From a virus: DNA of 38,745 nt. Every line of letters begins with the position of its first letter. Positions within the stretch are counted from its first letter, which is position 1. The notes beneath the pieces are model-generated. The model worked only from the letters and a program-made list of their open reading frames with translations. It searched no databases and had not been told where the DNA came from. The stretch lies in IMG/VR virus record IMGVR_UViG_3300044731_001587, positions 1 to 38,745 of that record; one strand, 5' to 3'. The position numbers and the translations under genes are program-made. Of this stretch, positions 1-38,745 are shown piece by piece.

Positions 1-1302
1 CATGAACACAATTGGGTCTGACACGGTAAGGTTGTTTGATTCAAACGCACCACCGCCTACAGTGATGGTTCCTTGAATATTAGTATTACCGCTAATGTAA
101 ACATTACCACCAACACCAAGACCGCCAGCAACAACAAGTGCTCCAGTTGTAGCACTTACTGAGTTAGTAGCGATATTAACTGTTACAGATGTGTTTGGAG
201 TAATAACCATTTGAGTTTTATCACTTGACAAACCGCCTGCCGCAAAAATAATTTTGTTTTGCTGACCATTACCACCAGTAGCAAGAACAAGGTTTCCGTT
301 TCCTGCAGTGTTTGCTGGGGCTTCTAAGAAGACATAGCCATCATGATCACCGGTAATAGTAAAGCCTGGGTCATTAAAGTTTGCCGATGTAATACCCATG
401 TCAATCCAGCCAGCATCATCAGTTCCTGCATCGGCATAAGCAATAATATCTGTTGAGCTGTTTGCATTTGTACCTAAGTTTCTAAAAGCGATCTGTGAGT
501 AATCTGTAGTATTTGACTGAACCGTAAGGGTTGGGTTAGTCAGTGTTGCAGCAAAATTGACTGAGTTCGCACCAACAGTTGAGGCGGCATTTGCATTTAT
601 AGCGCCAGTTTGAATCAAAGTTGTAGCATTTATATTGTTTGCAGAAATATTAGCATTGACAGTAACTGCATTAGCAGTGAGTGTGCCGCTTAATGTTGCA
701 GAAACAATTGACAATGAATTGGTCCAAGATACTGATGTCCCATCAGTCTTTAATACAGAATTTGCACTCCCAGATTGGCTTGGAATTTCACCAGTACCAC
801 CTTGAGAGAACAAGGTCCATTTAGACGCAGCTAAATCAGTAGCGATAGAACCACTGGTGCTCGTATACTCACTTGTTGCGATGTAAGCGTTCCCATCAGA
901 AAACACAATGTCATTAGTAAAATACAAAGTGCTTGTTGCCCAAGCACCACGCCAGTTGGTACCGGGAACATATATTTCCCACTTTGCAGCAGCAAGGTCA
1001 GTAGTAAAAGTCCCCGATGTATGTGCCACTAGGCAGCTATAGGACACTCCGCCTCTAGTTACAATATCGTCAATTTTATATGCAGTAGCATTTGCCCACG
1101 CACCTTTGTAATCCTGACCATCGGCTAGTAGTGCCCAGTATGTCGCATTTGTTGGGAGATTAGCTGATGCCGATGTTTGATTAATATAGACATACGATTT
1201 CGCTCCATACGAAACAACATCGTTTAATTCATAAGTTGTTCCAGAGCTGTATGCCCCTCTATGGAAAAATCTAAGTCTTCCTAAATCTATTGCTTGTGCC
1301 AT
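1..1302 (-). CDS. Tail fibre / receptor-binding structural protein (C-terminus beyond window)
   Basis: The frame is open from an ATG at 1302 to the left edge (434 codons, no stop), so the C-terminus is missing. The N-terminal 150 residues hold three diverged repeats of the pattern [RK]GA[YW]...Y...D[IV]V......Y (near residues 15, 66 and 117), which resemble carbohydrate-binding modules of the CBM5/12 (ChtBD3) type. The rest is Asn/Thr/Ala-rich with short beta repeats (for example GALVVAGGLGVGGNVYISG), as in phage fibre shafts. The upstream gene stops directly before the ATG (TAA-ATG). Inference: a virion adhesin that binds host surface glycan. The fibre assignment rests on composition and position in the tail end of the late operon. 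Confidence 0.75.
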   Translation of the reverse strand, partial: MAQAIDLGRLRFFHRGAYSSGTTYELNDVVSYGAKSYVYINQTSASANLPTNATYWALLADGQDYKGAWANATAYKIDDIVTRGGVSYSCLVAHTSGTFTTDLAAAKWEIYVPGTNWRGAWATSTLYFTNDIVFSDGNAYIATSEYTSTSGSIATDLAASKWTLFSQGGTGEIPSQSGSANSVLKTDGTSVSWTNSLSIVSATLSGTLTANAVTVNANISANNINATTLIQTGAINANAASTVGANSVNFAATLTNPTLTVQSNTTDYSQIAFRNLGTNANSSTDIIAYADAGTDDAGWIDMGITSANFNDPGFTITGDHDGYVFLEAPANTAGNGNLVLATGGNGQQNKIIFAAGGLSSDKTQMVITPNTSVTVNIATNSVSATTGALVVAGGLGVGGNVYISGNTNIQGTITVGGGAFESNNLTVSDPIVFM

Positions 1303-1707
1303 TTACGCAACCTCCAAAATCAAATGCGATTTATTATCAGTATACCATGAATAATTTAATTCAGATTGGCTTGTTAACCAATTAATGTATACAGAAGTAT
1401 TATTAAAATCTATAGTTTCCCCTTCATCCATATTTTGCAGGCAATCAGATAAGTTTTCTCTGCCTGTAAACCTGAATCCGCCATCGTCATTCGCAACCAG
1501 TAAGCCATCTCCTGAGCGATAATCTGGGATCACGACAGGATCGCTATCCGAGTGGGCCTGTGCAGTGAGACGACCGGATTCGGGATCAAATTGCCATCCA
1601 TGGAAATATGCTCCATCAAGAATTTCATGCTTCTTTGGATCCCACATAAATGCAGCTCCAGAAGCATTACCACTCCCACTGCCGCCGCTATTAACAAGAT
1701 TAGGCAT
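1303..1707 (-). CDS. Small structural-module protein, unknown
   Basis: A 134-residue protein not recognised by family. It starts with a flexible Gly/Ser stretch (GGSGSGNASG, residues 8-17) followed by a compact region rich in Asp, Gly and aromatic residues. It overlaps the preceding gene by 8 bp and its stop abuts the fibre start, so it is translationally coupled within the tail part of the late operon. Inference: a minor virion or fibre-associated protein. Confidence 0.7.
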   Translation of the reverse strand: MPNLVNSGGSGSGNASGAAFMWDPKKHEILDGAYFHGWQFDPESGRLTAQAHSDSDPVVIPDYRSGDGLLVANDDGGFRFTGRENLSDCLQNMDEGETIDFNNTSVYINWLTSQSELNYSWYTDNKSHLILEVA

Positions 1708-2032
1708 ATTCTACCCCGCTAATATTAAAAGTCAAAGCACTGTTGCTTGACGCAACATAAACATTACTATTTGCCGGAATGACAATAGATGTATTGTAGT
1801 AAAGAACATCATTTTTGATTACAACTGCATTGCTAATGATTTTATTATTTGCAGCCGCTGTTGCCCCTGCAATCAGAATGTGAACATCCGCAGTAGCATT
1901 ATCGGTATTACTTGTATTGCAAATATTAATTGATTTAATAATCGAGTAATTTCCGGCAGTGTTTGCAACCGTGTAAACATTAGACCCAGTTGTATTACCA
2001 AGATAAAATGATTTAGGAACTAAGTTAGCCAT
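1700..2032 (-). CDS. Small beta-rich virion protein
   Basis: A 110-residue protein rich in Asn, Thr, Ile and Val with alternating beta-strand-like segments and no charged core. This composition is typical of small phage head-decoration or tail-associated beta sandwiches. The start follows the stop of the upstream gene directly. It resembles the 85-residue protein at 5940-6197 in general composition only. No specific family is recognised. Confidence 0.7.
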   Translation of the reverse strand: MANLVPKSFYLGNTTGSNVYTVANTAGNYSIIKSINICNTSNTDNATADVHILIAGATAAANNKIISNAVVIKNDVLYYNTSIVIPANSNVYVASSNSALTFNISGVEYA

Positions 2033-2374
2033 TTACGCCCCCATCCACATTAAAACTTCATTATCGTATGTTGTGGTGTTCATATCTTGAATAGTCACAG
2101 CGTCTAAAATATGATCAACAAAAGCTCCAGATGTATGTGATTTCGCAACCGTTCCATCATAACCACGCGCCTGAACTGTAAATGAGGATCCGGCCCTTGA
2201 AGAGATCAACATTTTTTCTTCATCAGATGTGCCTCGATCAACAACAACAGCAAACGGATTTGAGCCAGAAGGAAACCCTTCAGCATCTGTTACGGAGAAA
2301 GACGAGGCGCTATTGGAGATGTTAGCACTCAAGTTGGTTCTCAACGCCGCTCCTGTAAATTCTCTTCTCAACAT
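2033..2374 (-). CDS. Phage structural protein with RGYDGT..H..GA motif
   Basis: A 113-residue protein. The middle carries RGYDGTVAKSHTSGAFV, a motif common in small phage structural proteins encoded between head and tail genes. The N-terminal half is a series of predicted beta strands (LSANISNSASSFSVTD). It lies in the late operon, 9 bp after the preceding gene and directly abutting the next. Inference: a virion component of the head-tail or fibre region; the exact role is not shown. Confidence 0.7.
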   Translation of the reverse strand: MLRREFTGAALRTNLSANISNSASSFSVTDAEGFPSGSNPFAVVVDRGTSDEEKMLISSRAGSSFTVQARGYDGTVAKSHTSGAFVDHILDAVTIQDMNTTTYDNEVLMWMGA

Positions 2375-2383
2375 ACCAATCCC

Positions 2384-2767
2384 CTAGTCAATGCTGATAT
2401 CAAGATCGCCTGTTGCGATTCTTAGAGTATCCCCAGCATCTGTTGTTTTATTAGTTGTAAGCGTTCCGTACAACAACATATTTCCACTCGTTGAAGCATC
2501 AAAAATGCCAATCGCTACTGTTGTAGCCGCTGGCATTCCAGTAAAGTCAATATTAGAATCATTTGATGTTGCGCCGCTTGATGCTCCGCTAAATGTTGCA
2601 ATTTGGCGGGCATATGAGCCCCCAGTTACTTCTGTTCCACCACCAGCATCCGCTGGAGCTACTGTGAATAGGGCAATATAAACATCAGCCGGCATCGTAT
2701 AAGAAGTCGTACCAAGAAAATGGTCAATCAGTTTATTTTCAAGATAGTTTGTAAGATTGCCTGCCAT
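2384..2767 (-). CDS. Conserved phage tail-fibre-like structural protein
   Basis: A 127-residue protein. The N-terminal pattern LTNYLENKLIDHFLGTTSY, followed by a strand giving YIALFTVAPADAGGGTEV and a GGSYARQ turn, matches a small structural protein family found widely in tailed phages, often annotated as tail fibre or head fibre. This recognition is from motif memory. It sits between a Lys/Ala-rich protein and other small virion genes, separated by 2-9 bp. Confidence 0.75.
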   Translation of the reverse strand: MAGNLTNYLENKLIDHFLGTTSYTMPADVYIALFTVAPADAGGGTEVTGGSYARQIATFSGASSGATSNDSNIDFTGMPAATTVAIGIFDASTSGNMLLYGTLTTNKTTDAGDTLRIATGDLDISID

Positions 2768-2769
2768 TA

Positions 2770-3111
2770 TTATCCCTCCAGATTATTATAATACATTTCC
2801 TTTTCTTCGTCATTAGGCAATCTGAAGTTAGGAAGTCTCAACAAGCTATTTGCTTCATCAGAAGAAACTTCACCCATTGGCTGAGCTCTGGTAAATCTAA
2901 ATCCAGAACCTGTAATATATCCAGCCCCGCTCTCAAAATACAGCAGGACACTTTGTTCATTATTTGTAAAAATCACAGATTCAACAACAGTAGAATCTTC
3001 ATCAATAACTTCGTCAACAATTTTCTTTTTTGGTGCAGCCGGCTTTTTAGCAGCTACTTTCTTTTTTGGGAGTACAGACTCACTTGTTACAACATTATCT
3101 CTATTTACCAT
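2770..3111 (-). CDS. Lys/Ala-tailed small protein downstream of capsid
   Basis: A 113-residue protein. Residues 15-31 are a basic KKKVAAKKPAAPKKK-like segment, followed by an acidic stretch and a folded C-terminal half. The position directly after the major capsid gene is typical for head-completion or decoration proteins, but no family is recognised. A hairpin at 3162-3185 separates it from the capsid gene. Confidence 0.65.
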   Translation of the reverse strand: MVNRDNVVTSESVLPKKKVAAKKPAAPKKKIVDEVIDEDSTVVESVIFTNNEQSVLLYFESGAGYITGSGFRFTRAQPMGEVSSDEANSLLRLPNFRLPNDEEKEMYYNNLEG

Positions 3112-3161
3112 ATACCAATCCTATCATTCAAATGAACTTAAATCAATTTAACATAATAATA

Positions 3162-3185
3162 GGCGGGGGTATAATCACCCCCGCC
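3162..3185 (-). terminator. Hairpin after the capsid gene
   Basis: A 9-bp perfect inverted repeat GGCGGGGGT / ACCCCCGCC with a 6-nt loop, 22 bp after the capsid stop. On the minus strand it is followed by an A/T-rich but not T-only tract, so it may be a partial terminator or a 3' mRNA stabiliser that gives more capsid mRNA than downstream mRNA. Confidence 0.55.
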
Positions 3186-3206
3186 CATCATCATTAATTA
3201 TTTATA

Positions 3207-4238
3207 TTAAAGAGTGCGCAGCTTGACGTTCTTTGCAATCACATAAGAATCAAGATTCTCAACATTGTTTGCAATACGCATGAACTGTGTGTACTCAATG
3301 GTGTCAGTCTTTGGTTGGAACTGACGGTACAGTGTGATATCGCGGTGGATACCGATCACCTTGTTATTTGGGAATGTAAGCTCTACATAACCATGGCTGC
3401 CCGATGTTGGTGAGTAATCACCAGCAACTGTTTCTGGCATCAAAGGAATTTCAATCAATGGAATACCATATGGTGAAAGACCAGTTGCGCCTGGACCGCC
3501 GTTCGCACGGATCGAGCCATTCATGAATGCCTGCTCACCGTAAGTCGAACCTGGAGCTGGAGCTCCAGCGGTTGCTGCCGTTGCCGAGTTTGGATTCTGC
3601 AAGCTAAACGATGTGTCTTGCACAACGCCTGCACCTGCAAAGAACCTCAACTCATTACGACGCTGTAGGTACTTAGTTGGCATGTTACGAAGAACTCTGT
3701 CGTATGTTGAGCGGGAAATATTGTTTCCTGCTTCGTCAACAACAGTGCCGCCTGCAAGAGACAACTTTGTAAAGCCATCAAGTGCCTTCAAGAGTGCATT
3801 GTTCGAAGATGTATTGCCGTTAATCAAAAGATCATCAAGATCGTTTGCTGTCTGGCGAGCCATAATCTGAGCAAGGTGATCTTCCAAGGAAGCACCTTCA
3901 ATGTTATCCTCAAGGGACTCTGTGCTCAATTCCCAGTCAAGGCGAAGCTTAACACTGGACAGCGAAACTTTTGTGAAAGTCACTGCAGCATTAGTACCGG
4001 TATCGGATGCTTCTGTTGCCTTAGCCATGAGTCTTGTACCAACCGACACCTTGTCGATGTCCATTGTTGGTGTGCGCATACGCACAACTCTGGAATTTTT
4101 CATGAGGTTAGATTGATCAACTACGAAATCAATAAAACGATTTGATTGCTCTGCATTAAGCAGACCACCTGATGCATTGCCAACGACACTCGTAGTTACT
4201 TCGTTAGCCTTTGCAAGGATTTCTTCTTGTGTTGCCAT
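3207..4238 (-). CDS. Major capsid protein, HK97 fold
   Basis: A 343-residue protein whose size and composition fit HK97-type major capsid proteins. The segment around residues 105-135 (DWELSTESLEDN..GASLEDHL..IMARQ) matches the region before the E-loop and spine helix of this family, and the C-terminal part (TLYRQFQPKTDTIEYTQFMRI) matches the P-domain end. There is no long N-terminal delta domain, which agrees with a scaffold supplied by the upstream gene. A strong Shine-Dalgarno (AAGGAGG) precedes the ATG. It forms the icosahedral shell. Confidence 0.9.
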   Translation of the reverse strand: MATQEEILAKANEVTTSVVGNASGGLLNAEQSNRFIDFVVDQSNLMKNSRVVRMRTPTMDIDKVSVGTRLMAKATEASDTGTNAAVTFTKVSLSSVKLRLDWELSTESLEDNIEGASLEDHLAQIMARQTANDLDDLLINGNTSSNNALLKALDGFTKLSLAGGTVVDEAGNNISRSTYDRVLRNMPTKYLQRRNELRFFAGAGVVQDTSFSLQNPNSATAATAGAPAPGSTYGEQAFMNGSIRANGGPGATGLSPYGIPLIEIPLMPETVAGDYSPTSGSHGYVELTFPNNKVIGIHRDITLYRQFQPKTDTIEYTQFMRIANNVENLDSYVIAKNVKLRTL

Positions 4239-4258
4239 AGTAGTTTTTCCTCCTTACC

Positions 4259-5893
4259 TTATGACTTATAGCCTAAGGAGCTAATTAACCCCTGTGGCAA
4301 ATACATGTTGCCCCAAAATGATGTTGGTGCGGACTTTACTAGCTCCTCGCCTTCTTCATCGTCTTCTGGGTCAACGCTCTTCTTCACAGCACCAGCTTGG
4401 GCAAAGCCTTCAACTTTTGCTGTTTGAACTTCTAGAGCCTTCTCAGTTGTTTCCAACTTCTCAGCCAACTCTACTTTCTGAGCTTCTACACTCTTAGTTA
4501 CTTCCTCGATCTTGGCATTAACATTCTCTTCAACTTCTTGCTTAAATGAAGTCGCAAAGTCGTTAAGCTTTTGATCAATGACTGAACCAAGGGCTTCTTT
4601 AAGAACTTCAATATCCATATCTTGTTCCTCCACTTGTTCGACATTCACTTCAGCTTCAATTGAAGCTTCAGTACTATGCTCGGACTTTTCCAGTCCTAAA
4701 TTATCAATCGGACCTAACCAATTAATAAACTTCTTGATAAAAGACAGTTTTGTATCTGTCTCTGACAAATTATCCATAGGTGTTACATTATCATATTTTT
4801 CAACATTATGCAATTCCTTATCGACATTACATCCACAATTACTAGATTTTTCAATTTCCATCATGTACTCCTCATACAAATCGTCCAGAAGCATGTTTAC
4901 AACATCATTATCAATCATATCGTCTTCCTGACTTTCAGAAATACTCTGAACGACTTCTTCATAATTTGAACCCGCAATAATCTCCAGTAAAGTATCTAAC
5001 ATGGAGTCATCGAAGTCATTTTCTGAAAAACTCTTCTTTTTAGTGTTGGCGTATCTTTCCAACATCCTTCTTCCCTTTGCAGCCAAAGCAGCGGCATCCT
5101 GCGCATTTTGCGGGACTGGTTCGCCCCATGCAGCGGCAGACAAAGCCAAGCGTGTTGGCTCACCATTTGGCTTTTTCATTGGGCCAGATGGGTTTGTGAA
5201 GAATCTAGTGAGGAAGGAGCCTTTACGGCGCATCTTCTCTGGAGTGTTGGCTGCACCCCTTACCCCGGGCTTCAAGTTTGCGCCCTCTGTTTGTTTAAAG
5301 TGTCTTCTGCCAGCAGCCGTCAATCCACCCTTCGGGTCTTTCAATGGTTGCTTTGCCTTTTCAATTTGGCAATCAAGGTCGCAGTCAAGTGCGTAATTCA
5401 ATCCGCCATCATTATTCATTTTTACAAGATCAATAGTTGCGAGGGCATTTGCTGGGTTATCAACAAGGCTCAGCTCGCCAAGGTCATATTGTTTAATAAT
5501 TGAAATAGGACGACCGTTGTGCATTTTACCAGCCATCACTTCTTTCTTGGTAATTCTGCCGCCAATAGAAAATGCACGAAGTGTGCCATCAAGGATCTTC
5601 TGCCAAGTATCCTCGGCACCTTTAGAAATATAAGCTTCAACCTGAATTGCATTATATTCCTGACCGTCAGCGCCCTTCATCTTCAATGGCTTGTAACTGA
5701 TGGCCTTGCCGACAGCAATGGGGGCATGCATTTCACGGATATTGCCCTGCCAGTTTTTAAATGCAATTTCAGACGCAGCAAAGTCAACAATGTCATTAGA
5801 TTTGTCAATATTATCTGCAGTTGCAATGCCAGAAACAATACGCTGTTCCTTCTTAATCATTTCAATTGGGAAAGAAATATTAAAGTCGTTCAT
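4259..5893 (-). CDS. Prohead protease fused to DUF6321-like domain and coiled-coil scaffold region
   Basis: A 544-residue multidomain protein. Residues 1-160 look like a phage prohead serine protease (XkdF/U35 type), with candidate catalytic His56 (REMHAP) and Ser109 (RAFSIGG) and the closing ELSLVDNPAN motif. Residues 182-290 are a basic GGLTAAGRRHFKQTEG... segment resembling DUF6321. After an acidic linker, residues 430-500 form a Lys/Glu/Val coiled coil that looks like a scaffolding domain. It lies directly before the capsid gene. It would chaperone shell assembly and then cleave itself and other head proteins. The start lacks an obvious Shine-Dalgarno. Confidence 0.85.
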   Translation of the reverse strand: MNDFNISFPIEMIKKEQRIVSGIATADNIDKSNDIVDFAASEIAFKNWQGNIREMHAPIAVGKAISYKPLKMKGADGQEYNAIQVEAYISKGAEDTWQKILDGTLRAFSIGGRITKKEVMAGKMHNGRPISIIKQYDLGELSLVDNPANALATIDLVKMNNDGGLNYALDCDLDCQIEKAKQPLKDPKGGLTAAGRRHFKQTEGANLKPGVRGAANTPEKMRRKGSFLTRFFTNPSGPMKKPNGEPTRLALSAAAWGEPVPQNAQDAAALAAKGRRMLERYANTKKKSFSENDFDDSMLDTLLEIIAGSNYEEVVQSISESQEDDMIDNDVVNMLLDDLYEEYMMEIEKSSNCGCNVDKELHNVEKYDNVTPMDNLSETDTKLSFIKKFINWLGPIDNLGLEKSEHSTEASIEAEVNVEQVEEQDMDIEVLKEALGSVIDQKLNDFATSFKQEVEENVNAKIEEVTKSVEAQKVELAEKLETTEKALEVQTAKVEGFAQAGAVKKSVDPEDDEEGEELVKSAPTSFWGNMYLPQGLISSLGYKS

Positions 5894-5939
5894 ATAGATA
5901 ATTAAAACCAGTATAATACACTATTTTAATGCAAGCAAA

Positions 5940-6197
5940 TTATGCAACAGCATAAACAGCAAGTGTTACGCCCGCTGTCATAACCTGAAATTTTGTATAA
6001 TCACCAGGGATTTCGACATAGTTTTTGTTTGCCGGAATTAGAACCTCGTGAGGTCCACCGTTCAGCCTTACCACTGCATCCGTGCTTTCATTTGTATTGT
6101 GAAAGTAAATACTCGCAGTATGATTGTTTAGAGACACAGTATTTGCTGTGCTATCTACTGCCGTATCTGAAAAAATAATACCCATTGTATGACTCAT
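5940..6197 (-). CDS. Small beta-rich head-region protein
   Basis: An 85-residue protein, nearly all beta-strand-like and rich in Val, Asn and Thr. The pattern AVVRLNGGPHEVLIPANKNYVEIPG suggests a small decoration or stabilising fold. Its start overlaps the portal stop (ATGA, 4 bp) and a Shine-Dalgarno GGAGG lies within the portal gene. No family recognised. Confidence 0.7.
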   Translation of the reverse strand: MSHTMGIIFSDTAVDSTANTVSLNNHTASIYFHNTNESTDAVVRLNGGPHEVLIPANKNYVEIPGDYTKFQVMTAGVTLAVYAVA

Positions 6198-7804
6198 TGA
6201 TTACCTCCTGTGGAATCTTGTACTTCGCCTCTTTCTGCTTGATCACCAGACGCTCTCGGGTCGGAAGCGCCTTCTGGCGTATCCGACCTGGCATTTCTTG
6301 GCTGCGAGGCTTGATTATTAGAATTACCAACTGGGGCTCCCGCACCAGTTTGCTCTTTCTTAATTTTTGTTGGGAACGGCAATGGCTCATCACCATCCGT
6401 GCGCTCAGGTAAGCCGAGCTGCTGGCGGACTTCGTTCGGGGCAATAACTTCCGTTCTCAAATATCTGTCATTGATTCTAGATTGAATGTCTTCATCAATC
6501 AAATCAATTCTCTTAAACTGTAAAACAACCATGTCGCTAAACTCAGCAACAACACGATTCAATCTTTTTTCAATAACCGCCTGATCTGGACCGATCACCT
6601 GAGTTTTGAATGTTTTGTCTGCATCTCTAGACACGGCGAGGTTGGCGTTATCATACACACCAACTTTCGGAGCAGGGACTCTATTCGCAACAAGAATCTC
6701 GTCACGATTTGATTTACGATATTTATCAAAAGATGAATCCTGAATGCCGGCTTCAAGTTTTTCAAATTTAATATCACTATCAGAACCAATAGAGGCTGGA
6801 ATCGGAATAACAAGGGTCCCGTGATTACGGCCCTTCACTTCTTTTCTAAAGTAGTTAATCAATTCTTGTTTTGACTTATTGCTAAGTTTTGCACCTTTTA
6901 GAATAATTGCATAACGCGGGATTGCTTTATTTTCAAAGTAATCAATATTGTATTCCTTTGCAAACTTATCTCCAACAATTGCAGCAGCGGCAGAAACTGC
7001 CGAGGGAATGCCATAATATGTATTCTTTGGAGAGTATGTTTTAAAATGAATAATCTCATTTGGATTTGGATCGGTGTTGATTGGATCCTCAGTTTCTTTA
7101 TCTTCAAAGTTTCTAAAGAACACTGCGGAAATTTTATTGCTCCTAGCAATCTGAACGAAACCATCTCTTTGACGGCGAACACGCATAAGTGTTCCTGGAA
7201 TGTGACCAATATAGCCAATCTCCCCTGCATTGTTACGACCAATTTCCATATAGCCGTTACCAATCGTAAGAACATCTTGCCAAATCTTTACCATTGTTTC
7301 ATTGAAGGTTTCTTCTTTGTTAGTGTTTTCAAAAATATCTTCAAGCATCTGCCTTTCATCTTGAATATATTTTCTAACACGAGAAAGCTTTTCTGGATCG
7401 CCCGAGACTTTCTCTAACTTCCTTTTTGCTTTAATTGTTTCAACAAACTCATAGCCAAGGCCAACTGTATTCATGACTCTTGCCGCAATAGATGCATTGT
7501 GAATTGCACTTGAATCATAAAGCCCCGCAAGATTGTCTAAATCATACGGCGGGTTTACGATATCGTAAAGACTGTAGCCATCAAGAGTCTCTGGGTCAAT
7601 ATACTTTGTTGCTACTCCATCAATTCCCTCATATTTCTTAGCAAGCCTTGATACTTTTCTTTTCATTTTTGGGGAAAGACTTGAATATGCAATTTTTGCA
7701 AATGGGTCATCACTTACAGGAGTGGAGTCAAATCCAAAATATGATAAATCATCAATCTCATCCGTTACTGGCTCATCAACTACATGCACTATTTTATTTT
7801 CCAT
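6194..7804 (-). CDS. Portal protein
   Basis: A 536-residue protein. Phage portal features include a NASIAARVMNTVGLGY segment early (residues 91-106), a wing/stem region with ...NGYMEIGRNNAGEIGYIGHIPG, and IIHFKTYSPKNTYYGIPSAVSAAAAI around residues 245-270, which is typical of the PBSX/HK97 portal family. The C-terminal 60 residues are Gln/Asn/Gly-rich and disordered. Portals form the dodecameric vertex through which DNA is packaged. A Shine-Dalgarno TGAGGAAA precedes the ATG, and the gene overlaps its upstream neighbour by 11 bp. Confidence 0.9.
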   Translation of the reverse strand: MENKIVHVVDEPVTDEIDDLSYFGFDSTPVSDDPFAKIAYSSLSPKMKRKVSRLAKKYEGIDGVATKYIDPETLDGYSLYDIVNPPYDLDNLAGLYDSSAIHNASIAARVMNTVGLGYEFVETIKAKRKLEKVSGDPEKLSRVRKYIQDERQMLEDIFENTNKEETFNETMVKIWQDVLTIGNGYMEIGRNNAGEIGYIGHIPGTLMRVRRQRDGFVQIARSNKISAVFFRNFEDKETEDPINTDPNPNEIIHFKTYSPKNTYYGIPSAVSAAAAIVGDKFAKEYNIDYFENKAIPRYAIILKGAKLSNKSKQELINYFRKEVKGRNHGTLVIPIPASIGSDSDIKFEKLEAGIQDSSFDKYRKSNRDEILVANRVPAPKVGVYDNANLAVSRDADKTFKTQVIGPDQAVIEKRLNRVVAEFSDMVVLQFKRIDLIDEDIQSRINDRYLRTEVIAPNEVRQQLGLPERTDGDEPLPFPTKIKKEQTGAGAPVGNSNNQASQPRNARSDTPEGASDPRASGDQAERGEVQDSTGGNQ

Positions 7805-8126
7805 GTTTCCTCAATCCGTCAAAAAAATCTTCATACGGGTCTGGTATGTGACCATTATTCAATCTATCCACCTGATCATCTCTTTCAGATGCAGTAATCT
7901 TTCTCGCTCCATGAACCCAAGCAACCTCACCCTCGTCACTTCCAGTCCAGTACTTAGCGGCGGCAAGAACTCTGTTTTCAATGTCTTTATCGCCAACAAA
8001 ACCTTCTGCTGACAGAAAGCCATCACCATCCGATAATGCTTGACCATCTGGAAGAACCCAAATGCAAACACCGTAAGTCCTTTCAGGAACCCAAATCCTT
8101 TTATTCTTTACCGCATCCATGCTCAT
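7794..8126 (-). CDS. Small protein preceding portal, unknown
   Basis: A 110-residue soluble protein that is Asp/Glu-rich with many aromatic residues (AKYWTGSDEGEVAWVHGARK). It is the first gene of the portal-capsid group and overlaps the portal by 11 bp. A TACAAT -10 at 8134-8139 places the transcript start at or next to the ATG, so translation may be leaderless. The position is where a terminase or head-assembly accessory often lies, but it has no terminase motif. Confidence 0.7.
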   Translation of the reverse strand: MSMDAVKNKRIWVPERTYGVCIWVLPDGQALSDGDGFLSAEGFVGDKDIENRVLAAAKYWTGSDEGEVAWVHGARKITASERDDQVDRLNNGHIPDPYEDFFDGLRKHGK

Positions 8127-8133
8127 TAAATCT

Positions 8134-8139
8134 ATTGTA
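8134..8139 (-). promoter_or_regulatory. Candidate -10 for the portal-capsid operon
   Basis: On the minus strand TACAAT is followed by seven bases and the ATG of the gene starting at 8126. No convincing -35 is seen at 16-18 bp. The 112-bp gap after the reductase gene agrees with an internal late promoter. Confidence 0.4.
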
Positions 8140-8238
8140 CATCATTTTTCTTAAATAAAGCACAATAGCGACACAAGTTGTCAAATATTTTACAGTTTTA
8201 ACAGGTAATGATACTTGTCTCGCACCAAATTAATATTT

Positions 8239-10167
8239 TTAGCGTATTGGGCAAGCACCTGTTGCGCAATCATCAAAGTCAATGGTCAAATCCATTGAGT
8301 TTTCTTGAAGTGGAACGCTAAGATCTAGCTTTGCCGATGCTTTTTCGTATTCTTCCTTGCTAATTTCCTCATATGGAGGCAAAGCGAAGTTGTGATCGAC
8401 ATGCAACAGGAAAGATACCGACTTTACGGAAGAATTATAATTCTTACTCAACCAGTCTTTAATCAGAGGCAGCTCCTCTTTGCGGTAATACACCGTTACC
8501 GAAACAGCGTTGTCCGCCCAAATAGTTTGCATTCTCTTAACCCACTCAAGTTGTTCAATCGCAGTCATATTGGCGGCAAGGATTGAGTTCTCAGGAGACT
8601 TGCATGGGAATTCAATAACATACCGACTATGGTCTTCTCGACCATCAAGCCCCATATCCCAAGTAACCTTGTAACCTCTTCTACGACAAGCATCGACCAA
8701 CGGGTCAACCGAGCTAAACCTAACTCTGCGAATATAGTACGGAGCAAAAGCTGGGTGGATACCGGGAGTTACACCTGGGAGAAGCGAAAGAGTGCCTGAT
8801 GGCTGTACCGTTGTAAGACGGACAGATGGATTCCAACCGTTCTCGGCACTATAAGCTTTATCATATTCCTTCAAGAACGAATATGCATCAGACAGCCAGC
8901 CGATCTGTTTCTCATCACACTGCAGAATACCAGTGATAGATTGACCCAAACGAGCGTTCTTGTGCACGACAGAACTTGTCTTTTCGTATGGATAAGAAAG
9001 TCTTGTAATTTGCTTTTGTACCATGTACAGAAGCCTTGAGACCTCCAGCATTTGAGCAAGGCTTTCGATGTTTGGTAAGAAAATTGTTGCAAGGTTGCAA
9101 GACTCGCCATCCGCAAGTGCAATTTCTGCACAAGGATTAAAGCCTTCAATTGAAGGGTCGGGAGACTTCTCGCCCAAGCGACCGTAAGTTCTTGCGAGTT
9201 TCCTGTTCACCAAGCCGTAAGGTTCACCAGTGCCGTCATAACCCTTCCACAACTCGCTTACTATTTCATCGTAAGCATCAGCATAAATAGAGTTGTTACT
9301 ATTAGCTCTCCACGCAGGTATATTGCCGCTGCCCCAATTTTTTGCTTTAAGGAACAACATGTCATCAGGATCACCGATTGCAATTTGCGCAGACCTTCGT
9401 GAAGAGCCAGAGATTACGATTCTTCCAATGATATTGCAAATGTCCAAGACATCAATGGAGCGAAGTTTCTTACCAACACGCTCATCAAGAACCTTGCAGA
9501 TATCGGCAACTCCATCAACCAAAGCCCCCGATCCCGAAGCGGTACCTCCGAATGTCTTGAGTGGTGTACCAAATTCACGAATTAGCAAAGTTGAGTATGT
9601 AAAAGATTTACCAGAAATAAAATATGATTCAAGCACTTTATGAAGCAACTCTCGCCAACCCTGTCTTGAATCTGGGACGATAAAGTCAGCATCATTACTT
9701 CTTTCGGCAGTAATTGACTTAACCGCTTTGACCTTTGGCAGTTCATGAATCTTTGATCGCTCCACCGAAAAGCCAACACCTCCACCCAGCATCAGGTAAT
9801 CAAACAAAAGTTCAAAGTCTTCAATTTTCTCAATGTTTGTATAAAAACAATTATTCAATGAAGTACCCGAGAATTGAGATACAAGAGGTGTGCCAAGCTG
9901 CCAGAGGGCTCTGCCAGATACTGAGCATCGAAGCTGGAACATGTGATCAAACAACTGCTCGGCTTCTTCTTTGGAGAATGGAACGCCAATATCGACTGCG
10001 CCATCAATTATTCTTTTAATGGTTTGTACCCATGTCTCAGTTTTATTAGTACCTTCAATTTTTCTACTATAGGTTCTAAGGAAAACAACTTCTCCAAGAC
10101 CACCAAAACCCCAAGGTGGGGTCTTTGTAATATAGCTAGCAATAAATTCGGGTGTCAATAGGGACAT
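8239..10167 (-). CDS. Class II (adenosylcobalamin-dependent) ribonucleoside-triphosphate reductase
   Basis: A 642-residue protein that reduces ribonucleotides to deoxyribonucleotides for phage DNA synthesis. Motifs match monomeric RTPR of the Lactobacillus leichmannii type. Redox Cys107 lies in NNCFY. NPCAEI supplies Asn344, the thiyl Cys346 and Glu348. The second redox Cys357 (GESCNL) lies 11 residues later, the same spacing as Cys408/Cys419 in RTPR. The C-terminal CATGAC gives the shuttle pair Cys634/Cys639, spaced five apart as in Cys731/Cys736. PSGTLSLLPGVTPGIHP is the conserved loop. The ATG at 10167 is chosen over 10173 because GGAGG then lies 7 nt upstream. The enzyme is shorter than the 739-residue type enzyme and needs host B12. 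Confidence 0.93.
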   Translation of the reverse strand: MSLLTPEFIASYITKTPPWGFGGLGEVVFLRTYSRKIEGTNKTETWVQTIKRIIDGAVDIGVPFSKEEAEQLFDHMFQLRCSVSGRALWQLGTPLVSQFSGTSLNNCFYTNIEKIEDFELLFDYLMLGGGVGFSVERSKIHELPKVKAVKSITAERSNDADFIVPDSRQGWRELLHKVLESYFISGKSFTYSTLLIREFGTPLKTFGGTASGSGALVDGVADICKVLDERVGKKLRSIDVLDICNIIGRIVISGSSRRSAQIAIGDPDDMLFLKAKNWGSGNIPAWRANSNNSIYADAYDEIVSELWKGYDGTGEPYGLVNRKLARTYGRLGEKSPDPSIEGFNPCAEIALADGESCNLATIFLPNIESLAQMLEVSRLLYMVQKQITRLSYPYEKTSSVVHKNARLGQSITGILQCDEKQIGWLSDAYSFLKEYDKAYSAENGWNPSVRLTTVQPSGTLSLLPGVTPGIHPAFAPYYIRRVRFSSVDPLVDACRRRGYKVTWDMGLDGREDHSRYVIEFPCKSPENSILAANMTAIEQLEWVKRMQTIWADNAVSVTVYYRKEELPLIKDWLSKNYNSSVKSVSFLLHVDHNFALPPYEEISKEEYEKASAKLDLSVPLQENSMDLTIDFDDCATGACPIR

Positions 10168-10239
10168 GTGCATACCTCCAATAGTAAGTCAACCATCTTA
10201 TCTGCCCAATACGATTTGCGCAACTAAAAGTGCTTAGGT

Positions 10240-11253
10240 CTAAAGAAAAGAATTTTCGTAAAACTGAATTCTTTTGATAATCATATCCGCTACTTTTGAC
10301 CACGAAAAATCGTGATGCAAAATTTTAGCGGACTGTATTGTATATTTTTTAAACTCATCATATTCAGAAACAACATGAGTCATTAAATCCATCAACTGCT
10401 CCATGTCGGGATAAGCCCACATTCCTGTATCTTCTCCATACTGATTGCTGTTCCAATCTGCGGTACTGTATGTGCAGGACAATGGGATTGAGTATTTAGC
10501 AAAATCAGAACAACCAGTAGCGTCTGTGACGATTGTCGGCATTCCAGTACAAATAGTTTCAAACGGAATCATTCCAAAGCCCTCCCCACTTGTTGGGTAA
10601 ACCAGGCAATGGCATTTATGATACAACGCAACTAAATCTTCGGTGCTAAGCGACTGAGGTATCCCAATTATTTGAGGATGCTGAGTTGCTGGAACAAGCT
10701 TATTGTCCAAATAAACTTCTGCATGACAGAAGTTATTGTATTTCAAAATTAATTTAAAGTCGAGATTATCCTCATATAGATCAAGAAATGCATCTACAAC
10801 CATCTGGGCATTTTTTCTTTTTGAATCCCCGCCAACATGAAGGAAATTAAAAGTTTTAGTAATTTCACGATCAATTATGGAAAAATCATCAGATATCCCG
10901 TGCGGGATCACATGGATATTGGGATGAACATTATTCTGGGTATATACATCTTTTACAAAGTTAGATGTTGCCCAGATCTCATCCATCTGTTGCATGTTGT
11001 AGTGCCAACCCGAAGGGATCTTGGTAGATTCCCATGGAGTGTAACCAATTTTGTATTTGTTTTGCAATTGGTAATAATGCGGCTGACAGAAGTTGATATG
11101 AAACGGTATTTCATTTTTATTGTAAAATACAGCAATTTCTTTTTCCTGAAGGGCAGATATGATTTGAAGCGCAGCCGTGCTGTATCCTTGGCTATACCAA
11201 GGTAGGCCGCTAGCATCTACATTCCCAGGACTAAACCAGCTAATTTTTTTCAT
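10240..11253 (-). CDS. GT4-like (GT-B) glycosyltransferase
   Basis: A 337-residue protein with a GT-B fold signature. The C-terminal nucleotide-sugar site reads SGEGFGMIPFET, giving the EX7E pair Glu224/Glu232, and NFLHVGGDSKRKN (residues 136-148) is the usual start of the C-terminal lobe. The N-terminal lobe starts ISWFSPGNVDASGLPWYSQGY, as in GT4 enzymes. It would transfer a sugar from a nucleotide donor to an unknown acceptor, such as virion protein, modified DNA or host surface glycan. It lies between the reductase and the late promoter, so it is likely expressed with virion genes. Confidence 0.85.
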   Translation of the reverse strand: MKKISWFSPGNVDASGLPWYSQGYSTAALQIISALQEKEIAVFYNKNEIPFHINFCQPHYYQLQNKYKIGYTPWESTKIPSGWHYNMQQMDEIWATSNFVKDVYTQNNVHPNIHVIPHGISDDFSIIDREITKTFNFLHVGGDSKRKNAQMVVDAFLDLYEDNLDFKLILKYNNFCHAEVYLDNKLVPATQHPQIIGIPQSLSTEDLVALYHKCHCLVYPTSGEGFGMIPFETICTGMPTIVTDATGCSDFAKYSIPLSCTYSTADWNSNQYGEDTGMWAYPDMEQLMDLMTHVVSEYDEFKKYTIQSAKILHHDFSWSKVADMIIKRIQFYENSFL

Positions 11254-11258
11254 AAAAA

Positions 11259-11504
11259 TTATTTACGTTTTCTTTTGTCTTTTGTAGGTGTGTCTTCGAT
11301 ATCAAAGTTCAAACATTTTACACCATTTTCAATAAACTTGCGGGCCTGTTCTTCAGAAATTTCACAAGTAACGGGCAAATGGCTATACATGCATTTCGAA
11401 GCCGCCAGCCAGCATCCGTTGGCCTGTACTAGGGTGATGTAATTATTGTCGACAATTGCCGAGCCGCTGTAGTCGTCTGACTCTACAATCCCAATAATTT
11501 TCAT
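11259..11504 (-). CDS. Small protein, first gene of late operon, probably leaderless
   Basis: An 81-residue protein (MKIIGIVESDDYSGSAIVDN...) with two or three Cys and a very basic C-terminus (KDKRKRK). The start at 11504 is chosen because an extended -10 (TGaTATACT) at 11510-11518 puts the transcript start at this ATG. An upstream in-frame ATG at 11540 lies outside that transcript. No family recognised. It precedes the glycosyltransferase by 5 bp. Confidence 0.65.
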   Translation of the reverse strand: MKIIGIVESDDYSGSAIVDNNYITLVQANGCWLAASKCMYSHLPVTCEISEEQARKFIENGVKCLNFDIEDTPTKDKRKRK

Positions 11505-11509
11505 ACAAA

Positions 11510-11537
11510 AGTATATCACTTTCACTATTATTATCAA
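11510..11537 (-). promoter_or_regulatory. Late-operon promoter, sigma70-like with extended -10
   Basis: On the minus strand TTGATA (11537-11532), 16 bp, then TGa-TATACT (11518-11510). The ATG lies 5 bases after the -10, so the predicted mRNA is leaderless. It is the only good promoter upstream of the 11.5 kb block of late genes. Confidence 0.7.
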
Positions 11538-11540
11538 CAA

Positions 11541-11705
11541 AATACTAAGTACACTAAGAATACCAATATGCTTATTGTATATATAGTATAAGTGTTTACT
11601 AAGCGTACTAGTGTGCTAGGCATGCTACGCATGCGAAGCATACCATATGGGAAAGACCTTTGTCTCAAGAAAATATTTTTTTTGCAAGATTTTTTTAAAA
11701 TTCTG
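11541..11705. promoter_or_regulatory. Divergent control region between late and plus-strand operons
   Basis: No gene. It holds short related repeats (ACTAAGTACACTAAG; ACTAAGCGTACTAGTGTGCTAGG), the small palindrome CTAGTGTGCTAG, a GCATGC...GCATGC inverted repeat (11620-11634) and an alternating TA tract (11576-11590). The 9-mer GTGCTAGGC at 11613-11621 is the reverse complement of part of the cassette-array core (GCCTAGCAC). It is a plausible operator region for a repressor or activator controlling the late promoter on one side and the plus-strand promoter on the other. Confidence 0.45.
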
Positions 11706-11714
11706 TGAGATAAT
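11706..11714 (+). promoter_or_regulatory. Extended -10 of the plus-strand operon
   Basis: TGa-GATAAT ends 6 bases before the ATG at 11721, so the predicted transcript starts at the start codon. TTGCAA at 11682-11687 is 21 bp upstream of the hexamer, too far for a normal -35. Confidence 0.5.
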
Positions 11715-11720
11715 CATATT

Positions 11721-11900
11721 ATGATTTACGGATTAATTATTTACCTGCTCTATATGACGCTCAATGCATTTTTGCTAAAAAGTGCAATATCACTGGGGTT
11801 TGATCACAACATAGGCTGGGGGTCAGCAATTCTATTTTCTTTAGTATCTAGTATGTTTGTTGTTGTTCATAGGTACAGAAAAACAGATGTACAAGATTAA
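11721..11900 (+). CDS. Small two-helix membrane protein
   Basis: A 59-residue ORF with two hydrophobic segments (residues 2-19 and 32-49) and a basic C-terminus (HRYRKTDVQD). It has no Shine-Dalgarno, but an extended -10 just upstream suggests leaderless translation. It overlaps the next gene by 14 bp. It could be a superinfection-exclusion or holin-type protein, but this is not shown by the sequence. Confidence 0.6.
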   Translation: MIYGLIIYLLYMTLNAFLLKSAISLGFDHNIGWGSAILFSLVSSMFVVVHRYRKTDVQD

Positions 11901-12294
11901 TGAAATTGATTTTTCTTATTTAGAAAACAAACAGGTGCTATTATTAAGTGACACTGGGTACCCATACCCTTACATTTTAGAATTTATTGAAAAATTAAAA
12001 CACTCAAATGTGAGTATCTATATCTGCCCAGCTACAACTTCCCAGTTTGTTAAGCTATGGCTTCTTGTTGTTCTTGATAAAAAAGTAAAAATCATAAAAG
12101 ATAAAAATTATAAAATGTTTTTTAAAAATAAAATTGATGAATTTGAAATTGTAATAATTTTTGGTAAAAAGAAAAATGATGAGCAAACAACTTTGAGGAA
12201 ATTGCTCAAGAGTATGCTATTGTCATATAAAAATATAACCGTTGTAACAGAAAAAGGGATTGACTGCGATGAGAATAATACCTTACGAAGGTGA
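11887..12294 (+). CDS. Unknown alpha/beta protein, 135 aa
   Basis: Alternating hydrophobic strands (KQVLLLSDTGYP, VSIYICPA, FEIVIIFGKKK, NITVVTEKG) and lysine-rich helices suggest a Rossmann-like or toprim-like alpha/beta fold, but no catalytic motif is recognised. The ATG at 11887 is preferred over a TTG at 11857. The gene overlaps both neighbours, so the four genes at 11.7-12.8 kb form one operon. Confidence 0.6.
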   Translation: MYKINEIDFSYLENKQVLLLSDTGYPYPYILEFIEKLKHSNVSIYICPATTSQFVKLWLLVVLDKKVKIIKDKNYKMFFKNKIDEFEIVIIFGKKKNDEQTTLRKLLKSMLLSYKNITVVTEKGIDCDENNTLRR

Positions 12295-12544
12295 AGAGGA
12301 TCTTGAAAATATTGATAGTTTGTCAATCATCATAAAAGCTGTCCCTTTTGAAAACACATATGTCCCGGCTTTCTTTATTCAAAGCCCCGATGACGATTAC
12401 CCAATGTCTATTGATGAACTTAATTGTTTAATGGATGGCATTGAAATTGCAAATAGGTCAGTAGACCACATTATTTCTTTTTTATTAAAAAAGTCTTTTG
12501 AAGAATTTGATAATAAAAATAAAGAGGAGGATGACGAGGAATGA
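12269..12544 (+). CDS. Small acidic protein
   Basis: A 91-residue protein from the ATG at 12269 (a TTG at 12260 is less likely). It ends in a long acidic tail (NKNKEEDDEE), and the body contains DDDYPMSIDELN. It overlaps the previous gene by 26 bp and the next by 4 bp (ATGA). No family recognised. Confidence 0.6.
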   Translation: MRIIPYEGEEDLENIDSLSIIIKAVPFENTYVPAFFIQSPDDDYPMSIDELNCLMDGIEIANRSVDHIISFLLKKSFEEFDNKNKEEDDEE

Positions 12545-12828
12545 TTTTAGGTGGTCTTAAAGACGACTTTCCCTACCCAGAGAAGTTGTGCCCGTATTGT
12601 AATTGGAAATTAAAACCAGTAAACGCAGTTCATTGGCATGGGGACATCTATCAATACAAGGCGCTGTATTTAGATGAGAACCCAAATTGTCCCGCCTATG
12701 ATGAAGGGGCGAAGCAAGCCTATGCTCGCATCTATTACACATCAGAAGATGCGTTTAATTATTTTAGGGATGTAAAAATGCCAGTCCAAAGGTGGACTCA
12801 AGAGGACCTATACTCAATTTACCAATAA
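12541..12828 (+). CDS. Small putative zinc-binding protein
   Basis: A 95-residue protein with CPYC at residues 17-20, HWH at 31-33 and a further Cys near 50 (NPNCPAYDEG), which together could form a zinc site. GGAGG lies just upstream and the start overlaps the previous stop (ATGA). Function unknown; similar single-ribbon proteins are common in phages. Confidence 0.65.
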   Translation: MILGGLKDDFPYPEKLCPYCNWKLKPVNAVHWHGDIYQYKALYLDENPNCPAYDEGAKQAYARIYYTSEDAFNYFRDVKMPVQRWTQEDLYSIYQ

Positions 12829-12830
12829 TA

Positions 12831-12839
12831 TGGTAAAAT
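12831..12839 (+). promoter_or_regulatory. Extended -10 promoter before the DUF5872-like gene
   Basis: TGg-TAAAAT, with the ATG at 12848 eight bases after the hexamer. No Shine-Dalgarno is present, so initiation may be leaderless. Confidence 0.5.
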
Positions 12840-12847
12840 ATTGAATT

Positions 12848-13879
12848 ATGCCTGTTCGTTCTTGCTCAGATGGAAACAACCCCGGTTATAAGTGGGGGGA
12901 TAGTGGTAAATGCTACACCTACACCACGGGTGATCAGCAATCAATGGAAGCCGCAAAAGCGAAAGCTCAAATGCAGGGTGTTGCTGCAAGAGTTAACGGT
13001 TATGAAGAAAAGGCGAATGAAGTAACGACTGGCTCAATGGGTTCGGGCATCAAGAATCCTCAACAAGGATATAAACCAAAGAAGAAAAAGAAAAAAGAAG
13101 ATTTTGGTAAAAGCCTTGATCAATGGTTTAAAGAAAGATGGGTGGATATATCCCGACCAAAAGCTGGCGGTGGTTTTGAGCCATGCGGCAGAGCAGACGC
13201 TGAGTCGGGAAAGTATCCTAAGTGCGTACCAGCCGCTCGTGCTGCAAGAATGACACCTGCGCAGATTGCATCGGCAGTCAGGCGCAAGCGCACAGCTGAG
13301 TCATCCCAGACAAGGCAGGGTAAAAAGCCTATTAATGTTTCAACAGATGTTGAGAAAGCATCTCGCAATGTTCCAACCAACCCCTCTCTCTACGCCCGAG
13401 TCAAAGCTGAGGCTAAAGCGAAATTTGATGTCTACCCCTCAGCCTACGCAAATGCATGGCTTGTCCGTGAATATAAAAAACGAGGCGGCGGTTATAGAGT
13501 TGTAAACAAGTCCGAGGAATTTGTGAATAAAATTGCAGATGACCTTGATGAGCAAGAGGCAGTCTTGGCTGATATGCTGGTCGCAATTACTCGTCGGTAT
13601 GGTAAGTTTAACGAAGACGAAACAGGTGTTTGGGCTGGCTACGACTCCCCAGATGAAAATGATGTAGCTGACATCGGAGTTAAATGTTCTAATTGCGTTT
13701 TATATGAAGGCGAAGGGGTGTGCAAGATACTCGCACAAAAAGTTGAGGAAGAAGGCAAGTGCAGATTTGCCATCATCCCAGACGGCATAGTTGAGCCAGA
13801 AGAGGATGATGATGAGGAAGATGATGAAGAAGCCATCATGAGTTATATTATAAACAGAGTTAAAGAATATTTAATGTGA
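12848..13879 (+). CDS. DUF5872-like phage protein with C-terminal four-Cys domain
   Basis: A 343-residue protein. Residues 1-27 contain a small Cys motif (RSCSDGNNPGYKWGDSGKCY). Residues 90-150 form a basic segment with DISRPKAGGGFEPCGR and KYPKCVPAARAARMT, and residues 175-215 include KAKFDVYPSAYANAWLVREY; both are of the type named DUF5872 in phages. Residues 275-310 have four Cys in the spacing CSNC...C...C (CSNCVLYEGEGVCK...GKCRF), which resembles a HiPIP-like domain seen in phage head-associated proteins. The C-terminus is acidic (EEDDDEEDDEE). Biochemical role unknown; possibly packaged or head-related. Confidence 0.7.
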   Translation: MPVRSCSDGNNPGYKWGDSGKCYTYTTGDQQSMEAAKAKAQMQGVAARVNGYEEKANEVTTGSMGSGIKNPQQGYKPKKKKKKEDFGKSLDQWFKERWVDISRPKAGGGFEPCGRADAESGKYPKCVPAARAARMTPAQIASAVRRKRTAESSQTRQGKKPINVSTDVEKASRNVPTNPSLYARVKAEAKAKFDVYPSAYANAWLVREYKKRGGGYRVVNKSEEFVNKIADDLDEQEAVLADMLVAITRRYGKFNEDETGVWAGYDSPDENDVADIGVKCSNCVLYEGEGVCKILAQKVEEEGKCRFAIIPDGIVEPEEDDDEEDDEEAIMSYIINRVKEYLM

Positions 13880-13916
13880 TATGCTTATAAGTATATCTTT
13901 GATATAAGGAGAGTTT

Positions 13917-14327
13917 ATGAAATTTATTAGTATCCCAGTGGATAATGCCGAAGCAATGATTAATCAGCATTCATTCCTAAAAAATAAGAACGAAGAAATG
14001 GCAAAAGCTGCTTTTACACAAATGAAAGAATTTGTTGAAGCCGCCTCTTACCATCAGCAGCAGATTGATGTGCTTGGTAAAGCAATTAAAGATGTTACTT
14101 TCATGTTGACAGAGACAAAAACAACCCTTTCAGGCAGCGATGGCGGCTCAACGAGTGAAGGTACTTCACCAGCACCGTCACCATCCACAGCGTTCGGTGA
14201 TGGCGATCCAGAAAAGGTCGCTGTCCGTAAAGCTGATCTAATTAGCTCACTAAAGGCCCACGAAGACCAGTTCGGTTCTTTTGACATTAATGTCGATGTA
14301 ATCGCTGACTTCTTAATGGCTAAGTGA
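13917..14327 (+). CDS. Unknown protein with helical halves and a Gly/Ser/Pro linker
   Basis: A 136-residue protein. Residues 1-70 are amphipathic helix. Residues 73-100 are a disordered GSDGGSTSEGTSPAPSPS linker. The C-terminal 40 residues are another helical unit (RKADLISSLKAHED). A clear Shine-Dalgarno (AAGGAGAG) lies 5 bases upstream. The next gene encodes a membrane anchor, so a lysis or envelope role is possible but unproven. Confidence 0.7.
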   Translation: MKFISIPVDNAEAMINQHSFLKNKNEEMAKAAFTQMKEFVEAASYHQQQIDVLGKAIKDVTFMLTETKTTLSGSDGGSTSEGTSPAPSPSTAFGDGDPEKVAVRKADLISSLKAHEDQFGSFDINVDVIADFLMAK

Positions 14328-14330
14328 TCT

Positions 14331-14561
14331 ATGGAAGCAATTATTGTAGCAACCATTGCAGCCGTGGGTGGAATACTCGCAGCACTAGTGCAGATGAGCA
14401 GGAAAGAAAATAAAGCAGATCATGGTATTGTAGCTCTTTTGCTAAAAGACTTGCACGAGGATGTCAAAGATGTTGACACTAAACTTGAAAAACATATTGA
14501 TTGGCACACAGATAAAGTTATTGCAAAAAAAGTAGTAAAACCAACAACTGTTAAAAAATAA
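14331..14561 (+). CDS. Membrane-anchored small protein, holin-like
   Basis: A 76-residue protein with one N-terminal transmembrane helix (IIVATIAAVGGILAALVQM, residues 4-22), a charged amphipathic helix (KDLHEDVKDVDTKLEKHIDW) and a basic tail. This topology resembles DUF2746-type actinophage membrane proteins that are proposed holins. It begins 3 bp after the previous stop and is followed by a strong terminator. Confidence 0.55.
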   Translation: MEAIIVATIAAVGGILAALVQMSRKENKADHGIVALLLKDLHEDVKDVDTKLEKHIDWHTDKVIAKKVVKPTTVKK

Positions 14562-14565
14562 ATTT

Positions 14566-14633
14566 AAACGAGCGCTTTAGGCTTATAGTATTCCGAAAGG
14601 TTATTATGGGATTACTGAGGCGCTCGTTTTTTA
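14566..14633 (+). terminator. Long-loop intrinsic terminator
   Basis: A perfect 10-bp stem AAACGAGCGC / GCGCTCGTTT (14566-14575 and 14620-14629), followed by a T run. The 44-nt loop can form further pairing (CCGAAAGG and AGTATTCC with GGATTACT). A 10-codon ORF (14606-14638, MGLLRRSFFI) preceded by AGG overlaps the right arm. Confidence 0.8.
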
Positions 14634-14655
14634 TTTAAAAAACTTTGATTCCCCG

Positions 14656-14684
14656 TTGATTTCGTTTTCTAAAAATGCTAATAT
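14656..14684 (+). promoter_or_regulatory. Sigma70-like promoter with extended -10
   Basis: TTGATT, 17 bp, TGc-TAATAT: the best-matching complete promoter on the plus strand. The predicted start near 14691 lies before the ATG at 14710 and rules out the earlier in-frame TTG and ATG codons at 14656 and 14683. Confidence 0.7.
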
Positions 14685-14709
14685 GATTAGACCGAGAGAA
14701 GGGCTAGGT

Positions 14710-15165
14710 ATGTCAGAAGACAGCATTCACGAAGAAGAACCTGGGTTTACGGCGACAAGAGAGTTCGATGCTATTTTTAATAAACTAATCGCATCAGTCC
14801 CCGCATCCAGCCAGAGAGAGGCTGCATCTGTCATATATGGTCATTACAAAGGTTGGGCTCCATCAAAGACCATTAAGTATTACAACATTGATGAAGAAAC
14901 ATATTCAACATACGCTGAATTTTTTAAATTCAGAGAAAAGGTGGTAAATAAAATGGCTGGAAGAAAATCTAAGCAAGATAGCATTGTTAACTTTCTTAAC
15001 GGAAATGTCGGGAAGGTTGTTACACCTGTGCAGTTAGCTACAGATGTACAAATCTCACTCCCGACTTTTTATAATTTCTATAATGCGAATCGTTCTTACT
15101 TTAAAAAAGTAAAACGTGGACATTTTGAAATTATTGACCCTAAAGTTGAGCGAGCAAATAGCTAA
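14710..15165 (+). CDS. Putative HTH DNA-binding protein
   Basis: A 151-residue protein. The C-terminal 55 residues (NGNVGKVVTPVQLATDVQIS then LPTFYNFYNANRSYFKKVKRG) look like a winged helix-turn-helix: the first helix pair VTPVQLATDVQI, a recognition helix LPTFYNFYNAN and a basic wing. The middle (GWAPSKTIKYYNIDEETYSTYAEF) could be a second HTH. The start follows AGAAGG by 7 bases. It has its own strong promoter, so it is a candidate phage regulator, perhaps of the repeats further right, but no target is shown. Confidence 0.65.
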   Translation: MSEDSIHEEEPGFTATREFDAIFNKLIASVPASSQREAASVIYGHYKGWAPSKTIKYYNIDEETYSTYAEFFKFREKVVNKMAGRKSKQDSIVNFLNGNVGKVVTPVQLATDVQISLPTFYNFYNANRSYFKKVKRGHFEIIDPKVERANS

Positions 15166-15167
15166 CT

Positions 15168-15809
15168 ATGGAAAAAACAGTGGTTGTGCGAAACACAAAA
15201 TCATGGGAATTCTGCGCGGAAGAAGCCGTAAGCGATTTGTTTTGGTTTGTAAATAGGTTCGATGTAACTCGCATGACCATGGAGTGTGGTACTTCCCAAA
15301 AATCAAGAACGAGCAATCCTTATTGGAAGAATCTCAATATTGACCTATCAGGCAATCATATTGATAATATTAAAAAAATTACCGATTGGTGTATTGATAA
15401 TAAAACATGGGAAAGCGATCCACACTATTCCGTAGATAGAAGTGAAGATGAATTAATGCATTGCCGGCAGTACCATAGTTGGCTATGGTCAATGATTGGT
15501 GCTGTCAGCTTGCATTACTGTAAAATAAATGGTATTTCTTTAAATCAAAAAACGCTTTCTTCTACTTTAGTTAAAAAACAAAAAGATTACGGACCAAAAA
15601 ATATTGAAAGATTTGGTCTTAACGGATTAACAATCCGAATGCACGATAAAGTTGCAAGATTAGAAAATCTTTTGTCCAAGCCAGAAGGCGTTACAAATGC
15701 AGTCCTGGGTGAAAGTATTTATGATACATTGCTTGATATTGGCGGCTACTCTGCGATTGCACTAATGTGGATTCGTGGAGAGTTTTTGCTGCCGATGGAA
15801 AATGCATGA
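15168..15809 (+). CDS. Protein with C-terminal Nmad1/DUF1599-like domain
   Basis: A 213-residue protein. The C-terminal 80 residues (KKQKDYGPKNIERFGLNGLT, HDKVARLENLL, ESIYDTLLDIGGYSAIALMW) match the domain known as nucleotide modification-associated domain 1 (DUF1599), found with phage base-modification genes. The N-terminal 120 residues have many Trp and three Cys and are not recognised. It starts 3 bp after the HTH gene. Inference: handling of modified nucleotides. Confidence 0.7.
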   Translation: MEKTVVVRNTKSWEFCAEEAVSDLFWFVNRFDVTRMTMECGTSQKSRTSNPYWKNLNIDLSGNHIDNIKKITDWCIDNKTWESDPHYSVDRSEDELMHCRQYHSWLWSMIGAVSLHYCKINGISLNQKTLSSTLVKKQKDYGPKNIERFGLNGLTIRMHDKVARLENLLSKPEGVTNAVLGESIYDTLLDIGGYSAIALMWIRGEFLLPMENA

Positions 15810-16030
15810 GCAATCAGGCATGGTCTTGGCTTCTTGCTATAATGGGAGTTGTCGGCATTTTTTTTGTTGGTAAAAAAAGATGGGAAGCATTTGTTTGGCT
15901 AATATGTGTAGAGTGTTTATGGACAGTGTTTGCAATTATTAGCAAACAGTATGGCTTTATATTTGGTTCCGTTTTTTACGGGATTGTATATGTAAATAAT
16001 GTTTTTAAGTGGAGGAAAGATGACCGATAA
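15806..16030 (+). CDS. Small three-helix membrane protein
   Basis: A 74-residue protein starting at an ATGA overlap with the previous gene. Hydrophobic helices lie near residues 5-21, 27-43 and 49-66, with Trp at the ends and a basic C-terminus (KWRKDDR). The pattern GVVGIFFVGKK...WAFVWL...KQYGFIFG...YVNN resembles short PnuC-like membrane proteins found in actinophages. Transport function is not established. Confidence 0.65.
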   Translation: MSNQAWSWLLAIMGVVGIFFVGKKRWEAFVWLICVECLWTVFAIISKQYGFIFGSVFYGIVYVNNVFKWRKDDR

Positions 16031-16283
16031 TTTTTATGACCCAGAAAAAAATTACAATCCCTGGGCGGTTGAGAAAAGTTTTGAAGACTGGCTGCTGCTG
16101 GGTATCCAGAATAATTGGATTAGTAAGCCAGTGTGTTCTACCCACGATGGTATCCCGCAAAGTTTGGAAGAAGATAAAGAATGGGAAAATGGCGGAGACC
16201 CATGTATTTATGCACTTCGCCTATATGTAAATGAAGAAGAGAAGAGACTTGTAGAAGAAAACTCAGGTATTGTAAATGGCTAA
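16020..16283 (+). CDS. Small soluble protein, unknown
   Basis: An 87-residue protein. The ATG at 16020 is preceded by a strong GGAGGAAAG Shine-Dalgarno inside the previous gene (11-bp overlap). It is acidic, with CSTHDG and DPCIYALRLY motifs. It overlaps the metallopeptidase gene by 8 bp. The family looks like a small conserved phage protein I cannot name. Confidence 0.65.
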   Translation: MTDNFYDPEKNYNPWAVEKSFEDWLLLGIQNNWISKPVCSTHDGIPQSLEEDKEWENGGDPCIYALRLYVNEEEKRLVEENSGIVNG

Positions 16284-16767
16284 GCAACCTGCTGTGCCTC
16301 AGGAAATGGATGTTTGGGTTGTTCGCTATGTTAACAAACTAAAAAATATGATGGGGTTGTCTCATTGGACGATTCTTATGCAAGCGAAGCCTTGCAATGT
16401 GGATGCTCTTGGAGAAACAGAAGTAGTTCACGGTCAGCATTTAGCAAAAATGTATTTACATAAAGATTTTAGAAAAGATACCCCCGAGGATCTTCGGGCA
16501 ACCATTGTTCATGAGTTGTTGCATTGTCATCTTGCAGTAATTGAAGAAGCTGTTGATGAGGTATTAAAGCCGGACCCTGAAGATGCCAAGAGTAAGGCAA
16601 TTCATAAAATGGTGCTATCGCTTATCCAATATGAAAATGAGCGGGTCATTGACTCTCTTTCAGAATCAATGGGAAAATGGCTTCCAACTCCTGATATGCC
16701 AAAGCCAAGGGTTAAGAAGAAATCGGCAAAGAAAGTTGCTAAAAAACAAATAAAAAGAAAAATATAA
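16276..16767 (+). CDS. SprT-like zinc metallopeptidase
   Basis: A 163-residue protein with the zinc motif HELLH (residues 79-83) in ATIVHELLHCHL. A preceding amphipathic region (YLHKDFRKDTPEDLR) is typical of the minimal SprT/minigluzincin architecture. The C-terminal 25 residues are strongly basic (KKKSAKKVAKKQIKRKI), suggesting nucleic-acid binding, as in proteases that clear DNA-protein crosslinks. Activity inferred only from the motif. Confidence 0.75.
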   Translation: MAKQPAVPQEMDVWVVRYVNKLKNMMGLSHWTILMQAKPCNVDALGETEVVHGQHLAKMYLHKDFRKDTPEDLRATIVHELLHCHLAVIEEAVDEVLKPDPEDAKSKAIHKMVLSLIQYENERVIDSLSESMGKWLPTPDMPKPRVKKKSAKKVAKKQIKRKI

Positions 16768-16768
16768 A

Positions 16769-17368
16769 ATGAAAATTCCAAACAACATGATTCCTCATAT
16801 TGAAAAGATATTCAAGGGAGAATATGACATTGCATATGAAAATGAAAATCCAGTGATTTTAGATATTGGCGGTAATATTGGTGGGTTTTGTTTATGGGCT
16901 AATAAAAAATGGAAAAATTCAAAAATATATTCATATGAACCAATTAAAAATAATTTTGAGATTTTAAAATTAAATACAAAAGATTTTGATAACATTATGA
17001 TTATGAATCTTGCAATAGGTTCAAAGACCGAACAAAGAAAAATGTATTATGGAGCTCACAATGTTGGTGAGTGCAGTTTTCAACATGGCACTGAGCAAGT
17101 TGAAGAGGGCGAGGATGTTTCCGTTTTAGCGGCAAGTTTGCTACCAAAAGCAAACATTGTGAAAATTGATACCGAAGGGGCTGAGGTTGAAATACTAGAA
17201 AACATGGTTATCAAGCCAGATGTTTATTTGATTGAGTATCATTCAGCCTACGATAGAAGAAGAATTGATAATATATTGTATGACTACACACTTGTTGCGG
17301 CAGACATTGCTAATCCCAACTGTGGTATTGTTAAGTATGCACTCTCTAGTGCAATTAAATATGTTTAG
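16769..17368 (+). CDS. FkbM-family SAM-dependent methyltransferase
   Basis: A 199-residue protein. The SAM-binding motif I is PVILDIGGNIGGFCLW (residues 28-43), the acidic motif is IYSYEPIKNNFEIL, and the FkbM signature is NIVKIDTEGAEVEILENM. FkbM proteins O-methylate sugars or natural products. Near the glycosyltransferase and oxygenase it may tailor a glycan or modified base. It is more AT-rich than its neighbours. It begins 1 bp after the metallopeptidase. Confidence 0.8.
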   Translation: MKIPNNMIPHIEKIFKGEYDIAYENENPVILDIGGNIGGFCLWANKKWKNSKIYSYEPIKNNFEILKLNTKDFDNIMIMNLAIGSKTEQRKMYYGAHNVGECSFQHGTEQVEEGEDVSVLAASLLPKANIVKIDTEGAEVEILENMVIKPDVYLIEYHSAYDRRRIDNILYDYTLVAADIANPNCGIVKYALSSAIKYV

Positions 17369-17391
17369 CAACCTATAAAGGAATATGTAAA

Positions 17392-18033
17392 ATGCCAGAA
17401 CTGAACGCAAGCATTCCACCTATCGAGTGTTATGTGCGTGGTAACTTTTTGCGCGATCAAGTTGATAGCCATCATCTTAAATTTCCGTGTGTAATTTTTG
17501 GGGTAGCATCAATACCAGATAGAGCGCCTGTGTTTCATTTTTTAATGGAAGATGGTGGGGTTTGGTGGAGAGCACCTATAAATGCTTTCTGTGACACTCT
17601 GGACGCTCCTGAGGTGGATATACACGACCTTGTGTTGTGGAATAGTTTTTCTTCTCATATCAGCGTAACAATCTTTGAGCACATGCGCGGTATGTCAATG
17701 ACATATATTAATCGCCGTAAAGAAAAAGTTGATGGCAAGTACATGTTTACTCTTGACTGGCATAACCCTGATGTGAATCTTCTTGATACGGGTTATTCTG
17801 TAAATCCGGGTCAACATAAGTGTGGTCATGTAATTTTACGCAAGGATGGTAATTTTGCCATCCAGCCAAATAACAGGGTTAGGCTATGGGATCCTTCTTA
17901 TACAACGAAGAAGGGTGATAGTTTGATTGAAAGATTGATTAATACAAAAATTTGGGATGTTGAAGATGGGGATAAGTGGTTGACATCGGATGATGACAGG
18001 TATGATTATGATATTGTTTCTAAAGGCGATTAG
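17392..18033 (+). CDS. Unknown conserved phage protein, 213 aa
   Basis: A soluble protein rich in Trp, Asp and His (PVFHFLMEDGGVWWRAPINAF; DWHNPDVNLLDTGYS; HKCGHVILR). The regular mix suggests a compact enzyme or binding fold, but no catalytic signature is recognised. AAAGGA lies upstream of the ATG. It ends 6 bp before a partial tRNA copy. Confidence 0.65.
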   Translation: MPELNASIPPIECYVRGNFLRDQVDSHHLKFPCVIFGVASIPDRAPVFHFLMEDGGVWWRAPINAFCDTLDAPEVDIHDLVLWNSFSSHISVTIFEHMRGMSMTYINRRKEKVDGKYMFTLDWHNPDVNLLDTGYSVNPGQHKCGHVILRKDGNFAIQPNNRVRLWDPSYTTKKGDSLIERLINTKIWDVEDGDKWLTSDDDRYDYDIVSKGD

Positions 18034-18038
18034 TCAGT

Positions 18039-18060
18039 GCTCGATTATCTCAGCGGTGGA
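18039..18060 (+). repeat. Degenerate copy of the 5' part of tRNA-Thr
   Basis: These 22 bases match the first 22 bases of the intact tRNA-Thr at 18680-18701 at 19 positions. The rest of the tRNA is missing. Together the two copies bracket the oxygenase gene like a direct repeat left by insertion or recombination at a tRNA gene. Confidence 0.6.
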
Positions 18061-18090
18061 AATGTAGTGAAAAATATACCGTCAAAGGAG

Positions 18091-18099
18091 TGTTATAAT
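18091..18099 (+). promoter_or_regulatory. Consensus extended -10 promoter
   Basis: TGt-TATAAT, a perfect consensus hexamer with the TGn extension, five bases before the ATG at 18105. An AAAGGAG at 18084-18090 is too far upstream of the ATG and would not be transcribed, so initiation is predicted leaderless. Confidence 0.65.
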
Positions 18100-18104
18100 A
18101 AAAT

Positions 18105-18656
18105 ATGACTATTTTAGAAAAGAAATCCATTTTACCAGAGAAGATGGAAAACTATATTTACAACACACTAACATCAAAAGAATTCCCGTGGTACTACCGT
18201 GATAATATTTCCTATACGGAGGTAACGCCAAGAAACATTAATGAGTACGGTTTTGTGCACATGATTGACTATTACGGGAATGCTACCGGGAATGGATACC
18301 TTGATAGTTTTAATGATTTAATTAAATCTACTATCCCAATTTTTGAAAAAGAATTCAATATTCAGTACAGTTCAATCGGAAGAATCCGGATAGGGCTACA
18401 GACAAAAGTTTCAGAATCTTCCGTTTTGTATAAACCGCACACCGATTCTCGCAGGCCGCATTCTTCTGTCATCTATTATGTCAATGATAGCGATGGTGAT
18501 ACTATATTCTACAAAGGACAAAGTTATCAAGAAAATGTGCGAATAAAGCCAGAAAAAGGCAAAGCTATATGTTTTAATGATTCATTGTTTCACGGCGGCA
18601 GTAGTCCTGTTGTGAATTCAAAAAGAATTGTTATTAATTTTTTGTTTAGGAAATAA
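18105..18656 (+). CDS. 2-oxoglutarate/Fe(II)-dependent oxygenase
   Basis: A 183-residue protein with the prolyl-hydroxylase-like double-stranded beta-helix motif. His112 and Asp114 (KPHTDS) and distal His163 (LFHGGS) would bind Fe(II), and Arg174 (NSKRIVINF) would bind 2-oxoglutarate. GDTIFYKG and KPEKGKAICFND are the typical strands between. Such enzymes are common phage accessory genes that hydroxylate protein, nucleic acid or small molecules. The gene has its own promoter and lies between a broken and an intact tRNA-Thr copy, which suggests recent insertion as a unit. Confidence 0.85.
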   Translation: MTILEKKSILPEKMENYIYNTLTSKEFPWYYRDNISYTEVTPRNINEYGFVHMIDYYGNATGNGYLDSFNDLIKSTIPIFEKEFNIQYSSIGRIRIGLQTKVSESSVLYKPHTDSRRPHSSVIYYVNDSDGDTIFYKGQSYQENVRIKPEKGKAICFNDSLFHGGSSPVVNSKRIVINFLFRK

Positions 18657-18679
18657 ATTATCAAATAAAATACAATAAC

Positions 18680-18751
18680 GCCCGATTAGCTCAGCGGTAG
18701 AGCTCTTCACTTGTAATGAAGGGGTCGGGGGTTCGACTCCCTCATCGGGCT
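18680..18751 (+). tRNA. tRNA-Thr (anticodon UGU)
   Basis: A 72-nt cloverleaf. The acceptor is GCCCGAT/ATCGGGC, the D arm GCTC/GAGC, the anticodon stem CTTCA/TGAAG with loop CTTGTAA (TGT), the variable loop GGGTC and the T arm GGGGG-TTCGACT-CCCTC. CCA is not encoded. It likely supports ACA codons in AT-rich phage genes. Confidence 0.95.
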
Positions 18752-18766
18752 CAAAGGAGGATGAAA

Positions 18767-18847
18767 ATGTCAAAACAAGATAAGATTACACATGCAGTGT
18801 ATTTCACACTTCATGCAATTACAATTGCTATACTGTTGATCAAGTAA
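18767..18847 (+). CDS. 26-aa single-helix membrane microprotein
   Basis: A short charged N-terminus (MSKQDKITH) and one hydrophobic helix ending LLIK. AAAGGAGG lies 6 bases before the ATG at 18767, an ideal Shine-Dalgarno; the ATG at 18761 is too close to it. The stop overlaps the next start by 1 bp, which favours real translation. Confidence 0.6.
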   Translation: MSKQDKITHAVYFTLHAITIAILLIK

Positions 18848-18981
18848 TGAAACTATTTAATTTTAAACACATTGTTCGTTTGTACAAGATGAACCGCATA
18901 TGGGGTGATAACTCTTTTATAGCAGCCTATTACGCTTTACGGGGTAAAGGGTTGGTTGCGGTGTTTAGAAGTAAAGAATAA
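18847..18981 (+). CDS. 44-aa basic small protein
   Basis: An ORF between the two tRNAs, starting in a TAATG overlap. It is basic and aromatic (KHIVRLYKMNRIWGDNSFIAAYYALRGKG) with a predicted amphipathic helix. The conserved look of DNSFIAAYYALRGKG suggests a real small phage family, but I cannot name it. Confidence 0.5.
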   Translation: MKLFNFKHIVRLYKMNRIWGDNSFIAAYYALRGKGLVAVFRSKE

Positions 18982-18986
18982 TACTT

Positions 18987-19059
18987 TGGCGAGTAGCTCA
19001 GTAGGCAGAGCAGCGGACTGTTAATCCGCTTGTCGTAGGTTCGATCCCTACCTCGCCAG
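18987..19059 (+). tRNA. tRNA-Asn (anticodon GUU)
   Basis: A 73-nt cloverleaf. The acceptor is TGGCGAG/CTCGCCA with discriminator G, the D arm GCTC/GAGC, the anticodon stem GCGGA/TCCGC with loop CTGTTAA (GTT), and the T arm GTAGG-TTCGATC-CCTAC. CCA is not encoded. Confidence 0.95.
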
Positions 19060-19062
19060 CTT

Positions 19063-19206
19063 ATGATGTGGATTTGGTGGTTTGCTCAGTTGTTTCTAAT
19101 TTTTATTACGGATGTGTCAATTCATCTACTTACGATAGCCTTGATCATTGCCGTTTATAAGAATCGGCGGTCACTTATAAAGTGGCGAAAAACGGGTAAA
19201 TACTAA
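19063..19206 (+). CDS. 47-aa small membrane protein
   Basis: It begins 3 bp after tRNA-Asn (MMWIWWFAQLFLIFI...). One long or two short hydrophobic helices are followed by a basic tail (YKNRRSLIKWRKTGKY). There is no Shine-Dalgarno, so translation is less certain. It ends the plus-strand operon, facing the ferredoxin gene. Confidence 0.45.
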   Translation: MMWIWWFAQLFLIFITDVSIHLLTIALIIAVYKNRRSLIKWRKTGKY

Positions 19207-19241
19207 CTAAAAGAGTTTGCTTGTTTGTGGCTGTTGCGGGT

Positions 19242-19487
19242 TTATGGTTCAATGAATATGCATTCGCCCGGGCATTCTTCGGCGGCTTCGATCACATCTT
19301 CCAACCGATCATCGGCAAAAGATGCCAAGCCAGCTGCGCCTTCGGGGTTTCCCACAGATGAGGCAAATATTTTGTCCCCTTCGCGTACATATGCCAAACC
19401 GTCGGGCATCATCGTAAACACATCGGGTGCTATCTCGGCGCACAGTCCATCTCCAGTACATAGGTCTTGGTCAATCCAAACTCTCAT
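19242..19487 (-). CDS. 3Fe-4S-type ferredoxin
   Basis: An 81-residue protein. The N-terminal motif VWIDQDLCTGDGLCAEIAPDVF gives Cys10 and Cys16 with Asp13-Gly14 where a 4Fe-4S ferredoxin has its second Cys. The C-terminal ECPGECIF gives Cys72 and an extra Cys76. This is the actinobacterial small ferredoxin type that usually feeds cytochromes P450 or oxygenases. It could supply electrons to phage or host enzymes. It is more GC-rich than most of the window, suggesting acquisition from the host. Its start overlaps the previous stop by 1 bp. Confidence 0.88.
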   Translation of the reverse strand: MRVWIDQDLCTGDGLCAEIAPDVFTMMPDGLAYVREGDKIFASSVGNPEGAAGLASFADDRLEDVIEAAEECPGECIFIEP

Positions 19488-19669
19488 TAGCTTGCGTTCT
19501 TTGATTTACAGTTTTTATGACAGTGACAACCTTTTGATTTTCTCCACATCCAAAAATGGTGGACAGCCATTAATGCCATCAATGCCCACATTATGTTCAT
19601 TTCGCTAATCATTAAAAAATTAGATGTAGATGAGTGATCGTGATTCATATGGTCAATCCAAACTTTCAT
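19487..19669 (-). CDS. His/Cys/Met-rich small membrane protein
   Basis: A 60-residue protein with a His/Met-rich N-terminus (HMNHDHSS), a hydrophobic helix (residues 24-42) and a C-terminal metal-like cluster KGCHCHKNC. The start overlaps the nuclease stop (ATGA) and the stop overlaps the ferredoxin start, so all three are co-translated. The His, Cys and Met pattern suggests binding of a soft metal such as copper. An internal ATG at 19648 is possible. Confidence 0.55.
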   Translation of the reverse strand: MKVWIDHMNHDHSSTSNFLMISEMNIMWALMALMAVHHFWMWRKSKGCHCHKNCKSKNAS

Positions 19670-20067
19670 TTACCGTTGCGCTTGGCAAGGAGGGCATCGA
19701 AGTCTTTGATTTTGGTTTCGCCCATGTATCCCCATGCGTAGCCTTCTTCGATGAGTTGTTCGTTCAAAGATTTATCGGCCCCATCCAAATATACCCAACC
19801 CAAAATGCGCCCGTATTTCTCGGTGCTATCGGGGAGCTCCGTTTTTATAACAACCTTTTTGGCGCTCTCCATAGAAACCTTCACTTTATTTTTAACCTCG
19901 AGCCCCAGAGCCTTCTCTCGGAGGTCTTTGGTGCGTGACTCAGGGGTGTCTATTCCAGCCAGTCGGACTCGTTGTGCGAAAGAGATATTGAACCCCAAAT
20001 CAATATCCACATCAATCGTATCGCCATCAACGATTTTAGTCACCTTCTTCACATTGTATTCGTACAT
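19666..20067 (-). CDS. Thermonuclease (SNase family)
   Basis: A 133-residue calcium-dependent nuclease of the staphylococcal type. Asp21 (DVDIDLG), Arg35, Asp40 and Glu43 (RVRLAGIDTPES) and Arg87 (KYGRILG) fall at the same numbers as in the mature S. aureus enzyme. SLNEQLIEEGYAWGY is the usual C-terminal helix. No signal peptide is seen, so it would act in the cytoplasm, perhaps on host DNA. It is first in a three-gene operon from a bidirectional promoter, with an ATG 6 bases after the -10. Confidence 0.88.
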   Translation of the reverse strand: MYEYNVKKVTKIVDGDTIDVDIDLGFNISFAQRVRLAGIDTPESRTKDLREKALGLEVKNKVKVSMESAKKVVIKTELPDSTEKYGRILGWVYLDGADKSLNEQLIEEGYAWGYMGETKIKDFDALLAKRNGK

Positions 20068-20073
20068 ACAAAT

Positions 20074-20091
20074 ATTATACCATGCTATACT
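20074..20091. promoter_or_regulatory. Head-to-head pair of extended -10 elements
   Basis: The minus-strand TGg-TATAAT (20082 down to 20074) and the plus-strand TGc-TATACT (20083-20091) abut with no base between them. They would drive the nuclease operon leftwards (ATG at 20067, leaderless) and the FmdB-like gene rightwards (ATG at 20103). No good -35 is present on either side. Confidence 0.7.
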
Positions 20092-20102
20092 TTATATCCT
20101 CT

Positions 20103-20285
20103 ATGCCACACTACGATTACACCTGTACCCTCAATCATAGGTATGCTGAACAAAGATCAATTCTGGAAGATATTCAACCCGAAAATTTAATATGTGATAT
20201 TTGTGGGAATCCCCGCAAACAAATCTATTCCCCTCCCGTAATTGAACTCAAAGGATCCGGCTTCTACCGGAACACCCGTAAATAG
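20103..20285 (+). CDS. FmdB-like zinc ribbon protein
   Basis: A 60-residue protein following the FmdB pattern: an N-terminal MPxYDYTC with Cys8/His12, a second pair Cys31/Cys34 (CDIC), then a ribbon strand and SPPVIELKGSGFYRNTRK, which matches the FmdB C-terminal SPP..KGSGFY. The first ligand pair is Cys plus His rather than two Cys. The start at 20103 is chosen because a TGc-TATACT promoter ends 11 bases upstream. Function is unclear even in bacteria; a regulatory role has been proposed. Confidence 0.75.
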   Translation: MPHYDYTCTLNHRYAEQRSILEDIQPENLICDICGNPRKQIYSPPVIELKGSGFYRNTRK

Positions 20286-20324
20286 ACCCAATCATTATTA
20301 CTATCCCGCAAATATCTATCTATG

Positions 20325-20330
20325 TATACT
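20325..20330 (+). promoter_or_regulatory. -10 element upstream of a putative small RNA
   Basis: TATACT, preceded by TATG. The predicted start is near 20337. No clear -35. Confidence 0.4.
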
Positions 20331-20336
20331 GATAGA

Positions 20337-20426
20337 GGCAGCGAAAGCTAACCTTAGGACCGTTATAGGTGCAGATGCCTCTGGGCTCAACCCCAGGGGC
20401 ATGTGCATGTGTAGCGGTCTTTTTTA
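20337..20426 (+). ncRNA. Putative small RNA with 23S rRNA helix-69 complementarity
   Basis: About 90 nt with no credible ORF. A small GNRA-type hairpin (AGC-GAAA-GCT) is followed by ACCTTAGGACCGTTATAG (20351-20368), the exact complement of CTATAACGGTCCTAAGGT, part of the 23S rRNA helix-69 region that also lies in the I-CeuI site. A long rod follows. GACCGTTAT pairs with GTAGCGGTC as the closing stem, and TGCA-ATGCC-CTGGG pairs with CCCAG-GGCAT-TGCA. It ends in TTTTTT, so the 3' half is a strong intrinsic terminator. Confidence 0.5.
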
Positions 20427-20568
20427 TTCTCCCCCAAACTTTTATACTCCTATACCCGCCCTGAACCTTCCTATCCAAAATTTTAGTACACATTTTATGA
20501 GTGTTACTTTGCATTTTTTGTTGTTGTTAATTTCCTCTGTCGGAGGGGGTCAATCCCTAGAAGGTTGA

Positions 20569-20715
20569 CGGTCGTACAACGGTGCGCTTAGCACAGAGTT
20601 GTACAACCGTTTGTTGGGTGAGGGGATGTATTTATATTGAATGCATATTTGCGACTTATTTGATACATTGTATTTGCCAACGAGATGCCCAGTCATCTCT
20701 GGCAAGGAGAGAACA
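20569..20715 (+). promoter_or_regulatory. Cassette 1 control block
   Basis: Palindrome arms CGGTCGTACAAC / GTTGTACAACCG enclose GGTGCGCTTAGCACAGA. The box TTGAAT is at 20637 and the -10 TACATT at 20664. A 5' hairpin (TTGCCA/TGGCAA plus GAGATG/CATCTC) spans 20674-20705, then GGAGAG. A box-like TTTAGTACACATTTT lies unusually far upstream at 20482. Confidence 0.8.
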
Positions 20716-20982
20716 ATGAATACACAAGGCATGAAGGCCGAGGGTTTAGCAGGGGCGCGAGTGTCTCACTGCTTCGGTTGGCTATCACAGGTTGCCGAAG
20801 TTGCACAGCAACACGATACCAGCATGTCCACTGCAATTGGCCTTGATCAGATTGGTGATGTTATCCGCCTTGAGTCGATCAAGGAGGACTTGACCACTGC
20901 GATCAACGAGGCAACGATCCTGTTGGTTGATCTCAAGGCTCGTGCAGAGGTCATCAGTCAGATGGCGAAGGACTTGATGTAA
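20716..20982 (+). CDS. Cassette 1 protein, helical, unknown
   Basis: An 88-residue protein, mostly helical with Leu/Ile/Ala heptad character (LVDLKARAEVISQMAKDLM at the end). One Cys and a Trp are near residue 20. The start is set by GGAGAG 4 bases upstream. It is followed by a weak TTCG hairpin and then a microprotein in the same unit. Confidence 0.75.
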   Translation: MNTQGMKAEGLAGARVSHCFGWLSQVAEVAQQHDTSMSTAIGLDQIGDVIRLESIKEDLTTAINEATILLVDLKARAEVISQMAKDLM

Positions 20983-21001
20983 GACCCTTCGGGGCTTTAT
21001 T
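20982..21001 (+). terminator. Weak TTCG hairpin after cassette 1 gene
   Basis: AGaCCC-TTCG-GGGCT followed by TTTATT. The stem is short, so read-through to the microprotein at 21029 is likely. Confidence 0.5.
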
Positions 21002-21028
21002 CCTACAACACATGAAAGGAGATGAATA

Positions 21029-21118
21029 ATGGATATCAACATTGACCCGCTTACGGCAATGATGATCATGGTGATCTGGGGCGCAGTCACCATGGTCAAG
21101 ACATACCTACGCAAGTAA
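21029..21118 (+). CDS. 29-aa membrane microprotein
   Basis: Residues 8-24 (LTAMMIMVIWGAVTMVK) form one transmembrane helix with a basic C-terminus (KTYLRK). AAGGAG lies 7 bases upstream. It sits between the weak and strong terminators of cassette 1. Confidence 0.65.
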   Translation: MDINIDPLTAMMIMVIWGAVTMVKTYLRK

Positions 21119-21124
21119 GCAGAG

Positions 21125-21155
21125 AGGGGAGGGGCTTCGGCTCCTCCCCTTTTTC
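21125..21155 (+). terminator. Strong intrinsic terminator, cassette 1
   Basis: Stem AGGGGAGG/CCTCCCCT extended to a TTCG loop, followed by TTTTCTTT. Confidence 0.9.
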
Positions 21156-21199
21156 TTTGCCCCGAACACCATGCACACAGCACACATAGGTCTCACATC

Positions 21200-21373
21200 T
21201 TTAATATCCATGAGCCGACACATGCTGTGTGCTTGGTGGGCGACGGTGCGCCTAGCACAAGTTGCACTCCAACAATAAGGCTTGCAGCATGATTCCATAT
21301 TGAATACACATTTGGCTCTCATTTGATAATGTTCATTGTGTCAAGGCGATCCCGCCCTGACAGAGAGGGAGAC
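21200..21373 (+). promoter_or_regulatory. Cassette 2 control block
   Basis: Upstream box TTTAAT at 21200, exactly 100 bp before TTGAAT at 21300. Palindrome GGTGGGCGAC-core-GTTGCACTCC at 21235-21270. -10 TAATGT at 21327. 5' hairpin TGTCA.GGC/GCC.TGACA at 21339-21362, starting where transcription is predicted, then GAGGGAG. Confidence 0.85.
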
Positions 21374-21625
21374 ATGAACGAATACACAATGGCTCTTTGC
21401 CTATTCGTGTTCGGCACCGCGTGTGTCGTGATCGGCTGGGCAATCGGGCGAGTAGAGGCGAAGCAAGAGTACAAGACACGCCTCGAAGATCAGCACTACC
21501 AAATCCTTGACCTGTACAAGCAAAGGGATTTGGTTGCCGAACTCTGCTTACAGAGCCAAGCGGAGATGATGAGGGCGGGCGCTGAACCCCTCACCTTTGA
21601 GGATATATTCGGCTCCAAGCAATAA
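21374..21625 (+). CDS. Cassette 2 protein, membrane-anchored coiled coil
   Basis: An 83-residue protein with an N-terminal transmembrane helix (LCLFVFGTACVVIGWAIG, residues 8-25) followed by a charged helix (VEAKQEYKTRLEDQHYQIL). A Shine-Dalgarno GAGGGAG is upstream. The topology suggests an inner-membrane protein with a cytoplasmic helical domain; function unknown. Confidence 0.75.
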   Translation: MNEYTMALCLFVFGTACVVIGWAIGRVEAKQEYKTRLEDQHYQILDLYKQRDLVAELCLQSQAEMMRAGAEPLTFEDIFGSKQ

Positions 21626-21640
21626 TCCCCAGCAAATAGA

Positions 21641-21675
21641 CCCCAAGCCTCACCCCCGAGGCTTGGGGTTTTTTT
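21641..21675 (+). terminator. Intrinsic terminator, cassette 2
   Basis: Stem CCCCAAGCCT/AGGCTTGGGG, then seven T. Confidence 0.95.
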
Positions 21676-21718
21676 GTTGCCCCAACACCAATCTTTCAGC
21701 ACATGATGTACCCGTATG

Positions 21719-21891
21719 TTTCATACACATTCACACCTCACATGCTGAACGGTGGTGGGCAACGGTGCGCTTAGCACAAGTTGCACTCCAATGATAAGGC
21801 TTACAACGTATTATCATATTGAATACACATTTCCTTCTCATTCTGTAAGGTAGTTGTTGTCAAGGCAACCCGCCAAGACAGAGAGGAACCA
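21719..21891 (+). promoter_or_regulatory. Cassette 3 control block
   Basis: Upstream box TTTCATACACATTCACACC at 21719, 100 bp before TTGAATACACATTTCC at 21819. Palindrome at 21754-21789. -10 TAAGGT at 21846. 5' hairpin TGTC..GGC/GCC..GACA at 21858-21880, then GAGAGGAA. Confidence 0.85.
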
Positions 21892-22230
21892 ATGCAACAT
21901 TGGGAAGTAAATGGTAGCGGTACGGTACAGAGCCTCTGTACCGATGGGAATTACTTTGAGATACATACTGTTCCTAGACAGCATGACTCAGAGCCTAGTT
22001 ATGTCGTCTTTCACCATGAGTATGACAACTTCATGGATAAGGTTGGCGATGTAATCGGTATCTTTCACAGCAAGGATGTAATGAACGCACGGGTGTGGTC
22101 ACGCCTGCGCTGTCAGGCACTCCGTGCTGATAAAGAGTTGGAATTGTTCACAGCCGTAAGGCAAGATGTTCTCAAGAGGCTTCATAGTCTTGAGAAAGAG
22201 CAAGACCGCTACAAGATATACAACGATTGA
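21892..22230 (+). CDS. Cassette 3 protein, unknown
   Basis: A 112-residue soluble protein. The first half is beta-rich (HWEVNGSGTVQSLC, SYVVFHHEYDNF). The C-terminal 45 residues are a long charged helix (ELELFTAVRQDVLKRLHSLE). No motif recognised. The start follows GAGAGGAACCA. Confidence 0.75.
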   Translation: MQHWEVNGSGTVQSLCTDGNYFEIHTVPRQHDSEPSYVVFHHEYDNFMDKVGDVIGIFHSKDVMNARVWSRLRCQALRADKELELFTAVRQDVLKRLHSLEKEQDRYKIYND

Positions 22231-22243
22231 CAAGCAATCCAGT

Positions 22244-22275
22244 CCCCCAAGCCTTCGGGCTTGGGGGATTTTTTT
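22244..22275 (+). terminator. Intrinsic terminator, cassette 3
   Basis: A 10-bp stem CCCCCAAGCC/GGCTTGGGGG with a TTCG loop, then a T run. Confidence 0.95.
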
Positions 22276-22317
22276 GTGCCCGAACTCCATTCATACTGTG
22301 CAGCCAAATGTTCCTTG

Positions 22318-22490
22318 TTTAATACATTCTTGCTACACAAGATGAATGGTGGGCAACGGTGCGCTTAGCACAAGTTGCACTCCAGCGGAAAGGCTTACAG
22401 GGTATCCCTACATTGAATACATATTCCTCTCTCATCCTGTAATGTTCATTCTGTCAGCGATACTCCTAACCCCGCTGGCAGGGAGAAACA
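22318..22490 (+). promoter_or_regulatory. Cassette 4 control block
   Basis: Upstream box TTTAATACATTC at 22318 (95 bp before the promoter box, shorter than in other units). Palindrome at 22348-22383. TTGAAT at 22413, -10 TAATGT at 22440. 5' hairpin CTGTCAGCG/CGCTGGCAG at 22451-22481, then GGGAG. Confidence 0.85.
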
Positions 22491-22676
22491 ATGAAACGAA
22501 CAGAACAACCCTTGCGCGTTAGTCACCCCGTGACGAAAATGACGCTTGAGGAACAATTCATGGTTCTCGCAACAGCGCTGAACCGTGCTACTCAGCAAGG
22601 CAACGCAAGCGCAATGAACGGACTGGCAGTCATGCTCAAGTCCTACGAGCGCAAGATTGCCGAGCAAGGCAAGTAA
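22491..22676 (+). CDS. Cassette 4 small helical protein
   Basis: A 61-residue protein with a short basic N-terminus and two helices (LEEQFMVLATALNRAT and SAMNGLAVMLKSYERKIAE). It could be a small dimeric regulator or antitoxin-like protein, but no family is recognised. Confidence 0.7.
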   Translation: MKRTEQPLRVSHPVTKMTLEEQFMVLATALNRATQQGNASAMNGLAVMLKSYERKIAEQGK

Positions 22677-22690
22677 CTTCCACTCCCAGT

Positions 22691-22725
22691 CCCCTCAAGC
22701 CGAAAGGCTTGGGGGGATTTTTTTT
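22691..22725 (+). terminator. Intrinsic terminator, cassette 4
   Basis: Stem CCCCtCAAGCC/GGCTTGgGGGG with a GAAA loop, then eight T. Confidence 0.95.
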
Positions 22726-22765
22726 GTCCCAACACCAGCGTTTCAGCACATACTATGCCCATATA

Positions 22766-22944
22766 TTTCATACACATTCACACCTCACATGCTGAACGGT
22801 GGTGGGCAACGGTGCGCTTAGCACAAGTTGCACTCCAGCAGGAAGGCGTATGGCATGTTCTCACATTGAATACACATTCTCACCTCATCGGGTAATGTAA
22901 GAGATGTCAAGGACAACCCATTCCCCCTTGACAAGGAGATAGCA
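22766..22944 (+). promoter_or_regulatory. Cassette 5 control block
   Basis: Upstream box TTTCATACACATTCACACC at 22766, 100 bp before TTGAAT at 22866. Palindrome at 22801-22836. -10 TAATGT at 22893. 5' hairpin TGTCAAGG/CCTTGACA at 22905-22933, then AAGGAG. Confidence 0.85.
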
Positions 22945-23199
22945 ATGACATACAGAACAGAACTTCCAGGGGCACTTACAGTCGCCTACGATTCAGTTGT
23001 TAAAGTTGCCAAGCAACTGAAAAACAACTTCATTAGCCAAAGCGAGATGGATGCCCAGATGCTCAGCATCTTGTTGGACATGAAGGTTGCCTTGCGTAAA
23101 GAGTTCATCGGTGACTTGCAGGACAAGTTGAGCGACATTGAGCAGTTGTTCACAGATGTTCAAGGCTCAATTGAGGAATTGGATTACTTCGTAGAGTGA
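22945..23199 (+). CDS. Cassette 5 helical protein, unknown
   Basis: An 84-residue acidic protein, nearly all helix with heptad spacing (LDMKVALRKEFIGDLQDKLS; DIEQLFTDVQGSIEELDYF). It is likely a coiled-coil dimer. No family recognised. Shine-Dalgarno AAGGAGA is upstream. Confidence 0.72.
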   Translation: MTYRTELPGALTVAYDSVVKVAKQLKNNFISQSEMDAQMLSILLDMKVALRKEFIGDLQDKLSDIEQLFTDVQGSIEELDYFVE

Positions 23200-23214
23200 T
23201 CGTTCCTTCCAACT

Positions 23215-23240
23215 CTCCCCTCGCCTTCGGGCGGGGGGAG
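23215..23240 (+). terminator. Hairpin after cassette 5, without T run
   Basis: CTCCCC-CGCC-TTCG-GGCG-GGGGAG, a very stable stem but followed by AACCCC, so it may only stabilise the 3' end. Confidence 0.6.
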
Positions 23241-23275
23241 AACCCCGACCGGACTGTGCTGAGCATTTCTCAATA

Positions 23276-23455
23276 TTTAATGCATATAAAAATTCTCTTC
23301 ACATTCTGCTGGTGGGCGACAGTGCGCCTAGCACAAGTTGCACTCCAGCGACAAGGCTTACAGCTCACAAACATATTGAATACATATTCTCATCTCATTC
23401 GGTAAGGTTCATTCTGTCAAAGCATTCCCGCTTGACACGACAGAATGGAGATACA
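23276..23455 (+). promoter_or_regulatory. Cassette 6 control block
   Basis: Upstream box TTTAATGCATAT at 23276, 100 bp before TTGAAT at 23376. Palindrome at 23311-23346, with core variant AGTGCGCC. -10 TAAGGT at 23403. 5' hairpin TGTCAAAGC/GCTTGACA at 23415-23437, with the alternative pairing ATTCTGTC/GACAGAAT around it, then TGGAG. Confidence 0.85.
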
Positions 23456-23698
23456 ATGTCAATAAGCGTAGATATGGTAACGGTGCTTACCGAGACCTGC
23501 CATCATTGCGGACAGATGGGGAAGGTTACAATGTCCGCCTCAGAATACTTCGCTGGTAAACAGCGGGTTGAGAATGGCGAACTAATCCAGTATGCCTTCC
23601 CAACATTGTCGGCAGACATTCGCGAGCAGATGATCTCAGGCACTCACCCTGAGTGTTGGGATGCAATGTTTGCTGATGATGAGAGTGATGAGAACTAA
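23456..23698 (+). CDS. Cassette 6 protein A, small Cys-pair protein of actinophage type
   Basis: An 80-residue protein with CHHC (Cys15, Cys18) near the N-terminus. The pattern IQYAFPTLSADIREQMISGTHPECWDAMF matches a small protein family I associate with phages of actinobacteria (AFP.LS...RE.LISG..P.CWD..F). The paired Cys and the late His64/Cys67 could bind zinc. Its stop overlaps the next start by 1 bp. Confidence 0.78.
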   Translation: MSISVDMVTVLTETCHHCGQMGKVTMSASEYFAGKQRVENGELIQYAFPTLSADIREQMISGTHPECWDAMFADDESDEN

Positions 23699-23937
23699 TG
23701 AGCCCGCAATTACTGGAAGAGATCCTGCACGCCGTAGCAGACCTACGGATACCCAAGACTGACGGGGTAATCATTGAGGCTCTCAAGATACCCCGTGAGA
23801 TATTCCAGCAAGACGGTGAAGAGTGCCGTAAATACAAGCGGAGTGTTGAGCACCAGATACGCACTCACCCCGCTATCAAGCCAGTATCTGTCCGCTGGAC
23901 AGTACACGGTGACTGCTACCTTGAGAAAGCAGTATGA
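23698..23937 (+). CDS. Cassette 6 protein B, unknown
   Basis: A 79-residue protein translationally coupled to protein A (TAATG). A helical N-terminus (LLEEILHAVADL) is followed by a basic strand-rich C-terminus (SVRWTVHGDCYLEKAV). It is the second two-gene unit in the array, after cassette 1. Confidence 0.72.
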   Translation: MSPQLLEEILHAVADLRIPKTDGVIIEALKIPREIFQQDGEECRKYKRSVEHQIRTHPAIKPVSVRWTVHGDCYLEKAV

Positions 23938-23942
23938 AACTT

Positions 23943-23976
23943 CCCCCTCGTGCCTTCGGGTGCGAGGGGGTTTTTT
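23943..23976 (+). terminator. Intrinsic terminator, cassette 6
   Basis: Stem CCCCCTCG-TGC around a CTTCGG loop, then TTTTTT. Confidence 0.95.
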
Positions 23977-24018
23977 CATGCCCAACACCAGCCTTTCAGC
24001 ACATGATGTACCTATATA

Positions 24019-24196
24019 TTTCGTACACATTCACATCTCACACGCTGAATGGCGGTGGGGCAACGGTGCGCCTAGCACAAGTTGCACTCCAGCAGAAAGG
24101 CGTACAGCTCACAAGCATATTGAATACATATTCTCATCTCATATTGTAAGGTTATATCTATCAGCGATTACCCTACCCCGCTGATAAGGAGAAGCC
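24019..24196 (+). promoter_or_regulatory. Cassette 7 control block
   Basis: Upstream box TTTCGTACACATTCACATC at 24019, 101 bp before TTGAAT at 24120; the left arm has one extra G. Palindrome at 24054-24090. -10 TAAGGT at 24147. 5' hairpin TATCAGCG/CGCTGATA at 24159-24186, then AAGGAG. Confidence 0.85.
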
Positions 24197-24505
24197 ATGA
24201 AAAAAGTAAAGCCTGGATCAGTAGAAACATTGGAGAGCATTATGAAAAGAAAACGGTTAGCAGACCCTTATCTGAAAAAATGCACTAAAGCGGTTACACA
24301 GACCACTGCCGTTGTCGTTACTGAACGCCCAGTGAAAAATACCCAAAACGAACGGCAGAAGCTTCGTGCCCGTATTACCGTTGCTAGTCAAGGTAAGCGG
24401 TTGTCAATAAACTTCGCCCCTACCCAGGATATCCTGCCCGATATAAAGAGTGGGCAAGTAGTTGCGGTGCTAACCATTGGGAAGCCCCGTAAGATATATC
24501 CATAA
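24197..24505 (+). CDS. Cassette 7 basic protein, unknown
   Basis: A 102-residue, strongly basic protein (MKKVKPGS...IMKRKRLADPYLKKC). The C-terminal 50 residues are beta-rich (RARITVASQGKRLSINFAP; QVVAVLTIGKPRKIYP). The charge suggests nucleic-acid binding. No family recognised. Confidence 0.72.
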   Translation: MKKVKPGSVETLESIMKRKRLADPYLKKCTKAVTQTTAVVVTERPVKNTQNERQKLRARITVASQGKRLSINFAPTQDILPDIKSGQVVAVLTIGKPRKIYP

Positions 24506-24523
24506 GATCGCTTCTCCAGCGAG

Positions 24524-24558
24524 CCCCTCAAGCCTTCGGGCTTGGGGGGTTTTTTTTT
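24524..24558 (+). terminator. Intrinsic terminator, cassette 7
   Basis: Stem CCCCtCAAGCC/GGCTTGgGGGG with a TTCG loop, then nine T. Confidence 0.95.
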
Positions 24559-24582
24559 GCCCTGAACTCCGATCACCATTTG

Positions 24583-24732
24583 GCGGTGGGGCGACGGTGC
24601 GCCTAGCACAAGTTGTACAACCGCTGATTGGATGTAAAGATATAAATATATTGAATACATATTCTCATGCCATTGGATATAGTAATTGTGTCGCCAACAA
24701 TACCGTTGGCGCAATAGTGAATGGAGATACCT
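24583..24732 (+). promoter_or_regulatory. Cassette 8 control block
   Basis: Palindrome GCGGTGGGGCGAC-core-GTTGTACAACCGC at 24583-24624. TTGAAT at 24651, -10 TATAGT at 24678. 5' hairpin CGCCAAC/GTTGGCG at 24692-24711, then TGGAG. No upstream box is seen: the preceding terminator ends only 25 bp before the palindrome. Confidence 0.85.
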
Positions 24733-25035
24733 ATGAAAGTAAACTTGGCAGACTTGACCAACTTGGTCAAGCGTGGCAGGCAGGGTGTAGTTGACCTACA
24801 ACTACAGGCTGAGATAGAAGCAATTGACCCGAACGAAGTCGGGGCAGGGTTCATTTACCCTGACGCTCAGGGCGACCCGAGTGACGATGACTTCCTCAAC
24901 CATAAGAACACTTGGCGTAATCGTGTTGCGAAAGCAAGCGATGCGGTACAGCGCGAAACAAGCGTGTTGTGGACTACCGAGGGTGAAATGGTCGTGACGC
25001 TCAAGGCTAAGAAAGTCAAGGGCAAGCGCAAGTAG
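24733..25035 (+). CDS. Cassette 8 protein, paralogue of cassette 9
   Basis: A 100-residue protein similar over its full length to the cassette 9 product, with shared LTNLVKRGRQGV, EIEAIDP, HKNTWRNRVAKAS and a basic C-terminus. A helical N-terminus and a C-terminal beta hairpin (SVLWTTEGEMVVTLK) suggest a small DNA-binding protein, but no family is recognised. The ATG at 24733 is set by GGAG 8 bases upstream. Confidence 0.8.
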   Translation: MKVNLADLTNLVKRGRQGVVDLQLQAEIEAIDPNEVGAGFIYPDAQGDPSDDDFLNHKNTWRNRVAKASDAVQRETSVLWTTEGEMVVTLKAKKVKGKRK

Positions 25036-25064
25036 TTGTATCTCCCACAACTACAAGGATACAA

Positions 25065-25094
25065 GGGCTACGGCATACGCCGTAGCCCTTTATT
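25065..25094 (+). terminator. Intrinsic terminator, cassette 8
   Basis: Stem GGGCTACGGC/GCCGTAGCCC with an ATAC loop, then TTTATT. Confidence 0.9.
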
Positions 25095-25095
25095 C

Positions 25096-25136
25096 GCTGT
25101 TGTTCACTTTGTGCTAGGCGCACCGTGAACAACAGC
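25096..25136 (-). repeat. Inverted-orientation palindrome A
   Basis: A 12-bp perfect stem GCTGTTGTTCAC/GTGAACAACAGC encloses the reverse complement of the array core (GGTGCGCCTAGCACAA). It lies 2 bp after the cassette 8 terminator and is not followed by a promoter box in its own direction. Confidence 0.85.
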
Positions 25137-25162
25137 CGGAGTGAGAGCTCATGTCGTATATT

Positions 25163-25342
25163 TTTAATACAAATTTCTAATCTCTCAAGATACGCGGTGG
25201 TGCAACGGTGCGCCTAGCACAAGTTGCACAACCGCCATAAGGGTCGCAAGGCCTATTCGAATTGAGTACGGTCTCATATTGTGTTTGATATAGTGATTGA
25301 TGTCGCCAACATCCCGTTGGCGCATAAACAAAAGGGGATACA
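25163..25342 (+). promoter_or_regulatory. Cassette 9 control block
   Basis: Upstream box TTTAATACAAATTTCTAATC at 25163, 99 bp before TTGAGT at 25262. Palindrome GCGGTGGTGCAAC-core-GTTGCACAACCGC at 25194-25235 (one mismatch). -10 TATAGT at 25289. 5' hairpin CGCCAAC/GTTGGCG at 25304-25322, then AGGGG. Confidence 0.85.
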
Positions 25343-25651
25343 ATGTCAGACCGTAAAATTAACCTATCCGATCTAACCAATTTGGTTAAACGGGGTAGGC
25401 AAGGCGTTTTGGATCTCGTATTAAAAAACGAGATTGAGGCGATTGACCCAACCGTGTTGGGCGAAGGCTTTAAGTACGAGCCAGCGCAAGGTGACCCATC
25501 AGATGATGAGTTTGTCAATCACAAAAACACTTGGCGCAACCGTGTCGCGAAGGCTTCCGAAGCCTGCGGACGCGAGACATCAGTATTTTGGACTACTGAT
25601 GGCGAGATGATCGTAACGCTTAAGCCCGTCAAGGCTAAGCGCAAAAAGTAA
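25343..25651 (+). CDS. Cassette 9 protein, paralogue of cassette 8
   Basis: A 102-residue protein sharing the whole architecture of the cassette 8 product (LTNLVKRGRQGV, EIEAIDP, GDPSDDEFVNHKNTWRNRV, basic end). The two coding sequences have diverged at many third positions, so the duplication is not recent. The flanking hairpins and terminators were duplicated with it. Confidence 0.8.
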   Translation: MSDRKINLSDLTNLVKRGRQGVLDLVLKNEIEAIDPTVLGEGFKYEPAQGDPSDDEFVNHKNTWRNRVAKASEACGRETSVFWTTDGEMIVTLKPVKAKRKK

Positions 25652-25676
25652 TCTCGCATAAGCGTTACTGGATAAG

Positions 25677-25706
25677 GGGCTACGGCAAACGCCGTAGCCC
25701 CTTTTT
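25677..25706 (+). terminator. Intrinsic terminator, cassette 9
   Basis: Stem GGGGCTACGGC/GCCGTAGCCCC with an AAAC loop, then TTTTT. It is nearly the same stem as in cassette 8. Confidence 0.92.
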
Positions 25707-25707
25707 C

Positions 25708-25748
25708 GGTGTTGTTCACTTTGTGCTAGGCGCACCGTGAACAACACC
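25708..25748 (-). repeat. Inverted-orientation palindrome B
   Basis: A 12-bp perfect stem GGTGTTGTTCAC/GTGAACAACACC around the reversed core. Compared with copy A, the second base pair is G-C instead of C-G, a compensatory change. Confidence 0.85.
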
Positions 25749-25774
25749 TATTTGGAGACCTATACAAATCTCAA

Positions 25775-25886
25775 TTTAGTACAAATTCTCAATCTCTATT
25801 CATATAAAGGGCGGGTGGTCCAAATCCAAATGTATTTGCATTTGTACACCCGCGTTTATTTATATGTTTTTATCAACATTTTTAAT
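25775..25886 (+). repeat. Degenerate, gene-less tenth block
   Basis: A box TTTAGTACAAATTCTCAATC at 25775 is followed by a different nested hairpin (GCGGGTG/CACCCGC at 25811-25853 with inner CAAATG/CATTTG) and another box-like TTTAATACAATTAC at 25881. There is no -10, Shine-Dalgarno or gene. Confidence 0.5.
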
Positions 25887-26577
25887 ACAATTACTAATTA
25901 TGATTATTTATTTATATATGTTTATACAAATGTATATTTATTTACTAGATGGCTGGGGACAAATTTTTTTAGGGGGGATCAAAGGCTCGATCAAAGGCTG
26001 GATCTATTCAGTGATCAGTCTTAGTAAATTACAAGGATGTAATCAAGCCATCTATCAGTGTGTATACAGACACATTTAACCCCCGATTATTGAAGGCCAT
26101 ATAAAAGACCACAATAAGAAGGATAATAAGATAAATAAATAGATCAAACCGGGTTGAAAGGTGTTATATCTCTATTATCTATAGGGGATAGACAGACGTT
26201 ACTAATTATGAGCCTTTTTACCCGGATTTTACCCAATTGTTGACCATTTTGATCAACTTTTAACTATATTTATGCCTATTTATATCTATTTATTAGGGCA
26301 TTTTAGACAAAAAAAAGCCCAAGAATAAGCTATTTTAAGGCCTATTCCTGGGCTTATCTCTGGTGATATATCAACTATATATTATTGATATCCATATGGT
26401 ATGAGAATGATATGTACATGATATGAACTGGTTTCTATTAGAATATATAACAACAGAAGTGGAACATAGAACTTACTAACTCTATAGGTTTTTGGGTATT
26501 TTCCAGATCTATTCTGTTATTGGATCAGAGGGTTATTCCATTAACAATATTCCTTTATCTATTAAGGTGGTCTGGTA
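25887..26577. other. AT-rich convergent intergenic region
   Basis: No credible gene on either strand. It holds a 12-bp tandem repeat (GATCAAAGGCTC/G at 25977-26000), short palindromes such as GTTGA...TCAAC near 26240, long TA/TTTA tracts and the terminator at 26309-26355. It separates the plus-strand array from the minus-strand right arm. It could hold a replication or packaging signal, but nothing decisive is visible. Confidence 0.6.
26309..26355 (-). terminator. Intrinsic terminator of the right-arm operon
   Basis: A long stem, AAGCCCA and GAATA with two mismatches against TATTC and TGGGCTT, followed on the minus strand by a run of T. It lies 220 bp after the last minus-strand gene. Confidence 0.85.
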
Positions 26578-26850
26578 TCATTCCTTATCTCTGAACAAAG
26601 ACACTATGTTATCCCCGTTTTCTTTTCCTATATCATCCCGGTAAGTAGGATGACTTAGGGCTTTCTCTATCTTTATCTTCAGATCTAGGAACATCATTGT
26701 TTTTTTATTCAATACTTTATCAAAGAAATAAAGCACTCCTTCATTCCGCCCATAATCCTTACATAGCTCTTCCATTTTAAATTCAATTTCCTGAATTTCT
26801 AAAGATAGAAGAGTTAATTCCTTTTGCATTTCATCTACCTGGTTAGTCAT
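26578..26850 (-). CDS. Coiled-coil small protein, last gene of right arm
   Basis: A 90-residue protein. Residues 5-35 are a clear heptad coiled coil (LTLLSLEIQEIEFKMEELC). The middle contains the motif NEGVLYFFDKVLNKK. A GGAAGGTGA lies about 11 bases upstream. Function unknown. Confidence 0.65.
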   Translation of the reverse strand: MTNQVDEMQKELTLLSLEIQEIEFKMEELCKDYGRNEGVLYFFDKVLNKKTMMFLDLKIKIEKALSHPTYRDDIGKENGDNIVSLFRDKE

Positions 26851-26949
26851 TATTTTTTCGTCACCTTCCGATCGATATGTATATATTTATCCTTAGTATT
26901 ATTTATAAATAATATTGGGGATAATAGTTAGTTAAATTGGCCTATTTTG

Positions 26950-27099
26950 TTACTCACAATCATGACCAAATGCAGCTTCTTCTTCATTCAACATTTTGTC
27001 ACATTCAAAGCATTGATCATAAAAGAATTCACCAGTTTCGATATCTTCATATACCTTAACCGCATCCATTTTTATAACTCTGTATTTACTTTTGTCCAT
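26950..27099 (-). CDS. 49-aa Cys-containing small protein
   Basis: MDKSKYRVIKMDAVKVYED... with CFEC at residues 30-33 and a C-terminal HDCE, giving a possible small zinc site. GGAGA lies 7 bases upstream of the ATG, the same arrangement as in the next gene upstream. Unnamed. Confidence 0.6.
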   Translation of the reverse strand: MDKSKYRVIKMDAVKVYEDIETGEFFYDQCFECDKMLNEEEAAFGHDCE

Positions 27100-27113
27100 A
27101 ATCTAATCTCCAA

Positions 27114-27365
27114 TCATTTCCCGAAAGGTCTGATAGTCATATCAAACCAATCACTAGTATCATGTGTATGACCATATTCATTACCTAAATCTGTTCTATA
27201 TTCTTTTACCAATTCCCGCAAATTATCGAGAATACCATAAATTTGCGAATAATCAGGATGACTTGTAATTACCAACCCAATACGAGTATGTTCAATATCT
27301 TCAACAAAACCCCGCACCAAAGCAATACCAGATTCAATTTCCTCTAAAGTCAATTCCATAGCCAT
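27114..27365 (-). CDS. Unknown helical protein
   Basis: An 83-residue protein from the ATG at 27365, where GGAGAGGAG is placed correctly (the longer ATG at 27395 is not). Acidic helices (ELTLEEIESGIALVRGFVED) are followed by GHTHDTSDWFDM. Function unknown. Confidence 0.6.
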   Translation of the reverse strand: MAMELTLEEIESGIALVRGFVEDIEHTRIGLVITSHPDYSQIYGILDNLRELVKEYRTDLGNEYGHTHDTSDWFDMTIRPFGK

Positions 27366-27396
27366 AACTAATCTCCTCTCCTTTTCCGGGATCATA

Positions 27397-27528
27397 TTAA
27401 TCCTTTTCTAAATGCTTGTGATAATGCCTTTTCTGCCTGCCATAGTTGTTATATTTATCCACACCTTTCTTTGTATAAAAATGTATGGCAACATACAAAG
27501 CCAAAATGGTACCAAGTATTACTTTCAT
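27397..27528 (-). CDS. 43-aa membrane-anchored basic protein
   Basis: One N-terminal transmembrane helix (VILGTILALYVAIHFY) followed by a His/Lys-rich cytoplasmic tail (RQKRHYHKHLEKD). GAGG lies 6 bases upstream. Unnamed. Confidence 0.55.
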   Translation of the reverse strand: MKVILGTILALYVAIHFYTKKGVDKYNNYGRQKRHYHKHLEKD

Positions 27529-27535
27529 TATTACC

Positions 27536-27601
27536 TCAACTTCCAATAAGCAGGGCTATTATGATAGCCCCGAATAATCCGAATATAAAACTTATTAACA
27601 T
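27536..27601 (-). CDS. 21-aa transmembrane microprotein
   Basis: MLISFIFGLFGAIIIALLIGS, a single hydrophobic helix. It begins 4 bp after the preceding stop and has GGGGGTG upstream. Its tight spacing to both neighbours supports translation, but it is at the limit of what can be called. Confidence 0.4.
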   Translation of the reverse strand: MLISFIFGLFGAIIIALLIGS

Positions 27602-27604
27602 TAC

Positions 27605-27847
27605 TCACACCCCCGCGCAAACTTTCTGTTTACGATATATTTGCCTTTCCCAATATAGATCCATTGCCAACTTATGACAATAGGCCCGGGCATGTTCTAA
27701 TTTTTTATAAGATTTCACAAAGTCACTCTTATTCGTACCAAAATACGCCCAGATTTGCCAATCTCCACTATCCCTGTATTCACGAATAACAGAGTATTGA
27801 TATTGGTCAGTTTCAAGCCAATTTTTTGGATAAACATAATTTGTCAT
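27605..27847 (-). CDS. Unknown aromatic-rich protein
   Basis: An 80-residue protein rich in Tyr and Trp (ENYQYSVIREY-like start, DWQIWAYFGTNKSDFVKSY), followed by a basic helix. It is coupled to the preceding gene by an ATGA overlap. Function unknown. Confidence 0.6.
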   Translation of the reverse strand: MTNYVYPKNWLETDQYQYSVIREYRDSGDWQIWAYFGTNKSDFVKSYKKLEHARAYCHKLAMDLYWERQIYRKQKVCAGV

Positions 27848-28164
27848 AAATCCCTACTTTCAAGTTTAACAAAACGCTCTTTTTCTAAAACTTCATAAAA
27901 CCCATTCTTAACAACTATCCTTTGATGTTTGCTACAGCAGGATTCATTATTATATTTACTCAAAACCGTTGTGCAATCTATATAGCAACACAAGCCAGAA
28001 TCGATCTTGTTTATATCAAAACCGACATTTTCCAGCTTTCTCTTTAAACGAGTAGATTTACGGTTTCTTCTTTTTTCGTTATAGCTTTTTCTGAATTCTT
28101 CATCATGCTTCATCCTTTCCTTTGATCGGTAATAATACTGATTCTGTCTTGATGCTGAACTCAT
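27844..28164 (-). CDS. Basic Cys/His protein, possible zinc-binding
   Basis: A 106-residue protein with a strongly basic helical N-terminus (KRRNRKSTRLKRKLE) and a C-terminal CCYIDC...CCSKH cluster that could bind zinc. The combination suggests nucleic-acid binding, like many small phage HNH-related or zinc-finger proteins, but no HNH signature is complete. GGAGG lies upstream. Confidence 0.6.
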   Translation of the reverse strand: MSSASRQNQYYYRSKERMKHDEEFRKSYNEKRRNRKSTRLKRKLENVGFDINKIDSGLCCYIDCTTVLSKYNNESCCSKHQRIVVKNGFYEVLEKERFVKLESRDL

Positions 28165-28214
28165 TCAAAATGCCTCCATTTGTATCTATAAGCCTGTGAT
28201 TTCGTTTTTAAAGG

Positions 28215-28451
28215 TTAATTAGGGTAATACGGACTAATTGGCATAATATAAAAGCTTTCCGTCATTTCTTTATTCATGCCAAATAGAGCGCCTGGCCCAT
28301 TACCTTCTTCATCTTGAGATGGATAAATAACTGAACCATCATCAAGAACTAAAGCAACACCTGTATGTGGACTATCACCCCAATATTCTTTTTCAACAAT
28401 TTTCTTATCCAAGAATTTAACTGCTACTATCTTTCTTCCAACAACTTCCAT
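28215..28451 (-). CDS. Conserved small phage protein (LDDGSVIYPSQDEEGN type)
   Basis: A 78-residue protein. The pattern VALVLDDGSVIYPSQDEEGNGPGALFG is widely conserved in phages, but I know of no function. Beta-rich. AGGGG lies 8 bases upstream of the ATG. Confidence 0.7.
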   Translation of the reverse strand: MEVVGRKIVAVKFLDKKIVEKEYWGDSPHTGVALVLDDGSVIYPSQDEEGNGPGALFGMNKEMTESFYIMPISPYYPN

Positions 28452-28453
28452 AT

Positions 28454-28819
28454 TTATACCCCTGCTTTCATAGTTTTTATTGAATTAACAATTTGCCTTA
28501 CAGCAAACTCATCTAAGACAACTTTATTCTGGTCGTCAATCATGTAATTAAAACGCTGATCAGTTACATCCTGTAATTCTAATGTTATATCTAGAATTGC
28601 TTCTAACATTTGACCATTAGTACGAGTATCCATAATATCTTTATCTTCCTGATACATTAGATGTATTGACTTCCAATACTTATCCAATTCTCCTTCATTA
28701 GCTTCAGAGAAATCCGGGCCATTAGATACTTTATATTGATATTCTAAAAGAATATCGGCATAGTTATCATCACAACCAATTGCATCTTTAACCATGCCTC
28801 TCCAATATGGATTACTCAT
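28454..28819 (-). CDS. Unknown helical protein, 121 aa
   Basis: The ATG at 28819 overlaps the previous stop (ATGA) and is preferred over an upstream in-frame codon. Helical, acidic, with NPYWRGMVKDAIGCDD at the start. Function unknown. Confidence 0.6.
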   Translation of the reverse strand: MSNPYWRGMVKDAIGCDDNYADILLEYQYKVSNGPDFSEANEGELDKYWKSIHLMYQEDKDIMDTRTNGQMLEAILDITLELQDVTDQRFNYMIDDQNKVVLDEFAVRQIVNSIKTMKAGV

Positions 28820-29442
28820 GACACTACTGCTTCCTTTTCGATATAATAAGGACAACCAGAATCATCAGCTAAGCCAATTTCTTCATTCATAATTCTAGTC
28901 AATACATCTACTGCTGTAAGATAATCAATAGTACTAAAGTCAATAGAAACATTTTCATCATCCCATTCTGCTCCCTCTTCATTAGCAGAATCTAAATCAC
29001 CATATTCTTCCAATAGTAGATCAGGATATGTATATGGCTCATTTTCCATCAGCCATTTCCAAATACAACGATCATCACCGTAATAAAGGTTTCTTCCTTC
29101 GTGATATGTGAATCCTAAAAACTCATTTGATGTTTGCTCAAACATATTTATATGTGCCATAGGTTCATCATCAATTAACCATTCAGGTGCTTTCCAATTA
29201 TTAGCAATTGCTGTAGCAAAACCTGCAATGCAACCCATTGAGGTACAATTAAAAATATCAGTACCTGGGATGACAGAAGTAATTCTACTTGCTTCATATT
29301 CACTAGCCAATCGACCACGATTGAATACTTCAAATTCTGAATAATCACCAGTAAGTTTTCCAAGGAATACAGACATATTAAACTTTGTCTTCCCATCAAA
29401 CTTAATTGCTTCAATTAATTTATTTATATTTTCCTTATTCAT
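28816..29442 (-). CDS. Unknown protein with CxxxGCIAGFA motif
   Basis: A 208-residue protein. NCTSMGCIAGFATAIANNW (near residue 75) is a motif seen in several uncharacterised phage and bacterial proteins. The C-terminal 100 residues are acidic. The ATG at 29442 has GGAGG upstream and overlaps the previous gene by 8 bp. Confidence 0.6.
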   Translation of the reverse strand: MNKENINKLIEAIKFDGKTKFNMSVFLGKLTGDYSEFEVFNRGRLASEYEASRITSVIPGTDIFNCTSMGCIAGFATAIANNWKAPEWLIDDEPMAHINMFEQTSNEFLGFTYHEGRNLYYGDDRCIWKWLMENEPYTYPDLLLEEYGDLDSANEEGAEWDDENVSIDFSTIDYLTAVDVLTRIMNEEIGLADDSGCPYYIEKEAVVS

Positions 29443-29677
29443 TATCAATCCATCCTCCATTTTCGGTTATTGTTAGTGATATTATGTCGTATATTAAACT
29501 TTGGTAATACTCAGTCATACCATCAAATTCAGATATAACCTTTCCCCAAGCTTCTTCTTTTATTGCTGCTTGATTACCATGCTCAAACAATTCTTTAGAC
29601 CACCATGCGATACAAATTTCCTCATCTTGATCTAAATACTCTGAGAGCATCTTTACTGCTTCCTTTACAGTTGTCAT
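29435..29677 (-). CDS. Small acidic protein
   Basis: An 80-residue acidic protein (EYLDQDEEICIAWWSKELF). No motif is recognised. There is no Shine-Dalgarno, so translation is probably coupled to the preceding gene 1 bp upstream. Confidence 0.6.
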   Translation of the reverse strand: MTTVKEAVKMLSEYLDQDEEICIAWWSKELFEHGNQAAIKEEAWGKVISEFDGMTEYYQSLIYDIISLTITENGGWIDNE

Positions 29678-29678
29678 A

Positions 29679-29999
29679 TTAAAATACCAATGCTTCCTGT
29701 ACTCTTAAGAAATCCAAAACCTGTAGCCATTTCGTATCATTAAGCGTACCTAAATCAAGGAAATCTTTTTCTAATTTATCATTCAGCCCAAGGTCTGCTA
29801 ATTCTTTTACATAAGAGACAAACTCAGGTTTATCAGTTGGAAAATGAGCAATCTGACCTGTGAGAGGATTCCTTACATAAACAAATTCAGCATCTTTGCA
29901 AGGAATCAATAAACTATAATTACCGTTAATCGCTCCTTGGATCAATTGCTCTTGCTCTGTCTTTTTGTCTACTTTAACTGCAGCTTTTTTAGTTGCCAT
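29679..29999 (-). CDS. Unknown protein, 106 aa
   Basis: A basic N-terminus (MATKKAAVKVDKK) is followed by a folded domain with NPLTGQIAHFPTDKPEFV. It overlaps the previous gene by 11 bp. Function unknown. Confidence 0.6.
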   Translation of the reverse strand: MATKKAAVKVDKKTEQEQLIQGAINGNYSLLIPCKDAEFVYVRNPLTGQIAHFPTDKPEFVSYVKELADLGLNDKLEKDFLDLGTLNDTKWLQVLDFLRVQEALVF

Positions 30000-30237
30000 T
30001 ATTAATATCCAATCTTTCTTGTAGCATTTGTAATATCCTTGTATCTTCTTCCATAATTTTGCCTTCCTCTAGCTTTATCCACTCACCAGTTCCCATATTA
30101 AAGACCGGGGTGGGGTAAAAGACTTCAACATTTTCAAGATCTAGATCAAAATTAATTTTGTCTTCTTTATCAATCCATCCCTTTACAATAAAGTGATGTT
30201 CTTTTCTATGGATATCTCCATGTCTAATTCCGCTCAT
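29989..30237 (-). CDS. Unknown protein, 82 aa
   Basis: The ATG at 30237 lies 5 bases after AAAGGA inside the preceding gene; longer in-frame starts lack a ribosome site. His-rich near the start (GDIHRKEHHF), then beta-rich. Function unknown. Confidence 0.55.
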   Translation of the reverse strand: MSGIRHGDIHRKEHHFIVKGWIDKEDKINFDLDLENVEVFYPTPVFNMGTGEWIKLEEGKIMEEDTRILQMLQERLDINNGN

Positions 30238-30640
30238 CATATTCCTTTCTTTGCATCTTGAAAAGAATACTCTTTGCTTCATCCATAGCTAGATAGATAT
30301 CGTGGAAAACCATATCTAAATGATTTCCATCTTGATCATAAAGGTCAAACCAAGGATTCATAATTACTTGCGAACCCTCTTCAACTTCATCAAAGACATC
30401 TGCTAGATCACTATCGTTATTAATATCATTGTTTCGCAATTCCCAACAATCAGTTATTGTTTCTCCATTGTGTTCAAGACGCATATCACCATCACAATAG
30501 ATAGCAATAAACTTATCTTTGAGATCAACATTGGTAACTGTCATTACTAAGTTTGATGTTTGACCTTCACAATAGAATTCAGGAGAAGATATGTCTTCTC
30601 CTACATCAAATTTTGTTTCATACACTGTTATTGCGCTCAT
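30224..30640 (-). CDS. Unknown acidic protein, 138 aa
   Basis: Beta-rich and acidic, with ELRNNDINNDSDLADVFDEV in the middle, and ending in a basic helix (FKMQRKEYDERN). AAAGGA lies 8 bases upstream. Function unknown. Confidence 0.6.
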   Translation of the reverse strand: MSAITVYETKFDVGEDISSPEFYCEGQTSNLVMTVTNVDLKDKFIAIYCDGDMRLEHNGETITDCWELRNNDINNDSDLADVFDEVEEGSQVIMNPWFDLYDQDGNHLDMVFHDIYLAMDEAKSILFKMQRKEYDERN

Positions 30641-30662
30641 TTGTTATCCTTTCATTAGTTTT

Positions 30663-31067
30663 TTAATCATTACATATAAACATGCCGTTTTCATCAAAAA
30701 CATCATCGTCTTGATCAAAGTCATTCAGCGAATCTTCCCAATCTTCAACAGGTACATTGTCATGAATGACTTGTAATTTCTCTAGCATAACAGTATTAAC
30801 TTTCCAATGACTAACTGATTTATAAACGGCATCATATACCCATGGATCTCTCACTGATTTTGTTTCAAACTCATCACTGTAGAATTCTTCTTTTATTAAA
30901 CAACCAACAGCACATTGCATAACATCTAAATGTCCAGAACCTACATCATATCGATAAAGACATTCATCAGTGTTAGGATTAATTGATCTTGCTTTTTGTT
31001 TTAAAAGATGATCTTTGACATATTCAAACACATCAAGATCAGTGCTTAGTTCATCTAATGTTTTCAT
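30663..31067 (-). CDS. Conserved unknown protein with CAVGCLI motif
   Basis: A 134-residue protein. QCAVGCLIKEEFYSDEFE followed by LEKLQVIHDNVP is a recurring phage and bacterial pattern (CAVGCLI...LQ.IHD) of unknown function. The C-terminus is very acidic (FDQDDDVFDENG). Its start overlaps the previous stop. Confidence 0.65.
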   Translation of the reverse strand: MKTLDELSTDLDVFEYVKDHLLKQKARSINPNTDECLYRYDVGSGHLDVMQCAVGCLIKEEFYSDEFETKSVRDPWVYDAVYKSVSHWKVNTVMLEKLQVIHDNVPVEDWEDSLNDFDQDDDVFDENGMFICND

Positions 31068-31384
31068 GATTTAACCTTCCCATATTTTATTTTTGTAACA
31101 ATATCATTAGCCCATCTTTCAATATCTTGATGAGCAGTTTCACCAAGAAATGCATTCTCCCAGAAATTACCATTTAGTTTGTCAGTAATTTCAACCCTTT
31201 GATATGCACCGCCCATGATCTGTTTCTTATCTATTCCATAATTGTATTCTGCATCTGCTTCAAAATAAACAGCTTCGATATGCCATTTATCAAATGGCGT
31301 ATTCTCTCGGTGTTCAACAACATTTGTTTCATACCAATCTGAAACTTTTGGATACTTCTGTGCCTGACTAGGTTTAATACTCAT
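31064..31384 (-). CDS. Unknown protein, 106 aa
   Basis: Small, mixed alpha/beta, with EYNYGIDKKQIMGGAYQRVE. Coupled by ATGA overlaps on both sides. No family recognised. Confidence 0.6.
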   Translation of the reverse strand: MSIKPSQAQKYPKVSDWYETNVVEHRENTPFDKWHIEAVYFEADAEYNYGIDKKQIMGGAYQRVEITDKLNGNFWENAFLGETAHQDIERWANDIVTKIKYGKVKS

Positions 31385-31830
31385 TTAAATACCTCTCTTT
31401 GGAATTCTTCTTCTAGTTTCTTTAAACGATATTCCATTTGTGAAGCCGTAAGATCAATTGTTTGATTACGCTTTACATTCTTAACCCATTGACTTCTTGT
31501 AATAGAAGAATGGTTTGTAATTAAACCAATATACTTAACCAATTCTTTTGCTTCCAATGGCTTGTTTTCATAATTATCTGTTTCTTTTACATATTCTGAT
31601 GTAAGGTATGCGCCATATATTTCCTCACACAGTTTCAATCTTGCGTACCATTCACTTACATTTTTATAAGTAATTGAACCAAGAGCAACCATTCCGCCAG
31701 AAAATATCAAACCTTTAAGTCTAGGTTTAACATCTGTGTATTTCTCACCAAACTGTTGATACTCTTGATAAGCAATATCAAAGTTATCTTTGTACATTTC
31801 AATTTTTGATATATCATATGTCAATGGCAT
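31381..31830 (-). CDS. Unknown helical protein, 149 aa
   Basis: The start at 31830 is set by AAGGAA about 9 bases upstream. Contains a hydrophobic Gly-rich segment (KGLIFSGGMVALGSITY) and a long charged C-terminal helix (EYRLKKLEEEFQREVFK). Function unknown. Confidence 0.6.
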   Translation of the reverse strand: MPLTYDISKIEMYKDNFDIAYQEYQQFGEKYTDVKPRLKGLIFSGGMVALGSITYKNVSEWYARLKLCEEIYGAYLTSEYVKETDNYENKPLEAKELVKYIGLITNHSSITRSQWVKNVKRNQTIDLTASQMEYRLKKLEEEFQREVFK

Positions 31831-31831
31831 G

Positions 31832-31978
31832 TTATTTAATTTCCTTTTCTTGTTTAGTTTCCGACCATTCAGTACCACACACTCTACAAGAGTAATGTAA
31901 TTTATTTCCTAATTCCCCAAGAGGAGAGTTATCAAACTCACACATTGGGCATAAAGATATTTCACTATCTACACTCAT
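31832..31978 (-). CDS. 48-aa zinc ribbon protein
   Basis: MSVDSEISLCPMCEFD... with CPMC (residues 10-13) and CRVC (31-34), a complete four-Cys ribbon. GGAGTG lies 4 bases upstream. Ribbons of this size often act as regulators or enzyme partners. Role unknown. Confidence 0.75.
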   Translation of the reverse strand: MSVDSEISLCPMCEFDNSPLGELGNKLHYSCRVCGTEWSETKQEKEIK

Positions 31979-31987
31979 AAACACTCC

Positions 31988-32134
31988 TCAATCATTCTCT
32001 TTATATGTATCAGGGTCATACCCATTAACTTTTAGCATTCCCCATACTTCATCGAGGCATTCACCATCAGTAATAAGTTCACCCGGCTGTGTAATTATTT
32101 TTATTATTTTTACAATTATATCTTTATCATTCAT
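31988..32134 (-). CDS. 48-aa small protein
   Basis: MNDKDIIVKIIKIITQPGEL..., amphipathic and acidic, with one Cys. The start overlaps the previous stop (TCATGA) and the next gene follows 9 bp later. Function unknown. Confidence 0.55.
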   Translation of the reverse strand: MNDKDIIVKIIKIITQPGELITDGECLDEVWGMLKVNGYDPDTYKEND

Positions 32135-32310
32135 GACTTATGCTCTACTGTTTTATAAACAATTACATTGTCAAATTTACCTGCTCCATACTTTGTAATT
32201 AATTTTGCTTGTTCAACTGCATACTCCTGTGTTGAGTTCAGAGTTCTTACTTGAATTACTGAATTATCTTTTAGAATAATAATTGCATACTTGTCTTTAT
32301 TTTTTTTCAT
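32131..32310 (-). CDS. 59-aa basic small protein
   Basis: MKKNKDKYAIIILKDNSVIQ..., a small beta strand pair and a helix (QEYAVEQAKLITKYGAG). It starts 1 bp after the gene at 32312 and overlaps the next by 4 bp. Looks like a small ribbon-fold protein. Function unknown. Confidence 0.6.
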   Translation of the reverse strand: MKKNKDKYAIIILKDNSVIQVRTLNSTQEYAVEQAKLITKYGAGKFDNVIVYKTVEHKS

Positions 32311-32311
32311 A

Positions 32312-32695
32312 TTATTCTTCTTCCTTTGGTTGTGTCATTGTTTTATATGCTATTGTGAAAAGTTTAAACTCTTCAATTTCCTCATCACTTAGTGAACACT
32401 CTTCTCCTGTCTCGTCTATTTTTGTATAAACAACATCTCCTGAAACGAAATCATTAAAGCCTCCCAATGTTTCTCTAAATTTCAAAAGATTCCAATGCCA
32501 CCATTTAGTAGCAAGATTATTAACTTCCTTGCTAAACTTGCCTTCTTCATTGATATAATAACCACTGTGATTATTATGATCAACATCTATCCATTCAATA
32601 TAGCCATCAACAATTGATTGCAATTTGTCGAGATCACAACTCTCCATTTCAATTATTTCATAACTATCGTTTTCTTTAATCACAATTGCTTTCAT
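32312..32695 (-). CDS. DUF3846-like protein
   Basis: A 127-residue protein. The order IVDGYIEWIDV, GYYINEEGKF, NNLATKWW, FVSGDVVYTK agrees with small phage proteins annotated as DUF3846, though similarity is judged by eye only. AGAAAGGAAG lies just upstream. Function unknown. Confidence 0.55.
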   Translation of the reverse strand: MKAIVIKENDSYEIIEMESCDLDKLQSIVDGYIEWIDVDHNNHSGYYINEEGKFSKEVNNLATKWWHWNLLKFRETLGGFNDFVSGDVVYTKIDETGEECSLSDEEIEEFKLFTIAYKTMTQPKEEE

Positions 32696-32772
32696 AACAT
32701 AACTTCCTTTCTGTTGGTTACTGAACTCCAGTTATTTTGATGTTGTTAAGATCATGAACTTGAGTATATTAA

Positions 32773-32932
32773 AAAACGGTATAAAAAGAACTAGGCAGAA
32801 AATATTAAGTCGGATACTAATGAACAGACACGACACTTTGACAAACTATAAAAGAATCATATTTTTATAATTTGCATATTTCCCTTAGGCAGAAAGGTTT
32901 AAGCTTTAGCCTAGTTCTTTTTATACCGTTTT
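32773..32932. repeat. 24-bp perfect inverted repeat around 112 bp
   Basis: The arms (32773-32796 and 32909-32932) are exact reverse complements, reading AAAACGGTATAAAAAGAACT... A second shared 10-mer (TAGGCAGAAA) occurs inside at 32792 and 32885. The right arm ends 4 bp from the 3' end of tRNA-Arg. No ORF inside. Confidence 0.85.
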
Positions 32933-32936
32933 CTAG

Positions 32937-33009
32937 TGCTTCCGATAGGAGTCGAACCTATACTCTACTGATTAGAAGTCAGTTGCTTTATCCATTAAGC
33001 TACGGAAAC
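32937..33009 (-). tRNA. tRNA-Arg (anticodon UCU)
   Basis: A 73-nt cloverleaf. The acceptor is GTTTCCG/CGGAAGC (one G-U), the D arm GCTT/AAGC, the anticodon stem ACTGA/TCAGT with loop CTTCTAA (TCT), and the T arm ATAGG-TTCGACT-CCTAT; discriminator A. It would read AGA, a codon favoured in AT-rich genes. Confidence 0.93.
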
Positions 33010-33015
33010 ATATAT

Positions 33016-33082
33016 TATATACTGGGAGTAAAAGTAGGTTCGCAATATTCTATTGAATAAAGGCAATCACCCCCAGTATATA
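33016..33082. repeat. 11-bp inverted repeat just before tRNA-Arg
   Basis: TATATACTGGG / CCCAGTATATA flank a 45-nt spacer that includes TTCGCAATATTC. It lies between the end of the lysozyme-like gene and the tRNA 5' end on the minus strand. It could be a terminator or tRNA-processing structure. Confidence 0.65.
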
Positions 33083-33093
33083 AACTTGTTACT

Positions 33094-33627
33094 TTAGTTT
33101 TGAATTCTCCAATTCAATAACTTACCTTCTGTATTATCAAGAAGGTATTTAGCGACCTTTAAATTACAATCTACATCAAATAGACCGTCTAATCCGGTAC
33201 CACAAACTTTCTTTGTTACTGACCTCCAGCAACTATTTATTTGTACCAGGCCTCTATCAATAGAACCATTTTTATTTAAAGTCCATATTACTTTACCATT
33301 AGAATCAAATTTTGCATTTATTGCTTCTGGATTACAACCGCTCTCTCTCCATGCAATATATGAAAATACATCAACAGGCAAACCATATTCTTCAAATTTA
33401 GATTCCCATTGTGGGCATCTTTTCTTTGGATCACTAGGCACTCGACTATCTCTAATCTTATGCCTAACACTCTTAACATCATTATACTTCACAGTAGAAG
33501 TATCAAATAATGGTACCATTACTTTATCTTCAATTGCAGTTTCAACATTAGCACTATAGGCAACTGTGCCCAAGATACCAATGTATACACTCATTACTAT
33601 TCCTATTAAAAAACCTTTTGTCTTCAT
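33094..33627 (-). CDS. Secreted lysozyme/transglycosylase-fold protein
   Basis: A 177-residue protein with an N-terminal signal or anchor helix (GFLIGIVMSVYIGILGTVAYSA, cleavage possible after residue 26). The folded domain has AWRESGCNPEAINAK with candidate catalytic Glu95, then DRGLVQINSCWR and LFDVDCNLKVAKYLL, as in SLT/goose-type lysozymes. Four Cys could form disulphides outside the cell. It would cut peptidoglycan in lysis or DNA entry. GGAGGC lies 5 bases upstream. Confidence 0.8.
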   Translation of the reverse strand: MKTKGFLIGIVMSVYIGILGTVAYSANVETAIEDKVMVPLFDTSTVKYNDVKSVRHKIRDSRVPSDPKKRCPQWESKFEEYGLPVDVFSYIAWRESGCNPEAINAKFDSNGKVIWTLNKNGSIDRGLVQINSCWRSVTKKVCGTGLDGLFDVDCNLKVAKYLLDNTEGKLLNWRIQN

Positions 33628-33762
33628 TTTGCCTCCATAGTTTAGGTTTTGCGATTTATTCGCATTAGCATAGCTTTAGATGCAAAACAACGGCAACCTA
33701 CAAAATTAAACCATTGCTTTACAATTTTTTTATTTTATAAATAACCTCCATAAAAAAGTTGA

Positions 33763-34122
33763 TTAGTTGTCAGAAAGATCTTCAAATTGCTTAATCAATT
33801 CCGCCGTATATGAAGGGCTGAGTGCTTTAATTTCACAAAGCTCTTCTCTTATAGACGCATAATGCAATGCATACCTGGAAAAGTATTCTTCAAATGAATC
33901 GTCATTATCAATCGATAACATTTCAATGAGCAATTCGCAATGCACCAGCATACCAAGCAGTATACCGGGAATAAAGCCTGGATCATCCAATTCATCTTTA
34001 TATGTTGAAAGCAAAAGAGCCAGGTTAACATATTTAGCATCAGGTTCATCACGATTTGCGAAAGCACTTATTATTTGCATTGCATAGTCTGTATATAAGG
34101 ATTCTTCTTTTTGATTAGTCAT
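33763..34122 (-). CDS. Unknown helical protein, 119 aa
   Basis: All-helical (YTDYAMQIISAFANRD; ALLLSTYKDELDD; IEMLSIDNDDSFEEYFSR). A Shine-Dalgarno AAAGGCAAC is upstream. No motif recognised. Confidence 0.6.
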   Translation of the reverse strand: MTNQKEESLYTDYAMQIISAFANRDEPDAKYVNLALLLSTYKDELDDPGFIPGILLGMLVHCELLIEMLSIDNDDSFEEYFSRYALHYASIREELCEIKALSPSYTAELIKQFEDLSDN

Positions 34123-34175
34123 AGTTGCCTTTCTAACAATATTCTATCAAATATATCACACATTAATTTAATTAG

Positions 34176-34520
34176 CTAAATCTCTTCAGCTTCAATTTCA
34201 TTCATAATTTTTTTGTTCATTTCAATTATATCAGATGGGACTTCGCCACGAGACACTAGATCGTTATGGTGAGATATGTTTTTAGTAATCTCTCTTGCAG
34301 TAGCAGAGTTCGGATTGTAGAAATATTCTTTAACATGACCAGAGACTTTCTCTCCAACATTGTATTCAAATATTCTTGCATACCAATTATCTGGTTTAAA
34401 CCCGTGTTGCCTTTCACATATACGATTGGCCTTAGAAACAGCTTCCATAACAGTATCTGTATCTTCAATAGTAATTGCGTATCTGAACTCAACGATATAG
34501 TATCCATCAAATTTTGGCAT
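34176..34520 (-). CDS. Unknown protein, 114 aa
   Basis: An N-terminal beta-alpha unit (DGYYIVEFRYAITIEDTDTV) is followed by a helical C-terminus with NPNSATAREITKNISHHND. GGAGG lies upstream, inside the preceding small membrane-protein gene. Function unknown. Confidence 0.6.
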   Translation of the reverse strand: MPKFDGYYIVEFRYAITIEDTDTVMEAVSKANRICERQHGFKPDNWYARIFEYNVGEKVSGHVKEYFYNPNSATAREITKNISHHNDLVSRGEVPSDIIEMNKKIMNEIEAEEI

Positions 34521-34648
34521 TATTTCTTACCTCCTATATACAATAGAGAAAGAATTATTGGCAACATAATGAAATAAGAGGCAAATAAAGCCATTCCTCC
34601 AATCAATATTATTAAGGATAATATTATCCAACCAGTTCTTTCCGACAT
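34520..34648 (-). CDS. 42-aa membrane protein
   Basis: MSERTGWIILSLIILIGGMALF..., two hydrophobic helices ending with GGKK. GGAG lies 8 bases upstream, and the stop overlaps the next start by 1 bp. Possibly a holin-like protein acting with the lysozyme-like gene downstream, but this is not shown. Confidence 0.6.
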   Translation of the reverse strand: MSERTGWIILSLIILIGGMALFASYFIMLPIILSLLYIGGKK

Positions 34649-34665
34649 ATAATGTACTCCTTTTC

Positions 34666-36306
34666 TTAATCAATAGGACTAAACGTAAATAAGCCTGGGA
34701 TAGCAATAAGAAACTTAGTGCCATTATCAACTGGAACCGCTGTTGAATCTATTGCAATATCTTCACTTGAATGAATCTTGTATGCTTTCTTTCCCAAAGA
34801 CATTATGAAGCAATCTAATGGATCGCACCAGCTAATTTTATAACTGACACTACCCAATTCAGAAAGGCTTTCTAATGGTATATGTATACCGCCCTCTGTG
34901 TATTGAATCAATGGCTGACGATAGAATTCGCACATTAATTTACCAATTCTTCTATCGGCTAAATCCCTAAACTTTCTGCCTTCGAAATTACCATCTTGAT
35001 AGCCAGTTGAATAGTGATCATATTCATGGATCAAAGTACCCACAATTTCTTCAATTGGAGCATTGGTTATATGATTTTTTTCAATCAACATTTGTTTACC
35101 AGCTGCGCCATTGTTAATGGTAAGGCCCAAGACAACATCTACTTGCTTTGAAATAAAGCAAGCAATGTTATGCCTTTCTTCAGCAATACCACTATCAAAT
35201 CTTGCTGCAATCTCTATTGCCTTGATCAGCTTTGGATACTTTTCAATTTCCGTATCGATATCATAATTGACTGCCTCACCGGCGATTGATTCCAATGTAT
35301 CAACATTTGCTTTCTTCAAAAGCTCATACATGAATTCCACTGGCTGTATTTGATACTTCATTCCTTTTTCTTTAACGAAATGAATAATCGCGGAGCTAAG
35401 TGATTCTTTACTGGATAGCATAATGCAATTATCTCCATAAAGATCATGCCATACATCACACCAAACATTTGATACATCAGCAGATGAAATTAAAGACGCG
35501 CTCAAACTCCACTCATGAACATCTTCACCAAGTAATGATGAACGAATATATTTAGCAATAACTTTTTTGTCATTACATTCAGCAATGCCGTTAGAGATCA
35601 TATAATTCATTTGCCATTCATCAGCAACGGTTCTCATTTCATTAAGTCTAACCGCCTGTAATTCGTAATTGAATATACAGCTAACTTCTTCATCTGAATG
35701 AACAAGAACAGATTTACTATACACATAGAACTCTGAATCATACGCATTATATATATTAAACGATCTGTAACCACTTCCATTGGAATAGATATAATCTCTC
35801 TCATTCAGAAAGTACTTATTGTGATGATTAAAGATATCCATTAGGGCAGGAGATGCTGTTATATATACAGAAAACACACCCAATTCCGGAGCAATGTCTT
35901 TCTCGTCAACAATTTCTTTTGTCCAAGAAGTATCTGTTAGATTAGCTTCGTCAATAGCATTGGCTACTGCTTCCCTGTAGATTTGGAAAGAGTTTTCCCA
36001 ACTCAATACACCAGCATCAATTGTAAACGAAGATGCTTTCTTGTAATCACCATAATCGTAAACAATACAATCAACGCCATCCTCTTGTTCTACTTTATAC
36101 TTAAGAGTGTAAGGGCCTTTGTTGTCATAGCCAGTGAATATCCATTCTAAACCCTTTCTCAATGCCGCAATCGGAGCATATTTAATACCTGAACCGAATT
36201 GACCAATTGAATCTGGATCATTCCTTTTAGTAGATAGCCCCAATTTCTCTAGGGCTATCCGGCTAACATTATCTGATCTATTAGATATTTTAATGTACTT
36301 AGTCAT
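34666..36306 (-). CDS. GHKL-like ATPase domain fused to an HExxH metallopeptidase-like domain
   Basis: A 546-residue protein. The N-terminal third has IGQFGSGIKYAPIAALRKG (residues 34-52), close to the Hsp90-type GQFGVGF loop, and later REAVANAIDEAN (residues 111-122), like the E...N..D N-box. The two motifs occur in the reverse of their usual order. The C-terminal third has GTLIHEYDHYSTGYQD with zinc motif HEYDH (427-431). Proteins with this GxFGSG(I/L)KYA start are common in phages but uncharacterised. It could remodel or cleave a host protein. AGAAAGG lies upstream. Confidence 0.7.
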   Translation of the reverse strand: MTKYIKISNRSDNVSRIALEKLGLSTKRNDPDSIGQFGSGIKYAPIAALRKGLEWIFTGYDNKGPYTLKYKVEQEDGVDCIVYDYGDYKKASSFTIDAGVLSWENSFQIYREAVANAIDEANLTDTSWTKEIVDEKDIAPELGVFSVYITASPALMDIFNHHNKYFLNERDYIYSNGSGYRSFNIYNAYDSEFYVYSKSVLVHSDEEVSCIFNYELQAVRLNEMRTVADEWQMNYMISNGIAECNDKKVIAKYIRSSLLGEDVHEWSLSASLISSADVSNVWCDVWHDLYGDNCIMLSSKESLSSAIIHFVKEKGMKYQIQPVEFMYELLKKANVDTLESIAGEAVNYDIDTEIEKYPKLIKAIEIAARFDSGIAEERHNIACFISKQVDVVLGLTINNGAAGKQMLIEKNHITNAPIEEIVGTLIHEYDHYSTGYQDGNFEGRKFRDLADRRIGKLMCEFYRQPLIQYTEGGIHIPLESLSELGSVSYKISWCDPLDCFIMSLGKKAYKIHSSEDIAIDSTAVPVDNGTKFLIAIPGLFTFSPID

Positions 36307-36316
36307 AAATACCTTT

Positions 36317-36964
36317 CTATTTAATTAGGGCTAATGATGTAATGAGCATATTCTTATTGTATTCCGTGTAGTTAAGAGCGTTCAATGTTTCTACTATTTC
36401 CTTAATAGTAAAAGAACGATTGACAACATCTACCCCATCAACAACAGTAACTGATTGCTTTTTCATAAAGCCTTCAATAATTGTTTCCACTGACTTAACG
36501 AATAATTGTCCAGTATAGCATTGATTTTGATAATCAAAAGATGACAGCAATTCATTTGCCAATTCAGTAGCGTCTGGCTTATCAATATAATCAGTTACTT
36601 CTCGAGCAATATCTTTATAGTCAAGTGACTCTAATACTTCATTAGCAATATTTGCAGTCTTAACATAATCTTCTAAGTCGATACTGTCAAGAACATCTGT
36701 AACCTTATCAGTCCAATCAATCTCCTCAGATACCAATTCAGCTAAATTAGACAAATCATAATTCTCAATTGCTTCCACGACTATATCTGAAAGCAAAGAA
36801 GAACCATTAATCATTTGCATTAACTGTTCTGCTGGGAATGTCATTGTTGCAACAACATCTTTATTCTTTTCTTGTATTGGTTCCATGTTTAATTTTTCTC
36901 CTGTTTTTGATGTGTAAATAACATTTCCTGCTGCTTCTGTTTTTTCAAGAAATTCTTGAGTCAT
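36317..36964 (-). CDS. Unknown acidic helical protein, 215 aa
   Basis: Repeated short helices with VLDSIDLEDY, VLESLDYKDI and LLSSFDYQNQ spaced about 30-40 residues apart suggest an internal repeat. Acidic throughout. It overlaps the previous gene by 4 bp. Function unknown. Confidence 0.6.
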   Translation of the reverse strand: MTQEFLEKTEAAGNVIYTSKTGEKLNMEPIQEKNKDVVATMTFPAEQLMQMINGSSLLSDIVVEAIENYDLSNLAELVSEEIDWTDKVTDVLDSIDLEDYVKTANIANEVLESLDYKDIAREVTDYIDKPDATELANELLSSFDYQNQCYTGQLFVKSVETIIEGFMKKQSVTVVDGVDVVNRSFTIKEIVETLNALNYTEYNKNMLITSLALIK

Positions 36965-37356
36965 TGTGAATATCCTTCCGCTATGAATTCAACATACCTG
37001 AACATAAATGAATCTTCATTAATTTTTCTTCTTGCACCGTCAAACCAATCTAAGAAAACATATTGAGCTGATTCAACAATTCCATCTTCATTAATAATTG
37101 CTTCAATATGTGATGAAGGACCACCACCACTTAATTCAATTGTTAATAGCTTCTTAATACTTGTACCGGCTGCGTATTCATAAATTGAATCTTCATCAAC
37201 ACCATTATCTTCAATGTGCTGAAGTATCTTTCTATCATCTTCATCTTCTTCATCAAGTTTATCGTTATCTAATACTTTAAACATCATCTCGATGTAATCA
37301 TCAGCTCTACGGTATTCTTCTTCAATGCGTTCTTGGCAACTCAATTGCTTACTCAT
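36961..37356 (-). CDS. Unknown protein, 131 aa
   Basis: An acidic N-terminal half (DNDKLDEEDEDDRKILQHIED), then a beta-rich part (KKLLTIELSGGGPSSHIEAI). Coupled to both neighbours by ATGA overlaps. No family recognised. Confidence 0.6.
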   Translation of the reverse strand: MSKQLSCQERIEEEYRRADDYIEMMFKVLDNDKLDEEDEDDRKILQHIEDNGVDEDSIYEYAAGTSIKKLLTIELSGGGPSSHIEAIINEDGIVESAQYVFLDWFDGARRKINEDSFMFRYVEFIAEGYSQ

Positions 37357-37874
37357 ATAGTTTCTATCTCCTTTTGAAGTTCAAAATAATCATCTATGTT
37401 CGTTACATGTTTAATTTCTGTTCTTACTAAAATAAATAATTTTTCAATGTAACCAGCAAAGCCATTAAATCTTTCAATCCTAATAGCGTCATTGACCTGA
37501 ATATATGATTTGCCATTTAATTCCGGACACTTCACATAATAAAATTTACTACTATACTGACCATCATTATACAAATGCATAGGGCATGCCCAACCACCAC
37601 TTCTACCTGAACTTTCAACATAGTCATATCCCCATTCTTTACCAATCACTTGGCATTTATTCCAGAAGCTAGCTTTCACTCCATCATAAACATATTCATT
37701 TAATTGATAATTGAAATACATTTTGTCATTTAAAAGCGGACTTAATTGTGTATGATGATCTTTAACATTAACACCGAGATTACCTTCTTGATTAATATAC
37801 TTAGGTAATACATATTCTGGGATAAAGTAACCACCTCTTAAATTCTTAAAACTGTGCAATTCTACGCTGTCCAT
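37353..37874 (-). CDS. Unknown protein, 173 aa
   Basis: Starts with SFKNLRGGYFIPEYVLPKY and contains the Gly/Trp-rich SSGRSGGWACPMHLYNDG in the middle, suggesting a compact fold with exposed loops. GGAG lies 6 bases upstream. Function unknown. Confidence 0.6.
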   Translation of the reverse strand: MDSVELHSFKNLRGGYFIPEYVLPKYINQEGNLGVNVKDHHTQLSPLLNDKMYFNYQLNEYVYDGVKASFWNKCQVIGKEWGYDYVESSGRSGGWACPMHLYNDGQYSSKFYYVKCPELNGKSYIQVNDAIRIERFNGFAGYIEKLFILVRTEIKHVTNIDDYFELQKEIETI

Positions 37875-37886
37875 AAATACTCCATT

Positions 37887-38261
37887 CTAATAGTCGATTT
37901 CAATTTCATGATCTGCCCCACAATTTGGACAAGACCACAATTTTTTATTTTTATATGATTCCATTAAGACAGTTCCATGAAAACCACAATCAACTTCTAT
38001 TACATCATCAGAGTGAGTTAGATCCTCCAATGTTCTTTTTATATTTTTAACTTTTTGATCTACCCATGCTTGATATGAAGTATAACTATGATCTCTTAAG
38101 CTAGTGAATACAGTAAAAATATCTTCACTCATCTCTCTAATCATTGGCATATTTACAATAACTGCTGTAACCATACCTTCACATTCCCAATACTCTTCTG
38201 TTTCAACTCCCCCTGCTATTTCATATTCATCACCAGTAACTCCGGGTGGATAATTATTCAT
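37887..38261 (-). CDS. Conserved phage protein with PPGVTG N-terminus and zinc ribbon
   Basis: A 124-residue protein. MNNYPPGVTGDEYEIAG is a conserved phage N-terminal motif. The C-terminus has DCGFHGTV...SCPNCGADHEIEI, a Cys plus CPNC ribbon. GGAG lies 6 bases upstream. Function unknown. Confidence 0.7.
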   Translation of the reverse strand: MNNYPPGVTGDEYEIAGGVETEEYWECEGMVTAVIVNMPMIREMSEDIFTVFTSLRDHSYTSYQAWVDQKVKNIKRTLEDLTHSDDVIEVDCGFHGTVLMESYKNKKLWSCPNCGADHEIEIDY

Positions 38262-38293
38262 AATATTCTCCTTTTGTTTGAATCAACTTAAAT

Positions 38294-38326
38294 GGGGTTG
38301 GGACACCGATCAAATATCCCAACCCC
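38294..38326 (-). terminator. Hairpin after the right-edge gene
   Basis: A 10-bp perfect stem GGGGTTGGGA/TCCCAACCCC with a 13-nt loop, 8 bp after the stop of the edge gene. The following tract is ATTTAAGTT, only partly T. Confidence 0.6.
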
Positions 38327-38333
38327 AAATCTA

Positions 38334-38745
38334 TTATTTATTCCTTACCCATACTTGCTGAGGCAGCAAGTTCATTGGATATTCAGATAGGCGATTCTTA
38401 GTTAATCGTTGATTGTATTTATTAACAATCAAATAAGGCAGGCCTGTTGTTGTAACTTGATTACTCTTACCACTCATCATTGCTTGTGCATTTGCAATTA
38501 ATGTATTTGGCTTACCAAATTTCTGCAGAGTATCTATCATTCTATCTACATCAACACTATCTCCATAGCGATTAAAAACAATCGCTACTGCGGATATAAG
38601 TACATCTCGCATATTAGATGAATTAGATCCATATGCTTCTTTAATTGACTTAAGAGATTTGTAAAGAACATCACCATCTGCATTGCGGTAAATTCTTTTA
38701 ACAGTAGAGATTGCTCTGACCTTGTTATCACCAGGGCCAACTCCA
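38334..38745 (-). CDS. Partial protein, C-terminus of a possible DUF6551/ParB-like family
   Basis: The frame stays open from the right window edge to the stop, so the N-terminus is missing (an internal ATG at 38612 is probably not the start). The visible 137 residues read VGPGDNKVRAISTVKRIYRN..., then RDVLISAVAIVFNRYGDSVD and VNKYNQRLTKNRL. This resembles the helical C-terminal part of phage ParB-like (DUF6551) proteins that follow a ParB-N domain. A tentative match. Confidence 0.5.
   Translation of the reverse strand, partial: GVGPGDNKVRAISTVKRIYRNADGDVLYKSLKSIKEAYGSNSSNMRDVLISAVAIVFNRYGDSVDVDRMIDTLQKFGKPNTLIANAQAMMSGKSNQVTTTGLPYLIVNKYNQRLTKNRLSEYPMNLLPQQVWVRNK

Follow-up and report, generated by a model that had tools for sequence, protein, structure and literature searches.

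The window analysed here is a 38,745-nt stretch of viral DNA that makes up positions 1–38,745 of IMG/VR record IMGVR_UViG_3300044731_001587. It raises the question of how a predicted oxygenase gene came to lie between a broken and an intact copy of the 5' end of a tRNA-Thr gene (Table 1), and whether the arrangement records the way in which the gene entered the phage genome.

Table 1. Features of the plastic region of the window and its borders
Feature	Position	Strand	Remarks
c7, SprT-like (weak)	16276–16767	+	Backbone gene, conserved; marks the left edge of the plastic region
FkbM-type methyltransferase	16769–17368	+	Variable cargo; PF05050, 3.2e-9
Gene A (phrog_3704)	17392–18033	+	Cargo; before tRNA-Thr, after tRNA-Thr or after tRNA-Asn, depending on the relative
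Truncated tRNA-Thr 5' end (scar)	18039–18060	+	nt 1–22, 3 mismatches; 1 mismatch in L099
TATAAT -10 box	18094–18099	+	Perfect match, 5 nt before the oxygenase ATG
2OG-Fe(II) oxygenase (predicted)	18105–18656	+	PF13640; HxD...H...R
Intact tRNA-Thr(TGT)	18680–18752	+	Rfam 68.4 bits; identical in L104/L018
26-aa ORF	18767–18848	+	Nearest relatives also have it directly 3' of tRNA-Thr (conserved); the 99.3% tract ends here on the right
Intact tRNA-Asn(GTT)	18987–19060	+	Next anchor of the plastic region
Ferredoxin	19242–19487	minus

The scar and the gene beside it

The scar (GCTCGATTATCTCAGCGGTGGA) differs from nt 1–22 of the intact tRNA-Thr (GCCCGATTAGCTCAGCGGTAGA) at three positions, as the initial annotation had reported, and the match is beyond chance: the pattern of tRNA-Thr nt 1–21 with up to three mismatches occurs twice in the window and in none of 100 dinucleotide shuffles. 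The scar alone is not called as a tRNA by ARAGORN or Rfam. In the sister locus (L099) the scar (GCCCGATTAGCTCAGCGGTGGA) is identical to tRNA-Thr over nt 1–19, and its sole difference is at position 20. Because these first 19 nt are exact in the sister, the scar is judged to be a decaying piece of a real tRNA-Thr. It also holds two of the ten differences between the window tract and its sister within 22 nt (hypergeometric p 0.009), an enrichment that fits an unconstrained remnant.

The gene located between the scar and the intact tRNA-Thr encodes a 183-aa protein that is a predicted member of the 2OG-Fe(II) oxygenase superfamily. The match to PF13640 scores 32.2 bits (E 2.2e-7), above the curated cut-off of 27, and the iron triad HxD...H and the C-terminal Arg (H112, D114, H163 and R174) are invariant in four homologues. 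The family is labelled 'DNA endonuclease V' in PHROGs (PHROG 274) and in many cyanophage records despite its match to the 2OG-Fe(II) oxygenase profile, and this label is likely a propagated misannotation. The initial annotation had also given the gene its own consensus promoter. Its -10 box is indeed a perfect TATAAT, but no -35 candidate upstream was accepted by the promoter scan, and a lone box so close to the ATG is more in keeping with a start of the leaderless type than with a complete sigma-70 consensus. In relatives, the HNH genes and the majority of the SNase genes have the same arrangement. The idea that every cargo gene has a leaderless promoter was considered and rejected, as the FkbM gene has none and gene A has one in 1 of 22 cases.

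The ferredoxin encoded in the window shares 75–78% identity with ferredoxins from actinobacterial metagenome bins, those of Acidimicrobiia included; many of the bins come from lakes, so the host is likely a freshwater actinobacterium. A megablast search against isolate phages gave no match. Two further repeat structures were observed outside the locus. Between short ORFs, the region 20566–25275 contains at least eight intergenic copies (67–84%) of a unit with CGGTGCGC[CT]TAGCACAAGTTG and ATTGAATACATATTC, several of them located just after a strong hairpin that has a T-run, and two inverted copies lie at 25096–25126 and 25708–25738; the unit looks like a terminator-promoter cassette. A 27-nt inverted repeat (96%) is present at 32770–32796 and 32909–32935, with its right arm abutting the 3' end of a tRNA-Arg (32936–33009, minus strand) and no tRNA fragment at its far arm.

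Layouts with and without the oxygenase

The left junction of the window recurs in only one other IMG/VR contig, that of the sister (3300020548_000090; L099/L017/L002). From gene A through the 26-aa ORF (~1.46 kb) the two loci differ at 10 of about 1,453 compared nt (99.3% identity), and this tract contains gene A, the scar, the oxygenase, tRNA-Thr and the 26-aa ORF. The adjoining FkbM gene is 69% identical, though its neighbour gene A is 99.5% identical, and the backbone upstream is mostly 86–95% identical. A tract of 99.3% within surroundings of 69–95% indicates that the block was exchanged recently between the window and its sister. The oxygenase had been described as a recently acquired portable unit; the recent exchange is borne out, but what was exchanged is the whole block rather than the oxygenase gene by itself. 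Beyond the tract, the cargo flanking tRNA-Asn on both sides differs between the window and L099/L018: the window has short ORFs at 18849–18980 and 19063–19206, where L099/L018 have an 8-nt spacer and a second oxygenase.

Relatives with a tRNA directly after gene A and no oxygenase had been predicted, and two such layouts were found. In L104/L018, whose backbone is 98.5% identical to that of the sister, gene A is followed by 56 nt and then tRNA-Thr, with no oxygenase at this place. In L123, which has the same FkbM and gene A neighbours as the window, the order is FkbM, gene A, 13 nt and tRNA-Thr, and an intact tRNA-Thr stands where the window has the scar. The spacer between gene A and the tRNA differs in L104, and a perfectly clean empty site was not found among the relatives examined. 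The repeat is also kept by the relative that carries the oxygenase: the sister has it in a better preserved form than the window.

With c7 as bait, 71 loci were fetched. To the right of the bait gene the tRNA order Leu-Thr-Asn(-Ile) is fixed in about 70 related contigs, while the gaps between the tRNAs are filled differently, by FkbM, gene A, several 2OG oxygenases, SNase and HNH genes. The slot 5' of tRNA-Thr is empty in L131 and L108, contains oxygenases 45–49% identical to that of the window in L132 and L133, and contains other genes in L107, L111 and L113. In L131 tRNA-Thr comes after FkbM; at the corresponding position in L133, ahead of the oxygenase, lies a decayed stretch that matches the 5' end of tRNA-Thr. 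This match has a p of 0.00025 in an anchored shuffle made post hoc and is not significant by unanchored alignment (p 0.11). The related oxygenase in the same slot of L132 has no detectable scar. Shared segments end at tRNA edges, with tRNA-Asn shared over 88 nt only. In this phage group several cargo genes, the oxygenase among them, are gained and lost in the gaps between conserved tRNA genes.

Split tRNA genes and HNH genes in relatives

When the relatives were scanned for pieces of tRNA lying outside tRNA genes, 25 forward matches reached a score of at least 18, several of the loci being copies of one contig, and none did so in any of three controls (opposite strand, reversed sequence and complemented sequence). 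Truncated tRNAs mark several insertions in this phage group, with breaks at nt 21, 33–34 and 46. In L161, nt 1–33 of a tRNA-Thr are followed by 524 nt containing an HNH gene and a different intact tRNA-Thr, and then by nt 35–73 of the first. This tRNA-Thr is uninterrupted in L156; the two halves are exact, and only the anticodon base G34 is absent from the split copy. The same insert (HNH 99%) is found in another tRNA-Thr in L028/L157. In L159/L024, nt 1–34 of a tRNA-Leu precede a second HNH gene, 41% identical to the first, and a different intact tRNA-Leu; the tRNA-Leu that is split here stands intact in L153/L022. L166/L020 carry nt 1–21 of tRNA-Leu fused to the apparent last codons of an HNH gene of this kind, which reads as a decayed stage, and a further HNH-like ORF, which has no Pfam match, interrupts their tRNA-Asn at nt 46 together with two ORFs. 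Intact and interrupted forms can thus be paired, in relatives only, for tRNA-Thr (L156 and L161), tRNA-Leu (L153 and L159) and tRNA-Asn (L168 and L166).

The Pfam matches of the HNH genes lie below the curated cut-offs (E about 1e-4), and an endonuclease gene is present at this locus in the relatives L161, L024, L028 and L020 only. Group I introns (Rfam RF00028) were not detected in the inserts of L020, L161 and L024, nor in the window between 17900 and 19200. A T-arm match in L021 was rejected as a tRNA-Asn fragment, since it is a tRNA-Thr 3' half once pooled tRNAs are used. The same architecture recurs in an unrelated phage (L340, reverse complement of 2115–2834; also L341), whose tRNA-Pro is in two parts (nt 44/47) that enclose an HNH-like ORF as well as an intact tRNA-Pro.

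Among loci with relatives of the first HNH gene, 75 of 80 contain tRNA genes. An intact same-strand tRNA starts within 30 nt of the HNH stop codon in 33 of 80 cases; for the remaining ORFs of these loci the figure is 48 of 548 (Fisher p 3e-12, loci not deduplicated). The oxygenase family does not share this linkage: only 20 of its 78 loci have any tRNA in the flanks fetched, which reach up to 4 kb on each side. A wider fragment scan over HNH-like loci was noisy because ARAGORN misses some intact tRNAs, and the cases kept are those in which both halves were read by eye. When tRNA 5' halves were sought automatically in front of HNH genes, most of the finds were intact neighbours, so the generality of same-isotype replacement is not established.

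Other arrangements were observed in tRNA-rich phages. In L370, L378, L382, L386 and L388 an HNH gene lies between two intact tRNAs for the same amino acid (Thr/Thr, Ser/Ser, Glu/Glu). The unrelated L176 (and L177) has two Rfam group I introns (insert ranges 200–388, 5448–5642 and 5914–6194), and its third insert of ~215 nt splits a tRNA-Ile/Met-like gene in the anticodon region.

A more far-reaching reading, put tentatively and at somewhat less than even odds, is a class of minimal mobile cassette in phages, made of an HNH gene and an intact replacement tRNA. Such a cassette would cut and disrupt a tRNA gene whose isotype matches that of its replacement, in tRNA-Thr and tRNA-Leu at the anticodon; the divergent replacement would keep the codon readable and the carrier immune to its own nuclease, and the tracts opened in this way may become landing pads where ordinary cargo, such as the oxygenase of the window, is exchanged between tRNA anchors.

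Probable entry of the oxygenase at tRNA-Thr

The favoured history, with a probability of roughly 0.7, is that recombination brought the oxygenase in at a resident tRNA-Thr, left the 5' end of that gene behind and rebuilt an intact tRNA-Thr downstream. The ancestor would have had gene A followed by tRNA-Thr, the order still present in relatives. A block with the oxygenase, ending in a complete tRNA-Thr, would then have recombined into the tRNA-Thr locus. Its right join would have formed through tRNA homology, rebuilding the intact gene, and its left join inside the D-arm region of the old tRNA would have stranded the first ~20 nt. The TATAAT box of the oxygenase would allow expression wherever the gene lands. 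The initial annotation had seen here the footprint of either insertion at a tRNA gene or recombination between tRNA copies. Its reading of the scar as the 5' end of a tRNA-Thr is supported. The two mechanisms are not fully separable, and the setting is broader, a whole plastic region anchored by tRNAs in which relatives show HNH genes inserted into tRNA genes.

A possible trigger is a nuclease-made break in the tRNA gene that was repaired from a donor. This is plausible because relatives show HNH genes inside split tRNAs, and for the window we would hold it at about one chance in three. Against the favoured history and this trigger, the scar of the window ends at nt ~20, whereas the tRNAs in the HNH cases (Thr, Leu) break at the anticodon, and the intact tRNA of the window belongs to the scar's own sequence type instead of being a divergent replacement. 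The lack of a perfectly clean empty site and the oxygenase of L132 with no detectable scar count on the same side. Profiles for HNH (HNH_3), tyrosine integrases (PF00589) and serine recombinases/resolvases (PF00239) found nothing in the contigs of the window, L099, L018 and L123, all of which may be incomplete, and tblastn of the HNH queries against the window gave no significant match. Recombination between tRNA copies alone, a serious contender at a little under even odds, competes with this trigger and not with the reading of the scar. A donor with two tRNA-Thr genes around the oxygenase would have crossed over in tRNA-Thr without any endonuclease, and the left copy would have decayed to ~20 nt. 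The scar and the intact tRNA being of one sequence type suits this account, as does the behaviour of tRNA genes as the most conserved short islands where all else is replaced, with shared segments that stop at their edges. It requires, however, a specific deletion of nt 23–73 that spared 19 exact nt, and the events that can be resolved in relatives have a nuclease gene at the break.

The other accounts concern what arrived and why. It is unlikely that gene A was the newcomer, brought from a phage with gene A before tRNA-Thr together with the first ~20 nt of that tRNA and landing before an existing oxygenase-tRNA-Thr pair. Gene A is mobile in the clade and L133 has FkbM, oxygenase and tRNA-Thr with no gene A between, but L123 shares the junction of FkbM and gene A (TATAAAGGAATA motif) and has gene A directly before tRNA-Thr, so the order FkbM, gene A, tRNA-Thr looks ancestral. 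The identity between the window and L099 also begins at gene A, so that a joint arrival of gene A and the oxygenase in one of the two is possible. Site-specific integration of a small satellite-like element at a ~20-bp att site in the tRNA-Thr 5' end is very improbable. A direct repeat with one intact tRNA does have the classical look of attL (the scar) and attR (the tRNA start), but the insert is only ~640 bp with one oxygenase gene, the scars of relatives fall at several tRNA positions, and the recombinase gene that a tyrosine- or serine-recombinase element requires is missing from the four nearest contigs, the possibly incomplete window included. That the oxygenase modifies tRNA, with the fragment kept as a functional guide or decoy, is hardly credible: 2OG oxygenases adjoin tRNA-Thr and tRNA-Asn in many clade members, but the family as a whole has far fewer tRNA neighbours than the HNH family and the fragment is decaying.

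For the favoured entry by recombination at tRNA-Thr, the closest described case, by analogy, is SegB of T-even phages, a free-standing GIY-YIG homing endonuclease in a tRNA cluster that moves tRNA genes (PMC2988022; PMC6409571 citing Brok-Volchanskaya 2008). In T6 the tRNA-segB unit is amplified, and microhomology at the tRNA 5' end is implicated (PMC13096335). The systems share a tRNA locus as recombination hotspot, an endonuclease gene beside tRNAs and the co-transfer of neighbouring tRNA genes. They differ in that the nuclease of the relatives is HNH, interrupts a tRNA gene from within instead of lying between tRNAs, and comes with an intact replacement of the same isotype; the cargo of the window is an oxygenase, no endonuclease is present at its locus, and a target in both intact and interrupted form is known from relatives only. 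HNH genes also lie among mycobacteriophage tRNA genes and are implicated in the diversity of the tRNA repertoire (Pope 2014, cluster M, as cited in PMC6409571), and homing-type nuclease genes mark boundaries of phage segment exchange (PMC10448857), but the latter, in the passages searched, mentions neither a tRNA gene that is split as the target nor a replacement tRNA. An HNH gene that splits a tRNA gene and brings a same-isotype replacement was not found described in the searchable literature, for mycobacteriophage tRNA clusters or elsewhere, subscription papers lying outside that search. Integrative elements that target tRNA genes through a tyrosine integrase likewise leave an insert between a truncated and an intact tRNA; here no integrase was found, the insert is tiny, the break position varies and the site is inside a phage genome.

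In the window the route by which auxiliary genes, 2OG oxygenases among them, enter phage genomes is recorded physically: entry at a tRNA gene, with a truncated tRNA left behind. The filled and empty pairs in its relatives make directly testable the hypothesis that tRNA genes are the targets of HNH enzymes, which bring along a same-isotype replacement tRNA. If true, this would be one answer to why the tRNA genes that phages carry vary in sequence and why they lie in the most variable regions of the genome, and it would stand alongside codon usage and escape from tRNA-cleaving defences.
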